Part shown: piece by piece, positions 1 to 64,000 of the stretch
Numbering within the stretch: the first letter of the stretch is position 1
Layout: each line of letters opens with the position of its first letter
Assembly: GCA_019856515.1 (NCBI GenBank)
Contig: CP082230.1
Span: 1,364,001-1,428,000, forward strand
Source: Prolixibacteraceae bacterium
Lineage (GTDB): Bacteria > Bacteroidota > Bacteroidia > Bacteroidales > Prolixibacteraceae
Direction of reading: 5' to 3'
Length of the DNA stretch: 64,000 nucleotides
Notes under the pieces: generated by a model
Databases searched by the model: none
What the model was told of the DNA's origin: nothing
What the model saw: only the letters and a program-made list of their open reading frames with translations
Program-made: the position numbers and the translations under genes

Positions 1-734
1 GATTTCATCATCGGATAATTCAGTAGTAGTTTTTTTTGATCTAGAGACAAACAGATTGTAGGCATACTACAATTAATCCCCCATAAATCCTCCTGTACTC
101 TCTTAGGAAAAGGCATAAAGTATCGAAAAGAATCTGTCTCCACAGCCCATTCAAACAAAGTATTACTGTTTTTATAAAAAGAGATACTCGATAAATCCTT
201 ATCCGGTGCCGCTCCGACATATATTCTGTTGTTCACCTTTACAAAAGGAGAGCGTTCGCCAAACCAAATTGTCGACGTCTGATTATTCGATGAACCTTCA
301 AGAAAGGCTATATGTTTGACAGGATGTCCATTTCTATCCACCCACGACATATTATAAGTTAATGGACTATTAACCAAAAAACTATCTGTTGTGAGTTTCT
401 GCACTATCATTGCATCCCCAACATTATACTCACCACTAGTGGCCAACGAAAACAACTTATGCTCTGATTGTTGAGACAAGGACACTTCCGATACAACATT
501 ATTATTCTTATTATAATAAATAAGATACTCTTCCCCCTTCTTATCACCATGGTAATAAGTAAAACGACCTTGATCCACATCAAACTGATTAGATACAGGT
601 ATAATCAACTCCTCTCCCAATCTCAATGTCTTCTGATCGTTCTTTGTATTGTTGCAAGAGAAAAGAAAAGCAATTGCCAATAGTCCTACTAAAAACTGTT
701 GGCTTATTTTATAAACGTCCATTTTCTTTACCAT
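1..734 (-). CDS. Truncated lipoprotein, DUF4221/6-bladed-propeller-like
   Basis: The frame stays open on the minus strand from the window edge to an ATG at 734, with a second in-frame ATG at 722, so the C-terminus is missing. The N-terminus is a clear lipoprotein signal: a hydrophobic stretch ending in the lipobox FLFSC with Cys at residue 27 counted from 734. The remainder is rich in beta-strand-like segments (RFTYYHGDKKGEEYLIYYN, MSWVDRNGHPVKHIAFLEG), resembling the DUF4221/BF3164-type propeller lipoproteins of Bacteroidota. It is probably anchored in the envelope. The family name is a resemblance, not a search result. A small exported peptide gene lies just upstream in the same direction. 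Confidence 0.7.
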   Translation of the reverse strand, partial: MVKKMDVYKISQQFLVGLLAIAFLFSCNNTKNDQKTLRLGEELIIPVSNQFDVDQGRFTYYHGDKKGEEYLIYYNKNNNVVSEVSLSQQSEHKLFSLATSGEYNVGDAMIVQKLTTDSFLVNSPLTYNMSWVDRNGHPVKHIAFLEGSSNNQTSTIWFGERSPFVKVNNRIYVGAAPDKDLSSISFYKNSNTLFEWAVETDSFRYFMPFPKRVQEDLWGINCSMPTICLSLDQKKLLLNYPMMK

Positions 735-944
735 CTATTTTAGTAAAATAAGTACATCAGCCTATTTATATTATTACCCCGGATCTCTTAAAGTATTTTT
801 ACTGCTAGAAATAAATATCTTGCATAAATTCAATCATATAGAGGTAGCATAAAGTATCTCAACATAAGTACTTATAAAGAAGAGGATACAATAAAAGAAT
901 AAGTACCCTCTTCTTATCTAAATTTATTTCAGCATCATGTCTTA

Positions 945-1175
945 CTACTCTGCAACAGTTGCAATATTCCCCTTTTCCACAAACTTAGGTGCTGGTGATG
1001 GACTAGGAGTAATAATGATAGTTGGAAGACATGAACCATTTTTCACCAAACAATTACACCCATCAAAATGACGCAAAGGAATTTGGACAGTTCTAATGTC
1101 TTTTGTTGCATAAACACTCGTTACGATTGTAGCAACGAAAAGCACTAGTAAGGAAATTTTCGATCTAGTTTTCAT
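945..1175 (-). CDS. Small exported peptide (NVEALA-like size and layout)
   Basis: This 76-residue product starts with a strong Sec signal (MKTRSKISLLVLFVATIVTS, followed by VYA-TK). The short mature part has two close cysteines (DGCNCLVKNGSC) and a Pro/Ser segment (PSPSPAP). In Bacteroidota, small exported peptides of the NVEALA group are often encoded beside propeller lipoproteins, which is the arrangement here: the lipoprotein gene ending at the window edge begins about 210 bp downstream on the same strand. The NVEALA motif itself is not present, so family membership is an inference. The three Cys could form a disulfide or bind a ligand. Function unknown. Confidence 0.6.
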   Translation of the reverse strand: MKTRSKISLLVLFVATIVTSVYATKDIRTVQIPLRHFDGCNCLVKNGSCLPTIIITPSPSPAPKFVEKGNIATVAE

Positions 1176-1395
1176 AGTAATAAATTTAAGTTAACGTTAC
1201 ATGAAGATAATATATCACCTCTTTTAATCAAAATATTTTTTAACAATAATTAAATCTATCTAACAATACTATCTCTAACATCCCATTTAATAAGCACAAT
1301 CATCTCCACTCACTTAATTCATAATAGAAATTATTGTATTTTAGACACTTTTTCACAGAACACCATTTATTATCAATTTATAAACAATCCGAAGT

Positions 1396-2178
1396 ATGAT
1401 CTTTAAAGCAATAAAGACAATAATAAAAAGGAAAGAACTCCTAGTTACACTACTTTGCATTTTAACACTATCCTGTGCCAACCCTACAAAAGATAAAGAC
1501 ATATTAGGACTAAAAGGAGAGGTAAAAGAGTGTCATGAGACCAGATACGATGCACAGAAAAAAGATGGAAAATGGACAAAAAGCTACATACAACAGTACG
1601 CATTCGAGAATTTCTACATGAATATCGAGGGCAATTACGACTCTATAAAATACAAAGATCAAGACAATAAGATTATTATGTATCTCATCCCTGAAAGAAA
1701 AGATGGGCGAATAGATGTCGAGAAGATATTTGATGCGGATGGACAGTTAATGTATTCGCAGAAATACCAATACTATTCAGACTTTGAAACCTACTACGAA
1801 AAGCTCACTCCTAACGGACTAAAAGAGATGGAATTTAGGGTAAGCTATGATATCTATCATCGCATCAAATCGATGAAGTATAAGCTCTTCACATATAAAC
1901 AAAAGGTAGATTCATCCATCGATGATAAAAAGAATAAAGCATTAAAATCATCACAAAAGCCTATAGACATCAGTAATTATGATGTAAAATACACCTATAA
2001 AGATGGCCACATAGAGAGCATCCAAACAAGTTTAGAAGATAATATTTCATATACGATAAGCTACGAATACCTTGAATTTGATTCTTATGATAACTGGATC
2101 AAAAGGGTTGAGAAATATAGCGATGGATATAATAAACGCTATACGTATGTAACCCATGAGATATCCTATTATCAATAG
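1396..2178 (+). CDS. Lipoprotein with YD-repeat-like beta segments
   Basis: 260 residues. The signal is type II, with lipobox LTLSC and Cys27. The mature protein opens with LGLKGEVKECHETRYDA and continues with repeated strands ending in aromatic-plus-charge patterns (IFDADGQLMYSQKYQYY, SYDIYHRIKSMKYKLF, NVKYTYKDGHIESIQ-type turns, FDSYDNWIKRVEKYSDG). This is the loose YD/RHS-like pattern common in Bacteroidota surface lipoproteins. The gene at 17.05-18.03 kb has the same architecture. It is probably an envelope protein of unknown function. It stands alone, with AT-rich spacers on both sides. Confidence 0.7.
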   Translation: MIFKAIKTIIKRKELLVTLLCILTLSCANPTKDKDILGLKGEVKECHETRYDAQKKDGKWTKSYIQQYAFENFYMNIEGNYDSIKYKDQDNKIIMYLIPERKDGRIDVEKIFDADGQLMYSQKYQYYSDFETYYEKLTPNGLKEMEFRVSYDIYHRIKSMKYKLFTYKQKVDSSIDDKKNKALKSSQKPIDISNYDVKYTYKDGHIESIQTSLEDNISYTISYEYLEFDSYDNWIKRVEKYSDGYNKRYTYVTHEISYYQ

Positions 2179-2437
2179 AGCGATCAATTACTACATCACA
2201 CTCCGCTAATAGGCAAATACACATCCCATGTTTGAATAACTTTTTCACCCATGCTTTTAACCATGACGGTAAAAATAGAGTATACACCAAACGAAAGAGA
2301 GTAAATATTGTTCATTATCAAAAATTGAAGCTATATTGGTAACTCTATGCTTCCAATATGAAGAAACTGAAGAACAATAAGAGGAGTTCATTAAGACAAA
2401 TAATACGATTTTATCAATAAATTTAAAGCGTAATACT

Positions 2438-2725
2438 ATGATCATTGTTACAGTAGATTGTCACCCTAAAAAAGAGCACAAAGAGAGTTATTTAAACACC
2501 TTCAATGAGGTTTCTAAGACTGTCCATAACGAAGAAGGGTGTATAAGATACGAGATATTCCAAAAAGATGCAGATAGCCCAAATCTCTTTATTTTTGAGA
2601 AATGGGAGTCACAAGAAACTTTAGATGCACACATTGCCACACCACATATGAATGCATTCTTTGAAAAGACAAACCCTTGGCTTGAAAAAGAGCTAGAGAT
2701 CAACGTCTTTGATGTGAAATCTTAA
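2438..2725 (+). CDS. Antibiotic biosynthesis monooxygenase (ABM) domain protein
   Basis: 95 residues, the usual length of YgiN-like ABM proteins. It begins with the ferredoxin-like beta strand MIIVTVDCHPKKEH and contains the family signature EGCIRYEIFQ, then FIFEKWESQETLDAHIATPHM, which supplies the conserved W-x3-E-x3-H-x4-H arrangement. Such small dimeric enzymes oxidise quinol-like or other small molecules without bound cofactor. The substrate cannot be read from sequence. No partner gene is adjacent. The ATG at 2438 gives the family's normal N-terminus. Confidence 0.85.
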   Translation: MIIVTVDCHPKKEHKESYLNTFNEVSKTVHNEEGCIRYEIFQKDADSPNLFIFEKWESQETLDAHIATPHMNAFFEKTNPWLEKELEINVFDVKS

Positions 2726-2767
2726 GGTATAACATTTAAGTCACCGAGCTAAGAATCTAAGAAAAAC

Positions 2768-2840
2768 CTATCTCATGGAGATATAGTGTAGGAATAACCA
2801 ATATTTCCATCGTCTGTATGGTCCATGAGATAGCCTTTTG
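2768..2840 (+). terminator. Putative terminator after the ABM gene
   Basis: A 12-bp perfect inverted repeat, CTATCTCATGGA at 2768-2779 and TCCATGAGATAG at 2822-2833, is followed by CCTTTTGC. The loop is long (42 nt), so this could instead be a regulatory or repeat structure. Confidence 0.4.
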
Positions 2841-2961
2841 CTTATCTCCTTTTCAATTTACCCTTCCTCTCTTATATTGATCCCCTCCACCCAAGAGTAT
2901 TGGATCATAAATTAGCTTGACATCAAAGAGAAGAGCTCTTTAATGCCACCTACCCCTGAAT

Positions 2962-3172
2962 AACATACGACGAACCCCTGCCCTCTTTAGAATATCATTT
3001 GAACTACATTCGAAGTTTCCTCACCCAAAATGGGAAATCGATGAATGAAATTCGAATGAAATTCGAATGAAATTCGAATGAAATTCGAGTCGACTTCGAG
3101 TCATCGCAGGGCATAGGCAGGGGAAAGTAGCCTATTAGACAAGGCAAGGTGAACTAAAAAGAGTAAGATCGG
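2962..3172. repeat. Intergenic palindromic element with 11-nt direct repeats, copy 1
   Basis: The core at 3041-3088 repeats the 11-mer ATGAAATTCGA four times in tandem, then ends in GTCGACTTCGAGTC. It is flanked by CCCCTGCC (about 2975) and GGCAGGGG (about 3117), which pair as an inverted repeat. A second copy, with the shared block CTCACCCAAAA-x-GGGAAAT followed by CGATGAATGAA, lies at 47.78-47.96 kb with a different 11-mer and a different outer stem. The unit length is not a multiple of three and no reading frame spans it. Confidence 0.75.
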
Positions 3173-3273
3173 TTAACCATAAAACATGAATACATAATTT
3201 AATTTACACATCCTATTAAATATCCACACATACAATAAAAATGAGATCACCTGAAATATACCTGCTATTGGAT

Positions 3274-3450
3274 AGGGCTATGAAACGGTTTTCATACGGT
3301 ATTCAAACGGTGCTAGTCCATACTTGCCTCATACATAGCTCACACATCACTCATGTTTGGGGACAAAAACATGAGTGAACTCTGGACTAGTTTTGAGCTG
3401 ACTATAAACGAAGACCGTATTAAACCCGTTTAAAACCCGATTGATATCCC
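3274..3450. repeat. Large imperfect palindrome with 11-nt periodic arms
   Basis: The centre is ACTCATGTTT/AAACATGAGT (about 3350-3376). Further out, CTAGTCCA pairs with TGGACTAG. The outer arms each consist of 11-nt units: AAACGGTTTTC, ATACGGTATTC, AAACGGTGCTA on the left, and ACCGTATTAAA, CCCGTTTAAAA, CCCGATTGATA on the right. The whole could fold into a long cruciform or RNA hairpin. No coding frame is supported. Confidence 0.65.
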
Positions 3451-3856
3451 TATCATACTATAGTGACATCCCTGTCATCTCTCAATTAAACCGGAGGGAT
3501 TACCTTATAAAACTACTCTTTCCATGTATACTAATTTAAGAAAATTTAGACAGAGTTAATTTTACACCGTCACTATTCGTAACGATATCATTGCAAAATG
3601 GATATGCAGTTTGCAGTGACCGACGCAATCGGGTATCTCCGAAACTTATCAAAAATAATTTTTAATGTTCAAGAACTAAAAAAAACGATTGATATTTGCA
3701 TCCAACCTGTTCATACAAAGTGTAAATAAACCATGTCTGTCTACTTCTCAAAACCATAGCATCTCTTCATTAGGCATATCAGAAGGTAAGGAGCCAACCT
3801 TTAGCCTAAAGAAGTTCTCGTTCTAGCTATGATAGATGATAAGTATAGAAGTATAA

Positions 3857-3887
3857 GACTGTAGGGCTGACTTGCAGCCCTACAGTC
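3857..3887. repeat. Strong 12-bp hairpin in intergenic DNA
   Basis: GACTGTAGGGCT at 3857-3868 pairs perfectly with AGCCCTACAGTC at 3876-3887 across a 7-nt loop. No gene ends immediately before it and no T-run follows directly, so it looks more like one of this genome's dispersed hairpin cassettes than a terminator. Confidence 0.6.
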
Positions 3888-4153
3888 ATTTCACCTATCT
3901 CCAGCGATTCACACAAGGATACATAACTATAGTGCTTTCAGTACGAGTTATAATTATATAGGTTTGAAAAAATGACTTAACGCTTCTGTTCAATGAATAG
4001 TTTTTTATGAAGGTAGCTACAGACATATAAAAAATATCACTTGCCATTTTCTTCTTAAACATAAAATAAAGAGAATACTAAGCCTTCAACAATTGAAGGT
4101 TTAATTGTTTGCTTCATATGAGCAGACTTAACTTATACAATTCAAAATATTGA

Positions 4154-4909
4154 TTACAATCTATTCCATTTAAGACATGTTCTATAGAAATCATTAGTTG
4201 TTTCTTGTACCTCAATTGGTAGCAATGCAATCCAGTCTTCATATGAGAATGCTTTTATGATTGCTTGTTCAGCTCTTGAAATGAGATCATGATCGACTGG
4301 AATATTTGATATTTTATAACGCTCTATAATCTGCTTAACCATCCTGTCTTTATTGATCTGAGCTTCGATTTTGTAATGGTCTAATCTTTTTTGAGGTGCA
4401 ACAACGGCAAAGAAAGTTTTACAATATTTATTGTTTGCATTTTTCAAGACACATGCAAAGTTTCGACTTGCTTGATTATAATCAGGAGCATGTGTTGTTT
4501 TTTGACTTAAGTTGCTTTTGAGTTTTGCTTCAATAATTCCAAAAACCTTTGCATCATCATTTACAATTATCTCTCCACGCTCTCCATAATTTATGCTAAA
4601 ATCACCAAGAGCCATATCCGCATGCGTATACCCTTCTCTTTTTACATCCACCTTAATAAATGGACTTGAAATAAGACCTTCTGATGTCCAACTATTTATC
4701 TCTGAAAAATCAATTAAGCCGTCAATTACAACATTATATTTCTTTGATTGATATACTAATAGTCTTATCAACCAACCTTCGTTATAAACCTCTGTTGGAT
4801 TGACAAAAGGAACTACACGACTTGTCATTGAGTCATCAATGGATTCTAGTATTTGTTCAAAAAAATTCAAAAACGCCATACTAATATATTTATTGATTAT
4901 GAAATTCAT
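4154..4909 (-). CDS. PD-(D/E)XK nuclease-like protein
   Basis: 251 residues from the ATG at 4909. An alternative ATG at 4879 gives MAFLNFFEQILESI and is at least as plausible. I do not recognise a named family. The middle has the arrangement expected of a restriction-type nuclease core: an acidic residue in ADMALGDFSI, a strand-like spacer, then GIIEAKLKS (the E-x-K half of PD-(D/E)XK). The surrounding text (IIVNDDAKVFGIIEAK, FFAVVAPQKRLDHYKIE) fits alternating strands and helices. The gene is AT-rich and lies about 1.1 kb from McrBC, so a defence role is possible. It lacks an adjacent methylase. Function is inferred from the motif only. Confidence 0.6.
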   Translation of the reverse strand: MNFIINKYISMAFLNFFEQILESIDDSMTSRVVPFVNPTEVYNEGWLIRLLVYQSKKYNVVIDGLIDFSEINSWTSEGLISSPFIKVDVKREGYTHADMALGDFSINYGERGEIIVNDDAKVFGIIEAKLKSNLSQKTTHAPDYNQASRNFACVLKNANNKYCKTFFAVVAPQKRLDHYKIEAQINKDRMVKQIIERYKISNIPVDHDLISRAEQAIIKAFSYEDWIALLPIEVQETTNDFYRTCLKWNRL

Positions 4910-5284
4910 TTATATAAGTAGAAATCAACTCAGATCGTTAAATTCGTTGGATAAGAATTATACCGATAAGAATGAAACATACAATAATAATCAATTTTAA
5001 ATTATGATCAATGTAACACATTCTTCATTACAGCCTTAAAGAATAAAATTAACATTACAAAACACATGACATGGAAGTAATCCGTACTAACTGTGAACGA
5101 ATACAGTAAGAAAAATTATAATAAAGACTGTCTTCCGCAACAACAAAGCCCTAAATGTTCTAGACACAATAGCCTAGACATATACTGAATTGCTACTTTT
5201 GAATGAATTTGTGATAATTGGATCTACAGCCTAGATCTGTATTTTCATTAATACCCATCGCTTTTCACGGGGCTATTAATTGTA

Positions 5285-5297
5285 GCACTTTCAGTGC
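5285..5297. repeat. GCACTTTCAGTGC mini-hairpin
   Basis: A 5-bp stem (GCACT/AGTGC) with loop TTC, in the context TGTAGCACTTTCAGTGCATC. The same 13-mer recurs at 18119-18131, and a variant (GTGCTTTCAGTAC) occurs near 3945. Confidence 0.6.
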
Positions 5298-5326
5298 ATC
5301 GTTGTTGCATTATTAAACATTTATTT

Positions 5327-5505
5327 GGGTCAGGCCTTCAGCCTTTGATTGTGTGGTGGGTTTGTTTTCCCAAGGCTTCAACCAATACCTTGACCTTCGG
5401 TCAAATTATGGTTTTCACCATTGGGCTAAGTTCGGTTTCCCTTTCAGGGAAGGTTGCAAAATTAAAAGATCCGTGGAAATCCGTCTCATCCGTTGAATCC
5501 GTGGC
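5327..5505 (+). repeat. Repeat array A, unit 1 (hairpin-rich dispersed repeat)
   Basis: The unit begins GGGTCAGGCCTTCAGCC and ends ATCCGTTGAATCCGTGGC. Inside are two mini-hairpins, TTGACC-TTC-GGTCAA at 5390-5404 and TTTCCCT-TTC-AGGGAAG near 5440. Reading frames through it on both strands are artefacts of the repeat. It is followed by about 70 bp containing the palindromic GAGCTGGAGCTC before unit 2. Confidence 0.85.
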
Positions 5506-5576
5506 GATTATTACATTTAAGCATTAGTGTGATACATGATGCCGAGCTGGAGCTCAGCTTTCCCAGTTGTTCCTCT

Positions 5577-5748
5577 GGGTCAGGCCTTTGGTTGTAAGGA
5601 GATTTTTTTTCCAAGGCTTCAACCAATACCTTGACCTTCGGTCAAATTATGATTTTCACCATTGGGCTAAGTTCGGTTTCCCTTTCAGGGAAGGTTGCAA
5701 AATAAAAAAAATCGGTGGAAATCCGTCTCATCCGTTGAATCTGTGGCT
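5577..5748 (+). repeat. Repeat array A, unit 2
   Basis: A second direct copy starts 250 bp after unit 1, with the same internal hairpins and the same ATCCGTTGAAT-CTGTGGC end. A decaying tail to about 5945 repeats phrases of the type ATCTGTTTCATCTGTGT. Confidence 0.85.
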
Positions 5749-6081
5749 GTATTTTCCTTGCACCACAGCCATAATAAAGATCCGTGCTCATTAGTACTAT
5801 CTGTTTCATCTGTGTATTATCCCCTGCACTTGAACATGTTACATGACACCTAACTAGGGCTCAGCATTCGCAATTCTGTCTTCGTGGTTCCATTTGAATC
5901 TGTGTTCATCAGTGCCATCTGTTTCATCTGTGTGCTATTTCCTGCGCTTCTTCCCTTGGTATTACTTTTTAATCTGTAAGGTTAAGGGGTAATATAGAAT
6001 CCATCTATGTGTATAATTTTATATCTTCATCTTGGATTCACATTTGAATAAATGGGTCTATTTTATCAAAAGAGAAGCAGG

Positions 6082-7776
6082 ATGAATAAACAGCAATATT
6101 TTGTTTGTAGCGTTGGGAGCAATCATGAAGGCTATACAGAAGAAAATCTAGATCGTATGATTGAGCACGGCGCCTTTGTATTTCATGAAGACACCACCCA
6201 GCGAGGACATTACAGGGAGATTCAAGATGGTGATATTTTGATTCTGAAGTATAATAATCAGTTTATTGCTTATGGAGAAAAGTGTTCTCGAGAGGTAGCG
6301 ATAAATGGAGAGGATGGATGGAACCAAATTTTTCCGATTAGGGAGTGGATATTCCACGATGATGCATCACCACGCAAAGGGGTTTCCCATAAAGGGTTAC
6401 AGGATAACACACTCAAAGGAGCAGGTCAAATGGGAACGGTTAAGATGATTAAACCATCTTTTGGTTATAAGTCGATCGAATCCATACACTCAGAAAACGA
6501 ACTATTTGAAAGAATGAAAGAGCTACATCAAAATAATTTATCATCAAATGACATTTCAGTACTGAAGAAGAAGAGACAGATTATCTTGCAAGGTCCTCCT
6601 GGCACAGGTAAGACCTATTCTGCCAAAGATATAGCTGAAGAGATGATATTCGGGGAGGTGTCGGAAGATAAAAGAGAACAGAAAAAGCGTTTGGAGACCT
6701 CGGAGCAGTTTCAATTAACACAGTTCCACCCATCTTATTCTTATGAAGATTTTGTGAGAGGTATTGAAGCGTCATCGGGGAAAGATGGTATACAATATAA
6801 TACCAAGAATCGTATTCTTGCTGACTTTGCAGACAAAGCACTAAAGAACGTACAGTTGGCGACATTAGAGAAGGAGACGTTTTCGAAAGAGCAACACGTT
6901 TATGAGCTCCTTACGCAATTTGCGGACCAAGTGCAAGAGAAGATCGATAATGACGGTCGTTATCCTATTACCGATTCTGTATATATCTCGGAGGTGAGTG
7001 ATAAAGGGTTTCGCTATACGGGAGATAATTGGGGCAATGCACCAAGAATAAAGTTCGAGGATTTGGTGCAGATAGAACTTCTGCAAGCCCATACAAGGCA
7101 AGCCATTAAACATGCCGACGGGCTATCGGGACTTGCAGACCATCATGCGACCTATTTTAATAATTTATCGAAGAAATTCAGAGATGCATTTCCATCGGAA
7201 CTGAATAATATGCCCTCCACGCATAAAGAGCAACCTACGGTAAAAAACTTTGTGTTGATTATTGATGAGATTAACAGGGCCAATTTGCCATCGGTCATGG
7301 GAGAACTGATTTATGCATTAGAGTATCGAGGCGAAGCGGTGGAGAGCATGTATGCTGTGGACGGAGATCGTAGGATTATCATTCCAGATAATTTATATAT
7401 CATTGGTACGATGAACACCGCAGACCGAAGTGTAGGGCATATTGACTATGCTATTCGACGTCGTTTTGCGTTTATTGATATGTTGCCAAATGAGAAGGTG
7501 ATTACTGAAGGAGAGGCAAGTGAATTGTTTCATCGTGTAAGCGAACTTTTTGTTACGGAAGAGGGAGATAAAAAAGAGAATGCGAAATACCTTGCTCCTG
7601 ATTTCGATTATAAAGAGATACAGTTAGGACATAGTTATTTTATGGCTGAAACGACTTCGGATCTGAAGATGAAGTTGGAGTATGAGATCAAACCGATCTT
7701 AAGAGAGTATGTGAAAGATGGTATTCTTCAACCTAGTGCCACTGAAATTATCGAAGCGTTAGATGTCCATGCATAA
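6082..7776 (+). CDS. mcrB: McrB-like AAA+ GTPase subunit of a modification-dependent restriction system
   Basis: 564 residues from the ATG at 6082, which is preceded by AGCAGG. An upstream in-frame ATG at 6052 would add ten residues. The N-terminal 130 residues (VCSVGSNHEGY, GDILILKYNNQFIAYG) look like a PUA/EVE-type base-recognition domain. The C-terminal part is an McrB motor: Walker A GPPGTGKT at 171-178, Walker B IIDEINRANLPSVMGEL with the DEINRA signature near 395-400, and the McrB hallmark GTMNTADRS at about 443-451, followed by DYAIRRRF. It would bind modified DNA and translocate with GTP. The stop overlaps mcrC by 14 bp, indicating translational coupling. It is flanked by repeat array A. 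Confidence 0.93.
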   Translation: MNKQQYFVCSVGSNHEGYTEENLDRMIEHGAFVFHEDTTQRGHYREIQDGDILILKYNNQFIAYGEKCSREVAINGEDGWNQIFPIREWIFHDDASPRKGVSHKGLQDNTLKGAGQMGTVKMIKPSFGYKSIESIHSENELFERMKELHQNNLSSNDISVLKKKRQIILQGPPGTGKTYSAKDIAEEMIFGEVSEDKREQKKRLETSEQFQLTQFHPSYSYEDFVRGIEASSGKDGIQYNTKNRILADFADKALKNVQLATLEKETFSKEQHVYELLTQFADQVQEKIDNDGRYPITDSVYISEVSDKGFRYTGDNWGNAPRIKFEDLVQIELLQAHTRQAIKHADGLSGLADHHATYFNNLSKKFRDAFPSELNNMPSTHKEQPTVKNFVLIIDEINRANLPSVMGELIYALEYRGEAVESMYAVDGDRRIIIPDNLYIIGTMNTADRSVGHIDYAIRRRFAFIDMLPNEKVITEGEASELFHRVSELFVTEEGDKKENAKYLAPDFDYKEIQLGHSYFMAETTSDLKMKLEYEIKPILREYVKDGILQPSATEIIEALDVHA

Positions 7777-9064
7777 TAAGATTATATCCTGTTCGGAGCA
7801 TGACTCCTTAGAGATAGCCTACCTCATAGAAGAAGAGACTCCCGATTTTTCTTATGGGGATCGATGTGTGCTTTTTCCAAAGACACATAGAGGAAAAGAC
7901 GCTTCGTTATCATGCTTTTCTACCCAATATGAGGATAAAAGTTACCAGCTCAAGACCTCATATTTTATTGGTGTAGATTGGTTATATCAGGAGAGAAAGG
8001 AGGCCATTCAGGTTCACCCCAAAATCAATGATGAGGAGGGTGAAGTGGATTATTTAGGTATTATCTTTAACTCTCTCTCTTTTCCGGATGCACATCATGC
8101 CGTGGAGGAGCTGTTTTGGGTAAAGTGGGATGAGACACCTATCGAAATATCTCAGAAAGAGGATCTACTGACCCCACTACTTATCGTGGAGTACTTATCG
8201 ATATTGCGAGAGATTGTACGCAAAGGATTGAAGAAATCATACTATCGTGTAGAGAAGAATCTCCATAGTCGTATTAAAGGGAAAGTGCAGGTGGGGGCTA
8301 CCATCAAACGCAATATAATGCGCCAACGTCCTCTTCATACCCAGTGTTGCTATGAAGCATTTGGGGTAAATAATATGGAAAATCGCCTGCTAAAAAAAGC
8401 GTTTCTTTTTGCTCAAAGATATCTTTCGCAGTATATCGAGATGGGACAACATAAACAACTTCTGTCGACGATCCATTACATCTCTCCTGCCCTGACGGAT
8501 GTTTCGGATGATGTTTCGTTACACGAATTGAAACATCAGAAGAGCAATAAGTTTTTTAAGGAGTATGAGAGGGGATTGAAACTGGCACATTTTATCTTAA
8601 AGCGGTTTGGCTACAATATACAGGAAACCACACCGTCTAGTATAAAGGTCACCACTCCCCCATTTTGGATTGATATGAGTAAAGTGTTTGAACTACATGT
8701 CCTCAACTTATTGCGCGCCACTCTTAAGGAAGATGTGAAATTTCAATTCCAAGCGGGACAACTCTCTATCGACTATTTGATCCACACAGAAGGATTTCAA
8801 ATAGTGGTGGATGCCAAATATAAACCACGCTATAGGGAACAATCTATTCATATCGACGATATACGTCAAGTGAGTGGTTATGCCCGCATGGAGAAGTTAT
8901 ATCGTACTTTCGCTATTGAAGATTCATCTCTTATTGACTGCCTGATTATCTATCCCGATCAAGAAAATGGTTTGGAGCACATTGCTCTTGATGATCTAAA
9001 AAAGCATGAACTAAAAAGTTATCGTGGAATATATAAGTTGGGGGTAAAGATGCCGAAGATATAA
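7763..9064 (+). CDS. mcrC: McrC-like nuclease subunit
   Basis: 433 residues, starting inside the end of mcrB. The N-terminal half matches the McrC beta-rich adaptor region (YGDRCVLFPKTHRG, SYFIGVDWLYQER) that stimulates McrB. The middle contains the McrC-type stretch RIKGKVQVG, and NNMENRLLKKAF. The C-terminus is the PD-(D/E)XK nuclease: Asp337 in LSIDYLI, Asp350-Ala-Lys352 in VVDAKYKPR, then DDIRQVSGYARM. With McrB it should cut DNA carrying modified bases, such as phage hydroxymethyl- or methylcytosine DNA. Length and motif order are normal, so the pair looks intact. A hairpin follows the stop. Confidence 0.92.
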   Translation: MSMHNKIISCSEHDSLEIAYLIEEETPDFSYGDRCVLFPKTHRGKDASLSCFSTQYEDKSYQLKTSYFIGVDWLYQERKEAIQVHPKINDEEGEVDYLGIIFNSLSFPDAHHAVEELFWVKWDETPIEISQKEDLLTPLLIVEYLSILREIVRKGLKKSYYRVEKNLHSRIKGKVQVGATIKRNIMRQRPLHTQCCYEAFGVNNMENRLLKKAFLFAQRYLSQYIEMGQHKQLLSTIHYISPALTDVSDDVSLHELKHQKSNKFFKEYERGLKLAHFILKRFGYNIQETTPSSIKVTTPPFWIDMSKVFELHVLNLLRATLKEDVKFQFQAGQLSIDYLIHTEGFQIVVDAKYKPRYREQSIHIDDIRQVSGYARMEKLYRTFAIEDSSLIDCLIIYPDQENGLEHIALDDLKKHELKSYRGIYKLGVKMPKI

Positions 9065-9073
9065 TTGACATCT

Positions 9074-9118
9074 AAGGCAACAACAAAATGTCATATATCG
9101 ATATTTTGTTGTTGACTT
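9074..9118 (+). terminator. Inverted repeat behind mcrC
   Basis: CAACAACAAAAT at 9078-9089 pairs with ATTTTGTTGTTG at 9103-9114, and the pairing extends with single mismatches to 9074-9118. It lies 10 bp past the mcrC stop and probably ends that operon, although it is AT-rich and lacks a downstream T-tract. Confidence 0.5.
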
Positions 9119-9882
9119 AAATACCACGAATGTCAATTCTATGCGATATTGATGTCTTCCCATTTTTCTTTAAACTCGCTTAAACTAGAAACGTCTTACT
9201 TTTCAAGAACAATGAATATCATGATCAAGGGTTATTCGAGAAACATAACACATTGATTGTAGAATAAGTTGGACATGCCCCATTCATTGATATTGATTGA
9301 TGAAAAGGAGGTAAAATAAAACGAAGACAAGATTCCAGATAACTGAACTCGACTAATACAACAATCAATATCCTTCTGTAAACAAACACATCGATTTTCG
9401 TGGTTACGTACCATAATACGATGAATTTAACTCATGCTTTATATGGCCACAGATTCTCAAAATACAGATCAAAAAAAGCGTCATTACAAAGGCTAAATCA
9501 TGCTTACGTCCTGAGTTACTTCTTGTATCATTAAGATTTATTTGTAGGTAGTTGTAAAATAGTCTAATTTTGTTAGATGAAACGTCGCTATTCATAATTT
9601 ATATCTGTTTTTCGCAATCCAAATATAATATGAATTCACGTTTTATGAACAAGCCCTGAGTATTATTATATTTGAATGTTTTATACTAAAGGCAAATGAA
9701 TAGGATAAAAGAAATATCAATGGAAAATAAATAAAACTGACATGACTAGGTGGCTACCTAAGTAAAGAGCTATAATCTTATTAAAGGGTATGTTCAAAGT
9801 AGACAACACCCCAGATTGGAAGTATTGTTTAAGGTTTCGAAAATACTTAATGTTAATATAATGGATCTAAAACAGGTTGAAG
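9119..9882. other. Gene-free spacer between the two defence operons
   Basis: About 760 bp with no credible gene; the short frames on the minus strand have no domain signal. A TATATTTG box at 9667-9674 could be a Bacteroidota -7 element, but no TTG was found at the right distance and the gene start is 210 bp away. Confidence 0.5.
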
Positions 9883-11979
9883 ATGAATAAATCTGATGCA
9901 TTAAACTTATTGAGGAATTCTATTGATAATGATACAGCAGAGTTCCGAGAAGGACAATGGCAAGCTATTGATGGAATCGTTAATAGGAAAAAGAAATTAC
10001 TTGTAATAGAACGTACAGGCTGGGGAAAAAGCTCAGTATATTTTATTAGTACAAGAATTCTTAGAGATGAAGGTAAGGGTACAACTATTATTATCTCACC
10101 TCTACTTGCATTAATGAGAAATCAAATTGAAGCTGCTGAAAGATTAGGTATAAAAGCAATTTCAATTAACTCAACAAATGTTGAAGATTGGAACATATCC
10201 AAATTAGCAGTTCTTAGGAATGAAGTTGATGCATTACTAATTTCTCCGGAAAGGCTTGCAAATGAAAATTTCATGAATAACATTTTAAGACCAATAGCGG
10301 ATAGAATTGGTTTATTTGTTGTTGATGAAGCACATTGTATTTCAGACTGGGGGCATGATTTTAGACCTGATTATAGAAGAATAGTAAATATTCTTAAGTT
10401 CATGCCAACTGGTATGCCAATCCTTGGAACAACGGCCACTGCTAATGATAGAGTGTGTAAAGATATAGTTTCGCAGCTCGGAGATATAGAGGTAATCAGA
10501 GGAGCTTTAACTAGAGAAAGTTTGATTCTTCAAAATATATCACTTAAAGATCAAGCTGCTAGATTAGCTTGGTTGAAAGAGAATATTCCTAATTTAACAG
10601 GAAGTGGTATTGTTTATACACTCACCAAAAGAGATGCAATGATTGTCACAGATTGGTTGAATGAATGCGATATAGATGCTGCTTATTATTATGCTGGAGC
10701 TAAGGATAATAACTTTGAAGACTCTACACAGTATCGACAGTATGTAGAAGACTCATTATATAACAACGAATTGAAGGTTCTTGTGTCCACTTCAGCATTG
10801 GGTATGGGCTATGACAAACCAGATTTAGGCTTTGTTATACATTATCAAGCTCCAAGCTCAATAATAAGCTACTATCAACAAGTAGGAAGGGCGGGAAGGG
10901 CTATCAGTAAAGCGCATGGTGTTCTATTATCAGGTCGAGAAGATCACGATATACATCAGTACTTCAGACAATCAGCCTTTCCTCCAAAAGAAAGAGTAGA
11001 GGCTATATTAGCTATCATTGAAGAACACGATGGTTTATCTGTTCCAGAGCTAATGAAGCAACTAAACTTAAGAAAGGGTCAGATAGAACAAGTATTGAAA
11101 TATCTAATCGTAGAAGAATCTTCTCCTGTTATAAAGATTGGTACTAAGTGGTATAGAACAGCTGTAGAGTATGATATGGATTCTGATAAGGTGTTAAGAT
11201 TAACGAACCAAAGACTTAATGAATGGCATGAAATGTTGACGTATATTGATTCAACTGATTGCTTGATGAATTTCCTGCAAAACTCTCTTGATGATCCAAA
11301 TAGAACTCTTTGTGGAAAATGTGCGAATTGTGACCAAAAGCTTAAATTATCAGATACGGTACAACATGAAAATGGAGTGGAAGCTGCTTTGTTTCTGAAA
11401 CATTCAGAATTTGATTTTAAATTAAAAATAAAAATTGAATCTGAGGCATTGCCTGAATATGGATTTAGTGGTAATCTTCATCAAAGCCTCCGTGCAGAAT
11501 TGGGTAAATCTTTATCAAGATGGGGAGATGCTGGCTGGGGTAGTATAGTTGCAGAAGACAAGCATAATAATTTTTTTCGAGATGAATTGGTTGATGCATT
11601 TGTTGAAATGTATAATGAAAGATGGAATACAACTCCTCGTCCAACATGGGTCACCTGCATTCCTTCACATAGGCACCCAGACTTAGTTCCTTCCTTTGCT
11701 GAACGAGTAGCAACGAAGTTGGGCTTACCCTTTGTGTCAGTAATAGAAAAAATAGAGGAAACTGCTCCTCAAAAAGAACAGGAAAATAACTTTTTCCAAT
11801 GTAAAAACCTTGATGGAGCATTTAAAGTCAACGGTAGTATTAAAGTTGGTCAACCTGTGTTACTAATAGATGATGCAATTGATTCGGGATGGACACTAAC
11901 AATTGCATCGGCTTTACTTAGGCAGGCAGGCTGTGGTATTGTTTTTCCTGCAACTTTAACTTCAACATCAGCAAATTAA
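9883..11979 (+). CDS. RecQ-family DNA helicase fused to a phosphoribosyltransferase domain
   Basis: 698 residues from the ATG at 9883; a TTG at 9877 is in frame but less likely. The N-terminal two thirds are a complete RecQ core: motif 0 FREGQWQAI (21-29), Walker A TGWGKS (45-50, W where RecQ usually has G), DEAHCISDWGHDFRPDY (from 148), TTATAN, and QQVGRAGRA (332-340). A RecQ zinc site follows with Cys460, 477, 480 and 483. In place of an HRDC domain, the last 160 residues form a type I PRTase, with PSHRHPDLVPSFAERVA and the PRPP loop VLLIDDAIDSGWTL at 659-672, similar to ComFC. The dprA-like gene starts 4 bp later, so the two act together. A housekeeping RecQ role is unlikely given the fusion and the setting. 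Confidence 0.9.
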   Translation: MNKSDALNLLRNSIDNDTAEFREGQWQAIDGIVNRKKKLLVIERTGWGKSSVYFISTRILRDEGKGTTIIISPLLALMRNQIEAAERLGIKAISINSTNVEDWNISKLAVLRNEVDALLISPERLANENFMNNILRPIADRIGLFVVDEAHCISDWGHDFRPDYRRIVNILKFMPTGMPILGTTATANDRVCKDIVSQLGDIEVIRGALTRESLILQNISLKDQAARLAWLKENIPNLTGSGIVYTLTKRDAMIVTDWLNECDIDAAYYYAGAKDNNFEDSTQYRQYVEDSLYNNELKVLVSTSALGMGYDKPDLGFVIHYQAPSSIISYYQQVGRAGRAISKAHGVLLSGREDHDIHQYFRQSAFPPKERVEAILAIIEEHDGLSVPELMKQLNLRKGQIEQVLKYLIVEESSPVIKIGTKWYRTAVEYDMDSDKVLRLTNQRLNEWHEMLTYIDSTDCLMNFLQNSLDDPNRTLCGKCANCDQKLKLSDTVQHENGVEAALFLKHSEFDFKLKIKIESEALPEYGFSGNLHQSLRAELGKSLSRWGDAGWGSIVAEDKHNNFFRDELVDAFVEMYNERWNTTPRPTWVTCIPSHRHPDLVPSFAERVATKLGLPFVSVIEKIEETAPQKEQENNFFQCKNLDGAFKVNGSIKVGQPVLLIDDAIDSGWTLTIASALLRQAGCGIVFPATLTSTSAN

Positions 11980-11983
11980 GATT

Positions 11984-13231
11984 ATGATTTCAGAAAGAAC
12001 AAAATCAATATTACTATTTACATCATACTTTGCAAAAAGTTCGGATAAAAGCATAAAGCCGCTGACCAACACTGAGTGGAATAGGTTAGTTAGATGGTTG
12101 CAATCAAAATCAATAAGCCCAGAGGATTTCTTATCTCAAGATAATGCTAGTTTATTACTTGGTTGGCAGGATAAAACAATTACATCAGAAAGGATTGACT
12201 CTCTGCTAGAAAGAAAATCTGCATTAGCAATAGCTTTGGATAAATGGACTAAAGCAGGAATTTGGATTATTAATAGAGGTGATAAACAATATCCCAGGAG
12301 ATTAAAAGAAAGATTGAAGGATAATGCCCCGCCGATATTATTTGGAATAGGGAATGCTGATTTATTAAATAAGCAATATATTGGAATTGTTGGAGCAAGA
12401 AAAACTACAGACAATGAATTGTTTGAAACAAAGAAGATAGGCAAGAAAATAACTTCCGAAAACTTTGGAATTGTTTCTGGTGGAGCTAAAGGAGTAGATG
12501 AGTCTGCTATGCTCGGCGCTCTTGAAGCAAATGGAAATTGTATTGGTTTTGTATCGGATTCATTAATTAGGAAGTCAACAACCAGTACGTTTAGAAAATA
12601 TATAATCAATAAAAGGCTTGTTCTTCTATCTCCATTTAACCCTGAAGCAAGTTTTAACGTAGGGAATGCAATGACTAGAAATAAATTGATATATACACAG
12701 TCAGAAGCTACGATAGTTGTAAAATCAGACACAAAAGGAGGAACATGGGAAGGTGCCAAAGAAAATTTAAAAAAACAATGGGTTCCTCTTTGGGTTATTT
12801 ACAACAAAGAGGTTGGCAACAATGAGTTAATAAAATTGGGTGCTAATAAATTACTTCCTGAAAATGAATACAAAATAGAAGAATTGGTAAAAGTAAAAAT
12901 AATTCAGGTTTCTGAGCCTAATTTATTTTCTTCTAATAATTCTCTAGCCAATAACATAGCACAAGAAAAGAAGGTGATAAAGAAGGAGGGTGATATTATT
13001 GAAGTTAAATTAAATGATGCAACATTATTTGATTATTTTATCTTCAAACTTTATAGTATCATAACTGATAAACCATTGACTAAAAAAGATATCAAGGATA
13101 AATTATCCATAACCAATAGCCAATTAGATGAATGGTTGAAAATGGCTTGTGCTAAGGAATTTATTATAAAAAATAATAGGCCAGTGACTTTCATTTTAAA
13201 TAAGGAAAAGAAAATTAGAATTACGAGTTAG
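11984..13231 (+). CDS. DprA/Smf-like Rossmann protein with C-terminal winged-helix extension
   Basis: 415 residues. The DprA core is clear: YPRRLKERLKDNAPPILFG, GIVGARKTT at 134-142, SGGAKGVDESAMLGALEA from 165, and RNKLIYTQSEATIVVKS. True DprA loads RecA on incoming single strands during transformation. This one has about 60 extra N-terminal residues and a C-terminal segment (PLTKKDIKDKLSITNSQL) resembling a winged helix. It follows the RecQ-PRTase gene after 4 bp and has no competence neighbours. DprA-domain proteins paired with PRTases are known from ShosTA-type toxin-antitoxin defence, where the DprA protein is the antitoxin. A similar control role is inferred here. The gene is visibly AT-richer than mcrBC. 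Confidence 0.88.
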   Translation: MISERTKSILLFTSYFAKSSDKSIKPLTNTEWNRLVRWLQSKSISPEDFLSQDNASLLLGWQDKTITSERIDSLLERKSALAIALDKWTKAGIWIINRGDKQYPRRLKERLKDNAPPILFGIGNADLLNKQYIGIVGARKTTDNELFETKKIGKKITSENFGIVSGGAKGVDESAMLGALEANGNCIGFVSDSLIRKSTTSTFRKYIINKRLVLLSPFNPEASFNVGNAMTRNKLIYTQSEATIVVKSDTKGGTWEGAKENLKKQWVPLWVIYNKEVGNNELIKLGANKLLPENEYKIEELVKVKIIQVSEPNLFSSNNSLANNIAQEKKVIKKEGDIIEVKLNDATLFDYFIFKLYSIITDKPLTKKDIKDKLSITNSQLDEWLKMACAKEFIIKNNRPVTFILNKEKKIRITS

Positions 13232-13887
13232 TTTAATAAGACAATTTTCTACAATTTAAGAAAAACACCAGGCTGATTAATATCAACAGATAGTTTTTTT
13301 GAGCTTGTGCGGCCTATTCCATTAACGTACTGGCATTCAATCCTAATTTCCGTCATGGAGGTGTTAATACTTGCATATCTAAACGAATCGTCTCATTCGT
13401 AATTCTAGCATGTTTTTTGTGACTTTAATAATTCGTATGGACAAGTATTTTGCGAACCGATTTGAATAGCTACACTTTTAAATTGGGATTAAATAACATA
13501 TATCAGGAGGCTATGTATCCATCTTCATCTTGGCAAATAATTGTGAGAGTATAACTAGCCAAAGAAAATCTCATAATTTCATTCTAAGGGCATTTATTTA
13601 ATTTAAAACAACTTCGGGGCCATATGACACCATATCAAGACAAAGGAGGTGTTATATAGCCTCAAATGGATGTAATGTAATAAAGAAAAGGATTAGGATA
13701 ATAATTGCAAGCGTAATGTATGCGGCATAACTACTTTTGGGGTTGGAAGTTGAGTTTGAGACTGATTGTGTAATCATATCGTTTTGCTAAAACAGGCAAT
13801 ACGTCAATGGTCAGTTATATTGAAGTTGAAAATCAGATGAAAGTGAGAGAGGTTTTAATTGGTGAAGCCTTATGATTTCATATTTGG

Positions 13888-14066
13888 GGGTCAGGACTTC
13901 AGCCTTTGGTTGTGTGGTGGGTTTGTTTTCCCAAGACTCATTCCTATACCGCGCTATCGCGCAATTTAGGCATTTCACCATTGGGCTAAGTTCAGTTTCC
14001 CTTTCAGGGAAAGTTGCAAAATAAAAAAGATCCATAGAAATCCGTTTGATCCGTTGAATCCGTGGC
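13888..14066 (+). repeat. Repeat array B, unit 1
   Basis: Homologous to array A units and in the same orientation, from GGGTCAGGACTTCAGCC to TTGAATCCGTGGC. At the place where other units have TTGACC-TTC-GGTCAA this copy has GCGCTATCGCGC (13951-13962), a different sequence that still forms a hairpin. The second hairpin TTTCCCT-TTC-AGGGAAA is kept. Confidence 0.85.
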
Positions 14067-14138
14067 GATTATTCCATTTAAGCATTAGTGTGATACATGA
14101 TGCCGAGCTGGAGCTCAGCGTTCCCAGTTGTTTCTTTG

Positions 14139-14319
14139 GGGTCAGGCCTTCAGTCTTTGATTGTGTGGTGGGTTTGTTTTCCCAAGGCTTTAACCAATAC
14201 CTTGACCTTACGGTCAAATTATGGTTTTCACCATTGGGCTAAGTTCGGTTTCCCTTTTAGAGAAGGCTGCAAAATAAAAAAGATCCGTGGAAATCCATCT
14301 GATCCGTTGAATCCGTGGC
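14139..14319 (+). repeat. Repeat array B, unit 2
   Basis: Starts 251 bp after unit 1. The first hairpin is TTGACC-TTAC-GGTCAA at 14202-14217, with a 4-nt loop instead of 3. The second hairpin has decayed to TTTCCCTTTTAGAGAAGG. The unit ends GATCCGTTGAATCCGTGGC. Confidence 0.85.
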
Positions 14320-14455
14320 TGTATTTTCCTTGCACCACAGCCCTAATAAAGATCCGTGCTCATCAGTACTATCTGTTTCATCAGTGTGCCATCCCTTGCA
14401 CTTCAATACGTTCCATGATATCGAGCTGGAGCTAGCGTTCCCAGTTGTTCCTTTG

Positions 14456-14615
14456 GGGCAGGCCTTCAGCCTTTGGTTGTAAAGAGATTTGTTTTCCCAA
14501 GGTTTTAACCAATACCTTGACCTTACGGTCAAATTATGGTTTTCACCATTGGGCTAAGTTCGGTTTCCCTTTCAGGGAAGGTTGCAAAATAAAAAAGATC
14601 CGTGGAAATCCGTGG
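14456..14615 (+). repeat. Repeat array B, unit 3 and tail
   Basis: A third copy, 317 bp after unit 2, with the TTGACC-TTAC-GGTCAA hairpin and an intact TTTCCCT-TTC-AGGGAAG hairpin. A degenerate tail runs to about 14790 and includes another GATCCGTTGAATCTGTGGC phrase near 14764. Confidence 0.8.
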
Positions 14616-14923
14616 ATATTTTAGACGCGAACATCGCGCCTTTACGTGGCTCCATTTCCTAGATCTTATTGGACTTTGAGTGCATCTTTGTTGCAATAAG
14701 ACAAATGTCCAATCCGTGTCCATATTTTCTTCGTGCCTTAGTGATATTTTTTTATCAGTATAGATCCGTTGAATCTGTGGCTGTGTTCTTTTATAAGTAG
14801 ACACAGCGTGAACAGAAATTATACAGTCTATATACTAGTCAAAGGACAAGTAGTAAAATGAAATATTTCATTAATATTATTTTTTATATATTTACACAAA
14901 CAACTAAAAACCAATCTTATAAT

Positions 14924-15586
14924 ATGAAGAGACTATGCTTTATCCTTTCAATCTCAGTTGCCTTTTTCACTAACTCCATTGTATCGGTAGCGCAATCAAA
15001 AAGTAATTTTGTAGTCAAAGCTGGGGCCAATATAAATTATTTTGATGCAAATTTTAAACAAAGAAGTAATCTAGGTTATCATTTGGGAGGACTATTCTCA
15101 TTTAATCTTAACTCTTTTAGAATACAATCTGGTTTGATTTATATTAAAAGAGGGACCAGAACGTTATTACAAGAGGTTATGTATACAGTAGAAAATCATG
15201 AAATTATTGATGAGAGAATAGTTCATGAAGACTACGATAGTCGCATGGTGGTAAACTACATTGAAATTCCCCTTAACCTTAGCTTAAAGGTTGTCGGCTT
15301 CCGCAATAATAATAACGAAGTCAGGCTTCATGTTGAACCAGCTTTAGGAGTATATATTTCGGACCAGATTAAAAGAGGAAATGACAAGAGGGTATTTTTA
15401 CTTAACCACGAAGAGCCAAATTATTATGAAGAGCTAAATATCGGAATAAAGTTTGGGGCAAGTTTTAAGGTTGGTCAGTTTGAGCCTTATGCAGGTTATG
15501 ATATTGGAATTAATGATATCGCAGCCAATCATTATGAAATAAGAAACAGAAGTGTTTATCTTGGTTTAGGCTACTACATACACTAA
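14924..15586 (+). CDS. PorT-like outer-membrane beta-barrel protein
   Basis: I place the start at the ATG at 14924, because this gives a clean signal peptide (MKRLCFILSISVAFFTNS..VSVAQ); the frame opens at 14858 with 22 non-signal residues. The 220-residue product shows the Bacteroidota 'outer membrane protein beta-barrel domain' pattern: FVVKAGANINYF, LGYHLGGLFSFN, FRIQSGLIYIKRGT, VVNYIEIPLNLSLKV, LHVEPALGVYISDQI and KFGASFKVGQFEPYAGYDIG. It presumably forms an 8- to 10-strand barrel in the outer membrane. The next gene is a paralogue. Ligand or partner unknown. Confidence 0.82.
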   Translation: MKRLCFILSISVAFFTNSIVSVAQSKSNFVVKAGANINYFDANFKQRSNLGYHLGGLFSFNLNSFRIQSGLIYIKRGTRTLLQEVMYTVENHEIIDERIVHEDYDSRMVVNYIEIPLNLSLKVVGFRNNNNEVRLHVEPALGVYISDQIKRGNDKRVFLLNHEEPNYYEELNIGIKFGASFKVGQFEPYAGYDIGINDIAANHYEIRNRSVYLGLGYYIH

Positions 15587-15604
15587 ATTCGAAAGACATG
15601 ACTC

Positions 15605-15645
15605 TTTAACTATCACACATTTATTTAAAATATGTGATAGTTAAA
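15605..15645 (+). terminator. Hairpin behind the first barrel gene
   Basis: TTTAACTATCACA at 15605-15617 pairs with (T)GTGATAGTTAAA ending at 15645. It lies 19 bp past the stop. It is AT-rich, so a weak terminator or mRNA-end stabiliser is likely. Confidence 0.5.
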
Positions 15646-15699
15646 ATAAGAACACAAAGTCTGCAAGAGTTAAAAATTATGGGGCTACGAATTGGATGG

Positions 15700-15840
15700 A
15701 ATTCATCAGTGTAAAGAAGAAAATCATATGTGACAAAGGTTATGCAGCCACGGATATAACTATCACAAACAATAATCGATATAGGTCTCTATGATCCATT
15801 GAATTCATGGCAATAAATTCTTTCACCTAGGCTAAACTTG
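15700..15840. repeat. Decayed remnant of the island-flanking repeat
   Basis: GATCCATTGAATTCATGGC near 15793 corresponds to GATCCGTTGAATCCGTGGC of the array units with scattered substitutions. No full unit remains. Confidence 0.4.
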
Positions 15841-15861
15841 CTGGCAATCTTAACGAATACA

Positions 15862-15914
15862 ATATAAATTGTAATAAATCATTTATGGCTTTCTGGATTT
15901 ATTACAATTTATAT
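15862..15914. promoter_or_regulatory. Perfect 19-bp inverted repeat upstream of the second barrel gene
   Basis: ATATAAATTGTAATAAATC at 15862-15880 is the exact reverse complement of 15896-15914, with a 15-nt loop. It ends 35 bp before the start codon at 15950. It could be an operator for a dimeric regulator, a 5'-leader hairpin, or the terminator of an earlier transcript. Confidence 0.55.
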
Positions 15915-15949
15915 ATTTTAACATTATCAATTTTAATTTACCTTATTCC

Positions 15950-16606
15950 ATGAGAAAAATAAGCATTATTCTTACATTAGTGTTCATATTGGCAACGCTC
16001 CAATGCTTGAAAGCACAAGAAACCAATGGATTCAGCCTCCGAGCAGGACTACACATAAACGAGCTTAACAAGGATTACGTAAACCCTACGTTAGGTTTAT
16101 CTGTTGGAGCTTTTTACTCTTTTCATCTAGATAACCTTAGAGTCCAACCTGGAGTTGCATTTACGCAAAGAGGGGGGAAATTAAAAACGACAGTGTCCTA
16201 TGGTCCTCCAGGTTACTCTTCTAATAGTAATGCCCCTGATATGACGACAACTTACGATGATTTTGTAGCATTGAATTATATTGAGATCCCCATTAACTTT
16301 AGTTTGAAAATCATAAGTCTTAAGAAAAGTAATAATATTAGAGTATCTATTGAGCCTACTTTAGGGTATTGTATCTCTGGTAAGGTGGAAGATCTAGGAC
16401 AAGCCTATGACGTAAAGGTCACATCGGATGTCGAAAATATAAACGATATAAAACCGTTAAATTTTGGCGTTAAATTTGGGGCAAGTCTGAAACTGAATCA
16501 TTTTGAACCTTATATTGGCTACGATGTAGGAGTAAGTAATATCAAAACCACTAAAAATGAATGGAAAAATCGTGCTTTTTGTGTCGGTTTATCTTATTAT
16601 TTGTAA
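15950..16606 (+). CDS. PorT-like outer-membrane beta-barrel protein (paralogue)
   Basis: 218 residues with signal peptide MRKISIILTLVFILATLQC..KAQ. It aligns by eye with the preceding gene: FSLRAGLHINEL, LGLSVGAFYSFHLDNLRVQPGVAFTQRGG, ALNYIEIPINFSLKI, VSIEPTLGYCISG, and KFGASLKLNHFEPYIGYDVG. The order of strands and the conserved YIEIP turn show a duplication. The two genes are separated by 363 bp with a hairpin and an inverted repeat, so they are probably transcribed separately. Confidence 0.82.
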   Translation: MRKISIILTLVFILATLQCLKAQETNGFSLRAGLHINELNKDYVNPTLGLSVGAFYSFHLDNLRVQPGVAFTQRGGKLKTTVSYGPPGYSSNSNAPDMTTTYDDFVALNYIEIPINFSLKIISLKKSNNIRVSIEPTLGYCISGKVEDLGQAYDVKVTSDVENINDIKPLNFGVKFGASLKLNHFEPYIGYDVGVSNIKTTKNEWKNRAFCVGLSYYL

Positions 16607-17050
16607 AACATTGGCAAACAACTCATAAAAATTGAAGCGCAAGAGTAAAAGAACCACTAAGACACAACGAAACTAAGGGTTGGGACACAAGCATGAAATA
16701 CGGATGAGACGGATTGGACGGATCAGACAGATTAAAAATTTACTATTTCACCACAATATGGAAGTTGGGATGTGGTGGGTTGGTGTGAGATATGGAAATG
16801 TTTGTCATTGGAAGAGTTCTAATTTTATAGGAGGATGATCAGGGTTTGGGGTTTGTGTCGATATAAAGGCATCATCCTATGGTTCAGTTTTTTGCTTTCA
16901 TTTTATAAGACATCAATACTTAAAACGCACCTAAGTTATGGTCTTAGGCAGGGACAAAAATAGGATTAAGGTTTACAGAATAGATCAAAATTAATTATCT
17001 TGCGGTTTCAGCATCTATTTAACAACATTTTTATTGTAACGATCACACCG
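16607..17050. other. Spacer with repeat relic
   Basis: No gene is seen. At about 16700 the phrase GAGACGGATTGGACGGATC looks like a fragment of the array repeats in the opposite orientation. The rest is unremarkable. Confidence 0.45.
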
Positions 17051-18028
17051 ATGAAAAGATCTACTGTATTCTTTTTTATCCTTTCTCTTTATGTTTTCTC
17101 AACCTCGATGGTAGTGGGGCAAGCTGTGGTGAAACAAAGTGTGATAAAAAAGGCGTATAGTTCGGTTACAACAAAGAAGTATAAGGCACTCGAACGCTTT
17201 GGCAAGATGGAGCGAGCCCAATTAATTGGTCAATATGCCTTGAAGTATCGTTTTGATAGTAAGGGAGACACCATTGAGTCTAGCAGATATCAGATGAAGC
17301 CAGATGCAAAGCAAGGAGATATTGACACGATTGCAATTGTACGCTACAATGATCGTGGACAGAAGATTGAGGAGAATACTTTTACCAACAAAGGTGCCTA
17401 TGGTCGTTATGATTATTTTTATCATGAGAACGGGACATTAAAATTGGTAAATCAATACGATCAAACGGGCAAGAAGGTTAATCGGTCGGACTATTATTAT
17501 GATGGGCAAAGACGATTGATTCGCATGCTTCGAAGAGGCTTTAAGGGAGATACTCTTAGATATGATCAGTATCAATATTTTCAATCCGGGACTTATATTC
17601 AAAAGGCGAAGTTATATAAGGAAGATGCAGGCAAAGAGGTGACTTACTCTTTTGATAAGGCACAGCGTGTTTTTGAGAAGAAATATTACTTTAAGAAGGC
17701 ATTAATTAAGAGTGTTTTTCTCTCCTACGACTTGGAAGGTCATTTGATTTCACAGAATATAAAGAAGAAAGACAAGCCTACTATTCATATCCGTTATCAG
17801 TATGATGATCATGGGATGTTGATATATCAAAGAGAGTTAGATACCTCCACTAAAAAAGCAGAGGTGAAAAGATTTCAATATTTCTATGATAAAACAGACC
17901 GTTGGGTACATCGATATGTCGCGATAGAAAAGATAGAAGGGTTCTTTAGCGAAGGTTATATTGAGGATCGAGAATATCATGAGGATGGTACTGGAGATAA
18001 GACTGTTTTCCCTGTGTCATACCATTAA
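17051..18028 (+). CDS. Exported YD-repeat-like protein
   Basis: 325 residues from the ATG at 17051, which gives a standard signal peptide (MKRSTVFFFILSLYVFSTS..VVGQ). A TTG-initiated extension to 17000 is unlikely. The body is built from roughly 20-residue strand pairs with a Y-D/G-x-x-G-R core: VRYNDRGQKIEENTF, YFYHENGTLKLVNQYDQTGK, YYYDGQRRLIRMLRRG, YSFDKAQRVFEKKYYFK, YDLEGHLISQNIKK and YQYDDHGMLIYQREL. These are RHS/YD-like repeats without a toxin tip, suggesting a periplasmic or surface protein. It resembles the lipoprotein at 1.4-2.2 kb. Role unknown. Confidence 0.75.
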   Translation: MKRSTVFFFILSLYVFSTSMVVGQAVVKQSVIKKAYSSVTTKKYKALERFGKMERAQLIGQYALKYRFDSKGDTIESSRYQMKPDAKQGDIDTIAIVRYNDRGQKIEENTFTNKGAYGRYDYFYHENGTLKLVNQYDQTGKKVNRSDYYYDGQRRLIRMLRRGFKGDTLRYDQYQYFQSGTYIQKAKLYKEDAGKEVTYSFDKAQRVFEKKYYFKKALIKSVFLSYDLEGHLISQNIKKKDKPTIHIRYQYDDHGMLIYQRELDTSTKKAEVKRFQYFYDKTDRWVHRYVAIEKIEGFFSEGYIEDREYHEDGTGDKTVFPVSYH

Positions 18029-18445
18029 TACCAAATAAAAAGGAGCAGACTTACAACCCTTGGAGATTGGTGAGTGATCGACGACACCTAGACTTAAAAG
18101 CCTAGACTAAGAAGTTTAGCACTTTCAGTGCATTGATGTCGAAAAGAGATATGGGCCGATTTATGAACACACTGACTAAGATAAAAGATGCATCATTATT
18201 TAGGTATGATTATACTTAGTTTTGAGAGAATCAAACATATATAATAGTGTATTCGGCACCTGATGAATTGGAGTCTTTGAGATAATCCGATATGCTAAAA
18301 ACATCGAAAAGATGTTTTCCAACAATTCTATTGAGAGATATGATAAAGTTCACTTTTAGTTGAACAGAACTCACTACCTTTATGGTGGAAAAGGGAGATA
18401 TACCCATTTTTTGTAAAGAAAGAAACTCAAAAATATAGACCTACA
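18029..18445. other. Spacer with a GCACTTTCAGTGC mini-hairpin
   Basis: No gene is seen. The 13-mer GCACTTTCAGTGC occurs at 18119-18131, preceded by CCTAGACTTAAAAGCCTAGAC. The 100 bp before gcvT contain no confident promoter match. Confidence 0.5.
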
Positions 18446-19531
18446 ATGAAAACAACTGCTCTAAATAAGGTGCACCGAGACTTGGGTGCTAAAATGGTAG
18501 AGTTTGCTGGATATGATATGCCGATAGAGTATAGTGGCATTCAAGGCGAACACATGAAAGTAAGAGAAAGTATCGGGGTATTTGATGTATCTCATATGGG
18601 GGAAATTTACGTAGAGGGACCAAAATGTTTGGAGTTCCTACAGATGATGACTTCGAATGATGTTTCGGTTCTAGAGCACGGACAGGCACAGTACTGCTAT
18701 TTTCCAAATGGTAAAAGAGGTATTGTAGATGATCTGATCGTCTACTGTATGGAGAAAGAGAAGTGTTATCTTTTGGTCGTTAATGCTTCAAATATTGAGA
18801 AGGATTACCAGTGGTTGGTAGACCATCAAATAGAAGGCATTACATTGAATAATGTTTCAGATGAGATCTCACAATTGGCAGTTCAAGGACCAAAAGCGCT
18901 GGAGGTACTACAAAGTCTTACAGAAGTGACTCTTAAAGATATTCCATTTTATCAATTTGTTGTTGGAGAGATGGCAGGTATTAAGGATGTGATTATCTCC
19001 AATACTGGCTACACTGGATCAGGTGGTTTTGAACTCTATTGTGCCAACAAAGATGTGGAAGCACTGTGGAAAGCGGTTTTTGAAGCTGGAGAAGCGGAAG
19101 GAATTGCCCCTATTGGATTGGCAGCAAGAGACACCCTAAGAATGGAAAAAGGATACTGTTTATATGGTAACGATATTGACGATGCCACTTCTCCTTTGGA
19201 GGCAGGGCTGGGATGGACAACCAAGTTTGTTGATAATAAACCGTTTATTGATCGTCCATTTTTAGAGCAACAAAAGGCAGATGGTGTTACCAAGAGGTTA
19301 AGAGGATTTATTCTTCAAGAGAGAGGTATCCCAAGACATGGATATGAAATATGTACGGAAGCCGGTGAGACGATTGGTGTTGTGACTTCAGGAACACAAT
19401 CACCAATTTTGAAACAAGGTATTGGATTAGGTTATATTGATCTCAATCACTGTAAGTTTGGTAATACCGTTTATATTAAGATTCGCAAGAAATTGATCCC
19501 AGCACTGATCAAAAAGTTGCCATTAATATAA
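18446..19531 (+). CDS. gcvT: Aminomethyltransferase, T-protein of the glycine cleavage system
   Basis: 361 residues, the normal GcvT length. It shows family landmarks in order: the N-terminal [87 protein letters not shown] and [10 protein letters not shown]. It transfers the methylene of the lipoamide-bound aminomethyl group to tetrahydrofolate, releasing ammonia. The H and P proteins are not in the window. It stands directly before serC and serA, so this stretch handles serine, glycine and one-carbon flow. Confidence 0.97.
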
Positions 19532-19555
19532 CACTTGTCCATAAAAAAGGACATT

Positions 19556-19590
19556 GCACCATCTCTATGTCACGAATATGGTGCTATTTT
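19556..19590 (+). terminator. Hairpin behind gcvT
   Basis: GCACCAT at 19556-19562 pairs with ATGGTGC at 19578-19584, followed by TATTTTG. Probable weak terminator. Confidence 0.45.
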
Positions 19591-19695
19591 GATCCAATGT
19601 TAAGTTTTGTATAGTTTTTCAAGTAGAAAACTTATGATTTATGTCATACCATAGGATCTTATTTAAAAAAATAATATATTGACAAAATATAGCTT

Positions 19696-19722
19696 ATAAG
19701 CCGAATCGATTTATCGGCTTAT
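19696..19722 (+). promoter_or_regulatory. Hairpin in the serC leader
   Basis: ATAAGCCGA at 19696-19704 pairs with TCGGCTTAT at 19714-19722 across a 9-nt loop, 38 bp before the serC start. It could be a leader hairpin or an end signal for gcvT transcripts. Confidence 0.4.
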
Positions 19723-19760
19723 TATTCGAGATAATAACAATTTTAATGACCCAAATCGCT

Positions 19761-20834
19761 ATGAAGAAGCATAATTTTTATGCAGGACCTTCGATCTTGC
19801 CAGAATACACAATTAAGAAGACAGCTGAAGCTATCCTAGATTTTGCAGGAACAGGACTATCCGTAATGGAGGTATCCCATCGAAGTAAGGAGTTTGTAGC
19901 CGTAATGGACGAAGCGGTAGCACTAGTAAAAGAGCTACTTCATGTGCCAGAGACACACGAAGTATTATTTCTTCAGGGAGGTGCATCGACACAGTTCTAT
20001 ACAGTACCATTCAACTTATTAAAGACTAAGGCAGCTTACCTTAACACAGGTACATGGGCCAACAAAGCGATCAAAGAAGCTAAATTGTTTGGTGAGGTTG
20101 TAGAGGTTGCATCATCAAAAGACACTACATATAGCTACATTCCTAAAGGCTACACAGTGCCAAGTGATGCAGATTATTTTCATTATACAACAAATAATAC
20201 GATCTACGGAACACAGATACATACAGATCCTGAAGTAGATGTGCCATTGGTAGCGGATATGTCGTCAGATATTTTCAGTCGTCCTATCGATATTTCGAAG
20301 TATGATCTTATTTATGCTGGGGCACAAAAGAATTTGGCTCCTGCAGGGGTAACTTTGGTTATCGTACGCAGAGATGCATTAGGAAAAGTTGATCGTCCAA
20401 TTCCAACAATGATCGACTATCGCACACACATTGAAAAGGAGTCTATGTTTAACACTCCACCATGTGTACCAGTATTTGCAGCATTGCAAACACTAAGATG
20501 GTTAAAAGAGAATGGTGGAATTGATGCTATTGCAAAAGTAAACGAAGAGAAGGCAGCCCTTATCTATGATGAGTTAGATCGTAACAAATGTTTCGAAGCT
20601 GTCGTTAAAGATCCAGCGGATCGTTCGTTGATGAATATCACTTTTGTAATGACTGAAGGTTACAAAGATAAAGAAGCTGATTTCTTTAATTTGGCTACAT
20701 CGAAGAATATTGTTGGTATTAAAGGACACCGTTCTATTGGAGGCTTCCGTGCTTCTACATATAATGCTATGCCGAAATCGAGCATTCAAGTATTAGTAGA
20801 TGCAATGCAAGAGTTTGAAAAGCAGCAAGCCTAA
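19761..20834 (+). CDS. serC: Phosphoserine aminotransferase
   Basis: 357 residues from the ATG at 19761 ([14 protein letters not shown], the usual SerC start); the frame could also begin at 19746. Landmarks are [73 protein letters not shown] (with the PLP lysine in GAQKN) and [17 protein letters not shown]. It makes 3-phosphoserine from 3-phosphohydroxypyruvate and glutamate, and can also serve pyridoxal phosphate synthesis. The dehydrogenase supplying its substrate is the next gene, about 350 bp downstream. Confidence 0.97.
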
Positions 20835-20862
20835 TAGCGTGTCGTAATGTAACAAGACGAAG

Positions 20863-20892
20863 GGTCGTAAAGTTAACTTTACGACCTTTTTC
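20863..20892 (+). terminator. Rho-independent terminator of serC
   Basis: GGTCGTAAAGTT-AACTTTACGACC (20863-20886) is a perfect palindrome followed by TTTTTC. A smaller pair, TGTCGTAATGT at about 20840 and ACATTACGACA at about 20979, encloses it. Confidence 0.85.
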
Positions 20893-21180
20893 AGACCTTA
20901 TTTTTTTGTTTTTGGAGGATGTTTTTCGACAGCTAAACACAGTGTTGGAGTAACATTTTAATTTACCATCAACAGAGACATTACGACATCTTAACTATAT
21001 TGAGAGAATAATTAATAATTTGTATTCAAAGGACAGCTCCTGTATCAAAAAGGGTTGTTCTAAAACATCAAAAACAGAGAGAAAAGAAGATTTATTTTTA
21101 TTGAATAAATGATAGATATCATAATCAAAGGATAGAAATAGCTCTAACTTTTCACTATAATTTTTTAAGCTATGACAGTG

Positions 21181-22104
21181 ATGAAAAAAATCTTAGTTGC
21201 TACAGAAAAACCATTCTCTAAAGAGACTACTGACTATATCTTAGATGCAGCCAAAGGGCTGAATGTTGAAGTCGTATTATTAGAGAAGTATGGTTCACGC
21301 GATGAACTATATGCTGCACTAAAAGATGTTGAAGGACTCATTGTAAGAAGCGACAAGATCGATCAAGAAGCTATCGATGCCGCTCCGAAACTAGAAGTTA
21401 TCGTTCGTGGAGGTGCAGGGTATGATAATATTGACTGTGCTTATGCCAAAGAGAAGGGTATCGTGGTGATGAATACACCAGGACAAAATGCCAATGCTGT
21501 GGCAGAGCTTACTTTTGGTCTTCTATTGATGATGACAAGAAAGAAGTATAGCGGAAAGCAAGGATTTGAGATCTCAGGAAAGAAGATGGGTATTTTGGGT
21601 TATGGAAATATCGGTCGACGTATCGCAAACTACGCCTTAGGTTTTAACATGGAAGTAGAAGCTTGTGATATTTTTCTTAAGCCAGGAGAGACAGGAAATG
21701 AAAAAGTAGCTTACTGTCCAACAGTAAAAGATTTGTTCGCAAACTGTCAGGTGATCTCACTAAATATCCCTGCAACAGAAGAGACAAAAAAGAGTATCGG
21801 TTACGATCTACTGATGTCGATGCCTAAAAATGCTGTGGTTATCAATACAGCAAGAAAAGAGGTTATCGATGAAGAAGGATTAGCAAAAGCACTAAGTGAA
21901 AGAACGGATCTATACTATGTAGCAGATATTGCTCCAGCAAATGCTCAAGAGCTTGTAGAGGAGTTTGGAGATCAAGTGTTCTTTACAGCAAAGAAATTAG
22001 GAGCACAAACAGAAGAAGCGAATTTTAATGCAGGTAGAGCAGCATTGAATCAATCGGCTCAATACCTAAACGAAAAAGTTGCAGATTATCAAGTAAACAA
22101 GTAA
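21181..22104 (+). CDS. serA: D-3-phosphoglycerate dehydrogenase-like 2-hydroxyacid dehydrogenase
   Basis: 307 residues from the ATG at 21181 (MKKILVATEKPFS); an ATG at 21172 adds three residues. It is a short SerA without ACT domain, as usual in Bacteroidota. Visible are GLIVRSDKID, VIVRGGAGYDNIDCAYAKEKGI, NTPGQNANAVAELTFGLLL, the NAD-binding GILGYGNIGRRIA, SLNIPATEETKKSI, VINTARKEVIDEEGLAKAL and a C-terminal LGAQTEEANFNAG. It oxidises 3-phosphoglycerate to 3-phosphohydroxypyruvate, the first step of serine synthesis, and so feeds SerC. The next gene, DUF1015, is a common companion. Confidence 0.93.
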   Translation: MKKILVATEKPFSKETTDYILDAAKGLNVEVVLLEKYGSRDELYAALKDVEGLIVRSDKIDQEAIDAAPKLEVIVRGGAGYDNIDCAYAKEKGIVVMNTPGQNANAVAELTFGLLLMMTRKKYSGKQGFEISGKKMGILGYGNIGRRIANYALGFNMEVEACDIFLKPGETGNEKVAYCPTVKDLFANCQVISLNIPATEETKKSIGYDLLMSMPKNAVVINTARKEVIDEEGLAKALSERTDLYYVADIAPANAQELVEEFGDQVFFTAKKLGAQTEEANFNAGRAALNQSAQYLNEKVADYQVNK

Positions 22105-22201
22105 TGTAGGTTGGTAAGTCCCCCATTAGTATATCTTACCACATTTACCACGCAAATACATTCGGTTTACTATTTTGAAATAATGGAATAAAAATGAGAT
22201 A

Positions 22202-22226
22202 CGAAAGAGAGTTCATCTCTCTTTCG
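22202..22226 (+). promoter_or_regulatory. 10-bp hairpin between serA and the DUF1015 gene
   Basis: CGAAAGAGAG at 22202-22211 pairs perfectly with CTCTCTTTCG at 22217-22226 across a 5-nt loop, 38 bp before the next start codon. No T-run follows, so this is more likely a leader structure than a terminator. Confidence 0.45.
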
Positions 22227-22264
22227 ATCCTCTTAGGAGTGTAATTTAATAGAAAACGAAAAGT

Positions 22265-23512
22265 ATGGCTATTCTAAAAGCATTTAAAGGTTTACGTCCA
22301 CGTACAGATTTGGCAACACAAGTTGCATCTCGCCCATATGATGTTCTAAATTCAGAGGAAGCGAGAAAAGAATCCGAAGGAAATCCATATTCTCTACTAC
22401 ATATCATCAAACCTGAGATTGCCTTTGAGGCAGGTAAGGATGAGCATGCACCAGATGTGTATGATAAAGCAGTAGATAAATTTAAGGAGTTCCAAAAAGA
22501 AGGATGGTTAGAGCAGGATAATGAAGATAAACTTTATATCTATGCCCAGACAATGAATGGCCGAACACAATATGGTATTGTGGGTTGTGCAGCCGTAGAT
22601 GACTATCTTAATGGGGTGATTAAGAAACATGAGTTAACACGAGCAGATAAAGAAGAAGATCGCATGAAGCATGTGAGAAATACACAAGCAAATATGGAGC
22701 CTGTATTTTTCTCATATCCAGCGGTGGATGCTATTGATGCTTATGTAGAGAAATTTGTTGCAGATCATAAACCCGTTTATGACTTTGTTGCAGAAGATGG
22801 TTTTGGACATCACTTCTGGGTGATTGACAAGCCAGAAGACATTCGATTCATCTCAGATCAGTTTGCAAAGGTTTCGAACACCTATATTGCAGACGGACAT
22901 CACAGAACTGCAGCTGCTGCATTGGTGGGAAAAGAGATGAGAGAGAAAAACCCTAACCATACAGGGGATGAAGAGTACAACTTCTTCTTGGCAGTACACT
23001 TCCCAGACAACCAATTGAAGATTATCGATTATAATAGATTGGTAAAGGATTTAAATGGCATGAGTTCGGATCAGTTTATCAATCTATTGAAAACGAAATT
23101 CGATTTTGTAGATTCGTCAACAGAAGAGTTAACTCCAGAAAAGCTACACCAATTCTGTATGTATATAGAAGGTAAATGGTATCGCTTCGATGCTAAACCA
23201 GAGATGTGTAACGACGATGACCCAATTCAAGGGCTAGATGTTACAATTCTTTCGGAGCATATCTTAGATCCTGTATTAGGCATTAAAGATTTAAGACGTG
23301 ATAAGCGAATTGATTTTGTAGGAGGAATACGCGGACTAGGTGAGTTGAGCAGAAGAGTAGATTCGGATGAGATGAAAGTTGCTTTTGCTCTTTATCCAGT
23401 CTCTATGCAACAGCTTGTCAATATCGCGGATACAGATAATATTATGCCACCTAAGACAACGTGGTTTGAACCGAAACTTCGTTCTGGTTTGGTAGTACAT
23501 AAACTACAATAA
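22265..23512 (+). CDS. DUF1015 family protein
   Basis: 415 residues spanning the whole DUF1015 family. Signatures are FKGLRPRTDLATQVASRPYDVLNSEEAR at the start, NPYSLLHIIKPEI, TRADKEEDRMKHVRNTQANMEPVFF, and IADGHHRTAAAAL. The last carries the histidine pair typical of the family. The biochemical function is not established. In Bacteroidota it is usually found with SerA and SerC, as here, which suggests a role tied to serine or phospho-amino-acid metabolism. The protein appears intact and cytoplasmic, with no signal peptide or membrane segment. Confidence 0.93.
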   Translation: MAILKAFKGLRPRTDLATQVASRPYDVLNSEEARKESEGNPYSLLHIIKPEIAFEAGKDEHAPDVYDKAVDKFKEFQKEGWLEQDNEDKLYIYAQTMNGRTQYGIVGCAAVDDYLNGVIKKHELTRADKEEDRMKHVRNTQANMEPVFFSYPAVDAIDAYVEKFVADHKPVYDFVAEDGFGHHFWVIDKPEDIRFISDQFAKVSNTYIADGHHRTAAAALVGKEMREKNPNHTGDEEYNFFLAVHFPDNQLKIIDYNRLVKDLNGMSSDQFINLLKTKFDFVDSSTEELTPEKLHQFCMYIEGKWYRFDAKPEMCNDDDPIQGLDVTILSEHILDPVLGIKDLRRDKRIDFVGGIRGLGELSRRVDSDEMKVAFALYPVSMQQLVNIADTDNIMPPKTTWFEPKLRSGLVVHKLQ

Positions 23513-23536
23513 GCATTGCCGATAAACATAGTTGTG

Positions 23537-23584
23537 GCCAAGATATCATTACAATCATTTGTAATGATATCTTGGCTTTTTTTG
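23537..23584 (+). terminator. Strong rho-independent terminator
   Basis: GCCAAGATATCATTAC at 23537-23552 is perfectly complementary to 23561-23576, with an 8-nt loop, followed by a run of T. It closes the serC-serA-DUF1015 region. Confidence 0.9.
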
Positions 23585-23833
23585 TTATTTTTGCAAATGT
23601 ATTATATAATACCAATTATGAATTAAACTGATTCCTATCATTTTGATTATTTAGCCATTTGGTTTACAAGTCATATTGAACACAAAATGCAATAAGCTTA
23701 ATTAAATGGTTAGTAAAACTTATGATCAGAAAATTAGACCCCTTTCAGTTCAACTCACAATGGGTAAAATATCGCACCAATATATTTACCATAATATAGA
23801 TATCTCTATGGAGTAGAGTAAAACTATAAGCCC
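23585..23833. other. Spacer before the MORN-repeat gene
   Basis: Together with the terminator, this is a 320-bp gene-free stretch. A TATTTTTG box at 23586-23593 fits a -7 element but is 240 bp from the next start. Nothing else is recognised. Confidence 0.4.
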
Positions 23834-24979
23834 ATGAATCAAAAGACCATAAGCATAACACTCTTCTTAATCATCATGAGTGGAATGCGTTTATTAGCTC
23901 AGGATACCTTATACTATAACCAATGGTTTGAGCGAGTACCCCAAGAGATGAGTGCATATTATACCGTAATTGAGGTCATCAACAAAAAAGCCAATATTAC
24001 AGTATATAATAATGATGGTGATAGGGTTCATATGCGAGGTTTTTTAAATGGAAAGAAAGCAATACCATGGGATGGACGCTTTGTATGGTTTTACTATAAT
24101 GGTAGAACCAAACATGAAGGGTTATTTAAAGGGGGTAAGCCTAATGGTATCCACAACTACTATTGGAATAATGGCCAAATGAAAGCAGAAGAGACCTACG
24201 AAGAGGGGGTTTTAAGCGGACAGATAAAAGAGTACTATAAAGATGGTAGAATACGTGCCGAATCCAATGTTGTAAATGGAATACTCGATGGACCTACTGT
24301 AGTGTACCACAATAATGGAAGAACCAAAGCAAAAGGCTTTTATAAAGGAGGAAAGAAAGAGGGTAAATGGTCATTTTTTGACGCCTCTGGTAAACTACTT
24401 AACTCTACGACATATCAAACGGTATTCCCTATTCATAAGGGAGAGTTGGAAATTGAGTTCCCATCTAACGATTGGAAGTTGGTACATAAAGAGGGAAATG
24501 ATAGCACAAAACGGCAGATACTCACCTTTGCATCTAAACCCATAACACACAAGAAAGTAGGCACCACTACACCTACGATAACGATTATAAAAGAAGATGT
24601 CGACTGGATGCAAGACTTGGTTTACTACAGTACCAATATGCGTCTTAAACTGCCCTATAGAAGAGAAAGTGATCTGTCTTGGAAGAAAGGTGATTTTAAT
24701 ACACGTATGACCATGGGATATATGGGAAGGCGCTATCAAGATGGACCATATACAACCAAAGGAGTAGTGATTACTCGAGTTAATAAAGGGAAAGCGGTCA
24801 CGGTTATTGAGGAGGTCAACGAAATACTATTTAAAAAATATCAAGAACACTTTATGGATGTTATACGTTCTGTAAGAGTTCCAGAGAAGGAAAAAAGTAG
24901 TAACATTGCACCAACAAATCCTACGAAAAAGAAGAAAAAGAAAAAACGAGGATTATTTAAACGAAAAAAAGATGAGTAA
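23834..24979 (+). CDS. Exported MORN-repeat (YwqK-like) protein
   Basis: 381 residues with signal peptide MNQKTISITLFLIIMSGMRLLAQ. Residues about 90-195 are tandem MORN_2 repeats of the form Y-x-N-G-x-x-K-x-E-x-x-x-x-x-G-x-x-x-G: YYNGRTKHEGLFKGGKPNG, YYWNNGQMKAEETYEEGVLSG, YYKDGRIRAESNVVNGILDG, and YHNNGRTKAKGFYKGGKKEG. A beta-rich C-terminal region follows, then a lysine-rich tail (TKKKKKKKRGLFKRKK). The family is often annotated as YwqK-type antitoxin, but a toxin partner is not evident. An envelope structural or scaffold role is as likely. The stop overlaps the next start by 8 bp. Confidence 0.8.
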   Translation: MNQKTISITLFLIIMSGMRLLAQDTLYYNQWFERVPQEMSAYYTVIEVINKKANITVYNNDGDRVHMRGFLNGKKAIPWDGRFVWFYYNGRTKHEGLFKGGKPNGIHNYYWNNGQMKAEETYEEGVLSGQIKEYYKDGRIRAESNVVNGILDGPTVVYHNNGRTKAKGFYKGGKKEGKWSFFDASGKLLNSTTYQTVFPIHKGELEIEFPSNDWKLVHKEGNDSTKRQILTFASKPITHKKVGTTTPTITIIKEDVDWMQDLVYYSTNMRLKLPYRRESDLSWKKGDFNTRMTMGYMGRRYQDGPYTTKGVVITRVNKGKAVTVIEEVNEILFKKYQEHFMDVIRSVRVPEKEKSSNIAPTNPTKKKKKKKRGLFKRKKDE

Positions 24980-25511
24980 GAATATGCCCGAAGATATCAA
25001 TCCTAAATTCTTAATAGGTGTTGATCCTAAATCAAATATCGAAAATGACTATGATATTCTATTTCATAATCATTTTCCATTTTTTTCGACTAAGATCTAC
25101 CCTATTTCGATACAAGAGTTAAGCGAAAAGGAGGTACCGATGTCGACCTACATGGCTTATATTAATGGAGAAGGCGATTTAGAGATCTTCCGTATTCAAT
25201 TAATGAGCTTTGATAAGCATAAAGAACTTGGAGACTATATTGAGAACTTAAAACAAGTAGAGGCATGGTATGGTGATTACTTGGCTTATCTTGATGAAAG
25301 AGAATTTGGACATCCAGGGGTTTTAATTAAGGATTTTAGTTCAGAACTTTCTGGTTTGAAAATTATTAAAGATCCTGAAGGACTTATGGTCTTAGGCCAT
25401 CAATTGGTCGTAACATTTGAAAATGAAGATGACATGGATGCTTTTCTTGAGCAAGAGCTTGAGATCTCAGCAAACCTATTAGATCAAGGAGTTATTAATA
25501 TCTTCGAATAA
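24972..25511 (+). CDS. Hypothetical cytoplasmic protein, acidic, coupled to the MORN gene
   Basis: 179 residues from the ATG at 24972, which overlaps the preceding stop (ATGAGTAA). The longer frame from 24906 would read through the lysine-rich tail of the upstream gene and is rejected. I do not recognise a family. The protein is acidic, with no signal or membrane segment. It contains two similar-looking alpha/beta stretches (SNIENDYDILFHNHFPFFS; VVTFENEDDMDAFLEQELEI). Translational coupling suggests it works with, or is co-regulated with, the MORN-repeat protein. Confidence 0.7.
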   Translation: MSKNMPEDINPKFLIGVDPKSNIENDYDILFHNHFPFFSTKIYPISIQELSEKEVPMSTYMAYINGEGDLEIFRIQLMSFDKHKELGDYIENLKQVEAWYGDYLAYLDEREFGHPGVLIKDFSSELSGLKIIKDPEGLMVLGHQLVVTFENEDDMDAFLEQELEISANLLDQGVINIFE

Positions 25512-25698
25512 ACAAAACAAACGTTAAAAGGGAAGTGATATAAAAACATTACAGGCAAGATATTGTTTGAGCAGATGAGTATATAGTGATGTTTAAATCG
25601 CTCTAGGATTACTATAATTATCATGTAGATGATTTTGTTCTGTTTTCATTTTGTATTATTTTAAAATCAACTCTTTGCGTATTTCATTCTAGAGCGTT

Positions 25699-25735
25699 AA
25701 TGCCTTATTCTATTCAGAATAAGGCATTTTATTTT
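25699..25735 (+). terminator. Rho-independent terminator
   Basis: AATGCCTTATTCT at 25699-25711 pairs perfectly with AGAATAAGGCATT at 25716-25728, followed by TTATTTTC. It ends the MORN/hypothetical operon. Confidence 0.85.
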
Positions 25736-25775
25736 CTTTCTTATTTGGATACCCCATTTTATTAGACAAAAATCA

Positions 25776-25783
25776 TATATTTG
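25776..25783 (+). promoter_or_regulatory. Candidate -7 box upstream of the polyamine dehydrogenase
   Basis: TATATTTG fits the Bacteroidota TAnnTTTG element, 58 bp before the start at 25842. No TTG lies at the ideal 19-22 nt upstream, so only the -7 half is supported. Confidence 0.45.
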
Positions 25784-25841
25784 TCGACTTATAATAGAGC
25801 TAAATATCTTCATTAATTAACTTCAATTTTTATCAAAGAAA

Positions 25842-27035
25842 ATGAGTAGAGTTTTGGTAATTGGTGCTGGCGGAGTTGGATCGGTAGTGATCCAAAAGAT
25901 GGCACAACATCCTGCTGTTTTTACAGACATCATGCTTGCAAGTAGAACTGAATCTAAGTGCAAAGCCATTGCATCGAAGATACAAGGAGTGAATATCTCT
26001 ACGGCTTCCGTTGACGCTGACAACGTACAAGAAGTTGTAAAACTTATTGAAACATTTAAGCCTGAATTGGTTGTAAACGTTGCGTTGCCATATCAGGATC
26101 TTCCTATTATGGATGCTTGTTTAGAGACAAAAGTATCCTATTTGGACACAGCAAATTATGAACCTATTGATGAAGCAAAATATGAATATAGCTGGCAATG
26201 GGCATACAAGAAGAGGTTTGAAGAGGCGGGTATTACTGCAATCTTAGGTTGTGGATTTGATCCTGGTGTAACGAGCATTTTCACAGCCCATGCAGCAAAA
26301 CATCATTTTGATGAAATTCATTATCTTGACATCGTGGATTGTAATGGAGGCGACCACGGAAAGGCTTTTGCAACAAACTTCAATCCAGAGATCAATATTC
26401 GAGAGATTACACAAGAGGGAAAGTATTGGGAAGATGGACAATGGGTAACCACCAAACCTCACGAGATACATAAACCTCTAAACTATCCAAACATTGGAGA
26501 AAAAGAGTCGTATCTTATCTATCACGAAGAGTTGGAGTCGTTGGTTAAAAATTACCCAACAATTAAACGTGCAAGATTTTGGATGACATTTGGACAAGAA
26601 TATCTTACACACCTACGTGTCATTCAAAACATTGGAATGGCAAGCATTGAACCGATTAATTATGAAGGGAAAGAGATTGTTCCAATTCAGTTTTTAAAAG
26701 CAGTACTTCCGGATCCAGGAGACCTAGGAGAGAACTATAGTGGAGAGACTTCTATTGGTTGTCGTATCCGAGGAGTTAAAGATGGTCAAGAAAAGACATA
26801 TTACATCTATAACAACTGCAGCCACCAACAAGCATTTAATGAGACCGGAATGCAAGGTGTTAGCTATACCACAGGTGTTCCATGTATGCTTGGGGCAATG
26901 ATGTTCTTAGAAGGCAAATGGGAAAAACCAGGAGTCTACAATGTAGAGGAGTTTAACCCAGATCCTTTTTTAGATCTTTTAGGTGAAAACGGACTTCCTT
27001 GGATTGAACAAACAGATGTGGATTTAGAGTTCTAA
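25842..27035 (+). CDS. Carboxynorspermidine dehydrogenase (saccharopine dehydrogenase family)
   Basis: 397 residues. The N-terminal Rossmann fold is MSRVLVIGAGGVGSVVIQKMAQH with LASRTESKCKAIA. The middle shows VVNVALPYQDLPIMDACLE, SYLDTANYEP, and the family mark ILGCGFDPGVTSIFTAHAAKHHFDEI. The C-terminus includes VSYTTGVPCMLGAMMFL. These fit the LYS1-like group whose members make carboxy(nor)spermidine from a diamine and aspartate semialdehyde, the alternative spermidine route common in Bacteroidota. The decarboxylase partner is not in the window. It is monocistronic, between two terminators. Confidence 0.88.
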   Translation: MSRVLVIGAGGVGSVVIQKMAQHPAVFTDIMLASRTESKCKAIASKIQGVNISTASVDADNVQEVVKLIETFKPELVVNVALPYQDLPIMDACLETKVSYLDTANYEPIDEAKYEYSWQWAYKKRFEEAGITAILGCGFDPGVTSIFTAHAAKHHFDEIHYLDIVDCNGGDHGKAFATNFNPEINIREITQEGKYWEDGQWVTTKPHEIHKPLNYPNIGEKESYLIYHEELESLVKNYPTIKRARFWMTFGQEYLTHLRVIQNIGMASIEPINYEGKEIVPIQFLKAVLPDPGDLGENYSGETSIGCRIRGVKDGQEKTYYIYNNCSHQQAFNETGMQGVSYTTGVPCMLGAMMFLEGKWEKPGVYNVEEFNPDPFLDLLGENGLPWIEQTDVDLEF

Positions 27036-27058
27036 ACCACGATAAATAATATTTCAGT

Positions 27059-27094
27059 ATCGCTACCATATCCATTGATGGTAGCGATTTTTTT
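27059..27094 (+). terminator. Rho-independent terminator
   Basis: ATCGCTACCAT at 27059-27069 pairs with ATGGTAGCGAT at 27078-27088, followed by TTTTTTC. Confidence 0.9.
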
Positions 27095-27456
27095 CTCCCC
27101 ATTGTAACGGTTTCCTTTTATATGGAAGCTCAATTTTACCATCTTATTATTCCAAAATTTACCACACACAAGTACCATATTATTTATTAGACAGATCGTC
27201 AACACTTTGTATAAAGGGTATACCCAAAAATAGATGGGTTCAATTAATAGATCTCTAACATAGAAAGTCATCTCCATCCCTACCTTACAAGCAGAAACAG
27301 CCACTAGACCATAACAGAAAAATACAGGTTCCTTTTTATGCTAGGAGTAGTATTATCGTACAACAGTTGTGCATAAATCTTCAATACCCCTACCAGTATG
27401 GTTTATGTAATTGATATATGCCCTATATTTACATCATAACATATAAATTCAGACAG
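27095..27456. other. Spacer before the sulfatase lipoprotein gene
   Basis: AT-rich and gene-free. An open minus-strand frame here overlaps the terminator and has no recognisable domain. No confident promoter could be assigned. Confidence 0.45.
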
Positions 27457-29031
27457 ATGAATAAGACACATTTCACCAAACATTTGGGAGGAGCATGTTT
27501 ATCATTAATGATGCTAGCTTCTACTTCATGTAAGGTCAAAAAAGAAGAGCCAAAGAGCCCTGTTCAGAAACCCAATATCTTGGTAATCTTTGCAGATGAT
27601 TTAGGGTATGGAGATGTTAGTTGTAATGGAAGCAAAAGCATCAAAACACCGAACATGGATCAGTTAGCCAATGAAGGTATTCGTTTCACAAGTGGATATG
27701 CTACATCGGCGACATGTACTCCAGCTCGTTATAGTATGCTTACAGGTGCTTATCCATGGAAAAATAAACGTGCGGAGATATTAGCTGGAGATGCTCCGTT
27801 ATTAATTGATACCACTTGGACTACACTTCCAAAAATGCTACAACAACAAGGATATCACACAAGTGTTATCGGTAAATGGCATCTTGGACTAGGAGATGGA
27901 TCAGTAAACTGGAACAAAGAGGTAACACCAGGTCCTAGAGCAGTAGGTTTTAATGATGAATATATCATGGCGGCAACCAATGATCGTGTACCGTGTGTAT
28001 TCATCAATAACGGTCATGTAGATCATTTAGATCCTAATGATCCTATAGAAGTTAATTACAAGAATAATTTCCCTGGAGAACCTACAGGAAAGGCAAATCC
28101 TGAGATGTTAAAGATGAAAACAACTCAAGGACACAACCAATCAATCGTTAACGGTATTTCTCGTATCGGATACATGAAGGGTGGCAAAAGCGCATTGTGG
28201 AAAGATGAGGATATGGCAGATCTATTCTTAGACAAGACCAAGAAGTATATCACAAACCACAAAGATGAACCTTTCTTCCTTTATTATGCACTTCATGAGC
28301 CACACGTACCTCGTATTCCGCACCCACGTTTTGTAGGTAAATCAGGGATGGGTCCTCGTGGTGACGCTATTTTGGAAGCAGACTGGTGTGTAGGTGAGAT
28401 CATGAAACATCTTAAATCACTTGGGTTAGATGATAATACAATTGTTATCTTCTCTAGCGATAACGGTCCTGTAACAGACGATGGTTATGCAGACCAAGCA
28501 GACGAACTTCTTGGAGATCATAAGCCACTAGGCCCACTTAGAGGAGGTAAATACAGCCTTCTTGATGGAGGAACAAGAGTTCCATTCTTTATCCGATGGA
28601 CTAACCATATTAAACCAGGTACTTCTAATGCATTGGTTACTCAAATGGACTTCTTGGCTTCGTTCGCTCACATGTTAGGAGTGAAAGATATAGATCTTAA
28701 GGATAGTAAAAACACATTGGATGCTTTCTTAGGAAAAGACAAAGTAGGTCGTAAAGAGTTTGTTTTTGAAGCAATAAACCACAAAACAGGATTACGTCAG
28801 GGTGATTATATTCTTATTCCACCACACAAAGGAGGAAAATATATTGACTGGGGTGTAATGAATGAAACAGGGAACAGCGAAGAGTATCAACTGTATAACA
28901 TCAAAGAAGATATTGGTCAAGCTAAAAACTTAGCAGAAGACAAACCTGAACTTCTAAAGAAGATGACAAAAAGATACGAAGAATTAACCAAAGGGTACAA
29001 GTGGAAATCAAATTTCAAACCTGTCCTTTAA
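27457..29031 (+). CDS. Sulfatase (S1 family) lipoprotein, arylsulfatase-like
   Basis: 524 residues from the ATG at 27457; the longer frame from 27418 would put 13 residues before the signal. A lipobox (LASTSC, Cys25) anchors it to the envelope. The alkaline-phosphatase-type fold shows ILVIFADDLGYGDVSCNG (metal-binding Asp pair), the formylglycine motif CTPAR with Cys87 in ATCTPARYSMLTG, GKWHLG, the late metal site FSSDNGP, and GGTRVPFFIRW. It should desulfate a polysaccharide or small ester after Cys-to-formylglycine conversion by a maturase not in the window. No susC/susD pair is adjacent, so the substrate is unknown. Confidence 0.92.
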   Translation: MNKTHFTKHLGGACLSLMMLASTSCKVKKEEPKSPVQKPNILVIFADDLGYGDVSCNGSKSIKTPNMDQLANEGIRFTSGYATSATCTPARYSMLTGAYPWKNKRAEILAGDAPLLIDTTWTTLPKMLQQQGYHTSVIGKWHLGLGDGSVNWNKEVTPGPRAVGFNDEYIMAATNDRVPCVFINNGHVDHLDPNDPIEVNYKNNFPGEPTGKANPEMLKMKTTQGHNQSIVNGISRIGYMKGGKSALWKDEDMADLFLDKTKKYITNHKDEPFFLYYALHEPHVPRIPHPRFVGKSGMGPRGDAILEADWCVGEIMKHLKSLGLDDNTIVIFSSDNGPVTDDGYADQADELLGDHKPLGPLRGGKYSLLDGGTRVPFFIRWTNHIKPGTSNALVTQMDFLASFAHMLGVKDIDLKDSKNTLDAFLGKDKVGRKEFVFEAINHKTGLRQGDYILIPPHKGGKYIDWGVMNETGNSEEYQLYNIKEDIGQAKNLAEDKPELLKKMTKRYEELTKGYKWKSNFKPVL

Positions 29032-29053
29032 GCATAACAACTGTTATAAATAT

Positions 29054-29086
29054 AAAAAAGCCATCCTATTTTGGATGGCTTTTTTA
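29054..29086. terminator. Bidirectional rho-independent terminator
   Basis: AAAAAAGCCATCC pairs with GGATGGCTTTTTT across a 6-nt loop. It ends the sulfatase gene. It is close in sequence to the xerD terminator near 31.15 kb, on the other side of the intron. Confidence 0.9.
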
Positions 29087-29291
29087 GGTTTTAGACAACT
29101 CTTCAATACTATTAAGAAAACACCTCTATCACATCAAAACTTTTATTACTTCAAATACTCTAACCCAATCATTGGGATATAACAAAAACAGGTAGAAACT
29201 GGAAGAGATTATTGTGGATTTAAAAAGAATACGCTAAGTATAGATCGGGTAGATGGCTGGAAGATATTTTATCTTCCAGTACACCTCCCAC

Positions 29292-29324
29292 ACCACCGTA
29301 CGTACGGGTCTCGTATACGGCGAC
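29292..29324 (-). ncRNA. Group II intron domain V
   Basis: Read on the minus strand, GTCGCCGTA (29324-29316) pairs with TACGGTGGT (29300-29292), with a CG bulge before the distal TACG/CGTA stem. The catalytic triad is CGC at 29322-29320 rather than AGC. The size of 33-34 nt is normal for domain V. Confidence 0.8.
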
Positions 29325-29332
29325 TCCCTAAA

Positions 29333-30727
29333 TCACGACTTTACTTTCTGATAATAATCACTTAGCGTAATATAGCCTGCCTTCTCCAAATTCTTATTCG
29401 TTATAGTCGTTTGTAGAATTGGACTCTTTGAAATGCGCCAATACTTTTTCCTCGTATTTGCATATTCATACGCTTTGTTCTTCGAAACTCCGAGTTTCAT
29501 TAAATTCTTCATCTTCGTTCTTACTCTTTTCCAACATTTCCATATTACCATACGGATACGTCGTCTTAGCCATTCATCTACTTGTTTCAGAAATGATTTC
29601 ATATCTGCCAATCGATAATAGGTTACCCATCCTTGAATATAACTTTTAAGCTTGGATTTGATTTCATCGTAACCAATACTATTCTTCCGTGCTACAATTC
29701 CTTCCAAAGAGCGCTTCACTTTCCGTTGTGTCTTTTTCGACAATCGAAAACGAACGGCACCTTTTGTTTTGTAAAAACTGTAGCCAAGAAACTTAATCTG
29801 ATTGTAGCGCACCACTTCTGTTTTATCTCGATTCACTTTTAAGAATAGAGTATCTTCTATAAAACGAATTGTAGAATTCATCGTGCGTGTAGCTCCTCGC
29901 TTGCTTTTACATAAGATGACAATATCATCTGCATAACGAACAAACTTATGACCTCGTCTTGTGAGTTCATGGTCTAATTCATTCAGCATAATGTTGCTTA
30001 GCAAGGGACTTAAAGGTCCACCTTGAGGAACTCCTGTTTCTGTTTCTTGAAACTTCGCTTCAACAACAACTCCGGCTCTTAGATATTTATGGATTAAGGA
30101 AACTAATCGTCCATCTTTTATCGTTCGTGATAAGATCTCTATCAATTTGCTATGATTGACGGTATCGAAAAATTTCTCCATATCCATATCGATAGCATAA
30201 TGATAACCTGATGTGATCATTTCTCTACAGGCTATAATGGCTGTATGTGCTCCTTTATTCGGACGGAATCCAAAGCTATAATTGGAAAACTGTTCCTCAT
30301 AAATAGGGCTAAGAACTTGTGAAATGGCTTGTTGAATGACACGATCAACGACAGTAGGAATACCTAAAGGGCGTGTTTTACCTGGTTCTTTGGGTATTTC
30401 GACTCGTCGTACAGGATTGGGAAGGTATTTCCCTTCTCGTAGTTCTGTTATTAAAACTTCTCGATGAAGTCTGAGATAATCTTTTAAGGATTCCACTTGC
30501 ATCTCATCAACTCCATGACTCCCTTTATTACGATAAACCTGTAAATAAGCCTTATTTAGGTTATCTGATTCTAGGACACGTTCTAATAAATTATCTGTTG
30601 TAATGGTCGTTTCCATAATGGCTTCAGTTATCCCATTGAAAGTGTGCGCTCTTGAGTTATTCTCGAGTTCCGCTCTACCTTCACTTAAGTAGCTATCTTC
30701 CGATATTTTCTGCATTGATCCCTTCAT
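29333..30727 (-). CDS. ltrA: Group II intron reverse transcriptase/maturase
   Basis: 464 residues. RT blocks appear in order: VLESDNLNKAYLQVYRNKGS..GVDEM, RPLGIPTVVDRVIQQAISQ, YSFGFRPNKGAHTAI, the ...AIDMDMEKFFDTVNH block (first catalytic Asp), GVPQGGPLSPLLSNIMLNE, and the active site FVRYADDIVIL. After these come NRDKTEVVRY..IKFLGYSF and the maturase (X) domain (SYIQGWVTYYRLADM, WLRRRIRMVIWKCWKR). No HNH endonuclease domain follows, as expected for class C enzymes. The gene is complete and lies within the intron, about 410 bp from its 5' end. It would splice the intron RNA and copy it into new terminator sites. Confidence 0.95.
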   Translation of the reverse strand: MKGSMQKISEDSYLSEGRAELENNSRAHTFNGITEAIMETTITTDNLLERVLESDNLNKAYLQVYRNKGSHGVDEMQVESLKDYLRLHREVLITELREGKYLPNPVRRVEIPKEPGKTRPLGIPTVVDRVIQQAISQVLSPIYEEQFSNYSFGFRPNKGAHTAIIACREMITSGYHYAIDMDMEKFFDTVNHSKLIEILSRTIKDGRLVSLIHKYLRAGVVVEAKFQETETGVPQGGPLSPLLSNIMLNELDHELTRRGHKFVRYADDIVILCKSKRGATRTMNSTIRFIEDTLFLKVNRDKTEVVRYNQIKFLGYSFYKTKGAVRFRLSKKTQRKVKRSLEGIVARKNSIGYDEIKSKLKSYIQGWVTYYRLADMKSFLKQVDEWLRRRIRMVIWKCWKRVRTKMKNLMKLGVSKNKAYEYANTRKKYWRISKSPILQTTITNKNLEKAGYITLSDYYQKVKS

Positions 30728-31142
30728 TAGGTAACAGTCTGTATTATGAACAATTTAAGATTCAGTCCTTCCTGTAAAGTGGGTACAGTACTATGACCTC
30801 GGCTGACTTCTCACAGTTAACTTTTTATGAATGGACAGGGAAAATACATTCTATCCACCTGTGAGATCTCCCATGGTAAGGGAATTAACTTTCACTCCAT
30901 CTATCCGCCACATCTACGGTATAAACTCCGTGTAGAATTCGGACTTTACTTTGTTGTGCAAGCTTATCCAGTTATATACCGCCTAATGCGATTCGTATAC
31001 CTCGGATCAGAGTTTTGCATACGGCTTCCTTCAGGTTATACCTCACGATAAGCACCCTTGCCTTCTGCTAGGTGGTTGGCTCTACAAACCTCCACTACGG
31101 ACTTACACCGATTAGTTAATTTCCATGCATGGCACACACACA

Positions 31143-31173
31143 AAAAAGCCACCCTATTAGGATGGCTTTTTTT
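31143..31173 (-). terminator. xerD terminator and intron insertion site
   Basis: On the minus strand GCCATCC pairs with GGGTGGC (one G-T pair) and is followed by TTTTTTG. The intron begins within a few bases of the T-run. The stem also has A residues on its other side, making it potentially bidirectional. Confidence 0.88.
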
Positions 31174-31203
31174 AGGTCAGAAAATTTAATTTCGTATCTT
31201 ATC

Positions 31204-32109
31204 TTAAGATCTTGGGTGGTGACGATTAACTGTGTCCTTCAAGTAATCTTGATCTAAATGGGTATAAATCTCTGTTGTCAAGATAGATTCATGTCCCAAC
31301 ATTTCTTGTACTGCTCTCAAATCAGCACCACCTTCAATCAATTGAGAAGCAAATGAGTGACGGAAAGTATGAGGACTAATGTTCTTATTCAACTTCACCT
31401 TATCCGCTAAACCTTTAATAATAGTAAATATCATAACACGACTTAACTGTCGTCCTCTACGGTTCAAAAATAGAATATCTTCACTATCAGGGCTAACATT
31501 AAGATTTACACGATACTTCTCTACATAATCTTTAATGTCATTGATCGCTTTATTGCTAATAGGTACCATTCTCTCTTTTTCAGACTTACCTTCAACAACA
31601 ATATACTCCTCTTCAAAATGTAAATTTGAAATTTTCAAGTTCACTAGCTCTGAAACACGCAATCCACAACTATATAAAGCCTCAATAATAGCTTTATTAC
31701 GGACACCTTCAGGCTTGTTTAAATCAATCGCATCAATAATCTGATCGATCTCATCTGGAGTAAGAATATCGGGTAATTTACGTCCAATTTTAGGGCTCTC
31801 TAACAATGTTGTTGGATCTGCCTCAATAACATTCTCCATCAATAAAAATTTGAAGAATGATTTGGTTCCGGAAATAGTACGAGCCTGTGTTCTTGGACTC
31901 ACATTATTACCATTCATCCACTCAACAAATTTACGCAAATGCTCTATTTTTACCTCTCTCGGAGTAATATTTGGATATTCTGCAGTAAGAAAAGTAGTTA
32001 GCTTATTAATATCATTCATATAAGCGCTAACTGAATTTTGTGAAAGAGATTTTTCGAGGCGTAGATACGTCTCATACCCTTTTTTACACTGATCCCAATT
32101 CATAATCAA
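31204..32109 (-). CDS. xerD: Site-specific tyrosine recombinase XerD
   Basis: 301 residues; ATG ATG choices near 32109 differ by one or two codons. The N-terminal core-binding (SAM-like) domain includes YLRLEKSLSQNSVSAYMNDI. The catalytic domain has the Arg in YSCGLRVSELVNL, the strand-turn EEEYIVVEGKSEKERMVPI with the catalytic Lys, HTFRHSFASQLIEGGADLRAVQEMLGH (H-x-x-R and second His), and TTEIYTHLDQDYL with the nucleophile Tyr. It resolves chromosome dimers at dif with XerC. Its terminator has been colonised by a group II intron, but the coding region is intact. Confidence 0.95.
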   Translation of the reverse strand: MIMNWDQCKKGYETYLRLEKSLSQNSVSAYMNDINKLTTFLTAEYPNITPREVKIEHLRKFVEWMNGNNVSPRTQARTISGTKSFFKFLLMENVIEADPTTLLESPKIGRKLPDILTPDEIDQIIDAIDLNKPEGVRNKAIIEALYSCGLRVSELVNLKISNLHFEEEYIVVEGKSEKERMVPISNKAINDIKDYVEKYRVNLNVSPDSEDILFLNRRGRQLSRVMIFTIIKGLADKVKLNKNISPHTFRHSFASQLIEGGADLRAVQEMLGHESILTTEIYTHLDQDYLKDTVNRHHPRS

Positions 32110-32315
32110 GCAATTAAGTTTCTAAGTAAATATTCCGTTTCTGTTCTAAGCGTTTCTTTTACAATAATAATGAGTTCAGAATTAAATCCTTCTTATTATA
32201 TTGTTAAATAAATATAAGAATAATAATTTATTTAATAAAGAAAATTACTAGATAATATTATTTTTATCTTTCTTTATATCTGTATAAGGAATTAAAAACG
32301 TTATTGTTCAATCAT

Positions 32316-32750
32316 ATGAGAAAAATATTGATTATTAATGGTCCCAACCTAAATTTACTAGGTGTTAGAGAGAAAAGTATCTACGGAGATCAGTCATTTG
32401 AAGCATATTATGAAACTTTAAAGACAAAATTTCCAAACGTAGAATTTACATATTATCAATCAAATGTGGAAGGAGAGCTGATAAATCAAATTCATCAGCA
32501 TGGATTTAAAGATGACGGGATAGTGATCAATGCGGGAGCATATACCCATACCTCTGTTGCACTTCGAGACGCCATTGCGGGAGTAAATAGCCCAGTAATA
32601 GAAGTACATATTTCTAATACATTAACGAGAGAATCATTCCGACATGAATCGATTATTGGTCCTGTTTGCAAAGGAAGCATTATGGGCTTTGGTCTTGATT
32701 CCTATCGTTTGGGCATAGAAGCAATAATAGGCCTTCAAGAGAACGCTTAA
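32316..32750 (+). CDS. aroQ: Type II 3-dehydroquinate dehydratase
   Basis: 144 residues from the ATG at 32316 (MRKILIINGPNLNLLG, the canonical start); an in-frame TTG at 32304 is not needed. Family marks are REKSIYG with the lid Tyr, YYQSNVEGELINQIH, the INAGAYTHTSVALRDAI block, and EVHISNTLTRESFRHESII with the catalytic His. It dehydrates 3-dehydroquinate to 3-dehydroshikimate in the shikimate pathway as a dodecamer. It is divergent from xerD, with about 200 bp between the starts. Normal length. Confidence 0.96.
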   Translation: MRKILIINGPNLNLLGVREKSIYGDQSFEAYYETLKTKFPNVEFTYYQSNVEGELINQIHQHGFKDDGIVINAGAYTHTSVALRDAIAGVNSPVIEVHISNTLTRESFRHESIIGPVCKGSIMGFGLDSYRLGIEAIIGLQENA

Positions 32751-32841
32751 GTTAAATATCCTGGAATTTTACTCATTCAAGGATAGCACATAAAACAAGG
32801 CCGATGGTATTCCGACCTCATAAATTGACAAAAAAGGCAGT

Positions 32842-32882
32842 AAAAAAAAAGCTACCTTTCTAAAAGAAGGTAGCTTTTTTTA
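32842..32882. terminator. Bidirectional terminator between convergent genes
   Basis: AAAAAAGCTACCTT pairs with AAGGTAGCTTTTTT across a short loop. It serves both aroQ and the convergent lipoprotein gene. Confidence 0.92.
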
Positions 32883-32898
32883 TCATTTATTAAACTCA

Positions 32899-34527
32899 CT
32901 ATAACTGATTGTATTTATCAAATAGTGCCGTTAGCATTTCAGCCTGTTCTGGAGCTTCTAAACCAAGGTTGTACCATCCGAAACCAAGAAGGTCTTGACT
33001 CTTCACATAATTTAGTTTGGCTTCAATAGAACGTTCGCCTTCTGCATATACACGAATCCAATCTTTATCATCACGATAGTCATAAGTATAACATTGTTCT
33101 TTCTCATGCCATTTCTTATCACCATCTTCATATATCTTATGGAGCTTCATCGGAACATAACCTACCAACATAAGGTGACGATCATTCGTCTTATTTACAA
33201 CCCATCTGTTTCCATAGAATGGGAAAATAGGGATTAACTTCTTTGCAGGAATTCCTTTTACTTTCAACTCCTTCACTCTGGTTTTAATTATATCCAAAGG
33301 TGCAGAGAACTTACGAGAGAAGCCGTAAAGCATCACTGTCAAGAAATCTGTTCTTTTAGATAGCTCTTCATAATCCCAAGCTCTATAGTTAGAAGTTACA
33401 TTTGCAGTAACTTGAAGAGAATAATTTGCCTCTTCTCTAAAAGATTGATGAATCACATCGATAAAACGACACAGGTGATCTTTATCATTCAAGCCAGTCT
33501 CTTTAAACATCTGAAAGTTTAAATTTACTCCATCAAGATTATTTCGTAACAACATCTGTTTTAACTCTCTAGCAAAAGCTTTCATATGCTTCTCATCACT
33601 CAACAGACTTGTAAAATAATCTAAACGTTGTTGGTTGTCATTATCCACCATTGCAGTCAATCGAATAAACACCTTTACCCCTTTTCGATGCAATGAGTTA
33701 ATCAACTCAGCTTGATCCACAATAAAAGATCCCTTATCTGAAAGAAAGATAGAGTTATCCGTAGCAATTTTAAAATCAGACAAAATAACGTGACTAAATT
33801 CACTAGGATCAATTTGTGAATTACGGTACCCCTTTTTCTTATCTAACTTAAGAAATCCAACATTAAACATCGGTTTGTTCCAACTGTAATCAACTAAAGG
33901 AACACTACTATTAAAAACTAGAGGAACATACTTTGGTTCTCGTGAATCAGCAATTTTTGCAGAGTACAATGATTGTCCTTTAGTGTAAAAGAAACCTTTT
34001 GGATTTATCTCAACTTTAGTGTCTTTCGGTATTGACTTACGCATGTAAAGCGACACAATAAGTTTAGCATGTCCATTTTTATATTTTATCGGTCTATCAA
34101 AAACAACTTTTGCTTTCTTTAGACCAGGCTTAATTGTTAAGCTACCTACATTATAATCTTGGGCATGTAATTCGACATCATCTGATTCATATATCGATAT
34201 CGACTGAATGTAATTAGACGCATTTTTTTGAGAAATATCAAAAACAACATTGTGAGGCACACTATTCTTATTTGTTGGCTGTACTACATCGATAAAACCC
34301 CATACCACATGCTCATCATACGAGATGCTTGGTCTGTTTTCACGAATAAACTTCACCTCCCCCTTCATCGAAGCAGATGCTTTGTTAAAAATATCTTCTC
34401 TAATAGAGTACCCTTTTTCTTTCTTTTTAGACAAAGACAAGCTGTTGGTTGAGCGTGAACATGCCACTATTCCCATTAGAAATAAGAATATCGAAGCATA
34501 GGACAGATAAAAATTAATTCTTTTCAT
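32899..34527 (-). CDS. GH18-like lipoprotein with amide-substituted catalytic motif
   Basis: 542 residues. The signal is type II (FLFLMGIVACS). The first 250 residues are beta-rich and unassigned. From about residue 230 the sequence follows the GH18 TIM barrel: HVILSDFKIA, KGVKVFIRLTAMVD, NLDGVNLNFQMF, DFLTVMLYGFS, KLIPIFPFYGNRWV, and the final LLGFGWYNLGLEAPEQ. The canonical DGxDxDxE reads D332-G-V-N-L-N-F-Q339, so both middle acids and the proton-donor Glu are Asn/Asn/Gln. It is therefore probably a non-hydrolytic chitin- or peptidoglycan-fragment binding protein at the outer membrane. The fold call is by motif spacing only. Confidence 0.8.
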   Translation of the reverse strand: MKRINFYLSYASIFLFLMGIVACSRSTNSLSLSKKKEKGYSIREDIFNKASASMKGEVKFIRENRPSISYDEHVVWGFIDVVQPTNKNSVPHNVVFDISQKNASNYIQSISIYESDDVELHAQDYNVGSLTIKPGLKKAKVVFDRPIKYKNGHAKLIVSLYMRKSIPKDTKVEINPKGFFYTKGQSLYSAKIADSREPKYVPLVFNSSVPLVDYSWNKPMFNVGFLKLDKKKGYRNSQIDPSEFSHVILSDFKIATDNSIFLSDKGSFIVDQAELINSLHRKGVKVFIRLTAMVDNDNQQRLDYFTSLLSDEKHMKAFARELKQMLLRNNLDGVNLNFQMFKETGLNDKDHLCRFIDVIHQSFREEANYSLQVTANVTSNYRAWDYEELSKRTDFLTVMLYGFSRKFSAPLDIIKTRVKELKVKGIPAKKLIPIFPFYGNRWVVNKTNDRHLMLVGYVPMKLHKIYEDGDKKWHEKEQCYTYDYRDDKDWIRVYAEGERSIEAKLNYVKSQDLLGFGWYNLGLEAPEQAEMLTALFDKYNQL

Positions 34528-34910
34528 ACAATACGTATATTACACAATCTTTACGGACACCTCTGATATACAGTCAATTAACAAGTGTCTCACTTAATAT
34601 AATCAGGTGACAATATCTTAAACTAATCACTTTACAATACTAAGTTAGTCATTCCTATTCGAATTTAAAAATATTATATTAAACCTATAACTATTTTTAA
34701 TCGATATCTATCTGCATCAAACTAAACAACAACATACTATATAACAACATAATAGCAAACAAAAAAGAGGCACAAGAATGAGGAAAAACTTTATTTGGTT
34801 AACAATAAATAAAAATAAAGCTAGTACGAATTATCGCACTAGCTTCATTTCTATTAGTGAATTCAGTTATCTTCATTTTAATAACCCAACACACCGTTCT
34901 CTGCATTCAA
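34528..34910. other. AT-rich spacer
   Basis: No gene. It contains the DUF5606 terminator hairpin at 34818-34843. The part near 34528-34700 should carry the promoter of the GH18-like gene; I could not place one with confidence. Confidence 0.45.
34818..34844 (-). terminator. Terminator-like hairpin downstream of the DUF5606 gene
   Basis: AAGCTAGTACG pairs with CGCACTAGCTT with one mismatch. On the minus strand it is followed by TATTTTTATTT, in keeping with the end of the DUF5606 transcript. Confidence 0.6.
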
Positions 34911-35315
34911 TTACTCTGCACCATCTTCCTCTTCTTCGTCAAAAACAAGCAATCCTGTTTCTTGAAGAATATTATACCATTGGAATACTTTTTTCATATC
35001 AGAAACATACACCTGAAACTCATCATAGTTAGGAAGAATTTCAGCAAAATATGCTTTAATTTCATTTGCAGAAGCTTTGTGGCTAATCGTTTTTCCTCCG
35101 TCTTCTTTCTCTGAAACCTTACGGAATAAATCCACCAATGGGATATCTCCTTCTGTAGTAAAAATAGAGATATCTGCCAATGCACTAATTTTAGAAGTTG
35201 CATATGCAGGTAGACGTTTTCCATCTACTACAGATTCTACAATAATACTATTCTTCGCTTCTGATACTACCTTATATAAACCTGGACGACCCCCAATAGC
35301 TAATATTTTCTTCAT
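34911..35315 (-). CDS. DUF5606 family protein
   Basis: 134 residues, the typical length. The N-terminus MKKILAIGGRPGLYKVVSEAKNS and the segment VDGKRLPAYATSKISALADISIFT are characteristic of this Bacteroidota-specific family. Later residues are helical (SHKASANEIKAYFAEILPNYDEFQVYVSDMKKVFQWYN) with an acidic tail (DEEEEDG). Function unknown; the protein is cytoplasmic with no signal. It follows the TonB-dependent receptor region but points the same way, with about 120 bp between, so co-transcription is uncertain. Confidence 0.88.
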   Translation of the reverse strand: MKKILAIGGRPGLYKVVSEAKNSIIVESVVDGKRLPAYATSKISALADISIFTTEGDIPLVDLFRKVSEKEDGGKTISHKASANEIKAYFAEILPNYDEFQVYVSDMKKVFQWYNILQETGLLVFDEEEEDGAE

Positions 35316-35434
35316 ATGTCAAAAAATTATTTCACATTATTTCATTTGCCACGAATATAACAACTATTTCGAATAGACACATTGGATTCTTCAAAAAAGC
35401 ATCAACTGTTTTCACAAAAGTCAAAAAATATCCA

Positions 35435-37513
35435 TTATAGACTTAGCTTATACTTCACGCCTAATCTCACCCACGCCCCTGGTTGTTGTATGTTCCCAAA
35501 ATCGACATATGTTTTATCAAACATATTCGATACTTCGCCATACAAATTGAATTTTTCCTTTTCGTATGAGATTTTTAGATTGGTTACAATAAAAGGTTCA
35601 TAGTTTACATATACTGGATCTTTTTGACCTGCCACTGAAGTTTTATAAGTACCATTACGATCCTGATAGGTCACCTTCCAATCGGCAATAAAGTTACCAT
35701 ATATTTTATGACGCACTCCCAAATCTATTTTTGCTTTTAAATAGTCCAATGCATAAGTAGAGTCATATCCTTCGATCTCTTTTTTATCTTGGTCAATAAA
35801 GCTGAAGTTTAAAGACAACCTTTTGATAAATGGTGATTTAAAGAAGTTATACTCAAAACTTCCTTCTACACCATAAGTGTTTATTTCAGAAATATTTGTT
35901 GCATAGTACCTCTTATCCACTCCTGCTTTCTTGGCAACCCAATCAATTACATCTTCTGATTTACGATAAAAAACAGTCGTTTCTGATTTCAAACCACCAT
36001 GATGATATTTTAATCCAGTTTCATATGACCAAGCCTTTTCTGGTCGTAGATCTTTATTCCCAACATTGGTTCGTGAACTATAGAACATATCCGTAAAAGT
36101 TGGCATACGAAGAGCACTATTTGCTGACACCATCCATCTTAAATTTTCTACAAACTCATATCCAAAAGAAGCTCCAGGTGCCCAAAATGCTTTCCCAAGA
36201 TCACTATTAATGACCGACATCAAAGACAACGAGAGGTCTAGTTTATTCCAATGCAGATCATCAGATAAGAAAAAACTATAATTATTTCGATTATAACTAT
36301 GAGTATACTTAGCCTCTTCCACACCAACAATCGTTTTAGGAGTATCTCTCTCTTCACCTAGCTGGCTACTCAAGATCCCCTCATATCGATAGTTAAAGCC
36401 CCATGAAATTCTACCCAGAGAAGATTCAAACCAACTATTTAAATTACCTCCAAAAACATTTGTTCGATGATAATTATCTTTATTCCATTCTGGAGCATTT
36501 ACTGGATCTCTAAATAGCTGAAAATGATCGACTCCATTTCTATAATAAACAGATGGAGATAAGTGAAGCGCACCTTTACCCTTTAACTCAACAGAAGCGA
36601 AAGTCGTTTTTACATGTTCAAACTGATCAGGATAATCTGCAGTATAAAAAGAATTTGCACCAAAAGCGTTATCAACATAACCCAGTTGTGACCTTAAATC
36701 TGCATTCTTAAACTTAAATTTGTTGGTATAGTAAAGATTGGTAATGGTGAAATCGGTATTATCTACGTAGCCATCACTTTTTCTGTGCGATGCAGAGATA
36801 AAGTGGGTCTCACTTTCTGTAGAGAGCGTAGCTGAAGCCGTCCCATTTAAAAAGCCATACATACCTGCTGAAAGCTGCACATTCAAATTTGATGTATCCT
36901 CAGCATCTGTGATTATATTGATAGCCCCAGAAAAGGCATTTACTCCGAAGTTAACACTAGATGCCCCATTTAAAATTTCAATACGTTTTATGGCATCCAT
37001 TGGAATTGGCAGGTTTAATGTATTATGTCCAGTTTGAGGATCATTGATGCACATTCCATTTATCAAAATGGCAACTTGTTCTGAAGTACCTCCACGAATA
37101 CTCATGTCTGCCTGTACTCCCATGCCTCCTCGTTGTCTAATGTCGACACTCATTGCATATTCAAGAAGATCTTGTATACTTTGAACGGGTGCCAATTCAA
37201 TCTCTTTTCGATCGATAATTGTTACGGACCGGTTTACATCGGATAAAAGAACAGGAACCCTCTTGGCGGATACCATTACCTCCTCAATATCCTCATGAAG
37301 CAAATCTTCTGATTCTCTATTGGTTTTAATTACCTCCTGCGCTGCCACATCTAGGACTGGTGTTACGATGACATAACTACAAACCAAAGTAGCAATATGC
37401 ACAACCCTCTTTAGGGTATTGAAAGCACTGTAGGCTTTCCCATTCCATCGTTTAAAATGGATTAGGTTTGATGAATTTAAAAATGTTGATTTCATAATCT
37501 TATTATTAGACAT
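35435..37513 (-). CDS. TonB-dependent outer-membrane receptor, BtuB-like
   Basis: 692 residues; an alternative start is at 37495. The long N-terminus (FKRWNGKAYSAFNTLKRVVH) resembles the leader of Bacteroidota cobalamin-type receptors. The plug domain is complete: EEVMVSAKRVPVLLSDVNRSVTII, IQDLLEYAMSVDIRQRG, ADMSIRGGTSEQVAILING, DAIKRIEILNGASSVNFG and AFSGAINIIT. The barrel carries RMPTFTDMFYSS, NKDLRPEKAWSYETGLKY and a C-terminal aromatic-ended strand (PGAWVRLGVKYKLSL). It imports a ligand across the outer membrane with TonB energy. Cobalamin or a metal chelate is a guess from similarity. No cobalamin riboswitch was seen upstream. It is divergent from a TonB-C-terminal protein. Confidence 0.88.
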   Translation of the reverse strand: MSNNKIMKSTFLNSSNLIHFKRWNGKAYSAFNTLKRVVHIATLVCSYVIVTPVLDVAAQEVIKTNRESEDLLHEDIEEVMVSAKRVPVLLSDVNRSVTIIDRKEIELAPVQSIQDLLEYAMSVDIRQRGGMGVQADMSIRGGTSEQVAILINGMCINDPQTGHNTLNLPIPMDAIKRIEILNGASSVNFGVNAFSGAINIITDAEDTSNLNVQLSAGMYGFLNGTASATLSTESETHFISASHRKSDGYVDNTDFTITNLYYTNKFKFKNADLRSQLGYVDNAFGANSFYTADYPDQFEHVKTTFASVELKGKGALHLSPSVYYRNGVDHFQLFRDPVNAPEWNKDNYHRTNVFGGNLNSWFESSLGRISWGFNYRYEGILSSQLGEERDTPKTIVGVEEAKYTHSYNRNNYSFFLSDDLHWNKLDLSLSLMSVINSDLGKAFWAPGASFGYEFVENLRWMVSANSALRMPTFTDMFYSSRTNVGNKDLRPEKAWSYETGLKYHHGGLKSETTVFYRKSEDVIDWVAKKAGVDKRYYATNISEINTYGVEGSFEYNFFKSPFIKRLSLNFSFIDQDKKEIEGYDSTYALDYLKAKIDLGVRHKIYGNFIADWKVTYQDRNGTYKTSVAGQKDPVYVNYEPFIVTNLKISYEKEKFNLYGEVSNMFDKTYVDFGNIQQPGAWVRLGVKYKLSL

Positions 37514-37663
37514 AATACATTAATGTTCAGAAAACAAAAATATAACGTTATTCTTAATAAATGGGTAGAAATGAAAACTTTATATGTAAACTATTTGTTA
37601 ATTAAATATTATCCATATCTTTACATTAAGTATTACAAACCAAAATATAAGGAGGGCCGAGTC
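37514..37663. promoter_or_regulatory. Shared divergent promoter region of receptor and TonB-like gene
   Basis: A very AT-rich 150-bp region between two oppositely transcribed envelope genes. The right-hand gene has an unusual strong ribosome-binding site (AAGGAGGG at about 37649) for this phylum. Individual promoter boxes cannot be assigned. Confidence 0.5.
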
Positions 37664-38386
37664 ATGAGAATCTTTACTCTATTTATCACACTCCTCATTT
37701 CATCCATAAGTTTTGCCAATCGCATCTATTTGAATAATGACTTCAAGAAGACAAGCAAAGGTAAGGCCGCTTACTATAGAGAGATATCCAATAGTGATAA
37801 TAAAGCATACCACATTAAAGACTACACCATTACTGGAGTACTTATTCGTGAAGGGAGCTTTAAGGATAAGCAGTCTAAAATTAAACATGGTGAAATCAAA
37901 GAGTATTACTCATGGGGTAATATTGCCTATATATCCAACTACCATGACAACATATTAGATGGTAAGCGAACAAGCTATTACTCTACCGGTGAGATAAAAA
38001 GAGAAGAGTACTTTTCACAAGGAGAGCTGGAAAGAGGAACATGTTATGACAAAGCTGGAAAGGAACTTAAGTTTTTTCCATCCATAGAGATGCCCAAATT
38101 TAACCACAACGGTGAAGACCTTGAAACATATTTATCAAAAAACCTATTCTATCCATCCGAAGCATATCAGAAGGGTAAAGAGGGAGAAGTTCTTGTCTCA
38201 TTTAAAGTGAGAACAACGGGAGAAGTTTCGAGTGTAAGAATCTTAGAATCATCGAATATTTTATTTAATAAAGCAGCCAAAGATTTAATAAAACAGACAA
38301 ATCACAAATGGCATATGGGGAGATATGAAAATGTACCTTCTGATGTCACCATGACCTTACCCATTGTCTTTTCATTAAATAAATAA
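37664..38386 (+). CDS. Exported MORN-repeat protein with TonB C-terminal domain
   Basis: 240 residues from the ATG at 37664, chosen because it follows AAGGAGGG at good spacing and opens a signal peptide (MRIFTLFITLLISSISFA). The frame extends upstream to 37523 without a signal. Residues about 60-135 contain MORN-like repeats (IKEYYSWGNIAYISNYHDNILDG, YYSTGEIKREEYFSQGELERG). The last 95 residues are a TonB C-terminal fold: MPKFNHNGEDLETYLSKN, FYPSEAYQKGKEGEVLVSFKV, GEVSSVRILESS and MTLPIVFSL. It is a secreted variant without the usual membrane anchor. The divergent neighbour is a TonB-dependent receptor, sharing a 150-bp promoter region. Confidence 0.8.
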   Translation: MRIFTLFITLLISSISFANRIYLNNDFKKTSKGKAAYYREISNSDNKAYHIKDYTITGVLIREGSFKDKQSKIKHGEIKEYYSWGNIAYISNYHDNILDGKRTSYYSTGEIKREEYFSQGELERGTCYDKAGKELKFFPSIEMPKFNHNGEDLETYLSKNLFYPSEAYQKGKEGEVLVSFKVRTTGEVSSVRILESSNILFNKAAKDLIKQTNHKWHMGRYENVPSDVTMTLPIVFSLNK

Positions 38387-38644
38387 GATATACGAAAACA
38401 TTTTAATGTGTTTGGTGTTAGTAAGGAGACTCAATTTTAATTCTCCACTAGAGAGAAGTTTCGTTTACTATTTTTAGATTACCTATCCTTCAATAAATAA
38501 TTAGATACATGTAAGATGACTATATATCGTGCCATTTTAAATAGTTGAAACAACATGATCTACATTCACATTGATAGAGAAGTAATATTCTGTTAGTTAT
38601 CCAAACACAAATGACCATACAAAGGTCAATTTGTAAAAAATAAA

Positions 38645-38672
38645 GAGGCTGTTTTACGAAACAGCCTTTTTT
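38645..38672. terminator. Bidirectional terminator between convergent genes
   Basis: AGGCTGTTT pairs with AAACAGCCT across TACG, followed by TTTTTAC on the plus strand. It lies directly behind mnmA and downstream of the TonB-like gene. Confidence 0.85.
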
Positions 38673-38674
38673 AC

Positions 38675-39739
38675 TTATTCTTGATAATTCTCTTTTATCC
38701 ACCCTCCAGCTAAAATACGACCATCATGATAGAGTGTAGCCGTTTGCCCAGGTGCTTCTAATATTTCAGGCTCATGTAGAATAATTTCCATTTCATCTCC
38801 ATCAACTCTTGCAACATGCCCTAACACATATTGCTTACGATAGCGTATCCGAACCTCCAACTCTTTATATTTCATCACATCAGGGTCAGTAATCAGATGG
38901 TTCTCTAAGACAATGCGACGGACTTCTAAATTTGATTTATCACCGAGTATAATCTCATCCTTATCACCATTGATACCAATCACATAAAGTGCCTTGTTAA
39001 GGTTAATCCCTAAACCACGCCTTTGACCTAAAGTATAAAAAGGAACCCCATTATGTCGACCAAGTACGACTCCCTCTTCATCAACAAAATTTCCTTTGGA
39101 GATATCAATTTTATTATTGTCATACTCTTTCTTTATAAAGTGACGATAATCTTGTCCTTGAAGGAAACACACACCCATAGAATCTTTCTTAGTAGCAACC
39201 TTTTCAAATCCTCTTTGTGAGGCCATTTCACGGATCTCATCTTTAGTAAACTCTCCCAAGGGAAATATCGTTCGAGACAGTATACTTTGATCTAATCCCC
39301 ACAAAAAGAATGATTGCTCTTTTTCAGGATCAAAACCTGAATCAATGTAGAATCGACCATCCACTTTCGACACTTTTGTATAGTGGCCAGTTGCGATATA
39401 CTCACAACCATATTTATCCGCAGCCTCTACTAGATATGGCCATTTGATGGTATTGTTACACAACACACATGGATTAGGAGTGATTCCATCTTTATATTGC
39501 TGTGTAAACACTTTAATTATATCATCTCTGAAATGTTGGCGAATATCAACAGTATAATGTTCAATTCCGAGTCGTAGTGCCAATATTTTTGCATCCTTCA
39601 CAAATTCAGGAACATCATCCTCCGTATCATACATACGAAAGGTTACGCCTTTCACTAAATACCCTTGCTCTTGAAGAAGCATAGCACTCACACTACTATC
39701 TGTTCCTCCACTCATTGCTAACATTACACTCTTACTCAT
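38675..39739 (-). CDS. mnmA: tRNA 2-thiouridylase
   Basis: 354 residues from the ATG at 39739 (MSKSVMLAMSGGTDSS); the frame can also open at 39751. The PP-loop is SGGTDSSVSAM, with Thr where most MnmA have Val. The catalytic cysteines sit in NPCVLCNNTIKW and DSMGVCFLQG. Other marks are CEYIATGHYTKV, KEQSFFLWGL, RHNGVPFYTLGQRRGLGI and a C-terminal beta barrel (EVRIRYRKQYVLGHV). It thiolates U34 of Lys, Glu and Gln tRNAs. It is the third gene of a minus-strand run with the DUF4956 and VTC genes, 47-59 bp apart depending on start. Confidence 0.95.
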   Translation of the reverse strand: MSKSVMLAMSGGTDSSVSAMLLQEQGYLVKGVTFRMYDTEDDVPEFVKDAKILALRLGIEHYTVDIRQHFRDDIIKVFTQQYKDGITPNPCVLCNNTIKWPYLVEAADKYGCEYIATGHYTKVSKVDGRFYIDSGFDPEKEQSFFLWGLDQSILSRTIFPLGEFTKDEIREMASQRGFEKVATKKDSMGVCFLQGQDYRHFIKKEYDNNKIDISKGNFVDEEGVVLGRHNGVPFYTLGQRRGLGINLNKALYVIGINGDKDEIILGDKSNLEVRRIVLENHLITDPDVMKYKELEVRIRYRKQYVLGHVARVDGDEMEIILHEPEILEAPGQTATLYHDGRILAGGWIKENYQE

Positions 39740-39797
39740 CGCGCTCATCAATAGTTTTCCTTATAATCGTAGCAAAGATAACTTTTCCAAGGGCATT

Positions 39798-40385
39798 CTA
39801 AGAGGAAAAATAGACAATAATATCTGCTGTTTCTTTCAATAGATCAAACTGTTTCACCTTTACTTGAATCACATTCAAACCAGTACGTTTGTGAAGGTCT
39901 TCCAACAACTCAGACTCTTTATCAGGAGCAAGCAGTGCAATCCGATCATAAACCATTGGCATAGAGGCATTTTTCTTATGATACAATACTCTCTCCATCC
40001 AAGCCAAAACAATCCACAACATCACATTGGCAATAAACACTTGATGTGTAAAAAAGAAATCAAAAGAGAGTGCATTAATAATGGACATCGCAATACTGAC
40101 AAACAGATACGCCATCTCTTTTATTGGAATCGGATCTGTTCGAAATCGTAGAATACCAAAGATTGCAAATAATCCGACCGCCAAAGAAAGCTCAAATTCA
40201 AGATGATGAAGCAAGAACGCGAGAATAAATACACTAATACTTATCGTAACATACGAAAACAGAAAATCCCTTCGTTGGTAAGTTGATGGGGTAAATATTA
40301 ATCCAAAAATCACAAATACAGATACGATCTCTAAAAGTGCAGGACTAACTATGGCCCATGGGATTATAGAAAAAAGGTCATTCAT
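39798..40385 (-). CDS. DUF4956 membrane protein
   Basis: 195 residues with four predicted membrane segments in the first 125 residues (WAIVSPALLEIVSVFVIFGLI-type, VTISISVFILAFLL, LSLAVGLFAIFGILRFRT, YLFVSIAMSIINAL, FIANVMLWIVLAW) and a cytoplasmic alpha/beta tail (LAPDKESELLEDLHKRTG). The motif GILRFRTDPIPIKEMAYLF is the family mark. DUF4956 genes are typically paired with a VTC-domain gene, as here, 5 bp apart. The pair has been linked to polyphosphate or related polymer metabolism by association only. Confidence 0.88.
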   Translation of the reverse strand: MNDLFSIIPWAIVSPALLEIVSVFVIFGLIFTPSTYQRRDFLFSYVTISISVFILAFLLHHLEFELSLAVGLFAIFGILRFRTDPIPIKEMAYLFVSIAMSIINALSFDFFFTHQVFIANVMLWIVLAWMERVLYHKKNASMPMVYDRIALLAPDKESELLEDLHKRTGLNVIQVKVKQFDLLKETADIIVYFSS

Positions 40386-40390
40386 AAAGA

Positions 40391-41125
40391 CTATTTTAAA
40401 CTCTTTAAATAGTGCAACACTGCTTTTCTCTTATGTGGGAAAAATTGAGTGTGCAACATTCCTATTCCAAAACAATACTTACTAAATTTAATCGATCGAA
40501 AAGAGTGTGATCTTAGAAATTGGACAAAGCTACTTTCATTAAAGTGCATCCCTTTAACTTCAACCACAACAAACCCCTCTAAAATATCAACCCATTGATT
40601 ATCTTGTAGAATTTTCAAGGATTGGTCGATAGTAACTTTCTCATTACTCTCTAATGAATAAAATGAAGCTCGAAAATAGTTATTTTTTAATGAATTTCTC
40701 AACGCTTCAATACCAATAGGAATCTCAAACCCATTAATAAATCTCTCAGCACCATTCATCGAGGCTTTGATACGTTTCTTCACCATCTGCCCACCAACCA
40801 CTTTACACTTCATTTCCCAATAACAATCCTCTGTATCAATATAAATTCTTTTTCTGAGTTTATAACGAGGACGCTTTCCCCTTAAATGATCTCTAGCAAG
40901 ATCTAAACGCGCTGTATCGTAATAATGATTTTCATACTCTTGCAACCATGATTCATTCACTTTCAACACATGGTATGATTTTTGAAGATACCCCAATATA
41001 ACATCTAAAGACTCAGACGGGATGATAAACTTTTGATCATAACGTGTCATAAATGATGGTCTCTTAGTAGAATCATCAAGAGTTATAGAACGAAAACAAT
41101 ATTTAGACAGATCATTATACATCAT
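40391..41125 (-). CDS. VTC-domain (polyphosphate polymerase-like) protein
   Basis: 244 residues. The triphosphate-tunnel fold of VTC proteins is suggested by TRYDQKFIIPSESLD, ENHYYDTARLDLARDHL, RPRYKLRKRIY with alternating Arg/Lys, CYWEMKCKVVGGQMVKKRI (Glu and Lys of the tunnel) and VVVEVKGMHF. In yeast the Vtc4 version makes polyphosphate from ATP; in bacteria the activity is mostly inferred. It begins the VTC-DUF4956-mnmA run and is divergent from the barrel/relA operon. Confidence 0.88.
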   Translation of the reverse strand: MMYNDLSKYCFRSITLDDSTKRPSFMTRYDQKFIIPSESLDVILGYLQKSYHVLKVNESWLQEYENHYYDTARLDLARDHLRGKRPRYKLRKRIYIDTEDCYWEMKCKVVGGQMVKKRIKASMNGAERFINGFEIPIGIEALRNSLKNNYFRASFYSLESNEKVTIDQSLKILQDNQWVDILEGFVVVEVKGMHFNESSFVQFLRSHSFRSIKFSKYCFGIGMLHTQFFPHKRKAVLHYLKSLK

Positions 41126-41286
41126 GAGACATAATTAATTACGTATACTTTTGAAACAATAGTTCCTATAAACTTGTTTAATCAAACCATATATTAAAAA
41201 AGGGAAAATATAAGGGCTTTAATATAGCTTTAAGATTTTAGAATCATATTTTTTTTTAGCTTTGAATTACTATAAAAAATGAAAAA

Positions 41287-41946
41287 ATGAAATTATTTTC
41301 TACATATATCAAAACAATACTTATGACATTATTTGTTTGTCTTCTAGGACACACTTCTGATGCTCAAGAAAACAGATCCATATCACGAAATTTGTATGAT
41401 AGATACTATGGATATAATAGCTATGATATGTTTAGGCCATATTTCATTTCACCCCATATTATCATCCCAAAAGATTCTATTGGATATAGTGATCTCAACA
41501 TCGAAGTGGGAACATACTTTCAAACAGATTTTGACAATTACAATGAACTAGGAATGTATGTAAATCCACTACTTCAAGGACGACTCTCTAAAAGAATTGT
41601 ATATAGCATAGAACCTTTTGTTAGCAACCACAACCTATGGCTCTCTAGTTCTAATGACTTTCCAACAATGTATAATGGTTATGCTAATTTTCAACAAATT
41701 GGAGGAAGTGCCTATTTAGCATACGAACTAAATGATCATTTTGAAGTAGGAGCTGGTATACATGGAAGCTATGCATTCTCTAACAGTAGACAGATACAAA
41801 ATATGGTTAAACCATTTCATCAAATTGGAGGATCTGTATATACCCGATATAAGAGAGATAATTTCTCGTTTACAGTTCAATTTGATTACACCAAACTACC
41901 TGAGTACCCATCTCCTATCCCTTTCAGAGAAGACCCGAATAAATAA
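41287..41946 (+). CDS. Exported protein, probable outer-membrane beta-barrel
   Basis: 219 residues with a signal peptide (MKLFSTYIKTILMTLFVCLLG..SDAQ). I do not recognise a family. The sequence alternates hydrophobic and polar residues with many aromatics (LNIEVGTYFQTDFDNYNELG, YLAYELNDHFEVGAGIHGSY, GSVYTRYKRDNFSFTVQFDY), as in short outer-membrane barrels of this phylum. The relA-type gene follows after 11 bp, so they are likely one transcript, which would be an odd pairing of an envelope protein and the stringent-response enzyme. Confidence 0.7.
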   Translation: MKLFSTYIKTILMTLFVCLLGHTSDAQENRSISRNLYDRYYGYNSYDMFRPYFISPHIIIPKDSIGYSDLNIEVGTYFQTDFDNYNELGMYVNPLLQGRLSKRIVYSIEPFVSNHNLWLSSSNDFPTMYNGYANFQQIGGSAYLAYELNDHFEVGAGIHGSYAFSNSRQIQNMVKPFHQIGGSVYTRYKRDNFSFTVQFDYTKLPEYPSPIPFREDPNK

Positions 41947-41957
41947 TATCTTATCGA

Positions 41958-44171
41958 ATGACAAACAAAGACGAACTATATATATTAGAGCTTGAAGATC
42001 AATTAAAATCATATTGTGTCTCAAAGCTTAAAGAAGAAGAGATAGATAAAGTTGATAACGCAAGACGACTGGCATCATCCATCCTATCCAACAGGAAGCT
42101 ACCAGATGGAGAACCCTACTATGCACACTCTCTTGGAGTCGCGTTAATTGCAGGGGAAGAGATGGGATTAGCGTCAGACTCTATTATTGCCTCACTCCTA
42201 CACAACACAACTGCCCTACAAACGGATATTGAAGAATATCTAAACCAAATTAATGAATCTTATGGCGAAACAGTTGTAGTAATACTAAGAGGCTTAACAA
42301 AGATCAACTCATTAGACAAAGATAATATTGCAATTCAAAGCGATAACTTTCGTCGATTAATGATGACCTTATCAGGTGATATTCGTGTTATCTTAGTCAA
42401 AATTGCAGATCAACTCAGAGACATGCGAAATCTTCACTACTTCCCTGAAGAGAAGAAGATGTCCTTCGCCCACGAAACAAACTATCTCTACGCTCCTTTT
42501 GCTCATCGTCTTGGTCTGTATAAGATAAATTCAGAACTTCAAGATCTATGGTTAAAAACAATTCATTCTGAAGACTACTATTTTATTGATAAGAATCTAG
42601 AAAAGACAGGCTCTTTTCGTGAAAATTTTGTCTCTGAATTTGTAAAACCTATCGAAGATAAACTAAAAAGGAAAGGATTTCAATTTGAAATGAAAGCCCG
42701 CACCAAGTCTATTTATTCGATATGGAATAAAATGCAAAAAAAGAAAGTCGATTTTGAAGATGTACATGATGTCTTTGCAATTCGTGTCATTCTAGATTCA
42801 GAACAGCACGAAGAAAAATCAAACTGTTGGCAAGTTTTTTCTATTGTAACGGAACATTACCAAACGAATCCCAATAGACTGAGAGACTGGATTTCGATTC
42901 CCAAATCAAATGGTTATGAATCATTACATACAACCGTTTTAGGTCCAGGAAGTAGATGGGTAGAAGTACAGATCCGTACAACAAGAATGAATGATACGGC
43001 AGAAAATGGACTCGCAGCACACTGGAGATATAAAGGAGGGAAAGAATCTGGAAGTTTTGATGATTGGTTGAAATCAGTTCGAGAGATCCTAGAGAACCCT
43101 GACCTTAACCCATTCGATTTTATCGATGAGTTTAAGACCAATGTATATGAAGATGAACTTTTTGTCTTTACACCCAAAGGAGACCTAAAGAAGCTACGTG
43201 CTGATGCTACACTTCTTGACTTTGCTTACGATATACATTCTCAAGTGGGAGATCAATGTGTTGGTGGACTTGTTAATGGGAAAAAAGTATCCATTAAACA
43301 CAAACTACAAAATGGAGATCATATCTCTATTGAGACCTCTAAATCTCAAAAACCAAAGATGGATTGGTTAGAGTTTGTAGTCACTACGAAAGCAAAATCT
43401 AGAATCAAAGTTAGCCTTAATGAAGAGCAACGTAAATTAGCTGAACAAGGAAAAGAGATTGTAAAGCGTAAATTTAAAAACTGGAAGATAGACTATAATG
43501 ATCGTATTATTCAAGAGGTACTAGATTATTGTAAAATTAAGCTATCTAAAGACCTTTATGCTAAGATTGCAGAAGATAAGATTGACATCCTTGACATCAA
43601 AAATTTTATCACTCAAAAGGAAGAGAAGGCGAACAACAACGATACTACGCAAACAAACTTAGAAGCACTTCTTGGTGAAGATTTAGTCGATGACCTTAAT
43701 ATAGATGGATCTGATGATTTTCTGGTTATTGACAACAACATAACAAATGTAGTATATAAACTATCGAAATGCTGTAACCCAATCCTAGGAGATGATATTT
43801 TTGGATTCGTTACGATCAAAGAAGGAATTAAGATACATCGTCGAACTTGTCCTAACGCACCTCAAATGTTAGAAAGGTATCCTTATCGAATGTTGAAGGC
43901 AAAATGGAAAGGTGAAAACAATACGAAAAAATCATTCCAAGCAACCTTACATATTACTGGACTAGATCAAACAAATATCGTTGGCGATATTTCGCAATTA
44001 GTATCCAAAGAGGCAGGCATTCAGATGCGATCGATATCTTTTGACTCGGGCAATGGACAAATCGAAGGGATAATTAAGGTATACGTATATGATTTAGGGC
44101 ACCTTGAGTTCTTAATGCAGAAACTTAAAAATGCTAGAGGTATTAATACTGTATCAAGATCGGATGGATAG
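41958..44171 (+). CDS. relA: RelA/SpoT-family (p)ppGpp synthetase with degenerate HD domain
   Basis: 737 residues: pseudo-HD domain (1-180), synthetase (about 230-360), TGS (VFTPKGDLKKLRADATLLDFAY), a Cys-containing conserved region (SKCCNPILGDDIFGF) and a C-terminal ACT domain. The HD hallmark HD reads His82-Asn83 (SLLHNTTAL), and the second site, usually DRLHNMRT, reads DQLRDMRNL, so hydrolysis is probably lost. The synthetase is intact: KSIYSIWNKM, RDWISIPKSNGYESLHTTVLGP and VEVQIRTTRMNDTAENGLAAHW. It is therefore a RelA-type alarmone maker responding to uncharged tRNA; a separate hydrolase must exist elsewhere. It is co-directional with and 11 bp after the barrel gene. Confidence 0.93.
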   Translation: MTNKDELYILELEDQLKSYCVSKLKEEEIDKVDNARRLASSILSNRKLPDGEPYYAHSLGVALIAGEEMGLASDSIIASLLHNTTALQTDIEEYLNQINESYGETVVVILRGLTKINSLDKDNIAIQSDNFRRLMMTLSGDIRVILVKIADQLRDMRNLHYFPEEKKMSFAHETNYLYAPFAHRLGLYKINSELQDLWLKTIHSEDYYFIDKNLEKTGSFRENFVSEFVKPIEDKLKRKGFQFEMKARTKSIYSIWNKMQKKKVDFEDVHDVFAIRVILDSEQHEEKSNCWQVFSIVTEHYQTNPNRLRDWISIPKSNGYESLHTTVLGPGSRWVEVQIRTTRMNDTAENGLAAHWRYKGGKESGSFDDWLKSVREILENPDLNPFDFIDEFKTNVYEDELFVFTPKGDLKKLRADATLLDFAYDIHSQVGDQCVGGLVNGKKVSIKHKLQNGDHISIETSKSQKPKMDWLEFVVTTKAKSRIKVSLNEEQRKLAEQGKEIVKRKFKNWKIDYNDRIIQEVLDYCKIKLSKDLYAKIAEDKIDILDIKNFITQKEEKANNNDTTQTNLEALLGEDLVDDLNIDGSDDFLVIDNNITNVVYKLSKCCNPILGDDIFGFVTIKEGIKIHRRTCPNAPQMLERYPYRMLKAKWKGENNTKKSFQATLHITGLDQTNIVGDISQLVSKEAGIQMRSISFDSGNGQIEGIIKVYVYDLGHLEFLMQKLKNARGINTVSRSDG

Positions 44172-44189
44172 ATAACAAGACGAAAGGTG

Positions 44190-44225
44190 GTGTTGACAAG
44201 ATCATGTTAACACTATCTTTTTCAT
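44190..44225 (+). terminator. Terminator of the relA-type gene
   Basis: GTGTTGACA at 44190-44198 pairs with TGTTAACAC at 44205-44213 with one mismatch, followed by TATCTTTTTC. Confidence 0.65.
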
Positions 44226-44295
44226 ATAAATAGCAGAGCAAATTTTTATTACAAAAGAGGAGCTAGGATATTAGGTATAATACAACAAAAAAAAG

Positions 44296-44320
44296 AGGGT
44301 ATCTAAATAGACACCCTCAA
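44296..44320 (-). terminator. Hairpin downstream of the barrel pair
   Basis: GAGGGT and ACCCTC close a hairpin. On the minus strand it is followed by a long T-run (complement of the A-run at 44287-44294). It should terminate the 46.8-44.4 kb operon. Confidence 0.75.
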
Positions 44321-44433
44321 ACCTAACCTAACCTAAATTCCTATGAAAAATTTGCTTTTCCCTTACGATTACAAAGATGAGGAATATCATTGTAATTGAA
44401 AAACACCCTAGACATAACATTTTGAAATAAAAC

Positions 44434-45576
44434 TTAAAAAGCTTCAAGAAATGTCAGAAACAGTGCACTATCTCCATTTGGTCCAAAGCCAAGATCTGCT
44501 CGTAAATGGACCTTTTCTTTATTATCTATCCTAAAGCGTCCACCTATACCATATACACATTTGACATCATCAAAGAACCCCTTATTTGATAAAGAGTAGT
44601 CATTTCCTACACCAACCCAGGCAACAGCTCCAAGCCTCCACCAGAGATCTCTCCGATATTCTCCTTGCACATACCACATATTATTATCCAAATATTTGTT
44701 CGGATTCGAAATACCTCTAAGGCTATTCTTGTCGGCTAATACTGGCATACGGAAAAAGGGAGTCTCATCACTACTATTTTTGAAAACACTCTGAAAAGCA
44801 AATACATTCTTTTTTGGTAAACCAAATGTATTGAAATATCTTATATCTAATGATAATGTTGAAAACTCATAATCACTTCCCATCCATGAGGCATAGTGAA
44901 GAGCTTTTAAATCAACATACAAACCACTAAATGGATATACTACATTATCACGACTATCATATCGCAACATTGGTCCCAAACCAATAATAAACCCTCCATC
45001 ATAACCAGGAACATCCGGAGTAAAAAGATCTCCTTCGATTGAAGCAATTCCCATGGTTTGAATATCAAAAAATAATCCAATATAGACATTCCCAAAACCT
45101 TTTGAAACACCTCCAGATAGCAGAAACTCATTACTTGTAAACATCGAATAATCTTCAACATCTCCTTCTAAACCAATTCCATACCACTGATTCTCTTTTC
45201 GATAATACCCTACTGAAGTAATAATATTCCAATTGCTTTTTGTATATCCATTTAGATCTGCCTCTGCAACAACAAAACCCTCTGTAGAATACGAAAACTC
45301 TGTTGCGATGGTAGTTGTTTTACCTCCGTCACCATATAATGTCCATAGAGGTTTGATTCCCAATATAAGACCAGACTGAGGATCATATCCAGCCACGGGA
45401 TACATACTCAAAGAGTAAGTCTCTTTATCAATTGTAACAAAATCGACAAACGCCTCAAGCCATCGCTGAACTGTAGGGGTTGTCTCAGGGGACGTGACAG
45501 AAGTACTATCTTGATTGCTACCCAAAACACGGCCACTTAAAATCAATAATAAGACTCCTAATAAATATTTCTTCAT
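44434..45576 (-). CDS. BamA/TamA-like outer-membrane barrel without POTRA domains
   Basis: 380 residues with signal peptide MKKYLLGVLLLILSGRVLG. After about 40 residues the sequence enters an Omp85-type barrel: SLSMYPVAGYDPQSGLILGIKPLW, EFLLSGGVSKGFGNVYIGLFF, GLGPMLRYDSRDNVVYPFSGLYVDL, LRGISNPNKYLDNNMWYVQGEYRRDLW, YGIGGRFRIDNKEKVHLRADLGFG, ending in LTFLEAF. The RDxxxYPxxG strand turn and the R-G-x lid region are typical of surface-antigen/BamA barrels, but there is no room for POTRA repeats. It is the second gene of a paralogous pair. Cargo or role unknown. Confidence 0.82.
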   Translation of the reverse strand: MKKYLLGVLLLILSGRVLGSNQDSTSVTSPETTPTVQRWLEAFVDFVTIDKETYSLSMYPVAGYDPQSGLILGIKPLWTLYGDGGKTTTIATEFSYSTEGFVVAEADLNGYTKSNWNIITSVGYYRKENQWYGIGLEGDVEDYSMFTSNEFLLSGGVSKGFGNVYIGLFFDIQTMGIASIEGDLFTPDVPGYDGGFIIGLGPMLRYDSRDNVVYPFSGLYVDLKALHYASWMGSDYEFSTLSLDIRYFNTFGLPKKNVFAFQSVFKNSSDETPFFRMPVLADKNSLRGISNPNKYLDNNMWYVQGEYRRDLWWRLGAVAWVGVGNDYSLSNKGFFDDVKCVYGIGGRFRIDNKEKVHLRADLGFGPNGDSALFLTFLEAF

Positions 45577-45587
45577 CTATCGTTTTT

Positions 45588-46763
45588 TCAAAATGCTTCT
45601 AATACTGTCAAATATATTGAATTTTGACCATGGGGACCAAAACCAACGTCTGCTCTAAAGTTTAGATTATCCTCGGGAAGGATTTTAAACCTCAGACCTG
45701 CTCCATAAACTACTTTAATATCTTTAAAAGCTCTATTGTCATTCGAACCAAATTCATTACCCAATCCTGCAAAAACAGCATAACCAAATCTATTTTTAAA
45801 CATCCTTCGATATTCTGCTCTTGTAAACCACACCTTTTCATCAATGTAACGAAACGGATGTTCAATCCCTCGTAATGCTTTCTTCCCCCCTAATTTACTC
45901 ATCAAATAAAATGGAACTTCCCCAAAATTCAAATCTGCAAACACCTGAAACGCAAGGACCCTATTGGGATCTTTTAAACTCTTATAATATCTTAAATCAA
46001 CTACCCATTTTTGGAATGAATAATCATTAAACGAAGCCTTAGGAAAATTCAAATAGTAACTAGTCCCAAAGAAACCGTCTCGAGGAAATAAAATATCATC
46101 CCTTGTGTCATACCTCACAACAGGACCTATTCCCATTGCATATCCCCCATCAAAACCATACACCGATTCATCTAAAGGAACTGCATCAGGCTCTGAATCC
46201 AAATCAAGTTCATTTTTCGTATGAGATATTAAAAACCGAAAACCTATAAAAAACTCTTCGGTCACCCCTTTGGAAACTTCGCCAGACCACATCCGGTTGT
46301 AATAAGTATAATCCGTAGGAACCACACTACTGTCATTATTACCTATACCATAAAAATCATTAGGCGTTTCATTGATCTTAATATTGGACATCAAGATCCA
46401 TCTAGACTTAGTATACATTAAGAAGTCGACCTCAAAGCTAAACTGTCCTTGGGCCGAAACCATAAAGGAAGGGATCAATGTTGTAGGTCGGTAAAATTCG
46501 TTTGCCTTTAGTGTGTCCTTGGGGATAAAACGAAAGACAGGCATTATTCCAACTTGAAAACCAGTCTGAGGACCAAAACCTAACATTGGATATAAAGAGA
46601 AAGAGTATTTATCATGAGTAAAAGTAACTTTATCTAACGTTTTACTCACAAGTTCAGTCGTATGGTCAATTAAATTTTTATTGACCAAAGTATCTTGTTG
46701 TTGAGCAAATGATGATAATGTTGCTACACACATGATAAATAATAATCGTATTCTATTCATCAA
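45588..46763 (-). CDS. BamA/TamA-like outer-membrane barrel without POTRA domains (paralogue)
   Basis: 391 residues with signal peptide MNRIRLLFIMCVATLSSFAQ (second Met). It mirrors the downstream gene: YSFSLYPMLGFGPQTGFQVGIMPVF, GIGPVVRYDTRDDILFPRDGFFG, LRGIEHPFRYIDEKVWFTRAEYRRMF, YGAGLRFKILPEDNLNFRADVGFG and the identical end TVLEAF. The two genes are 11 bp apart, so they form one operon, and they may form a hetero-pair in the outer membrane. The last-strand aromatic residue needed for BAM recognition is present in both. Confidence 0.82.
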   Translation of the reverse strand: MMNRIRLLFIMCVATLSSFAQQQDTLVNKNLIDHTTELVSKTLDKVTFTHDKYSFSLYPMLGFGPQTGFQVGIMPVFRFIPKDTLKANEFYRPTTLIPSFMVSAQGQFSFEVDFLMYTKSRWILMSNIKINETPNDFYGIGNNDSSVVPTDYTYYNRMWSGEVSKGVTEEFFIGFRFLISHTKNELDLDSEPDAVPLDESVYGFDGGYAMGIGPVVRYDTRDDILFPRDGFFGTSYYLNFPKASFNDYSFQKWVVDLRYYKSLKDPNRVLAFQVFADLNFGEVPFYLMSKLGGKKALRGIEHPFRYIDEKVWFTRAEYRRMFKNRFGYAVFAGLGNEFGSNDNRAFKDIKVVYGAGLRFKILPEDNLNFRADVGFGPHGQNSIYLTVLEAF

Positions 46764-47344
46764 AAAAAATTAATTACACATAGAGTTTCTATTCCTTATT
46801 CAAAACACTCATTGGTCAGGCAGAGCCACACCATTGAACCAAGCACTTTCTACTTGTATAACAACAAAAGTGCCATAATAGATCATTTTATCTGAACTTT
46901 TTCAACAAACAGATCAGTTTAAGGACATTTAAATCAAATATTTTCAATTATGGATATCTGGTTTCTCATAAAACACGAAAAAATACAATATGAATAAGTT
47001 GAAATTTGAATCGTCACAAAGGTGCAACAACAATCACTACATCTATGCCACACATAGCAATTGAGAATATACATCAAGTTACGATTGACCTAGTCTATTT
47101 GGCTTTTTCCGAGATTTGATGGGTAACCACTTATCGTTGCAATCAAATCATCAAGGCAAAGCTATATTCTCCAATCAAATTACGACAAACAGACCATCGT
47201 TTTAGTAGGTTTAGGCTTTTTGAACCCGTTACTATAATAATTTCATCAAAAACATCACGAACACATATCGTTATGGCTTGTTAACTCTTTTGCATCTCCA
47301 AACCTATAGCATCACCATAGAATATTCATCTATTTAACATTTTT

Positions 47345-47385
47345 GATGAATGAAGTATCAATGAAGTATCCTTGAAGTATCAATA
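47345..47385. repeat. 11-nt periodic direct repeat, third variant
   Basis: ATGAAGTATCA, ATGAAGTATCC and TTGAAGTATCA follow each other without spacers, preceded by GATGAATGAA just as in the elements at 2.96 and 47.8 kb. The unit differs from the other two loci but the 11-nt length is the same. Confidence 0.65.
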
Positions 47386-47778
47386 AACTACGAAGGAAAC
47401 CCTATCTAAGATGTCTGTTATTTCCTAAAGTAGAAGCACTTTTTCTATCCAAGTTATCATAAGAACCATGAACCACCTTAATGAGGTAATTCATGCTCTT
47501 TATGCCCCCTCAGAGGAACGTACAGCTCCAGCTCGGAGACAGAATTGATTGCAATCACACTCCTGTATTCTCCATGCCACATATCGCCTTCATCAAAACT
47601 AGTAACATAGAAGAGTTTAGATGCCTATTAAGGCAGGGTGATTATTGGACAACACATTCAAGATGGAAGAGGATAACGAATCATTGAAATATTGTCCTAA
47701 AGGATACAACCTGTGAGTTTAAGATGTTTTAGATAAATAGAGATTCATAAAGAACCCTTAAAGCCGTCATCACCTGAC

Positions 47779-47963
47779 TAACATGCTACTATCACCTGTT
47801 TTTTCTTGGGTGTCATTCCAAGTATATTCGAAATTCCCTCACCCAAAAAGGGAAATCGATGAATGAACTTCGAGTGAACTTGGAATGAACTTCGAGCCAT
47901 CTCAGGGGAAAAGCAGGTGATAGTAGCTTGTTGGTCAGAGTAAGGTGATATTGATGAGGTCGG
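47779..47963. repeat. Intergenic palindromic element with 11-nt direct repeats, copy 2
   Basis: The outer stem is GCTACTATCACCTG (about 47785) against CAGGTGATAGTAGC (about 47914). The core is three 11-nt units, ATGAACTTCGA, GTGAACTTGGA, ATGAACTTCGA, after the block CTCACCCAAAAAGGGAAAT. It is homologous to copy 1 at 2.96-3.17 kb, yet both the outer stem and the 11-mer have changed while pairing and period are kept. Confidence 0.75.
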
Positions 47964-48347
47964 ATGTGATAATGGTATATGAGCATTGTTCTATTTAATA
48001 TGGTCCACACACCAAGTTTCGGAAAGCGCCAAAAAATTGAGGGACTAGACCTAAAGGGAGAATGAACATTACAATTTAGGGGAGAACCACTCGTCAAAAA
48101 AAAACGGAGTACCTTGTCTTGCCCTTCGATCCTATACGAGACACATCCATTAAAAAACATCAAATTCAACATTTGCTGATCAAAAGAAGTTCTCACTTGT
48201 TATTGTTTAAAACAATACAAAGAAGATCACCCTGAGCTTTAATTACATCAATTAAGTATTCGATAGTGATCAACATACTACAAAAAGTAAAATGAAGTTT
48301 TAATTTTACCCCGTTGAAACACTATCTTTGTAATAAAATTTATAGAC

Positions 48348-48617
48348 ATGTTAGATCCATACAAAAGACTAGAAGAGATATTAAAGGAAGATGACTCATG
48401 GCCTAAAGCTTATATGTTTAAATTTATCGTGCCAAATCAGGACGATAAAGTCAACATTGTAAAAGCAATGATGCCTGAACCAAATAAAGTGGTCATGCGT
48501 AGTTCAAAAGATCTGAAATACGTCTCCGTTTCGTTAAAAACAACGGTAAAAAATGCGGACGAGATACTTGACTTGTATAAAAAAGTGGATCAAGTTGAAG
48601 GAGTAATAAAACTATAA
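48348..48617 (+). CDS. DUF493 family protein (YbeD-like)
   Basis: 89 residues, the normal size. The sequence fits the ferredoxin-like ACT-type fold of DUF493: WPKAYMFKFIVPNQDD, VVMRSSKDLKYVSVSLKTTV and the end EILDLYKKVDQVEGVIKL. This YbeD group is widespread; some members sit near lipoate genes, but no such gene is adjacent here, so a regulatory or allosteric role is only a suggestion. A possible -7 box TATCTTTG lies 17-25 bp upstream of the ATG. Confidence 0.88.
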   Translation: MLDPYKRLEEILKEDDSWPKAYMFKFIVPNQDDKVNIVKAMMPEPNKVVMRSSKDLKYVSVSLKTTVKNADEILDLYKKVDQVEGVIKL

Positions 48618-48647
48618 TCCGATTGTATTCCGGTTCTAAAGAGACTT

Positions 48648-49289
48648 TTAGAACCGGAGCATAAAGAACAAACTAGCATAGCCCTTAGATAGTTTCTGAT
48701 ATACGTCTTTTACTACTGCATCGAACATTGAATCAAATCGTGACATTTGATAGTAATAATCTTTTGAGATTAATTGAGGTAAATTATATACACATTGATT
48801 GGCTTTATTTAGCACCCCTATACTGTTTCTCCTTGTATAACAGACCCCCTCTTCTCGCCTATTTTCACATTGAAATAGACATATCATCTGTCGGCGGGGA
48901 TCATTAAAAGAGAAGTAGTCAATCCGGTATTTCCCACTCTTATTTATTTGATGCCCTAATACCCCTTCATATATATCTTTTAATGTAAAAGGCAGATCTG
49001 AAATAAACCAGTGGTGGTGGTCAGTCATCCAACGATAACGAATATAATTATCATCCGGAGACCAAATTTTCTTTATTATTCGATGTAAACCATCAAAAAT
49101 GAACGACCATATTCTAAAGCGGTCATACATACAGTCTACTGCATTTAATGAGACACTACGTAATGAAACAATGAGTTGGCCTATAGCCCCCTTTTGTTCT
49201 TCAACATCAATAAAAGATATTTGTGCCCCATCATAAACTACGGTATGATGAAAACGCTCTACAATATGATATACTTCCTCTTTATTCAT
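48648..49289 (-). CDS. Hypothetical protein
   Basis: 213 residues with no recognised domain, signal or membrane segment. It is rich in aromatic and His residues (YRWMTDHHHWFISDLPF, ISKDYYYQMSRFDSMF), and has a mid-length Cys pair (CLFQCENRREEGVCY). The final stretch GYASLFFMLRF is hydrophobic. It follows the helical-repeat protein gene on the same strand, with a 68-bp gap, so both may be one operon. No function is assigned. Confidence 0.6.
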   Translation of the reverse strand: MNKEEVYHIVERFHHTVVYDGAQISFIDVEEQKGAIGQLIVSLRSVSLNAVDCMYDRFRIWSFIFDGLHRIIKKIWSPDDNYIRYRWMTDHHHWFISDLPFTLKDIYEGVLGHQINKSGKYRIDYFSFNDPRRQMICLFQCENRREEGVCYTRRNSIGVLNKANQCVYNLPQLISKDYYYQMSRFDSMFDAVVKDVYQKLSKGYASLFFMLRF

Positions 49290-49357
49290 AATCAGCCATC
49301 TCTTTAACTTATATATTATTGAGACAGCTAAAGTGGAATAATGTTCAACTAAAAAAT

Positions 49358-50212
49358 TTAAAAAACACCGAAATATGCTTTCAAAGCAGGAGTTAGTTGT
49401 CCTTTAATAGAATTTAATATGTAAGCAATATCAGAAGTGTTTTTATTCCAATCCTTTTTTACAAAGAACAAATTAAATTCATCTTTAAAAGAGGATTTGG
49501 TATCTACAACATCCATTACGGTTTTATAGAAAAGAGTAAACAGGTCTTTTTCACCATAAAGAGTTTCATCATCTATGGAGATAACTTTCAATAAATTCGT
49601 CAATAGGGCTTTGTCTTTCAACAAAATGGCACACCATAATCCCTTCATCATATTCCCATAAAGATACGGTAGTGCATTGGGATCATTACACAGAGCTATT
49701 TCAACAGGTTGAAACTTAAAAGTCTCATAGAGTGAATTAATGGAAGAGTGATCTCCTTTATTTAGTAAATAGAAAGCATGGATATTAGCCAAAGCTAACC
49801 TTTGATAGCGGTCTATTTTGGCCGCTTCACTTCGAGCTTTATATGCAACAACCACTTGCCCCATTGCTTCGATCCACTTATCAGCCTCGGCACCTTTAGA
49901 GTATACAAATGCTGTAAAATACAGATCTGATAATTTAAAAATCCAATCAATAACCGGAGCATCAACATAAGTTGCAATAAATGCTTTATACTCTCTTTGT
50001 GCGTACTGAAACTCTCCAATTAATTTATAAGCATCAAAACGTGCCATTCTTAGTTGCGCATAAAGATCTTGATTTTCCACCAACAGTTCAAGAGGTTGCG
50101 TATCCATCAGAAATTTCTGCAAAGCACGACTTGATCTATTCTTTATTGCATCTTCATACAATTTCATTGATTGATTAAAAAGAACAACTTTTTCGTCCCT
50201 AATTGGTTCCAT
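49358..50212 (-). CDS. Helical-repeat (TPR-like) hypothetical protein
   Basis: 284 residues, almost entirely helical by composition, with pairs of amphipathic helices of TPR/SEL-like character (SMKLYEDAIKNRSSRALQKF, RMARFDAYKLIGEFQYAQRE, ALANIHAFYLLNKGDHSSIN). No strict 34-residue consensus can be read, so the TPR label is tentative. No signal peptide. It begins 104 bp from the divergent HAD gene and is followed by another hypothetical gene. Confidence 0.65.
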   Translation of the reverse strand: MEPIRDEKVVLFNQSMKLYEDAIKNRSSRALQKFLMDTQPLELLVENQDLYAQLRMARFDAYKLIGEFQYAQREYKAFIATYVDAPVIDWIFKLSDLYFTAFVYSKGAEADKWIEAMGQVVVAYKARSEAAKIDRYQRLALANIHAFYLLNKGDHSSINSLYETFKFQPVEIALCNDPNALPYLYGNMMKGLWCAILLKDKALLTNLLKVISIDDETLYGEKDLFTLFYKTVMDVVDTKSSFKDEFNLFFVKKDWNKNTSDIAYILNSIKGQLTPALKAYFGVF

Positions 50213-50336
50213 AATATAGTTATAGCATTTAAAAAATTCGATAATCCGATTTAACTAAACAAAAATAGGTATTATTGGGATGTGATAAATATTTCTTTCA
50301 AAGAAACTACTAAATTTGACTCAAAACGGATCATAT

Positions 50337-51158
50337 ATGCAGAAAAAAATGTGGATTACAGATTTAGATGGGACGCTACTAAACAACAACGAGCAGCTTC
50401 CATCATCACTATATGATGCAATAAATAAAATTCCCTCTCATACAATCAAGGTTATTGCCACTGGTCGTAATTTAGAAAAAGTTAGAAGAGCAATAACGAA
50501 TATTCAACTCTTTGATTTTATCATCTTTTCTTCAGGTGCTGGCATATATGACACATCTAAACAGTCACTTATTCATGTTAACAATCTTTCAAAGCACACT
50601 TGTCGTATAGTATTTGATTTCCTTGATCGACAAAAATATAATTTCATATACACACAGAAAGTCCCCTTCAATCAAAATTTATATTACAAAGAAAACTATC
50701 CGTGTAAACATTTTGATCAGTACCTCTATGCACACGAGAGAGATTTGGACCGAAATCTTACCACACTCAATAATGAACTTGCCCAATTCATGGTTTTTAT
50801 TCCAAATAACGAAGATCTCATTCAATCGATAACAACACAAATTCACTCTATTTCGGACGAACTTCAAGTTATTCGAGCGACATCACCTATTGACGCATCA
50901 TTCTGTTGGATTGAGATATTTCATAGAGAGGTATCAAAAGGAAAAGCTGTTCGATTTTTAAGTCATACCCTCTCCATAGATTTAGAGCACAGTATTGGGG
51001 TTGGAAACGACTACAACGACCTCGATTTTCTCACTATCATTGGAAATCCCTATGTGGTAGAGAATAGTCCTTCTGACTTAAAAAACAGGTTTAATGTCGT
51101 TGCCAGCAATCAAGACCATGGTGTTTTAGATGTTTTAAAAAAACATGGTATAGCATAA
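50337..51158 (+). CDS. Cof-type HAD-IIB phosphatase
   Basis: 273 residues from the ATG at 50337 (MQKKMWITDLDGTLLNN); a TTG seven codons upstream is rejected. HAD motifs: I DLDGTLL with the nucleophile Asp, II VIATGRNLEKVRRA, III Lys in EVSKGKAVRFL, IV GVGNDYNDLDFL. The C2-type cap lies between II and III. Members dephosphorylate sugar phosphates, FMN or PLP; the substrate cannot be told here. The small Cys-rich gene follows after about 40 bp. Confidence 0.9.
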   Translation: MQKKMWITDLDGTLLNNNEQLPSSLYDAINKIPSHTIKVIATGRNLEKVRRAITNIQLFDFIIFSSGAGIYDTSKQSLIHVNNLSKHTCRIVFDFLDRQKYNFIYTQKVPFNQNLYYKENYPCKHFDQYLYAHERDLDRNLTTLNNELAQFMVFIPNNEDLIQSITTQIHSISDELQVIRATSPIDASFCWIEIFHREVSKGKAVRFLSHTLSIDLEHSIGVGNDYNDLDFLTIIGNPYVVENSPSDLKNRFNVVASNQDHGVLDVLKKHGIA

Positions 51159-51200
51159 ACAATCAGCACTCTACTTTGTATTAATTAGAAAAAATAATTG

Positions 51201-51338
51201 ATGGCAAAGAAGAAGTGTAAAACAGAATCGACAGGAAACAAAAGTGGCAATGAGAAATACTCTTGCAAAAAATGCTCAAGAGAAAGTGAAGTTAAAAAAT
51301 CATTATGTAAGCCTAAAAAGAAGGACAATAAAGACTAG
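51201..51338 (+). CDS. 45-residue basic Cys-rich mini-protein (zinc-ribbon-like)
   Basis: The product is MAKKKCKTES..., with Cys6, Cys22, Cys25 and Cys36; the CxxC and later Cys lie in KYSCKKCSRESE and SLCKPKKK. It is over 30% lysine. The pattern (basic N-terminus, CKKC, then LCKPKK) resembles tiny zinc-ribbon proteins I recall from other Bacteroidota, which are often left unannotated. Four Cys could bind one zinc, and the charge suggests RNA or ribosome contact. It sits between the HAD phosphatase and nhaD in the same direction. A longer frame from 51244 in another phase overlaps it and has no features. Confidence 0.65.
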   Translation: MAKKKCKTESTGNKSGNEKYSCKKCSRESEVKKSLCKPKKKDNKD

Positions 51339-51524
51339 GTATCAAACATTTACACCCAACACAAGAATTTACCAAAACTATCTTTTAACTTTTTTTTACT
51401 CAACAAGAGAACAACGAGAGCAGTTTGCAACTACCTTTGCCCAGCTAATTAAGAAACCATAGAACGTTCTAAACGACAAATTACATGAACTACACATTAT
51501 TTTATTTATAAAAAACATATTACT

Positions 51525-52904
51525 ATGTTCTCATTAATGTTGATTGTTTTTATAATCGGATACCTAGCGATTATATTTGAATCGAATATCAAAATTAGTA
51601 AAACGGCATCGGCCCTGTTTATGGGAGTTGCAGTATGGGTGGTATACTCCCTAAATGGTTTTGATATTCTTTCACTTGGTTATAGCCATAGCTGGCATGA
51701 ATTTCTGTCAACTCACCCCAACGCCAACTCGATTATTGGTGCAGCAGATTTTATTCTTAACACCGAACTCTACTCACATCTATCAGAGGTAGCCTCCATT
51801 GTATTCTTCCTTCTCGGAGCAATGACTATAGTGGAAATTATAGATAGATATCAGGGATTCAAGGTTATTACCCAGAAAATTCACCAAGGAAGTCGAGTCA
51901 AGCTACTATGGATCATAGGGATACTCGCTTTTGTTATGAGTTCTGTTTTAGACAACTTAACAACCACAATTGTTATTATTTCACTACTCAACAAGCTTAT
52001 TTCGGCCAAAGAAGAGAGATGGCTTATTGGTGGTATTGTTGTGATCGCGGCTAATGCTGGTGGAGCATGGTCTCCTATTGGTGATGTTACCACCATCATG
52101 TTATGGATTGGGGAACAAGTAACAACAGTCAGTTTAATCAAAGCAGTACTGCTCCCAAGTATTGTGAATGTACTTGTTCCTCTCATCATTGCAAGTTTTT
52201 ATGTCAAAGGACAAGCAGTTAAACCAACACTAGACCAAGAAGAGACCAAAGTATTTACGACTCCTTTTGAAAGGAATCTGGTATTCTTCCTTGGAGTTGC
52301 TGCACTTCTATTTGTTCCGATATTAAAAACATGGACTGGACTTCCACCTTACATGGGAATGCTTTTAGGACTCTCGATCATGTGGACCCTTACAGAAGTT
52401 ATCTCTCGCCGTAAGAGGAAGGCAGAGGATAGACGAAGACTTAATCCTGGCTATATCATAAAAAAATTAGATACCCCTACCATACTCTATTTCACAGGAA
52501 TACTTCTTGCTGTTGCAGCATTGGCATCTGCAGGGCAATTAGACCTTATTGCAGAGTATCTGGATGAACATATTGGAAATATATATGGTATCAACTTAGC
52601 CATTGGAGCCCTGTCTTCGGTAGTTGACAACTCTTCTCTTGTCGCAGCTACAATGGGAATGTACGAAACAGCTCAAGCTGGAGCAACAGGATATTTGAGT
52701 AACTTTGTGCAGAATGGTGACTTCTGGACATTCTTAACATACTGTGCTGGAACAGGAGGTTCAATGATGATTATTGGATCTGCAGCAGGAGTTGCAGCAA
52801 TGGGTATTGACAGAATTCCTTTTGGATGGTATCTTAAAAAAATATCATGGATGGCATTCATTGGATTTCTTGCAGGAGCACTAACTTTTTATCTAATTAA
52901 CTAA
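51525..52904 (+). CDS. nhaD: NhaD-type Na+/H+ antiporter
   Basis: 459 residues with about 12 membrane segments. NhaD/ion-transporter superfamily marks include TASALFMGVAVWVVYSL, SEVASIVFFLLGAMTIVEII, the ion-path motif SSVLDNLTTTIVIISLL, ANAGGAWSPIGDVTTIMLW, and the mirrored VVDNSSLVAATMGMY plus GTGGSMMIIGSAAGVAAMG in the second half. It exports Na+ (or Li+) for protons at alkaline pH in the inner membrane, fitting a marine host. A complete protein, transcribed alone or with the mini-protein upstream. Confidence 0.95.
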   Translation: MFSLMLIVFIIGYLAIIFESNIKISKTASALFMGVAVWVVYSLNGFDILSLGYSHSWHEFLSTHPNANSIIGAADFILNTELYSHLSEVASIVFFLLGAMTIVEIIDRYQGFKVITQKIHQGSRVKLLWIIGILAFVMSSVLDNLTTTIVIISLLNKLISAKEERWLIGGIVVIAANAGGAWSPIGDVTTIMLWIGEQVTTVSLIKAVLLPSIVNVLVPLIIASFYVKGQAVKPTLDQEETKVFTTPFERNLVFFLGVAALLFVPILKTWTGLPPYMGMLLGLSIMWTLTEVISRRKRKAEDRRRLNPGYIIKKLDTPTILYFTGILLAVAALASAGQLDLIAEYLDEHIGNIYGINLAIGALSSVVDNSSLVAATMGMYETAQAGATGYLSNFVQNGDFWTFLTYCAGTGGSMMIIGSAAGVAAMGIDRIPFGWYLKKISWMAFIGFLAGALTFYLIN

Positions 52905-52915
52905 GACTTTTCTCT

Positions 52916-52948
52916 GATGTATTCGATCTATGCTAGATCGAATACATC
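52916..52948. terminator. Perfect 15-bp hairpin behind nhaD
   Basis: GATGTATTCGATCTA at 52916-52930 is exactly complementary to 52934-52948 with a 3-nt loop, 12 bp past the nhaD stop. There is no T-run on the plus side; it may act as an mRNA end barrier or weak terminator. Confidence 0.65.
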
Positions 52949-52973
52949 AAAGAAAAAATAATATACAACCTTC

Positions 52974-53492
52974 ATGGATTCATTTGTAGCACTTGATTTT
53001 GAAACTGCAAATAGAAAAAGAGAGAGCGCATGTTCTCTTGCAATTGTTACTGTTGAAAAAGGGAAAATACTGGAAACATTCCATACTTTTATACGCCCTC
53101 CAGACAATGATTATGACATACAGAATATTCAAGTACATGGTATCACTCCAGAGATAACCGAATATGCAAATGATTTTAGAGTGTGCTTTCCTGAGATATA
53201 CAAACGAATCAAAGGCAAAACAATTGTAGCTCATAATGAAAGCTTTGATCGTGGCGTTCTTCGTAAAGCTATCGAATACTATCATATTGACGCATCCGAA
53301 CTTGACCTAACACAGAAGTGGCATTGCACCTATAGGCTCTGGAAAAAAGTGGGGTTAGAACCAACAACACTAAAACACTGTTGCGAACATTTTGGAATTC
53401 AATTAAACCATCACGATGCAATCTCTGATGCAGAAGCTTCAGCAAAGCTTTTTGTCATTTATCAATATTACTTAAACCAAACTAAAAAATAA
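52974..53492 (+). CDS. DEDDh 3'-5' exonuclease (DnaQ/RNase T superfamily)
   Basis: 172 residues, a stand-alone exonuclease domain. Exo I is FVALDFETANRKRESACSLAIV with the Asp-Glu pair, exo II is TIVAHNESFDRGVLRKAIEY, and exo III is HHDAISDAEASAKLF with the His five residues before Asp. ILETFHTFIRPP is typical of the epsilon-like group. It may proofread or trim DNA or RNA ends. The LOG gene starts 5 bp after its stop, so they are probably co-transcribed. Confidence 0.92.
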   Translation: MDSFVALDFETANRKRESACSLAIVTVEKGKILETFHTFIRPPDNDYDIQNIQVHGITPEITEYANDFRVCFPEIYKRIKGKTIVAHNESFDRGVLRKAIEYYHIDASELDLTQKWHCTYRLWKKVGLEPTTLKHCCEHFGIQLNHHDAISDAEASAKLFVIYQYYLNQTKK

Positions 53493-53497
53493 TCCCT

Positions 53498-54073
53498 ATG
53501 AATATTTGTGTTTTTTGCTCTTCAGCAAACAATCTAAACGAAAAATATCAAACTACTGCACGTCAGTTAGGCGAAAAAATAGCCAAAGGAAATCACCAAC
53601 TTGTTTATGGCGGAGCAAAAGTCGGACTCATGCATATTGTGGCTGAGAATACAAGAAACCATGGTGCCCAAACCATTGGTATCGTGGCACAGGTTATTAA
53701 GAACAATAATGTTGCTTCAAGCAGTGACGATCAACAATTCATCACACCAACAATGCACGAAAGAAAAGCTCTAATGAGAGAGAAATCAGATGCTGTAATT
53801 GCACTCCCAGGTGGATTCGGAACTCTAGAGGAACTATTAGAAGTGCTAACATTGAAACAACTTGGAGAGATCAATATCCCAGTGGTTATTTTCAATATCG
53901 ACCACTATTATGATCATCTTATTGATCAATTTAAGACTGCTGTTAAAGATGGTTTTTCTAAAGAGGCCTATTTGGGTCTTTATCTTGAAACAACAAGTAT
54001 TGACGATGCATTTGAATATATTGAAACTTACAGAAACACTTCAGATAAAACTTCCATAACAAAGTGGAATTAA
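53498..54073 (+). CDS. LOG family protein (nucleoside-5'-monophosphate phosphoribohydrolase-like)
   Basis: 191 residues. Rossmann-like start MNICVFCSSANNLNEKY, then LVYGGAKVGLMHIVAENT, MHERKALMREKSDAVIALPGGFGTLEELLEVLTLKQLG with the family motif PGGxGTxxE. The family releases free bases (cytokinin type) from nucleoside monophosphates; in bacteria it is often a housekeeping phosphoribohydrolase. It follows the exonuclease after 5 bp and is convergent with dapF. Confidence 0.92.
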   Translation: MNICVFCSSANNLNEKYQTTARQLGEKIAKGNHQLVYGGAKVGLMHIVAENTRNHGAQTIGIVAQVIKNNNVASSSDDQQFITPTMHERKALMREKSDAVIALPGGFGTLEELLEVLTLKQLGEINIPVVIFNIDHYYDHLIDQFKTAVKDGFSKEAYLGLYLETTSIDDAFEYIETYRNTSDKTSITKWN

Positions 54074-54083
54074 TAAAGAGTAT

Positions 54084-54116
54084 CTATCGCTCTACATAAG
54101 TAAAGTGGAGCGATAG
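54084..54116. terminator. Hairpin between convergent LOG and dapF genes
   Basis: CTATCGCTC at 54084-54092 pairs with GAGCGATAG at 54108-54116. Likely shared terminator; T-runs are poor on both sides. Confidence 0.6.
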
Positions 54117-54128
54117 AGGCTATATATT

Positions 54129-54911
54129 CTATATATGTATCTCTCCATTAAAGACTCTTATAGCAGGACCTTTAAGCCATACATGTCGAAAGTGTTGTTC
54201 CGATTGCTGATCAAAGCGAACTTCTAATTCCCCTCCTTTAGCAAATACTTTGAACCTATCAAACTGACTATTCGACATGACACATGCCGAAATTGCAGCT
54301 GCTGTTACACCAGTGCCACAAGCCAATGTCTCATCTTCAACACCTCTTTCATAAGTTAGAACATGAAGAACATCCTTATCCATCTGAACAAAGTTGACAT
54401 TGGTTCCTTCTTTTGCAAAGCGATTATTGTAACGAATTTTTCGCCCCTCTTCAACCACATCGAGTCCTTCTAGCTGGCAGAAAGTAACATAGTGTGGTGA
54501 ACCTGTATTCAAGTAGAAATCCTCACCAACACGCTCTATACGATCGACATCGATCATCTCTAGATCAACAATCTGATCTTCATCCATTTTCGCTTTATGA
54601 ACTCCATCGACAGCAATAAATTCGACTTCATCTTCAAAAATGCCTAAAAAATGTGCGAAGGCAACGATACAACGCCCGCCATTACCACACATTGTAGCCT
54701 CTCGACCATCACTGTTATAATAACGCATACGAAAAGCATACAGGGCATCTGACTCTAGCAACATTAAGCCATCAGCACCCACACCAAAGCGCCTATCACA
54801 TAAATGACGAACTAACTCAATATTATTGGCATCAAATTTGTTATCTCTATTATCAATAATTACAAAATCATTACCAGCACCTTGATATTTATGAAATCTA
54901 TAACTTTTCAT
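54129..54911 (-). CDS. dapF: Diaminopimelate epimerase
   Basis: 260 residues. Both catalytic cysteine motifs are present: REATMCGNGGRCIVAFAHF and ETLACGTGVTAAAISA. The start KYQGAGNDFVIIDNRD and RRFGVGADGLMLLE are diagnostic, as is NTGSPHYVTFC. It interconverts LL- and meso-diaminopimelate for lysine and peptidoglycan synthesis, cytoplasmic. It is divergent from the HtrA gene, with 130 bp between the starts. Confidence 0.97.
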   Translation of the reverse strand: MKSYRFHKYQGAGNDFVIIDNRDNKFDANNIELVRHLCDRRFGVGADGLMLLESDALYAFRMRYYNSDGREATMCGNGGRCIVAFAHFLGIFEDEVEFIAVDGVHKAKMDEDQIVDLEMIDVDRIERVGEDFYLNTGSPHYVTFCQLEGLDVVEEGRKIRYNNRFAKEGTNVNFVQMDKDVLHVLTYERGVEDETLACGTGVTAAAISACVMSNSQFDRFKVFAKGGELEVRFDQQSEQHFRHVWLKGPAIRVFNGEIHI

Positions 54912-55040
54912 TACATATATTTAAATTATCTTTGAAACTACTTTAATTTATTAATCTACAACAAATAATTAAGACGTATAACAACCTTCTATCTTTTTAT
55001 CTATTTTACGTTAATTCAAAACTACAAAATAATAGTTGAC

Positions 55041-56495
55041 ATGAAAAATTTAAAAAGCCTTATCAAGTACCTATCTGTAGCATTCACTACAAGTTTACTA
55101 ACAATTTTAGGAGTTTTTACTATCATTTCAAACAAACAAGTAGCACATACTGATTATACATACAAGCAACCAGTACCGACACAGCTATCTAGTTTTAGTA
55201 GTAGTACAGCTCAACAATATCCAAATTTAACCAATGCAGCTGAGAAATCTGTTCATGCAGTGGTACATATTACAACACAAAAGGAGATGACTCATCAACC
55301 TCAATCTCTTTTTGATCTATTCTATGGAAATGGCTCAGGGAGTTACAACCAGCCTCAAGTACAACAGGCAAGTGGTTCAGGAGTTATCATCTCATCAGAT
55401 GGGTATATTGTCACAAACAACCACGTAATTGATGATGCCGATAACATTAAAGTCATTTTTGAAGAGAACAAAACATTCGATGCTAAACTAGTTGGAACGG
55501 ACCCTAATACAGACATTGCTATTTTGAAAGTTGAAGCAGAAGGACTTCCATATTTAGAGTGGGGAGACGCTCAAAAGCTGAAACTAGGAGAGTGGGTATT
55601 GGCTGTTGGAAACCCCTTTTCGCTTAACTCTACAGTGACCGCTGGTATCGTAAGTGCCAAATCAAGGTCCATAGGAATCATGTCTGGACAGATGGCATTA
55701 GAGTCGTTCATTCAAACAGATGCAGCGGTTAATCCAGGAAATTCAGGAGGGGCATTGGTTAATCAGTCTGGACAACTAGTCGGAATAAACACTGCAATAG
55801 CATCTAGAACAGGGAGTTATTCTGGTTATTCATTTGCTGTACCGTCGACCATTGCAAAAAAAGTAGTCGGTGATATACTTAAATATGGAGCCGTACAACG
55901 TGCTATATTAGGTGTACAAATCAGAGACAACAATAGCCAGCTAGCAGAAGAAGAAGATCTTGACATCACTTATGGTGCATATGTAGCAAGAGTAACGGAT
56001 GGTAGTGGTGCTGAGAAAGCAGGAATTGAAAGTGGAGATATTATTATTGCTGTTAACGAGCGTGCCATAAAAAACACCACACAACTTAGAGAGCAAGTTG
56101 GACAATACAGTCCTGGGAATACCGTTACTGTTAAGATAAATAGAGATGGGGATGAGAAAGAATTTACTGTCGAACTTCAAAACCTTAAAGGAAACACAAA
56201 CATCATTAAAGCGACAAACGATTTCCTTGGAGCGAAGTTTAAACCTTTAAATATTAATCAACAGAGAAAATTTAGCATCCAATACGGACTACAAGTCACC
56301 TCATTATCAGACGGCAAACTAAAAAATGCTGGAATAAAGAAAGGTTTTATCATTACTAGTGTTAACAATTATGCAGTTTCTTCCGTAAAAGAACTACAAG
56401 ATTTGGTAATGAATACCCCAACAAATAAACAAGTATTAATTGAAGGTGTTTACCCTAATGGCGAGTGGGCGTACCACATCTTCAAAAACAACTAA
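55041..56495 (+). CDS. Periplasmic HtrA/DegP-type serine protease with two PDZ domains
   Basis: 484 residues. An uncleaved or cleaved signal (LIKYLSVAFTTSLLTILGVFTII) is followed by a Ser/Gln-rich linker. The trypsin-like triad is His in YIVTNNHVIDDAD, Asp in DPNTDIAILKVE, and Ser in AAVNPGNSGGALVNQSG. PDZ1 runs about 285-375 (AILGVQIRD, GAEKAGIESGDIIIAVNE) and PDZ2 about 395-480 (GLQVTSLSDGKLKNAGIKKGFIITSVN). It degrades or refolds damaged envelope proteins. The rpoD promoter lies right behind it. Confidence 0.95.
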   Translation: MKNLKSLIKYLSVAFTTSLLTILGVFTIISNKQVAHTDYTYKQPVPTQLSSFSSSTAQQYPNLTNAAEKSVHAVVHITTQKEMTHQPQSLFDLFYGNGSGSYNQPQVQQASGSGVIISSDGYIVTNNHVIDDADNIKVIFEENKTFDAKLVGTDPNTDIAILKVEAEGLPYLEWGDAQKLKLGEWVLAVGNPFSLNSTVTAGIVSAKSRSIGIMSGQMALESFIQTDAAVNPGNSGGALVNQSGQLVGINTAIASRTGSYSGYSFAVPSTIAKKVVGDILKYGAVQRAILGVQIRDNNSQLAEEEDLDITYGAYVARVTDGSGAEKAGIESGDIIIAVNERAIKNTTQLREQVGQYSPGNTVTVKINRDGDEKEFTVELQNLKGNTNIIKATNDFLGAKFKPLNINQQRKFSIQYGLQVTSLSDGKLKNAGIKKGFIITSVNNYAVSSVKELQDLVMNTPTNKQVLIEGVYPNGEWAYHIFKNN

Positions 56496-56512
56496 TTTAT
56501 CATGTGCTATCG

Positions 56513-56544
56513 TTTGTTTTTATGAAAAACAATCGTTAAATTTG
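56513..56544 (+). promoter_or_regulatory. Bacteroidota-type promoter of rpoD
   Basis: TTTG at 56513-56516 and TAAATTTG at 56537-56544 are separated by 20 nt, an almost ideal TTTG-N20-TAnnTTTG promoter, 21 bp before the rpoD start codon. Confidence 0.8.
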
Positions 56545-56564
56545 CGCACTTTTAATCGGAGAGC

Positions 56565-57425
56565 ATGAGACAACTTAAGATCACAAAATCTATCACTAAC
56601 CGTGAGAGTGCTTCACTAGACAAGTATTTACAAGAAATTGGTAAAGAGGAGCTTATTACCGTTGAAGAAGAAGTAGAATTGGCTCAACGGATAAAAAAAG
56701 GAGACCAAGCAGCACTAGAGAAACTGACTAGAGCGAACTTGAGATTCGTTGTATCTGTTGCCAAGCAGTACCAAAATCAAGGACTTACACTTCCTGACCT
56801 TATTAACGAAGGAAACTTAGGTTTGATTAAAGCTGCAGAAAAATTCGACGAAACACGTGGATTTAAATTTATCTCCTATGCAGTATGGTGGATTCGCCAA
56901 TCTATACTACAAGCATTGGCTGAGCAGTCACGTATCGTTCGTCTACCTCTAAATCAGGTAGGATCTCTAAATAAGATCAATAAAGCATTCTCTAAATTTG
57001 AGCAGGAGCACGAAAGAAAGCCTTCTCCTGAAGAGCTAGCGGAAACGCTTGACCTTCCTGCAGACAAAGTATCAGATACCCTTAGAGTTTCTGGTAGACA
57101 TGTTTCTGTAGATGCACCTTTTGTCGACGGGGAAGACAACAGTTTATTAGATGTACTAGTAAACGATGATTCACCAAATGCAGATAGAAGTTTGATTGGA
57201 GAATCTCTTGCAAAAGAAATTGAACGTTCTCTTGCGACCCTTACTGAAAGAGAAGCGGATATTATTCGTATGTTCTTTGGTATTGGATGTCAAGAAATGA
57301 CTCTTGAAGAGATTGGAGAACGTTTCGGGCTTACAAGAGAGCGCGTACGTCAGATCAAAGAAAAAGCAATCAGAAGATTGAGACACACCTCTAGAAGTAA
57401 ACTTCTTAAAAGTTACTTAGGTTAA
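56565..57425 (+). CDS. rpoD: Primary sigma-70 factor
   Basis: 286 residues, the short form without region 1.1 seen throughout Bacteroidota. Region 1.2 is [19 protein letters not shown]. Region 2 includes [36 protein letters not shown] and [19 protein letters not shown]. Region 3 covers [14 protein letters not shown], and region 4 has [28 protein letters not shown] for -33 recognition. It directs RNA polymerase to TTTG/TAnnTTTG promoters, including its own. Complete and terminated by a strong hairpin. Confidence 0.97.
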
Positions 57426-57449
57426 GTTGTCAGAAATAGATATTACGAA

Positions 57450-57481
57450 AGGCTACCATATTTTATGGTAGCCTTTTCTTG
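57450..57481 (+). terminator. Rho-independent terminator of rpoD
   Basis: AAGGCTACCATA pairs with (T)ATGGTAGCCTT across a short T loop, followed by TTCTTG. Confidence 0.9.
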
Positions 57482-57509
57482 TAGGAACCTATTCTAAATA
57501 TTATCTTTG
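57479..57509 (+). promoter_or_regulatory. Promoter of the second sulfatase gene
   Basis: TTG at 57479-57481 and TATCTTTG at 57502-57509 with a 20-nt spacer, 25 bp before the start codon at 57535. The -33 half overlaps the tail of the rpoD terminator. Confidence 0.7.
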
Positions 57510-57534
57510 ACATACAACCTATAAAACAAACATT

Positions 57535-59013
57535 ATGAGACAAACTTGTAAAATAAGTAGCTACATACTTTTTGCAATGCTCACAAGCAGTTGTATAAAA
57601 GCAGAAAAAAAACAACCACCCAATATTCTGTTTATTGCAATAGATGATCTGAGACCGGACTTAGCATGTTATGGCAACAAATATGTCAAATCACCAAATC
57701 TAGATCAACTTGCTAAAGAGGGAGCTCTCTTCACAAACCATTTCACCAATATACCTACATGTGGAGCCTCAAGGCATTCGATGTTAACAGGCTTATATCC
57801 AAAAACCACCAAACAACTTGGCAATGCAGCAAGTGAACATGCTTTTCATAAAAAGAACAGCTCTGGTATGCCTGAAACTTTTATTGCTCGAATAAAAAAA
57901 AGAGGGTATCACACTATTGGGATAGGGAAAATAAGCCACTCTACCGATGGATATATTTATAAATATAAAGAACAACCATCAAAAATTAGAGAGCTGCCAA
58001 ACAGTTGGGATGAACTACTATTTGACTACAGTAAATGGGGAACAGGGTGGAATGCATTTTTTGGCTATGCTAATGGCGAAAACAGACAATCACTAAATAA
58101 GCAAGTTAAACCTTATGAGATAGCAGATGTAGACGACACCGGTTATATTGATGGTGTGACTGCAAATCTTGCAATAAAGAGATTAGGACAACTAAAAAAT
58201 GAAAAAAAGCCCTTCTTCTTAGCTGTTGGTTTTTTTAAACCTCACCTCCCGTTCAATGCACCAAAAAAATATTGGGACCTATACAACAGAGAAGACCTTC
58301 CAGCATCAAGTAATCCAAATATCCCAAAGGGAGTCCATAAGGCATCTCTTCATCAAAGTAAAGAGTTTAATCTATACCATTGCGGTGACGAACATCTTGA
58401 CCTTACCCATAAAGCATCTGAAGAATACTCACGAAAGCTACACCATGCCTATTATGCGTGCATTTCCTATGTAGACCAACAGGTAGGAAAGGTAATCAAC
58501 GAGTTAAAAAAACAAGGGCTAGACAAGAACACCATAATTGTTGTTTGGGGAGATCACGGATGGCATCTTGGAGATCAACATGTATGGGGAAAACACACCT
58601 TATTTGAAAATGCACTACGAAGCACGTTAATCATCAAAGACCCGCGAAGCAAAAAAAGTGGAGTAGTAATATCAAATATTGTAGAATCAGTGGACCTCTA
58701 CCCTACGATATGTGAAATAGCAGAAGTCCCTAAGCCACAAAATATCAATGGAGAGACAATGGTTCCTCTTCTTTATGGAGATACTACACGCCAAAAGAAC
58801 TATGCTTATGGTTACTTTAACAAAGGTGTTACCCTTCGAAATGAACAATATAGATTGATCAAGTATTTTCGAAATGAAAAACCTACAATTGAACTGTATG
58901 ACCATAAAACAGATCCCTTAGAAGATGAGAATATCGCAGAACAAAACAGCAATATTATCAAACAACTTCTTCCGATCCTAGAGAAAGGAAACACAGGACT
59001 GTACGGTTACTAA
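57535..59013 (+). CDS. Sulfatase lipoprotein, iduronate-2-sulfatase-like
   Basis: 492 residues. Lipobox MLTSSC gives an envelope lipoprotein. FIAIDDLRPDLACYGNKYVKSPN supplies the metal Asp pair. The formylglycine motif is CGASR with Cys76 (CxAxR type). GMPETFIARIKKRGYHTIGIGKISH, FFLAVGFFKPHLPFNAPKKYWDLY and VVWGDHGWHLGDQHVWGKHTLFE are hallmarks of the iduronate-2-sulfatase branch. It likely removes 2-O-type sulfate from a uronic-acid-containing polysaccharide. No polysaccharide locus surrounds it; it lies alone between two terminators. Confidence 0.92.
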   Translation: MRQTCKISSYILFAMLTSSCIKAEKKQPPNILFIAIDDLRPDLACYGNKYVKSPNLDQLAKEGALFTNHFTNIPTCGASRHSMLTGLYPKTTKQLGNAASEHAFHKKNSSGMPETFIARIKKRGYHTIGIGKISHSTDGYIYKYKEQPSKIRELPNSWDELLFDYSKWGTGWNAFFGYANGENRQSLNKQVKPYEIADVDDTGYIDGVTANLAIKRLGQLKNEKKPFFLAVGFFKPHLPFNAPKKYWDLYNREDLPASSNPNIPKGVHKASLHQSKEFNLYHCGDEHLDLTHKASEEYSRKLHHAYYACISYVDQQVGKVINELKKQGLDKNTIIVVWGDHGWHLGDQHVWGKHTLFENALRSTLIIKDPRSKKSGVVISNIVESVDLYPTICEIAEVPKPQNINGETMVPLLYGDTTRQKNYAYGYFNKGVTLRNEQYRLIKYFRNEKPTIELYDHKTDPLEDENIAEQNSNIIKQLLPILEKGNTGLYGY

Positions 59014-59023
59014 AAAAATGAAG

Positions 59024-59056
59024 AGGGTGTCCACCCAAATGAACACCCTCTTCTTC
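59024..59056. terminator. Bidirectional terminator between convergent sulfatase and fabV
   Basis: GAAGAGGGTGT pairs perfectly with ACACCCTCTTC, followed by TTCT on the plus strand. Confidence 0.88.
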
Positions 59057-59074
59057 TATCTTGTGATATATCTC

Positions 59075-60268
59075 TTATTGAATACTCTTCACAGATGTAG
59101 TCTCATCTACATCCGCAGTGTAATCAACCCCCTCAATATCAAATCCGAATAAACTCATAAAATCATGCTTATATCCTTCTAAATCTCCAATCTCAGCAAG
59201 ATTATCAGAATCAGCGATATCCCACAGTTTTGAGACCTTCTCTTGGATATCATCTCTCATCTCCCAATCATCAACGCGAATACGTCCTTTCTCATCTACT
59301 GGAATTTCAGATCCTGTATACAGACGTTCACTATACAAACGTTGAATCTGTTCGATACATCCTTCATGAATATTCGCTTCTTTCATCACTTTGAATAGTA
59401 GTGATATATAAAGAGGAATAACAGGAATAGCTGAACTTGCTTGAGTAACTAATGCTTTATTTACTGAAACATATGCCTCACCATGGATTGATGACAACTT
59501 CTCAGTCAACTCATGAGCTGTAGCCTCTAGATGATCTTTTGCTTTTCCGATAGTACCATTTCTATAGATAGGGAAAGTGATCTCAGGGCCAATGTATGAA
59601 TAAGCCACAGTCTTTACTCCGTCAGCCAAAACACCAGCTTCAGCCAATGCTTCCATCCATAATCTCCAATCATCACCACCCATTACCTGAACCGTATTCG
59701 CAATCTCCTCTTCATCCTTAATTGGTTGAATAGAAACTTCAGACACTTTTCCTGTATGGAAGTCCACTGTTTTATTAGAATACTCCCCATCAATAGGCTT
59801 TAACACAGATCTGTATGTCTGACCATCAACTGGATTAGTACGGCGAGGAGAAGCCAAACTGTAAATCACTAAATCTACCTCTCCTAGGTCTTTCTTAATG
59901 GCCTCAATAGCCTCCGCTTTCACTTCATTCGAGAAAGCATCACCATTAATTGTTTTTGCATAAAGACCCTCTTCTTCAGCAAATTTTTCAAATGCAGCAG
60001 TATTATACCACCCTGCTGTTCCAGGCTTACCTTCGACACCCGGCTTTTCAAAACACACTCCTAGGGTTGCAGCATTTGACCCAAAAGCACTTGTGATACG
60101 TGAAGCCAAACCGAAACCTGTTGATGAACCAATAACAAGTACTTTTTTAGCACCCTCAATGGCTCCTTTAGATTTCACATAATTGATCTGATTCAACACA
60201 TTTTGTTCACATCCCTTTGGGTGAGAAGTAAAACAAATGAAACCTCTCATTTTTGGTTCAATAATCAT
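59075..60268 (-). CDS. fabV: Trans-2-enoyl-ACP/CoA reductase
   Basis: 397 residues, the full FabV length. Marks are MIIEPKMRGFICFTSHPKGCEQNV, the NAD-binding KKVLVIGSSTGFGLASRI, VIYSLASPRRTNP, and the catalytic Tyr-x8-Lys as YRNGTIGKAK. It performs the last reduction of each fatty-acid elongation round and is insensitive to triclosan in characterised relatives. Transcribed alone, convergent with the sulfatase. Confidence 0.96.
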   Translation of the reverse strand: MIIEPKMRGFICFTSHPKGCEQNVLNQINYVKSKGAIEGAKKVLVIGSSTGFGLASRITSAFGSNAATLGVCFEKPGVEGKPGTAGWYNTAAFEKFAEEEGLYAKTINGDAFSNEVKAEAIEAIKKDLGEVDLVIYSLASPRRTNPVDGQTYRSVLKPIDGEYSNKTVDFHTGKVSEVSIQPIKDEEEIANTVQVMGGDDWRLWMEALAEAGVLADGVKTVAYSYIGPEITFPIYRNGTIGKAKDHLEATAHELTEKLSSIHGEAYVSVNKALVTQASSAIPVIPLYISLLFKVMKEANIHEGCIEQIQRLYSERLYTGSEIPVDEKGRIRVDDWEMRDDIQEKVSKLWDIADSDNLAEIGDLEGYKHDFMSLFGFDIEGVDYTADVDETTSVKSIQ

Positions 60269-60479
60269 ACTGTAAATATTTTATTCAAGAATATATTTCT
60301 TATTCAAACAACACGGCTCATACTACAAAGCATCCGTGTCAACTCTAATACAAACTTAATAACTCTATATCTGTTTACAACGCAATTTAATTCAAAAAGA
60401 AGTCATCGAAACCGATTTTAGATACAAAAAGCATCAAAACATCGAACAGCTTAGATTAATAGTTTATTTTTATCTCTAC

Positions 60480-62546
60480 TTAAGACTTCTTTTTCTCCTT
60501 AGGATAGGCAATCCTAGAGTGATAAACATTTACAAGTTGGTCTAAATAACATCGTTTTAGAGCTGTTATTTGCGCAAAAGTAATGGGTGCATGATCCAAC
60601 TGTCCCATCTCTATCTTACTATCGAAGATCTGATCAATCAACTTCTTTAAATTCTCTTCACTCTTATCTGTCAAGCTCCTAGAGGCTGCCTCTATTGCAT
60701 CAGAGAACATGACCACAGCTTGCTCTTTTGTCACAGGATTAGGACCAGGATAGGAGAACTTCGATTTATCAATTAAAACGCCATCATCTGCATTGTTTTT
60801 GCTCATCACATAAAAATACCCTGTCACCCCCGTACCATGATGTGAAGTTATAAAATCAGCAATTGGCTTTGGAAGATTATGTTTTTTTGCCAACTCCATA
60901 CCACCAGTCACATGTCCAATAATGATCTTAGCACTCTCTTCCGGAGATAATCGATCGTGAGGATTCACACCACCCACTTGATTTTCGGTATAAAAGGTAG
61001 GATGAATCATTTTTCCAATATCATGATACAAGGCACCTGCCCTTGCTAAATTAGCATCTGCTTCGATCTCCATAGCTGCCCTCTCTGATAAGTTCGCCAC
61101 TTGATTAGAATGCTGAAAAGTACCAGGAGCTTCATTAGACAACTTTCTCAATAAAGGCTGCTGGTTAATATTTGACAACTCCAACAGAGTAAAATCAGAC
61201 ATAAAACCAAATGCTTTTTCTGACACATAAGCAAGGGGCTGAGCCAAATTAACCAATAGAGCATGTAGAAAAAACCACTTGATCATCGACCAGTTTACCG
61301 CCGATATATTTCCATCTTGAATTAATGAGATCGCAATGTATCCAACCAAGAACGTCATAAAGACAACCAGTGAGGTCAGTACCCAATGCCCTCTTTTCTT
61401 TAATGTCCTTAAAGACATAACAGCTGCCGTACCAGCAATAAATTGCAAAAACAGATACTCATATCCATTCGGAGCAAAATAACCGATCATGACCACTAAA
61501 ATAGTGTTCGTAAAAATGGCTATTCTACGCCCAAGAAAAGAGTAAGCCAAAATAGCAAAAATAGAGACTGGGAAAAGATACAAGTTAAGATCTGGAACTT
61601 GGCTAATAAGTCGAGCAGACACCACTGCTATAACCACTAAAACAAAAAGATATAAGACCTGTTTTATATTCTCACTTATCTCTGGATAAAAATCATATAT
61701 ATACAGAATAAGAAGGGTTACCAGAATAGTTATAAAAAGGAGCATCCCCAAAGAGACCAGCATGTTATTGACATTCATTCCTCCAACCTCTTTGATACTC
61801 GACTGCATCGACTCCAATATATTATATATCTGAGGGGTTATTAAATCTCCTTGCGCAACAATTCGCTCTCCTTCTTGAACCATCCCTCTGGTATGAGAAA
61901 TTGAGGCTAGCAACTCAATCTTAGCTTTCTTAGAAACTTCCTTCTCATAAAAAAGATTTGTCTCGATATATTTTGAAGGATTCAATGACGAAACCAATAG
62001 AGATGAACGTTTTCCTGGCCGATCGTACTGCTTCCACTTCTGAGAAATATGTTGAAATGCATCTTTCAATGAGTACAAACGACCAACCGGCTGGGGCTGC
62101 ACCACTCGATCTCTAAGAATCGATACATCTGAAATACTATCCAATAAACCATTATTAACGATTACCTGCTCTAACACACCTCTTCGATATACAGAATCGA
62201 GCACAGCAACAAACCATGACTCCTCAACGGAATTAAAACCAATCAATCCTCGGATATCTTCCTTGAGATACCTGATATTTTTATCAGAAACACTATCATT
62301 CAGTGTAAAATAAGGCTGATAGCCCTTCATTGCAATACGCTCCTCCTCCTTTAGCTCTTGCTTGTTTTTCGCAATGGCAAAACTAAAAGGTGCATACAAT
62401 GTTTCATGACGCCATGGCTTTCCTTCTTGATATTCATATCGAAAGTTCTTTTCACGAGGAAAAGCAAAGAAAAGCATAGCAATGGTCGACACACAGATCA
62501 AAAGAATATACACTTTATGCCCAAAAGGATGTGGTTTGTTTTCCAT
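60480..62546 (-). CDS. 7TM-HD family phosphodiesterase (PgpH-like)
   Basis: 688 residues with the PgpH layout: an N-terminal membrane helix, an extracytoplasmic 7TMR-HDED domain (about 35-265), seven membrane segments (about 270-465), and a cytoplasmic HD domain. The HD site is visible as GTFQHSNQVANLSERAA, RAGALYHDIGKMIHPTFY, IIIGHVTGGMELAKK and ITSHHGTGVTGYFY, then FSDAIEAASRSL. PgpH enzymes hydrolyse c-di-AMP in response to an external signal. In Bacteroidota the nucleotide is inferred, not shown. Complete, with a shared divergent region before the NlpC/P60 gene. Confidence 0.93.
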   Translation of the reverse strand: MENKPHPFGHKVYILLICVSTIAMLFFAFPREKNFRYEYQEGKPWRHETLYAPFSFAIAKNKQELKEEERIAMKGYQPYFTLNDSVSDKNIRYLKEDIRGLIGFNSVEESWFVAVLDSVYRRGVLEQVIVNNGLLDSISDVSILRDRVVQPQPVGRLYSLKDAFQHISQKWKQYDRPGKRSSLLVSSLNPSKYIETNLFYEKEVSKKAKIELLASISHTRGMVQEGERIVAQGDLITPQIYNILESMQSSIKEVGGMNVNNMLVSLGMLLFITILVTLLILYIYDFYPEISENIKQVLYLFVLVVIAVVSARLISQVPDLNLYLFPVSIFAILAYSFLGRRIAIFTNTILVVMIGYFAPNGYEYLFLQFIAGTAAVMSLRTLKKRGHWVLTSLVVFMTFLVGYIAISLIQDGNISAVNWSMIKWFFLHALLVNLAQPLAYVSEKAFGFMSDFTLLELSNINQQPLLRKLSNEAPGTFQHSNQVANLSERAAMEIEADANLARAGALYHDIGKMIHPTFYTENQVGGVNPHDRLSPEESAKIIIGHVTGGMELAKKHNLPKPIADFITSHHGTGVTGYFYVMSKNNADDGVLIDKSKFSYPGPNPVTKEQAVVMFSDAIEAASRSLTDKSEENLKKLIDQIFDSKIEMGQLDHAPITFAQITALKRCYLDQLVNVYHSRIAYPKEKKKS

Positions 62547-62698
62547 AAGTTATTACTCAAGTTACACAAATGAACAGCTTCAATATCTATTATGAATTCT
62601 TATTGAAAATGATTAATTTACACAAAAATAAGCAATTCTAAATGTTTTCTCCCAACAATCGAGACCAATATTTAAGCCAACTAAAATGATCTTACATC

Positions 62699-63415
62699 AT
62701 GAACAAATTTGGAACAATCAACTGTAGCAATATCTCCATCTATAAAAATCACAATTTCCAAAGTGAAGTCGTATCCGAAGTGTTATGGGGTGAACCTTTT
62801 ACAATCACTGAGAGCAATATATCTTGGTCCAAAATAAAGCTTCTATTTGATCAGTATGAAGGATGGATACCAACTCCGAATATTGTCTATATCAACAAAG
62901 AATCGGCCAATATATTAGATCAAAATCAAATCCCTGTTCACTCTTTTTCTCTTCACCATAAAATCACAAATATTGACCCAACAAAAGATATTCACATTCA
63001 TCTTCCTCTTGGTGCAATGATCCATGAATCGTCAAGAAAACAACCTTCCTTACAACGAATCATTCTCCATATGATTGGTGTTTCTTATAAATGGGGAGGC
63101 CGATGTTCCTATGGGATCGACTGTTCTGGCTTCACTCAATTACTTTACAAATTTCTTCGAATAAGATTGCCTAGAGATGCCAAAGATCAAGCTAAAGTTG
63201 GAATGACGGTCCCTTTTGGAGAACATAAGTTTGGCGACCTTGCCTTCTTTGGAAAAGATGAACAAAACATCACACATGTTGGTTTCATTGAAAGTGAACA
63301 AATGTTAGTACATGCTTCAGGCGTGGTACAAAAGGAGCTTTTAACAGAGCAAGGCATATTCAACAACCAAGGAACACAAACACATCACCTTCTGTTGATT
63401 AAAAGAATAAAATAG
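62699..63415 (+). CDS. NlpC/P60 (C40) peptidoglycan endopeptidase with SH3 domain
   Basis: 238 residues with no obvious signal peptide. Residues about 1-65 form a bacterial SH3-like domain (FQSEVVSEVLWGEPFTITE, YEGWIPTPNIVY). The C40 catalytic domain follows: GVSYKWGGRCSYGIDCSGFTQLLY with the nucleophile Cys, RLPRDAKDQAKVG, FGDLAFFG, HVGFIE with the His, and MLVHASG. It cleaves the gamma-D-Glu-diaminopimelate bond in wall peptides, and may recycle imported muropeptides if it is cytoplasmic, as the missing signal suggests. Confidence 0.93.
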   Translation: MNKFGTINCSNISIYKNHNFQSEVVSEVLWGEPFTITESNISWSKIKLLFDQYEGWIPTPNIVYINKESANILDQNQIPVHSFSLHHKITNIDPTKDIHIHLPLGAMIHESSRKQPSLQRIILHMIGVSYKWGGRCSYGIDCSGFTQLLYKFLRIRLPRDAKDQAKVGMTVPFGEHKFGDLAFFGKDEQNITHVGFIESEQMLVHASGVVQKELLTEQGIFNNQGTQTHHLLLIKRIK

Positions 63416-63421
63416 CGGATT

Positions 63422-63511
63422 ATGGAAAATACTCATCTTATTATTTACGGCATGGCAGTTATTATAGTAATCTATCTATCATGTACATGCTCTAATAAAA
63501 AAAAGAAATAA
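63422..63511 (+). CDS. Possible 29-residue single-pass membrane peptide
   Basis: ATG at 63422, 6 bp after the NlpC/P60 stop. The product MENTHLIIYGMAVIIVIYLS plus CTCSNKKKK has one hydrophobic helix and a positive tail, with a CxC pair at the membrane edge. The topology is plausible for a small membrane protein, but at this length chance cannot be excluded. Confidence 0.4.
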   Translation: MENTHLIIYGMAVIIVIYLSCTCSNKKKK

Positions 63512-63531
63512 TACCGCTTGAAATTGACTAA

Positions 63532-63564
63532 TTGCCTTTTTTGTTAAAAAAGTTCCTATATTTG
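63532..63564 (+). promoter_or_regulatory. Promoter of the NUDIX gene
   Basis: TTG at 63532-63534 and TATATTTG at 63557-63564 with a 22-nt spacer, 55 bp before the start codon at 63620. Confidence 0.6.
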
Positions 63565-63619
63565 AGAGCTTAAACAATAATGATTTATCATTCATTAAAT
63601 CCATTTAACTTATTCGATA

Positions 63620-64000
63620 ATGAGCTTTGTCTACAAATATCCTCGTCCTGCAATTACAGTAGACACAATTGTGATTGCACCACGAAACCAAGAGATGCTT
63701 ATCCTTTTAATTAAAAGAAAGGACTATCCTTTTCAAGGGTCTTGGGCACTTCCTGGAGGGTTCATCAATATGGACGAACTTTTAATTGATGCTGCCGCTC
63801 GTGAACTCAGCGAAGAAACAGGTATATCAGATGTTAAGCTTGATCAATTTTACACTTTTGACGCTGTCCTTCGTGATCCTAGACAGCGTATTATCTCAGC
63901 GGTGTTCCATGGAGAACTACCAGAACCAGTACCAGTAAAAGGAATGGACGATGCACTTGAAGCCAAATGGTTTCCAATCATATCTCTTCCGGAGATGGCC
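63620..64000 (+). CDS. NUDIX hydrolase (truncated by the window end)
   Basis: 127 codons are visible, open to the window edge. After MSFVYKYPRPAITVDTIVIAPR comes LPGGFINMDELLIDAAAREL with SEETGI, which completes the NUDIX box GX5EX7REUXEEXGU. FQGSWALPGGF precedes it as in ADP-ribose/nucleotide pyrophosphatases of this type. It probably hydrolyses a nucleoside diphosphate linked to another group; if the missing C-terminus carries a winged helix it would be an NrtR-like regulator. Confidence 0.9.
   Translation, partial: MSFVYKYPRPAITVDTIVIAPRNQEMLILLIKRKDYPFQGSWALPGGFINMDELLIDAAARELSEETGISDVKLDQFYTFDAVLRDPRQRIISAVFHGELPEPVPVKGMDDALEAKWFPIISLPEMA

Follow-up and report, generated by a model that had tools for sequence, protein, structure and literature searches.

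Introduction

The closest described relatives of the locus reported here are known under two names. PsyrTA of Pseudomonas syringae has been traced to Sberro 2013 (cited in PMC8790059), and RqlHI of extraintestinal Escherichia coli, a RecQ-PRTase protein with a DprA-like partner, was characterised by Russell & Mulvey 2015 (PMC4670107), where PsyrT and PsyrA are named as the orthologs of RqlH and RqlI. That work describes RqlH as a PRTase-dependent genotoxin that is restrained by the DprA-like RqlI, and it reports SOS and DNA-damage phenotypes in E. coli. Residues K49, D148 and D663 of RqlH were mutated; mutants of the PRTase pocket are reported to be no longer toxic, the D663A change abolishing most effects. 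Since the PRTase domain was non-toxic in isolation and the helicase mutants remained harmful (PMC4670107), the division of roles between the two parts is not simple; in the authors' account the PRTase is held in check in E. coli by the helicase domain together with RqlI, and co-precipitation of RqlI with RqlH requires the PRTase.

PsyrTA is listed as a defence system after Millman 2022 (cited in PMC10121019) and is termed an abortive-infection toxin-antitoxin system in one paper. Deleting PsyrTA from E. coli NILS69 is reported to have left the infectivity of 10 phages unraised, and the same system cloned in K-12 gave a growth defect and no detectable protection against 15 phages (PMC12409345). 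A metagenome survey describes PsyrTA as under-represented in defence islands overall, yet located near other systems where it does occur in such islands (PMC10924106).

A DprA and PRTase pair has also been reported to protect against T7 and lambda (PMC9122126). ShosT is described as both a phosphoribosyl transferase and a pyrophosphatase, with a disturbing effect on purine metabolism, and T7 Gp0.7 as the trigger of ShosTA (both PMC12593503, citing Pu 2025). ShosTA resembles PsyrTA in joining a PRTase to a DprA-like antitoxin, and is a relative in kind from another family. We take the pair protective against T7 and lambda to be ShosTA; to our knowledge ShosT has no helicase, unlike PsyrT.

Results

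A complete PsyrTA pair in a Prolixibacteraceae genome

The window analysed here is a 64,000-nucleotide stretch of contig CP082230.1 from a Prolixibacteraceae bacterium. On its forward strand lies psyrT (rqlH; 9883..11979), the predicted toxin gene, which encodes a RecQ-like helicase with a C-terminal PRTase, 698 aa long when read from the ATG at 9883 and two residues longer (700 aa) if the frame opens at TTG 9877. On the same strand, after a spacing of 4 bp, follows psyrA (rqlI; 11984..13231), the gene for a 415-aa DprA-like protein and predicted antitoxin. The first protein matched the PADLOC PsyrT model (PDLC03928) at 988.8 bits, with query positions 1-699 of 700 aligned to model positions 1-686 of 689, and the second matched the PsyrA model (PDLC03927) at 457.7 bits (query 2-404 against model 3-395 of 398), with ShosA in second place at 101 bits. 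Both scores exceed chance by far. PsyrT has a RecQ-type core with intact motifs and a C-terminal PRTase at a length of about 690-700 aa, as in the PsyrTA/RqlHI layout, and the immediately downstream DprA-like gene on the same strand agrees with that layout as well. Judged by these comparisons of sequence, the pair is a complete, intact copy of the known PsyrTA (RqlHI) family, the copy being new and the kind of system known.

The helicase core of PsyrT occupies residues of about 20-360 (9940..10962, forward strand; all residue numbers are counted from ATG 9883) and matched the Pfam families DEAD (85.1 bits) and Helicase_C (51.0 bits). Its motifs can be read directly as Walker A TGWGKS (K49), DEAH at 148-151 and QQVGRAGR at 332-339, and K49, D148 and G335-R339 are invariant across 37 aligned rows. 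A putative four-cysteine zinc site (Cys 460/477/480/483; 11260..11331, forward strand) was read in the same way; the RecQ_Zn_bind match of 20.1 bits lies below the cut-off of 25, and this family matches 17 of 31 aligned members. Further towards the C-terminus, PF00156 matched residues 605-687 (11695..11943, forward strand) at 26.0 bits, 0.3 bits short of its cut-off of 26.3, and the PRTase family is recognised in 20 of the 31 aligned members at E<=0.001. Within this domain a PRPP-binding loop (residues 659-673; 11857..11901, forward strand), which reads LLIDDAIDSGWTLT at 660-673, contains D663, which is invariant, and D664, which is kept in at least 90% of the 37 rows. It is D664 that aligns with D663 of the E. 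coli protein, while K49 and D148 stand at identical positions in both. No HRDC family was found among the Pfam matches at E<=0.01, and no solved chain among the best 60 of 99 PDB matches covers the PRTase part. PsyrA contains a DprA/SLOG Rossmann domain at residues 88-289 (12245..12850, forward strand; PF02481, 137.5 bits). A preliminary description, made from the sequence alone, had proposed exactly this architecture, namely a RecQ helicase with Walker A, DEAH, QxxGRxGR and four cysteines, ending not in an HRDC domain but in a PRTase whose PRPP loop is intact, with a DprA-like gene 4 bp downstream, and each of these elements was recovered.

Two housekeeping assignments were rejected. PsyrT reached 269.8 bits against the recQ equivalog model TIGR01389, whose cut-off is 640.2, and lacks HRDC among its matches; PsyrA reached 96.5 bits against the dprA equivalog model TIGR00732, whose cut-off is 191.15. 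ShosA models also recognise PsyrA, with 101 and 53 bits, and among solved chains it matches 9vzo, a ShosA, at E 4.4e-12.

With PsyrTA of P. syringae the window pair shares both proteins over nearly their full length and in the same order, toxin first; it differs in its Bacteroidota host and in the McrBC genes alongside, and it is known here from sequence. For a direct comparison with RqlHI of extraintestinal E. coli (PMC4670107) we used E. coli Ecol_732, which is not the F11 strain of that work. Its chromosomal RecQ-PRTase protein (698 aa) is 55% identical to PsyrT in an alignment of 696 positions that has one gap, and its DprA-like partner is 41% identical to PsyrA over 330 aligned positions; the two genes stand in the same order as in the window. 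The Ecol_732 pair fits the reported RqlH and RqlI (698 and 400 aa; PMC4670107). It lies between gntU and yhgN with overlapping annotated frames, whereas the window pair lies in an island and is separated by a 4-bp gap.

Pairing and phylogeny of PsyrT relatives

A scan of the genome collection yielded at least 586 PsyrT relatives, and the best 80 loci were inspected for a partner, defined as a same-strand match to PsyrA no more than 5 kb downstream. A partner was present in 36 of these 80, with 34 of the 36 among the first 36 listed; for one locus (L038) the partner is represented by just 25 residues at the contig end. The 44 unpaired loci are mostly from Actinomycetota, with some haloarchaea, Chloroflexota and others, and in four of them (L071, L085, L088 and L093) less than 1 kb of downstream sequence is available, so that a partner could be missed. 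This distribution agrees with the report that rqlH is mostly carried alone in Gram-positive bacteria (PMC4670107). Among 29 loci fetched from a phylum sample, 27 have PsyrA, and the closest of the 29 (L111, from the same class) shares 66% and 50% identity with the window's two proteins.

In a quick tree of 81 rows, which has SH-aLRT support only and some long branches, the paired label changes 7 times as compared with a mean of 27 in shuffles. The window PsyrT groups in the paired clade and not in the unpaired actinobacterial clade, within a supported set that includes 13 paired rows from several phyla. This grouping points to horizontal spread. The window's nearest relative is not fixed by the tree.

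Defence genes around paired loci

A neighbouring ORF is present in 34 of the 36 paired loci. The 63 nearest neighbours from these loci match 243 PADLOC families at E<=1e-10, whereas the 81 nearest neighbours on both sides of the 44 unpaired loci match, in a scan at the same threshold, one family through one protein (E 3.9e-19). The two sets differ in phylum, the unpaired one being mostly Actinomycetota, and the contrast is thus confounded by taxonomy and only suggestive of a defence setting. Among 30 of the 31 nearest downstream neighbours of paired loci (that of L069 was left out; E<=1e-30 or 1e-20), nine had strong specific PADLOC matches: HmaC three times, type I restriction twice, and HamA, a type IIG enzyme, PglZ and SoFic once each. 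The remaining 21 had no strong specific defence match, two of them having generic ones; the nine do not include the neighbours in L036 (SspA/DndA-like, 113 bits) and L063 (UvrD-like, generic), with which the count is 11 of 30. Overall the survey favours a defence setting: close relatives mostly have PsyrA, and some of them sit beside or within restriction, Hma or BREX operons, unlike the unpaired, chiefly actinobacterial ones.

In several loci psyrTA lies inside another system. It is found between HmaB and HmaC in L030, L032 and L039, and inside a type I restriction operon in L033 and L035, with M upstream (by PADLOC), an S gene recognised by its likeness to the S subunit annotated in L011, and R downstream. 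In L061 it lies between PglX and PglZ, with a short opposite-strand ORF separating pglX from psyrT. By annotation, an E. coli plasmid (L011) has the type I order hsdM-hsdS, psyrTA, hsdR, and an Acinetobacter plasmid (L026) has the BREX-1 order pglX, psyrTA, pglZ. Such nesting was seen in six of the 36 paired loci, in which L030 and L032 are near-copies and the tree groups L033 and L035 as sisters, and in two of five plasmid regions examined. In the open-licence literature searched, we found no report of psyrTA nested inside modification operons, and this recurrent nesting is the sole lead that reaches past the identity of the pair as a known one.

An accessory island with mcrBC and psyrTA

Upstream of psyrTA on the forward strand are genes for an AAA protein (6052..7776; AAA_5, 51.2 bits), which we name McrB-like in view of its overlap with mcrC, and for an McrC-like protein (7763..9064; PF10117, 98.9 bits), which belong to a separate system. 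The mcrBC and psyrTA genes are bounded by a left (5318..5950) and a right (13879..14611) copy of a direct repeat, with about 86% identity across 568 aligned columns; the repeat is dispersed, with 112 matches in the genome, so the repeats alone are no proof of a mobile element. The GC content of psyrT and psyrA is 0.357 and 0.315 and their GC3 is 0.23 and 0.25. Seven genes read between 18446 and 29031 have a GC3 of 0.30-0.35, and the remaining flanking genes range from 0.28 to 0.38, a spread that makes the AT-richness of psyrTA modest evidence. The mcrBC genes, at a GC3 of 0.39-0.42, do not match the 0.23-0.25 of psyrTA, and the two systems may thus have arrived separately.

A congener, G076, has the same site without the pair. 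Its contig L023 matches the window on the left (1621-2855, equivalent to 14920-16142) and on the right (15227-15574, equivalent to 16908-17255, at the protein level with 38% identity, and further on 16967-18037, equivalent to 17868-18939). These flanks lie on one contig 766 bp apart, and therefore about 12 kb with both genes is replaced by at most 766 bp in this genome, which is 77% complete. The stretch missing from G076 (approximately 2856..14858, from the flank matches) contains an unassigned ORF at 4154-4909, mcrBC and psyrTA. In the congeners G074 and G075 the left side has no match to the window upstream of the island, leaving G076 as the sole congener that shows the site without it.

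At E<=1e-100 PsyrT was detected in one of 140 family genomes, the window's own, and not in the 139 others, three congeners included; at E<=1e-150 it was detected in 32 of 395 genomes of the phylum sample, the window's own counted. Elsewhere in the window's genome there are four further strongly RecQ-like genes (E no higher than 5.7e-39) and a separate DprA that scores 228 bits, better than PsyrA. The preliminary description had held a fixed core locus, or the only recQ and dprA of the genome, to speak against its proposal, and the pair is neither. With other RecQ-like and DprA genes present, and with the pair patchy in the family and lacking at the G076 site, we rejected a core repair locus; psyrTA is an acquired, accessory module in a small island. 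Of the defence-like setting first proposed, the adjacent McrBC, the direct repeats and the accessory island all stand, and base composition lends modest support. Among phage records, 28 match PsyrT, none of them over 80% of the query, with similarity that is no more than partial and RecQ-like.

Discussion

We consider it probable that this pair is a toxin–antitoxin module in an accessory island, whose PRTase toxin is restrained by PsyrA and brings about abortive infection upon phage attack or DNA damage. By analogy with RqlH of M. smegmatis, PsyrT, a RecQ-type helicase, would have 3'-5' polarity. If the published relatives are a guide, its toxicity would depend on the C-terminal PRTase, and PsyrA would bind the PRTase part and, together with the helicase, restrain and neutralise it. 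The toxin and restrainer logic that had been proposed for the pair is consistent with the published RqlHI genetics (PMC4670107). The sensing role also proposed for the helicase is speculative; what was reported in E. coli is that the helicase domain, with RqlI, restrains the PRTase (PMC4670107). We infer that this restraint gives way under phage replication or DNA damage and that the freed PRTase then attacks nucleotide or PRPP pools or DNA-associated bases; a ShosT-like chemistry in PsyrT is plausible by analogy. The resulting DNA damage would arrest the infected cell, which in this Prolixibacteraceae host would amount to an anti-phage role.

PsyrTA might instead be a selfish addiction module, stabilising the island, or the mobile DNA, in which it resides, with no phage protection of its own, an explanation we regard as possible but unlikely. 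The relatives do behave as a toxin-antitoxin pair, some are plasmid-borne, and one native PsyrTA was reported without phage protection (PMC12409345), but several relatives lie beside or within defence operons, and conserved catalytic residues in so large a helicase seem costly for addiction. A role in DNA repair or uptake, in which single-stranded DNA ends are the substrate of the helicase and its DprA-like partner and toxicity arises as a side effect of imbalance, is less probable still. The parts themselves (RecQ, DprA and a ComFC-like domain) suggest it, as do the SOS and DNA-damage phenotypes in E. coli (PMC4670107) and the reported service of the ComFC PRTase-type domain in DNA uptake (PMC9005727); a patchy, accessory distribution (one of 140 family genomes, 32 of 395 in the phylum sample) and a genome with a better DprA and other RecQ-like genes argue against it. 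Membership of ShosTA, a PRTase toxin with a DprA antitoxin, we hold to be very improbable, since the likeness noted in the preliminary description extends to the kind of pair, with a PRTase match and the ShosA-model and 9vzo matches of PsyrA, and not to the family, the PsyrT (989 bits) and PsyrA (458 bits) models outscoring ShosA and no ShosT appearing among the best 25 of 38 matches of the first gene.

For the toxin–antitoxin module favoured here, what had been a candidate novel system now has a name, PsyrTA, and the effort shifts to the PRTase substrate, the trigger and the nesting in restriction, Hma and BREX operons. An analogy for this nesting is PrrC, whose gene lies within the type I restriction operon EcoprrI (PMC3874165), a position comparable to that of psyrTA in L011, L033 and L035. 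Unlike PrrC within its operon, psyrTA of the window sits beside mcrBC and not inside it. The PrrC protein is not known to be related to PsyrTA. We tentatively suggest, as a speculation with rather low odds, that PsyrTA may stand guard over defences based on DNA modification and so be the helicase-PRTase equivalent of PrrC, with McrBC as the guarded system in the window. In relatives it lies between the modification and effector genes of three different systems, and on this reading inhibition of the host system by a phage, or damage to it, could set PsyrTA off. If this idea is true, a nucleotide-enzyme toxin would be tied to the failure of a modification-based defence, as PrrC is through a tRNA nuclease.

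Composition of the island and arrangement of psyrTA loci

Two copies of a composite direct repeat are found at window positions 5318-5950 and 13879-14611, and their family, which is matched 112 times across the genome, clusters in places, for example at 4.67-4.69 Mb. A tandem repeat of 11-bp units (GAATGAAATTC) also lies within the island, at 3043-3097. The island additionally encodes, on the reverse strand, a 251-aa ORF (4154-4909) for which no Pfam or PADLOC match was found at E<=0.01. A protein search revealed 143 relatives of this ORF; among the best 120 of these, names were mostly absent or "hypothetical", and one relative (P0017) carried the source name 'Restriction endonuclease'.

Directly 3′ of mcrC is an inverted repeat (9070-9122) with arms of 23 nt that are 87% complementary, followed by psyrT after a gap of 818 bp from mcrC. 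Given these two sequence features, mcrBC may be transcribed as a unit of its own, separate from psyrTA. In E. coli AVS0935 (H41) and at locus L110, toxin genes were apparently interrupted by an insertion element or annotated as frameshifted, and each of these genes adjoins an annotated DprA partner. In other genomes, psyrTA was located between the modification and effector genes of different defence operons: Hma (L030, L032, L039), type I restriction (L033, L035 and, on an E. coli plasmid, L011) and BREX (L061 and, on an Acinetobacter plasmid, L026).
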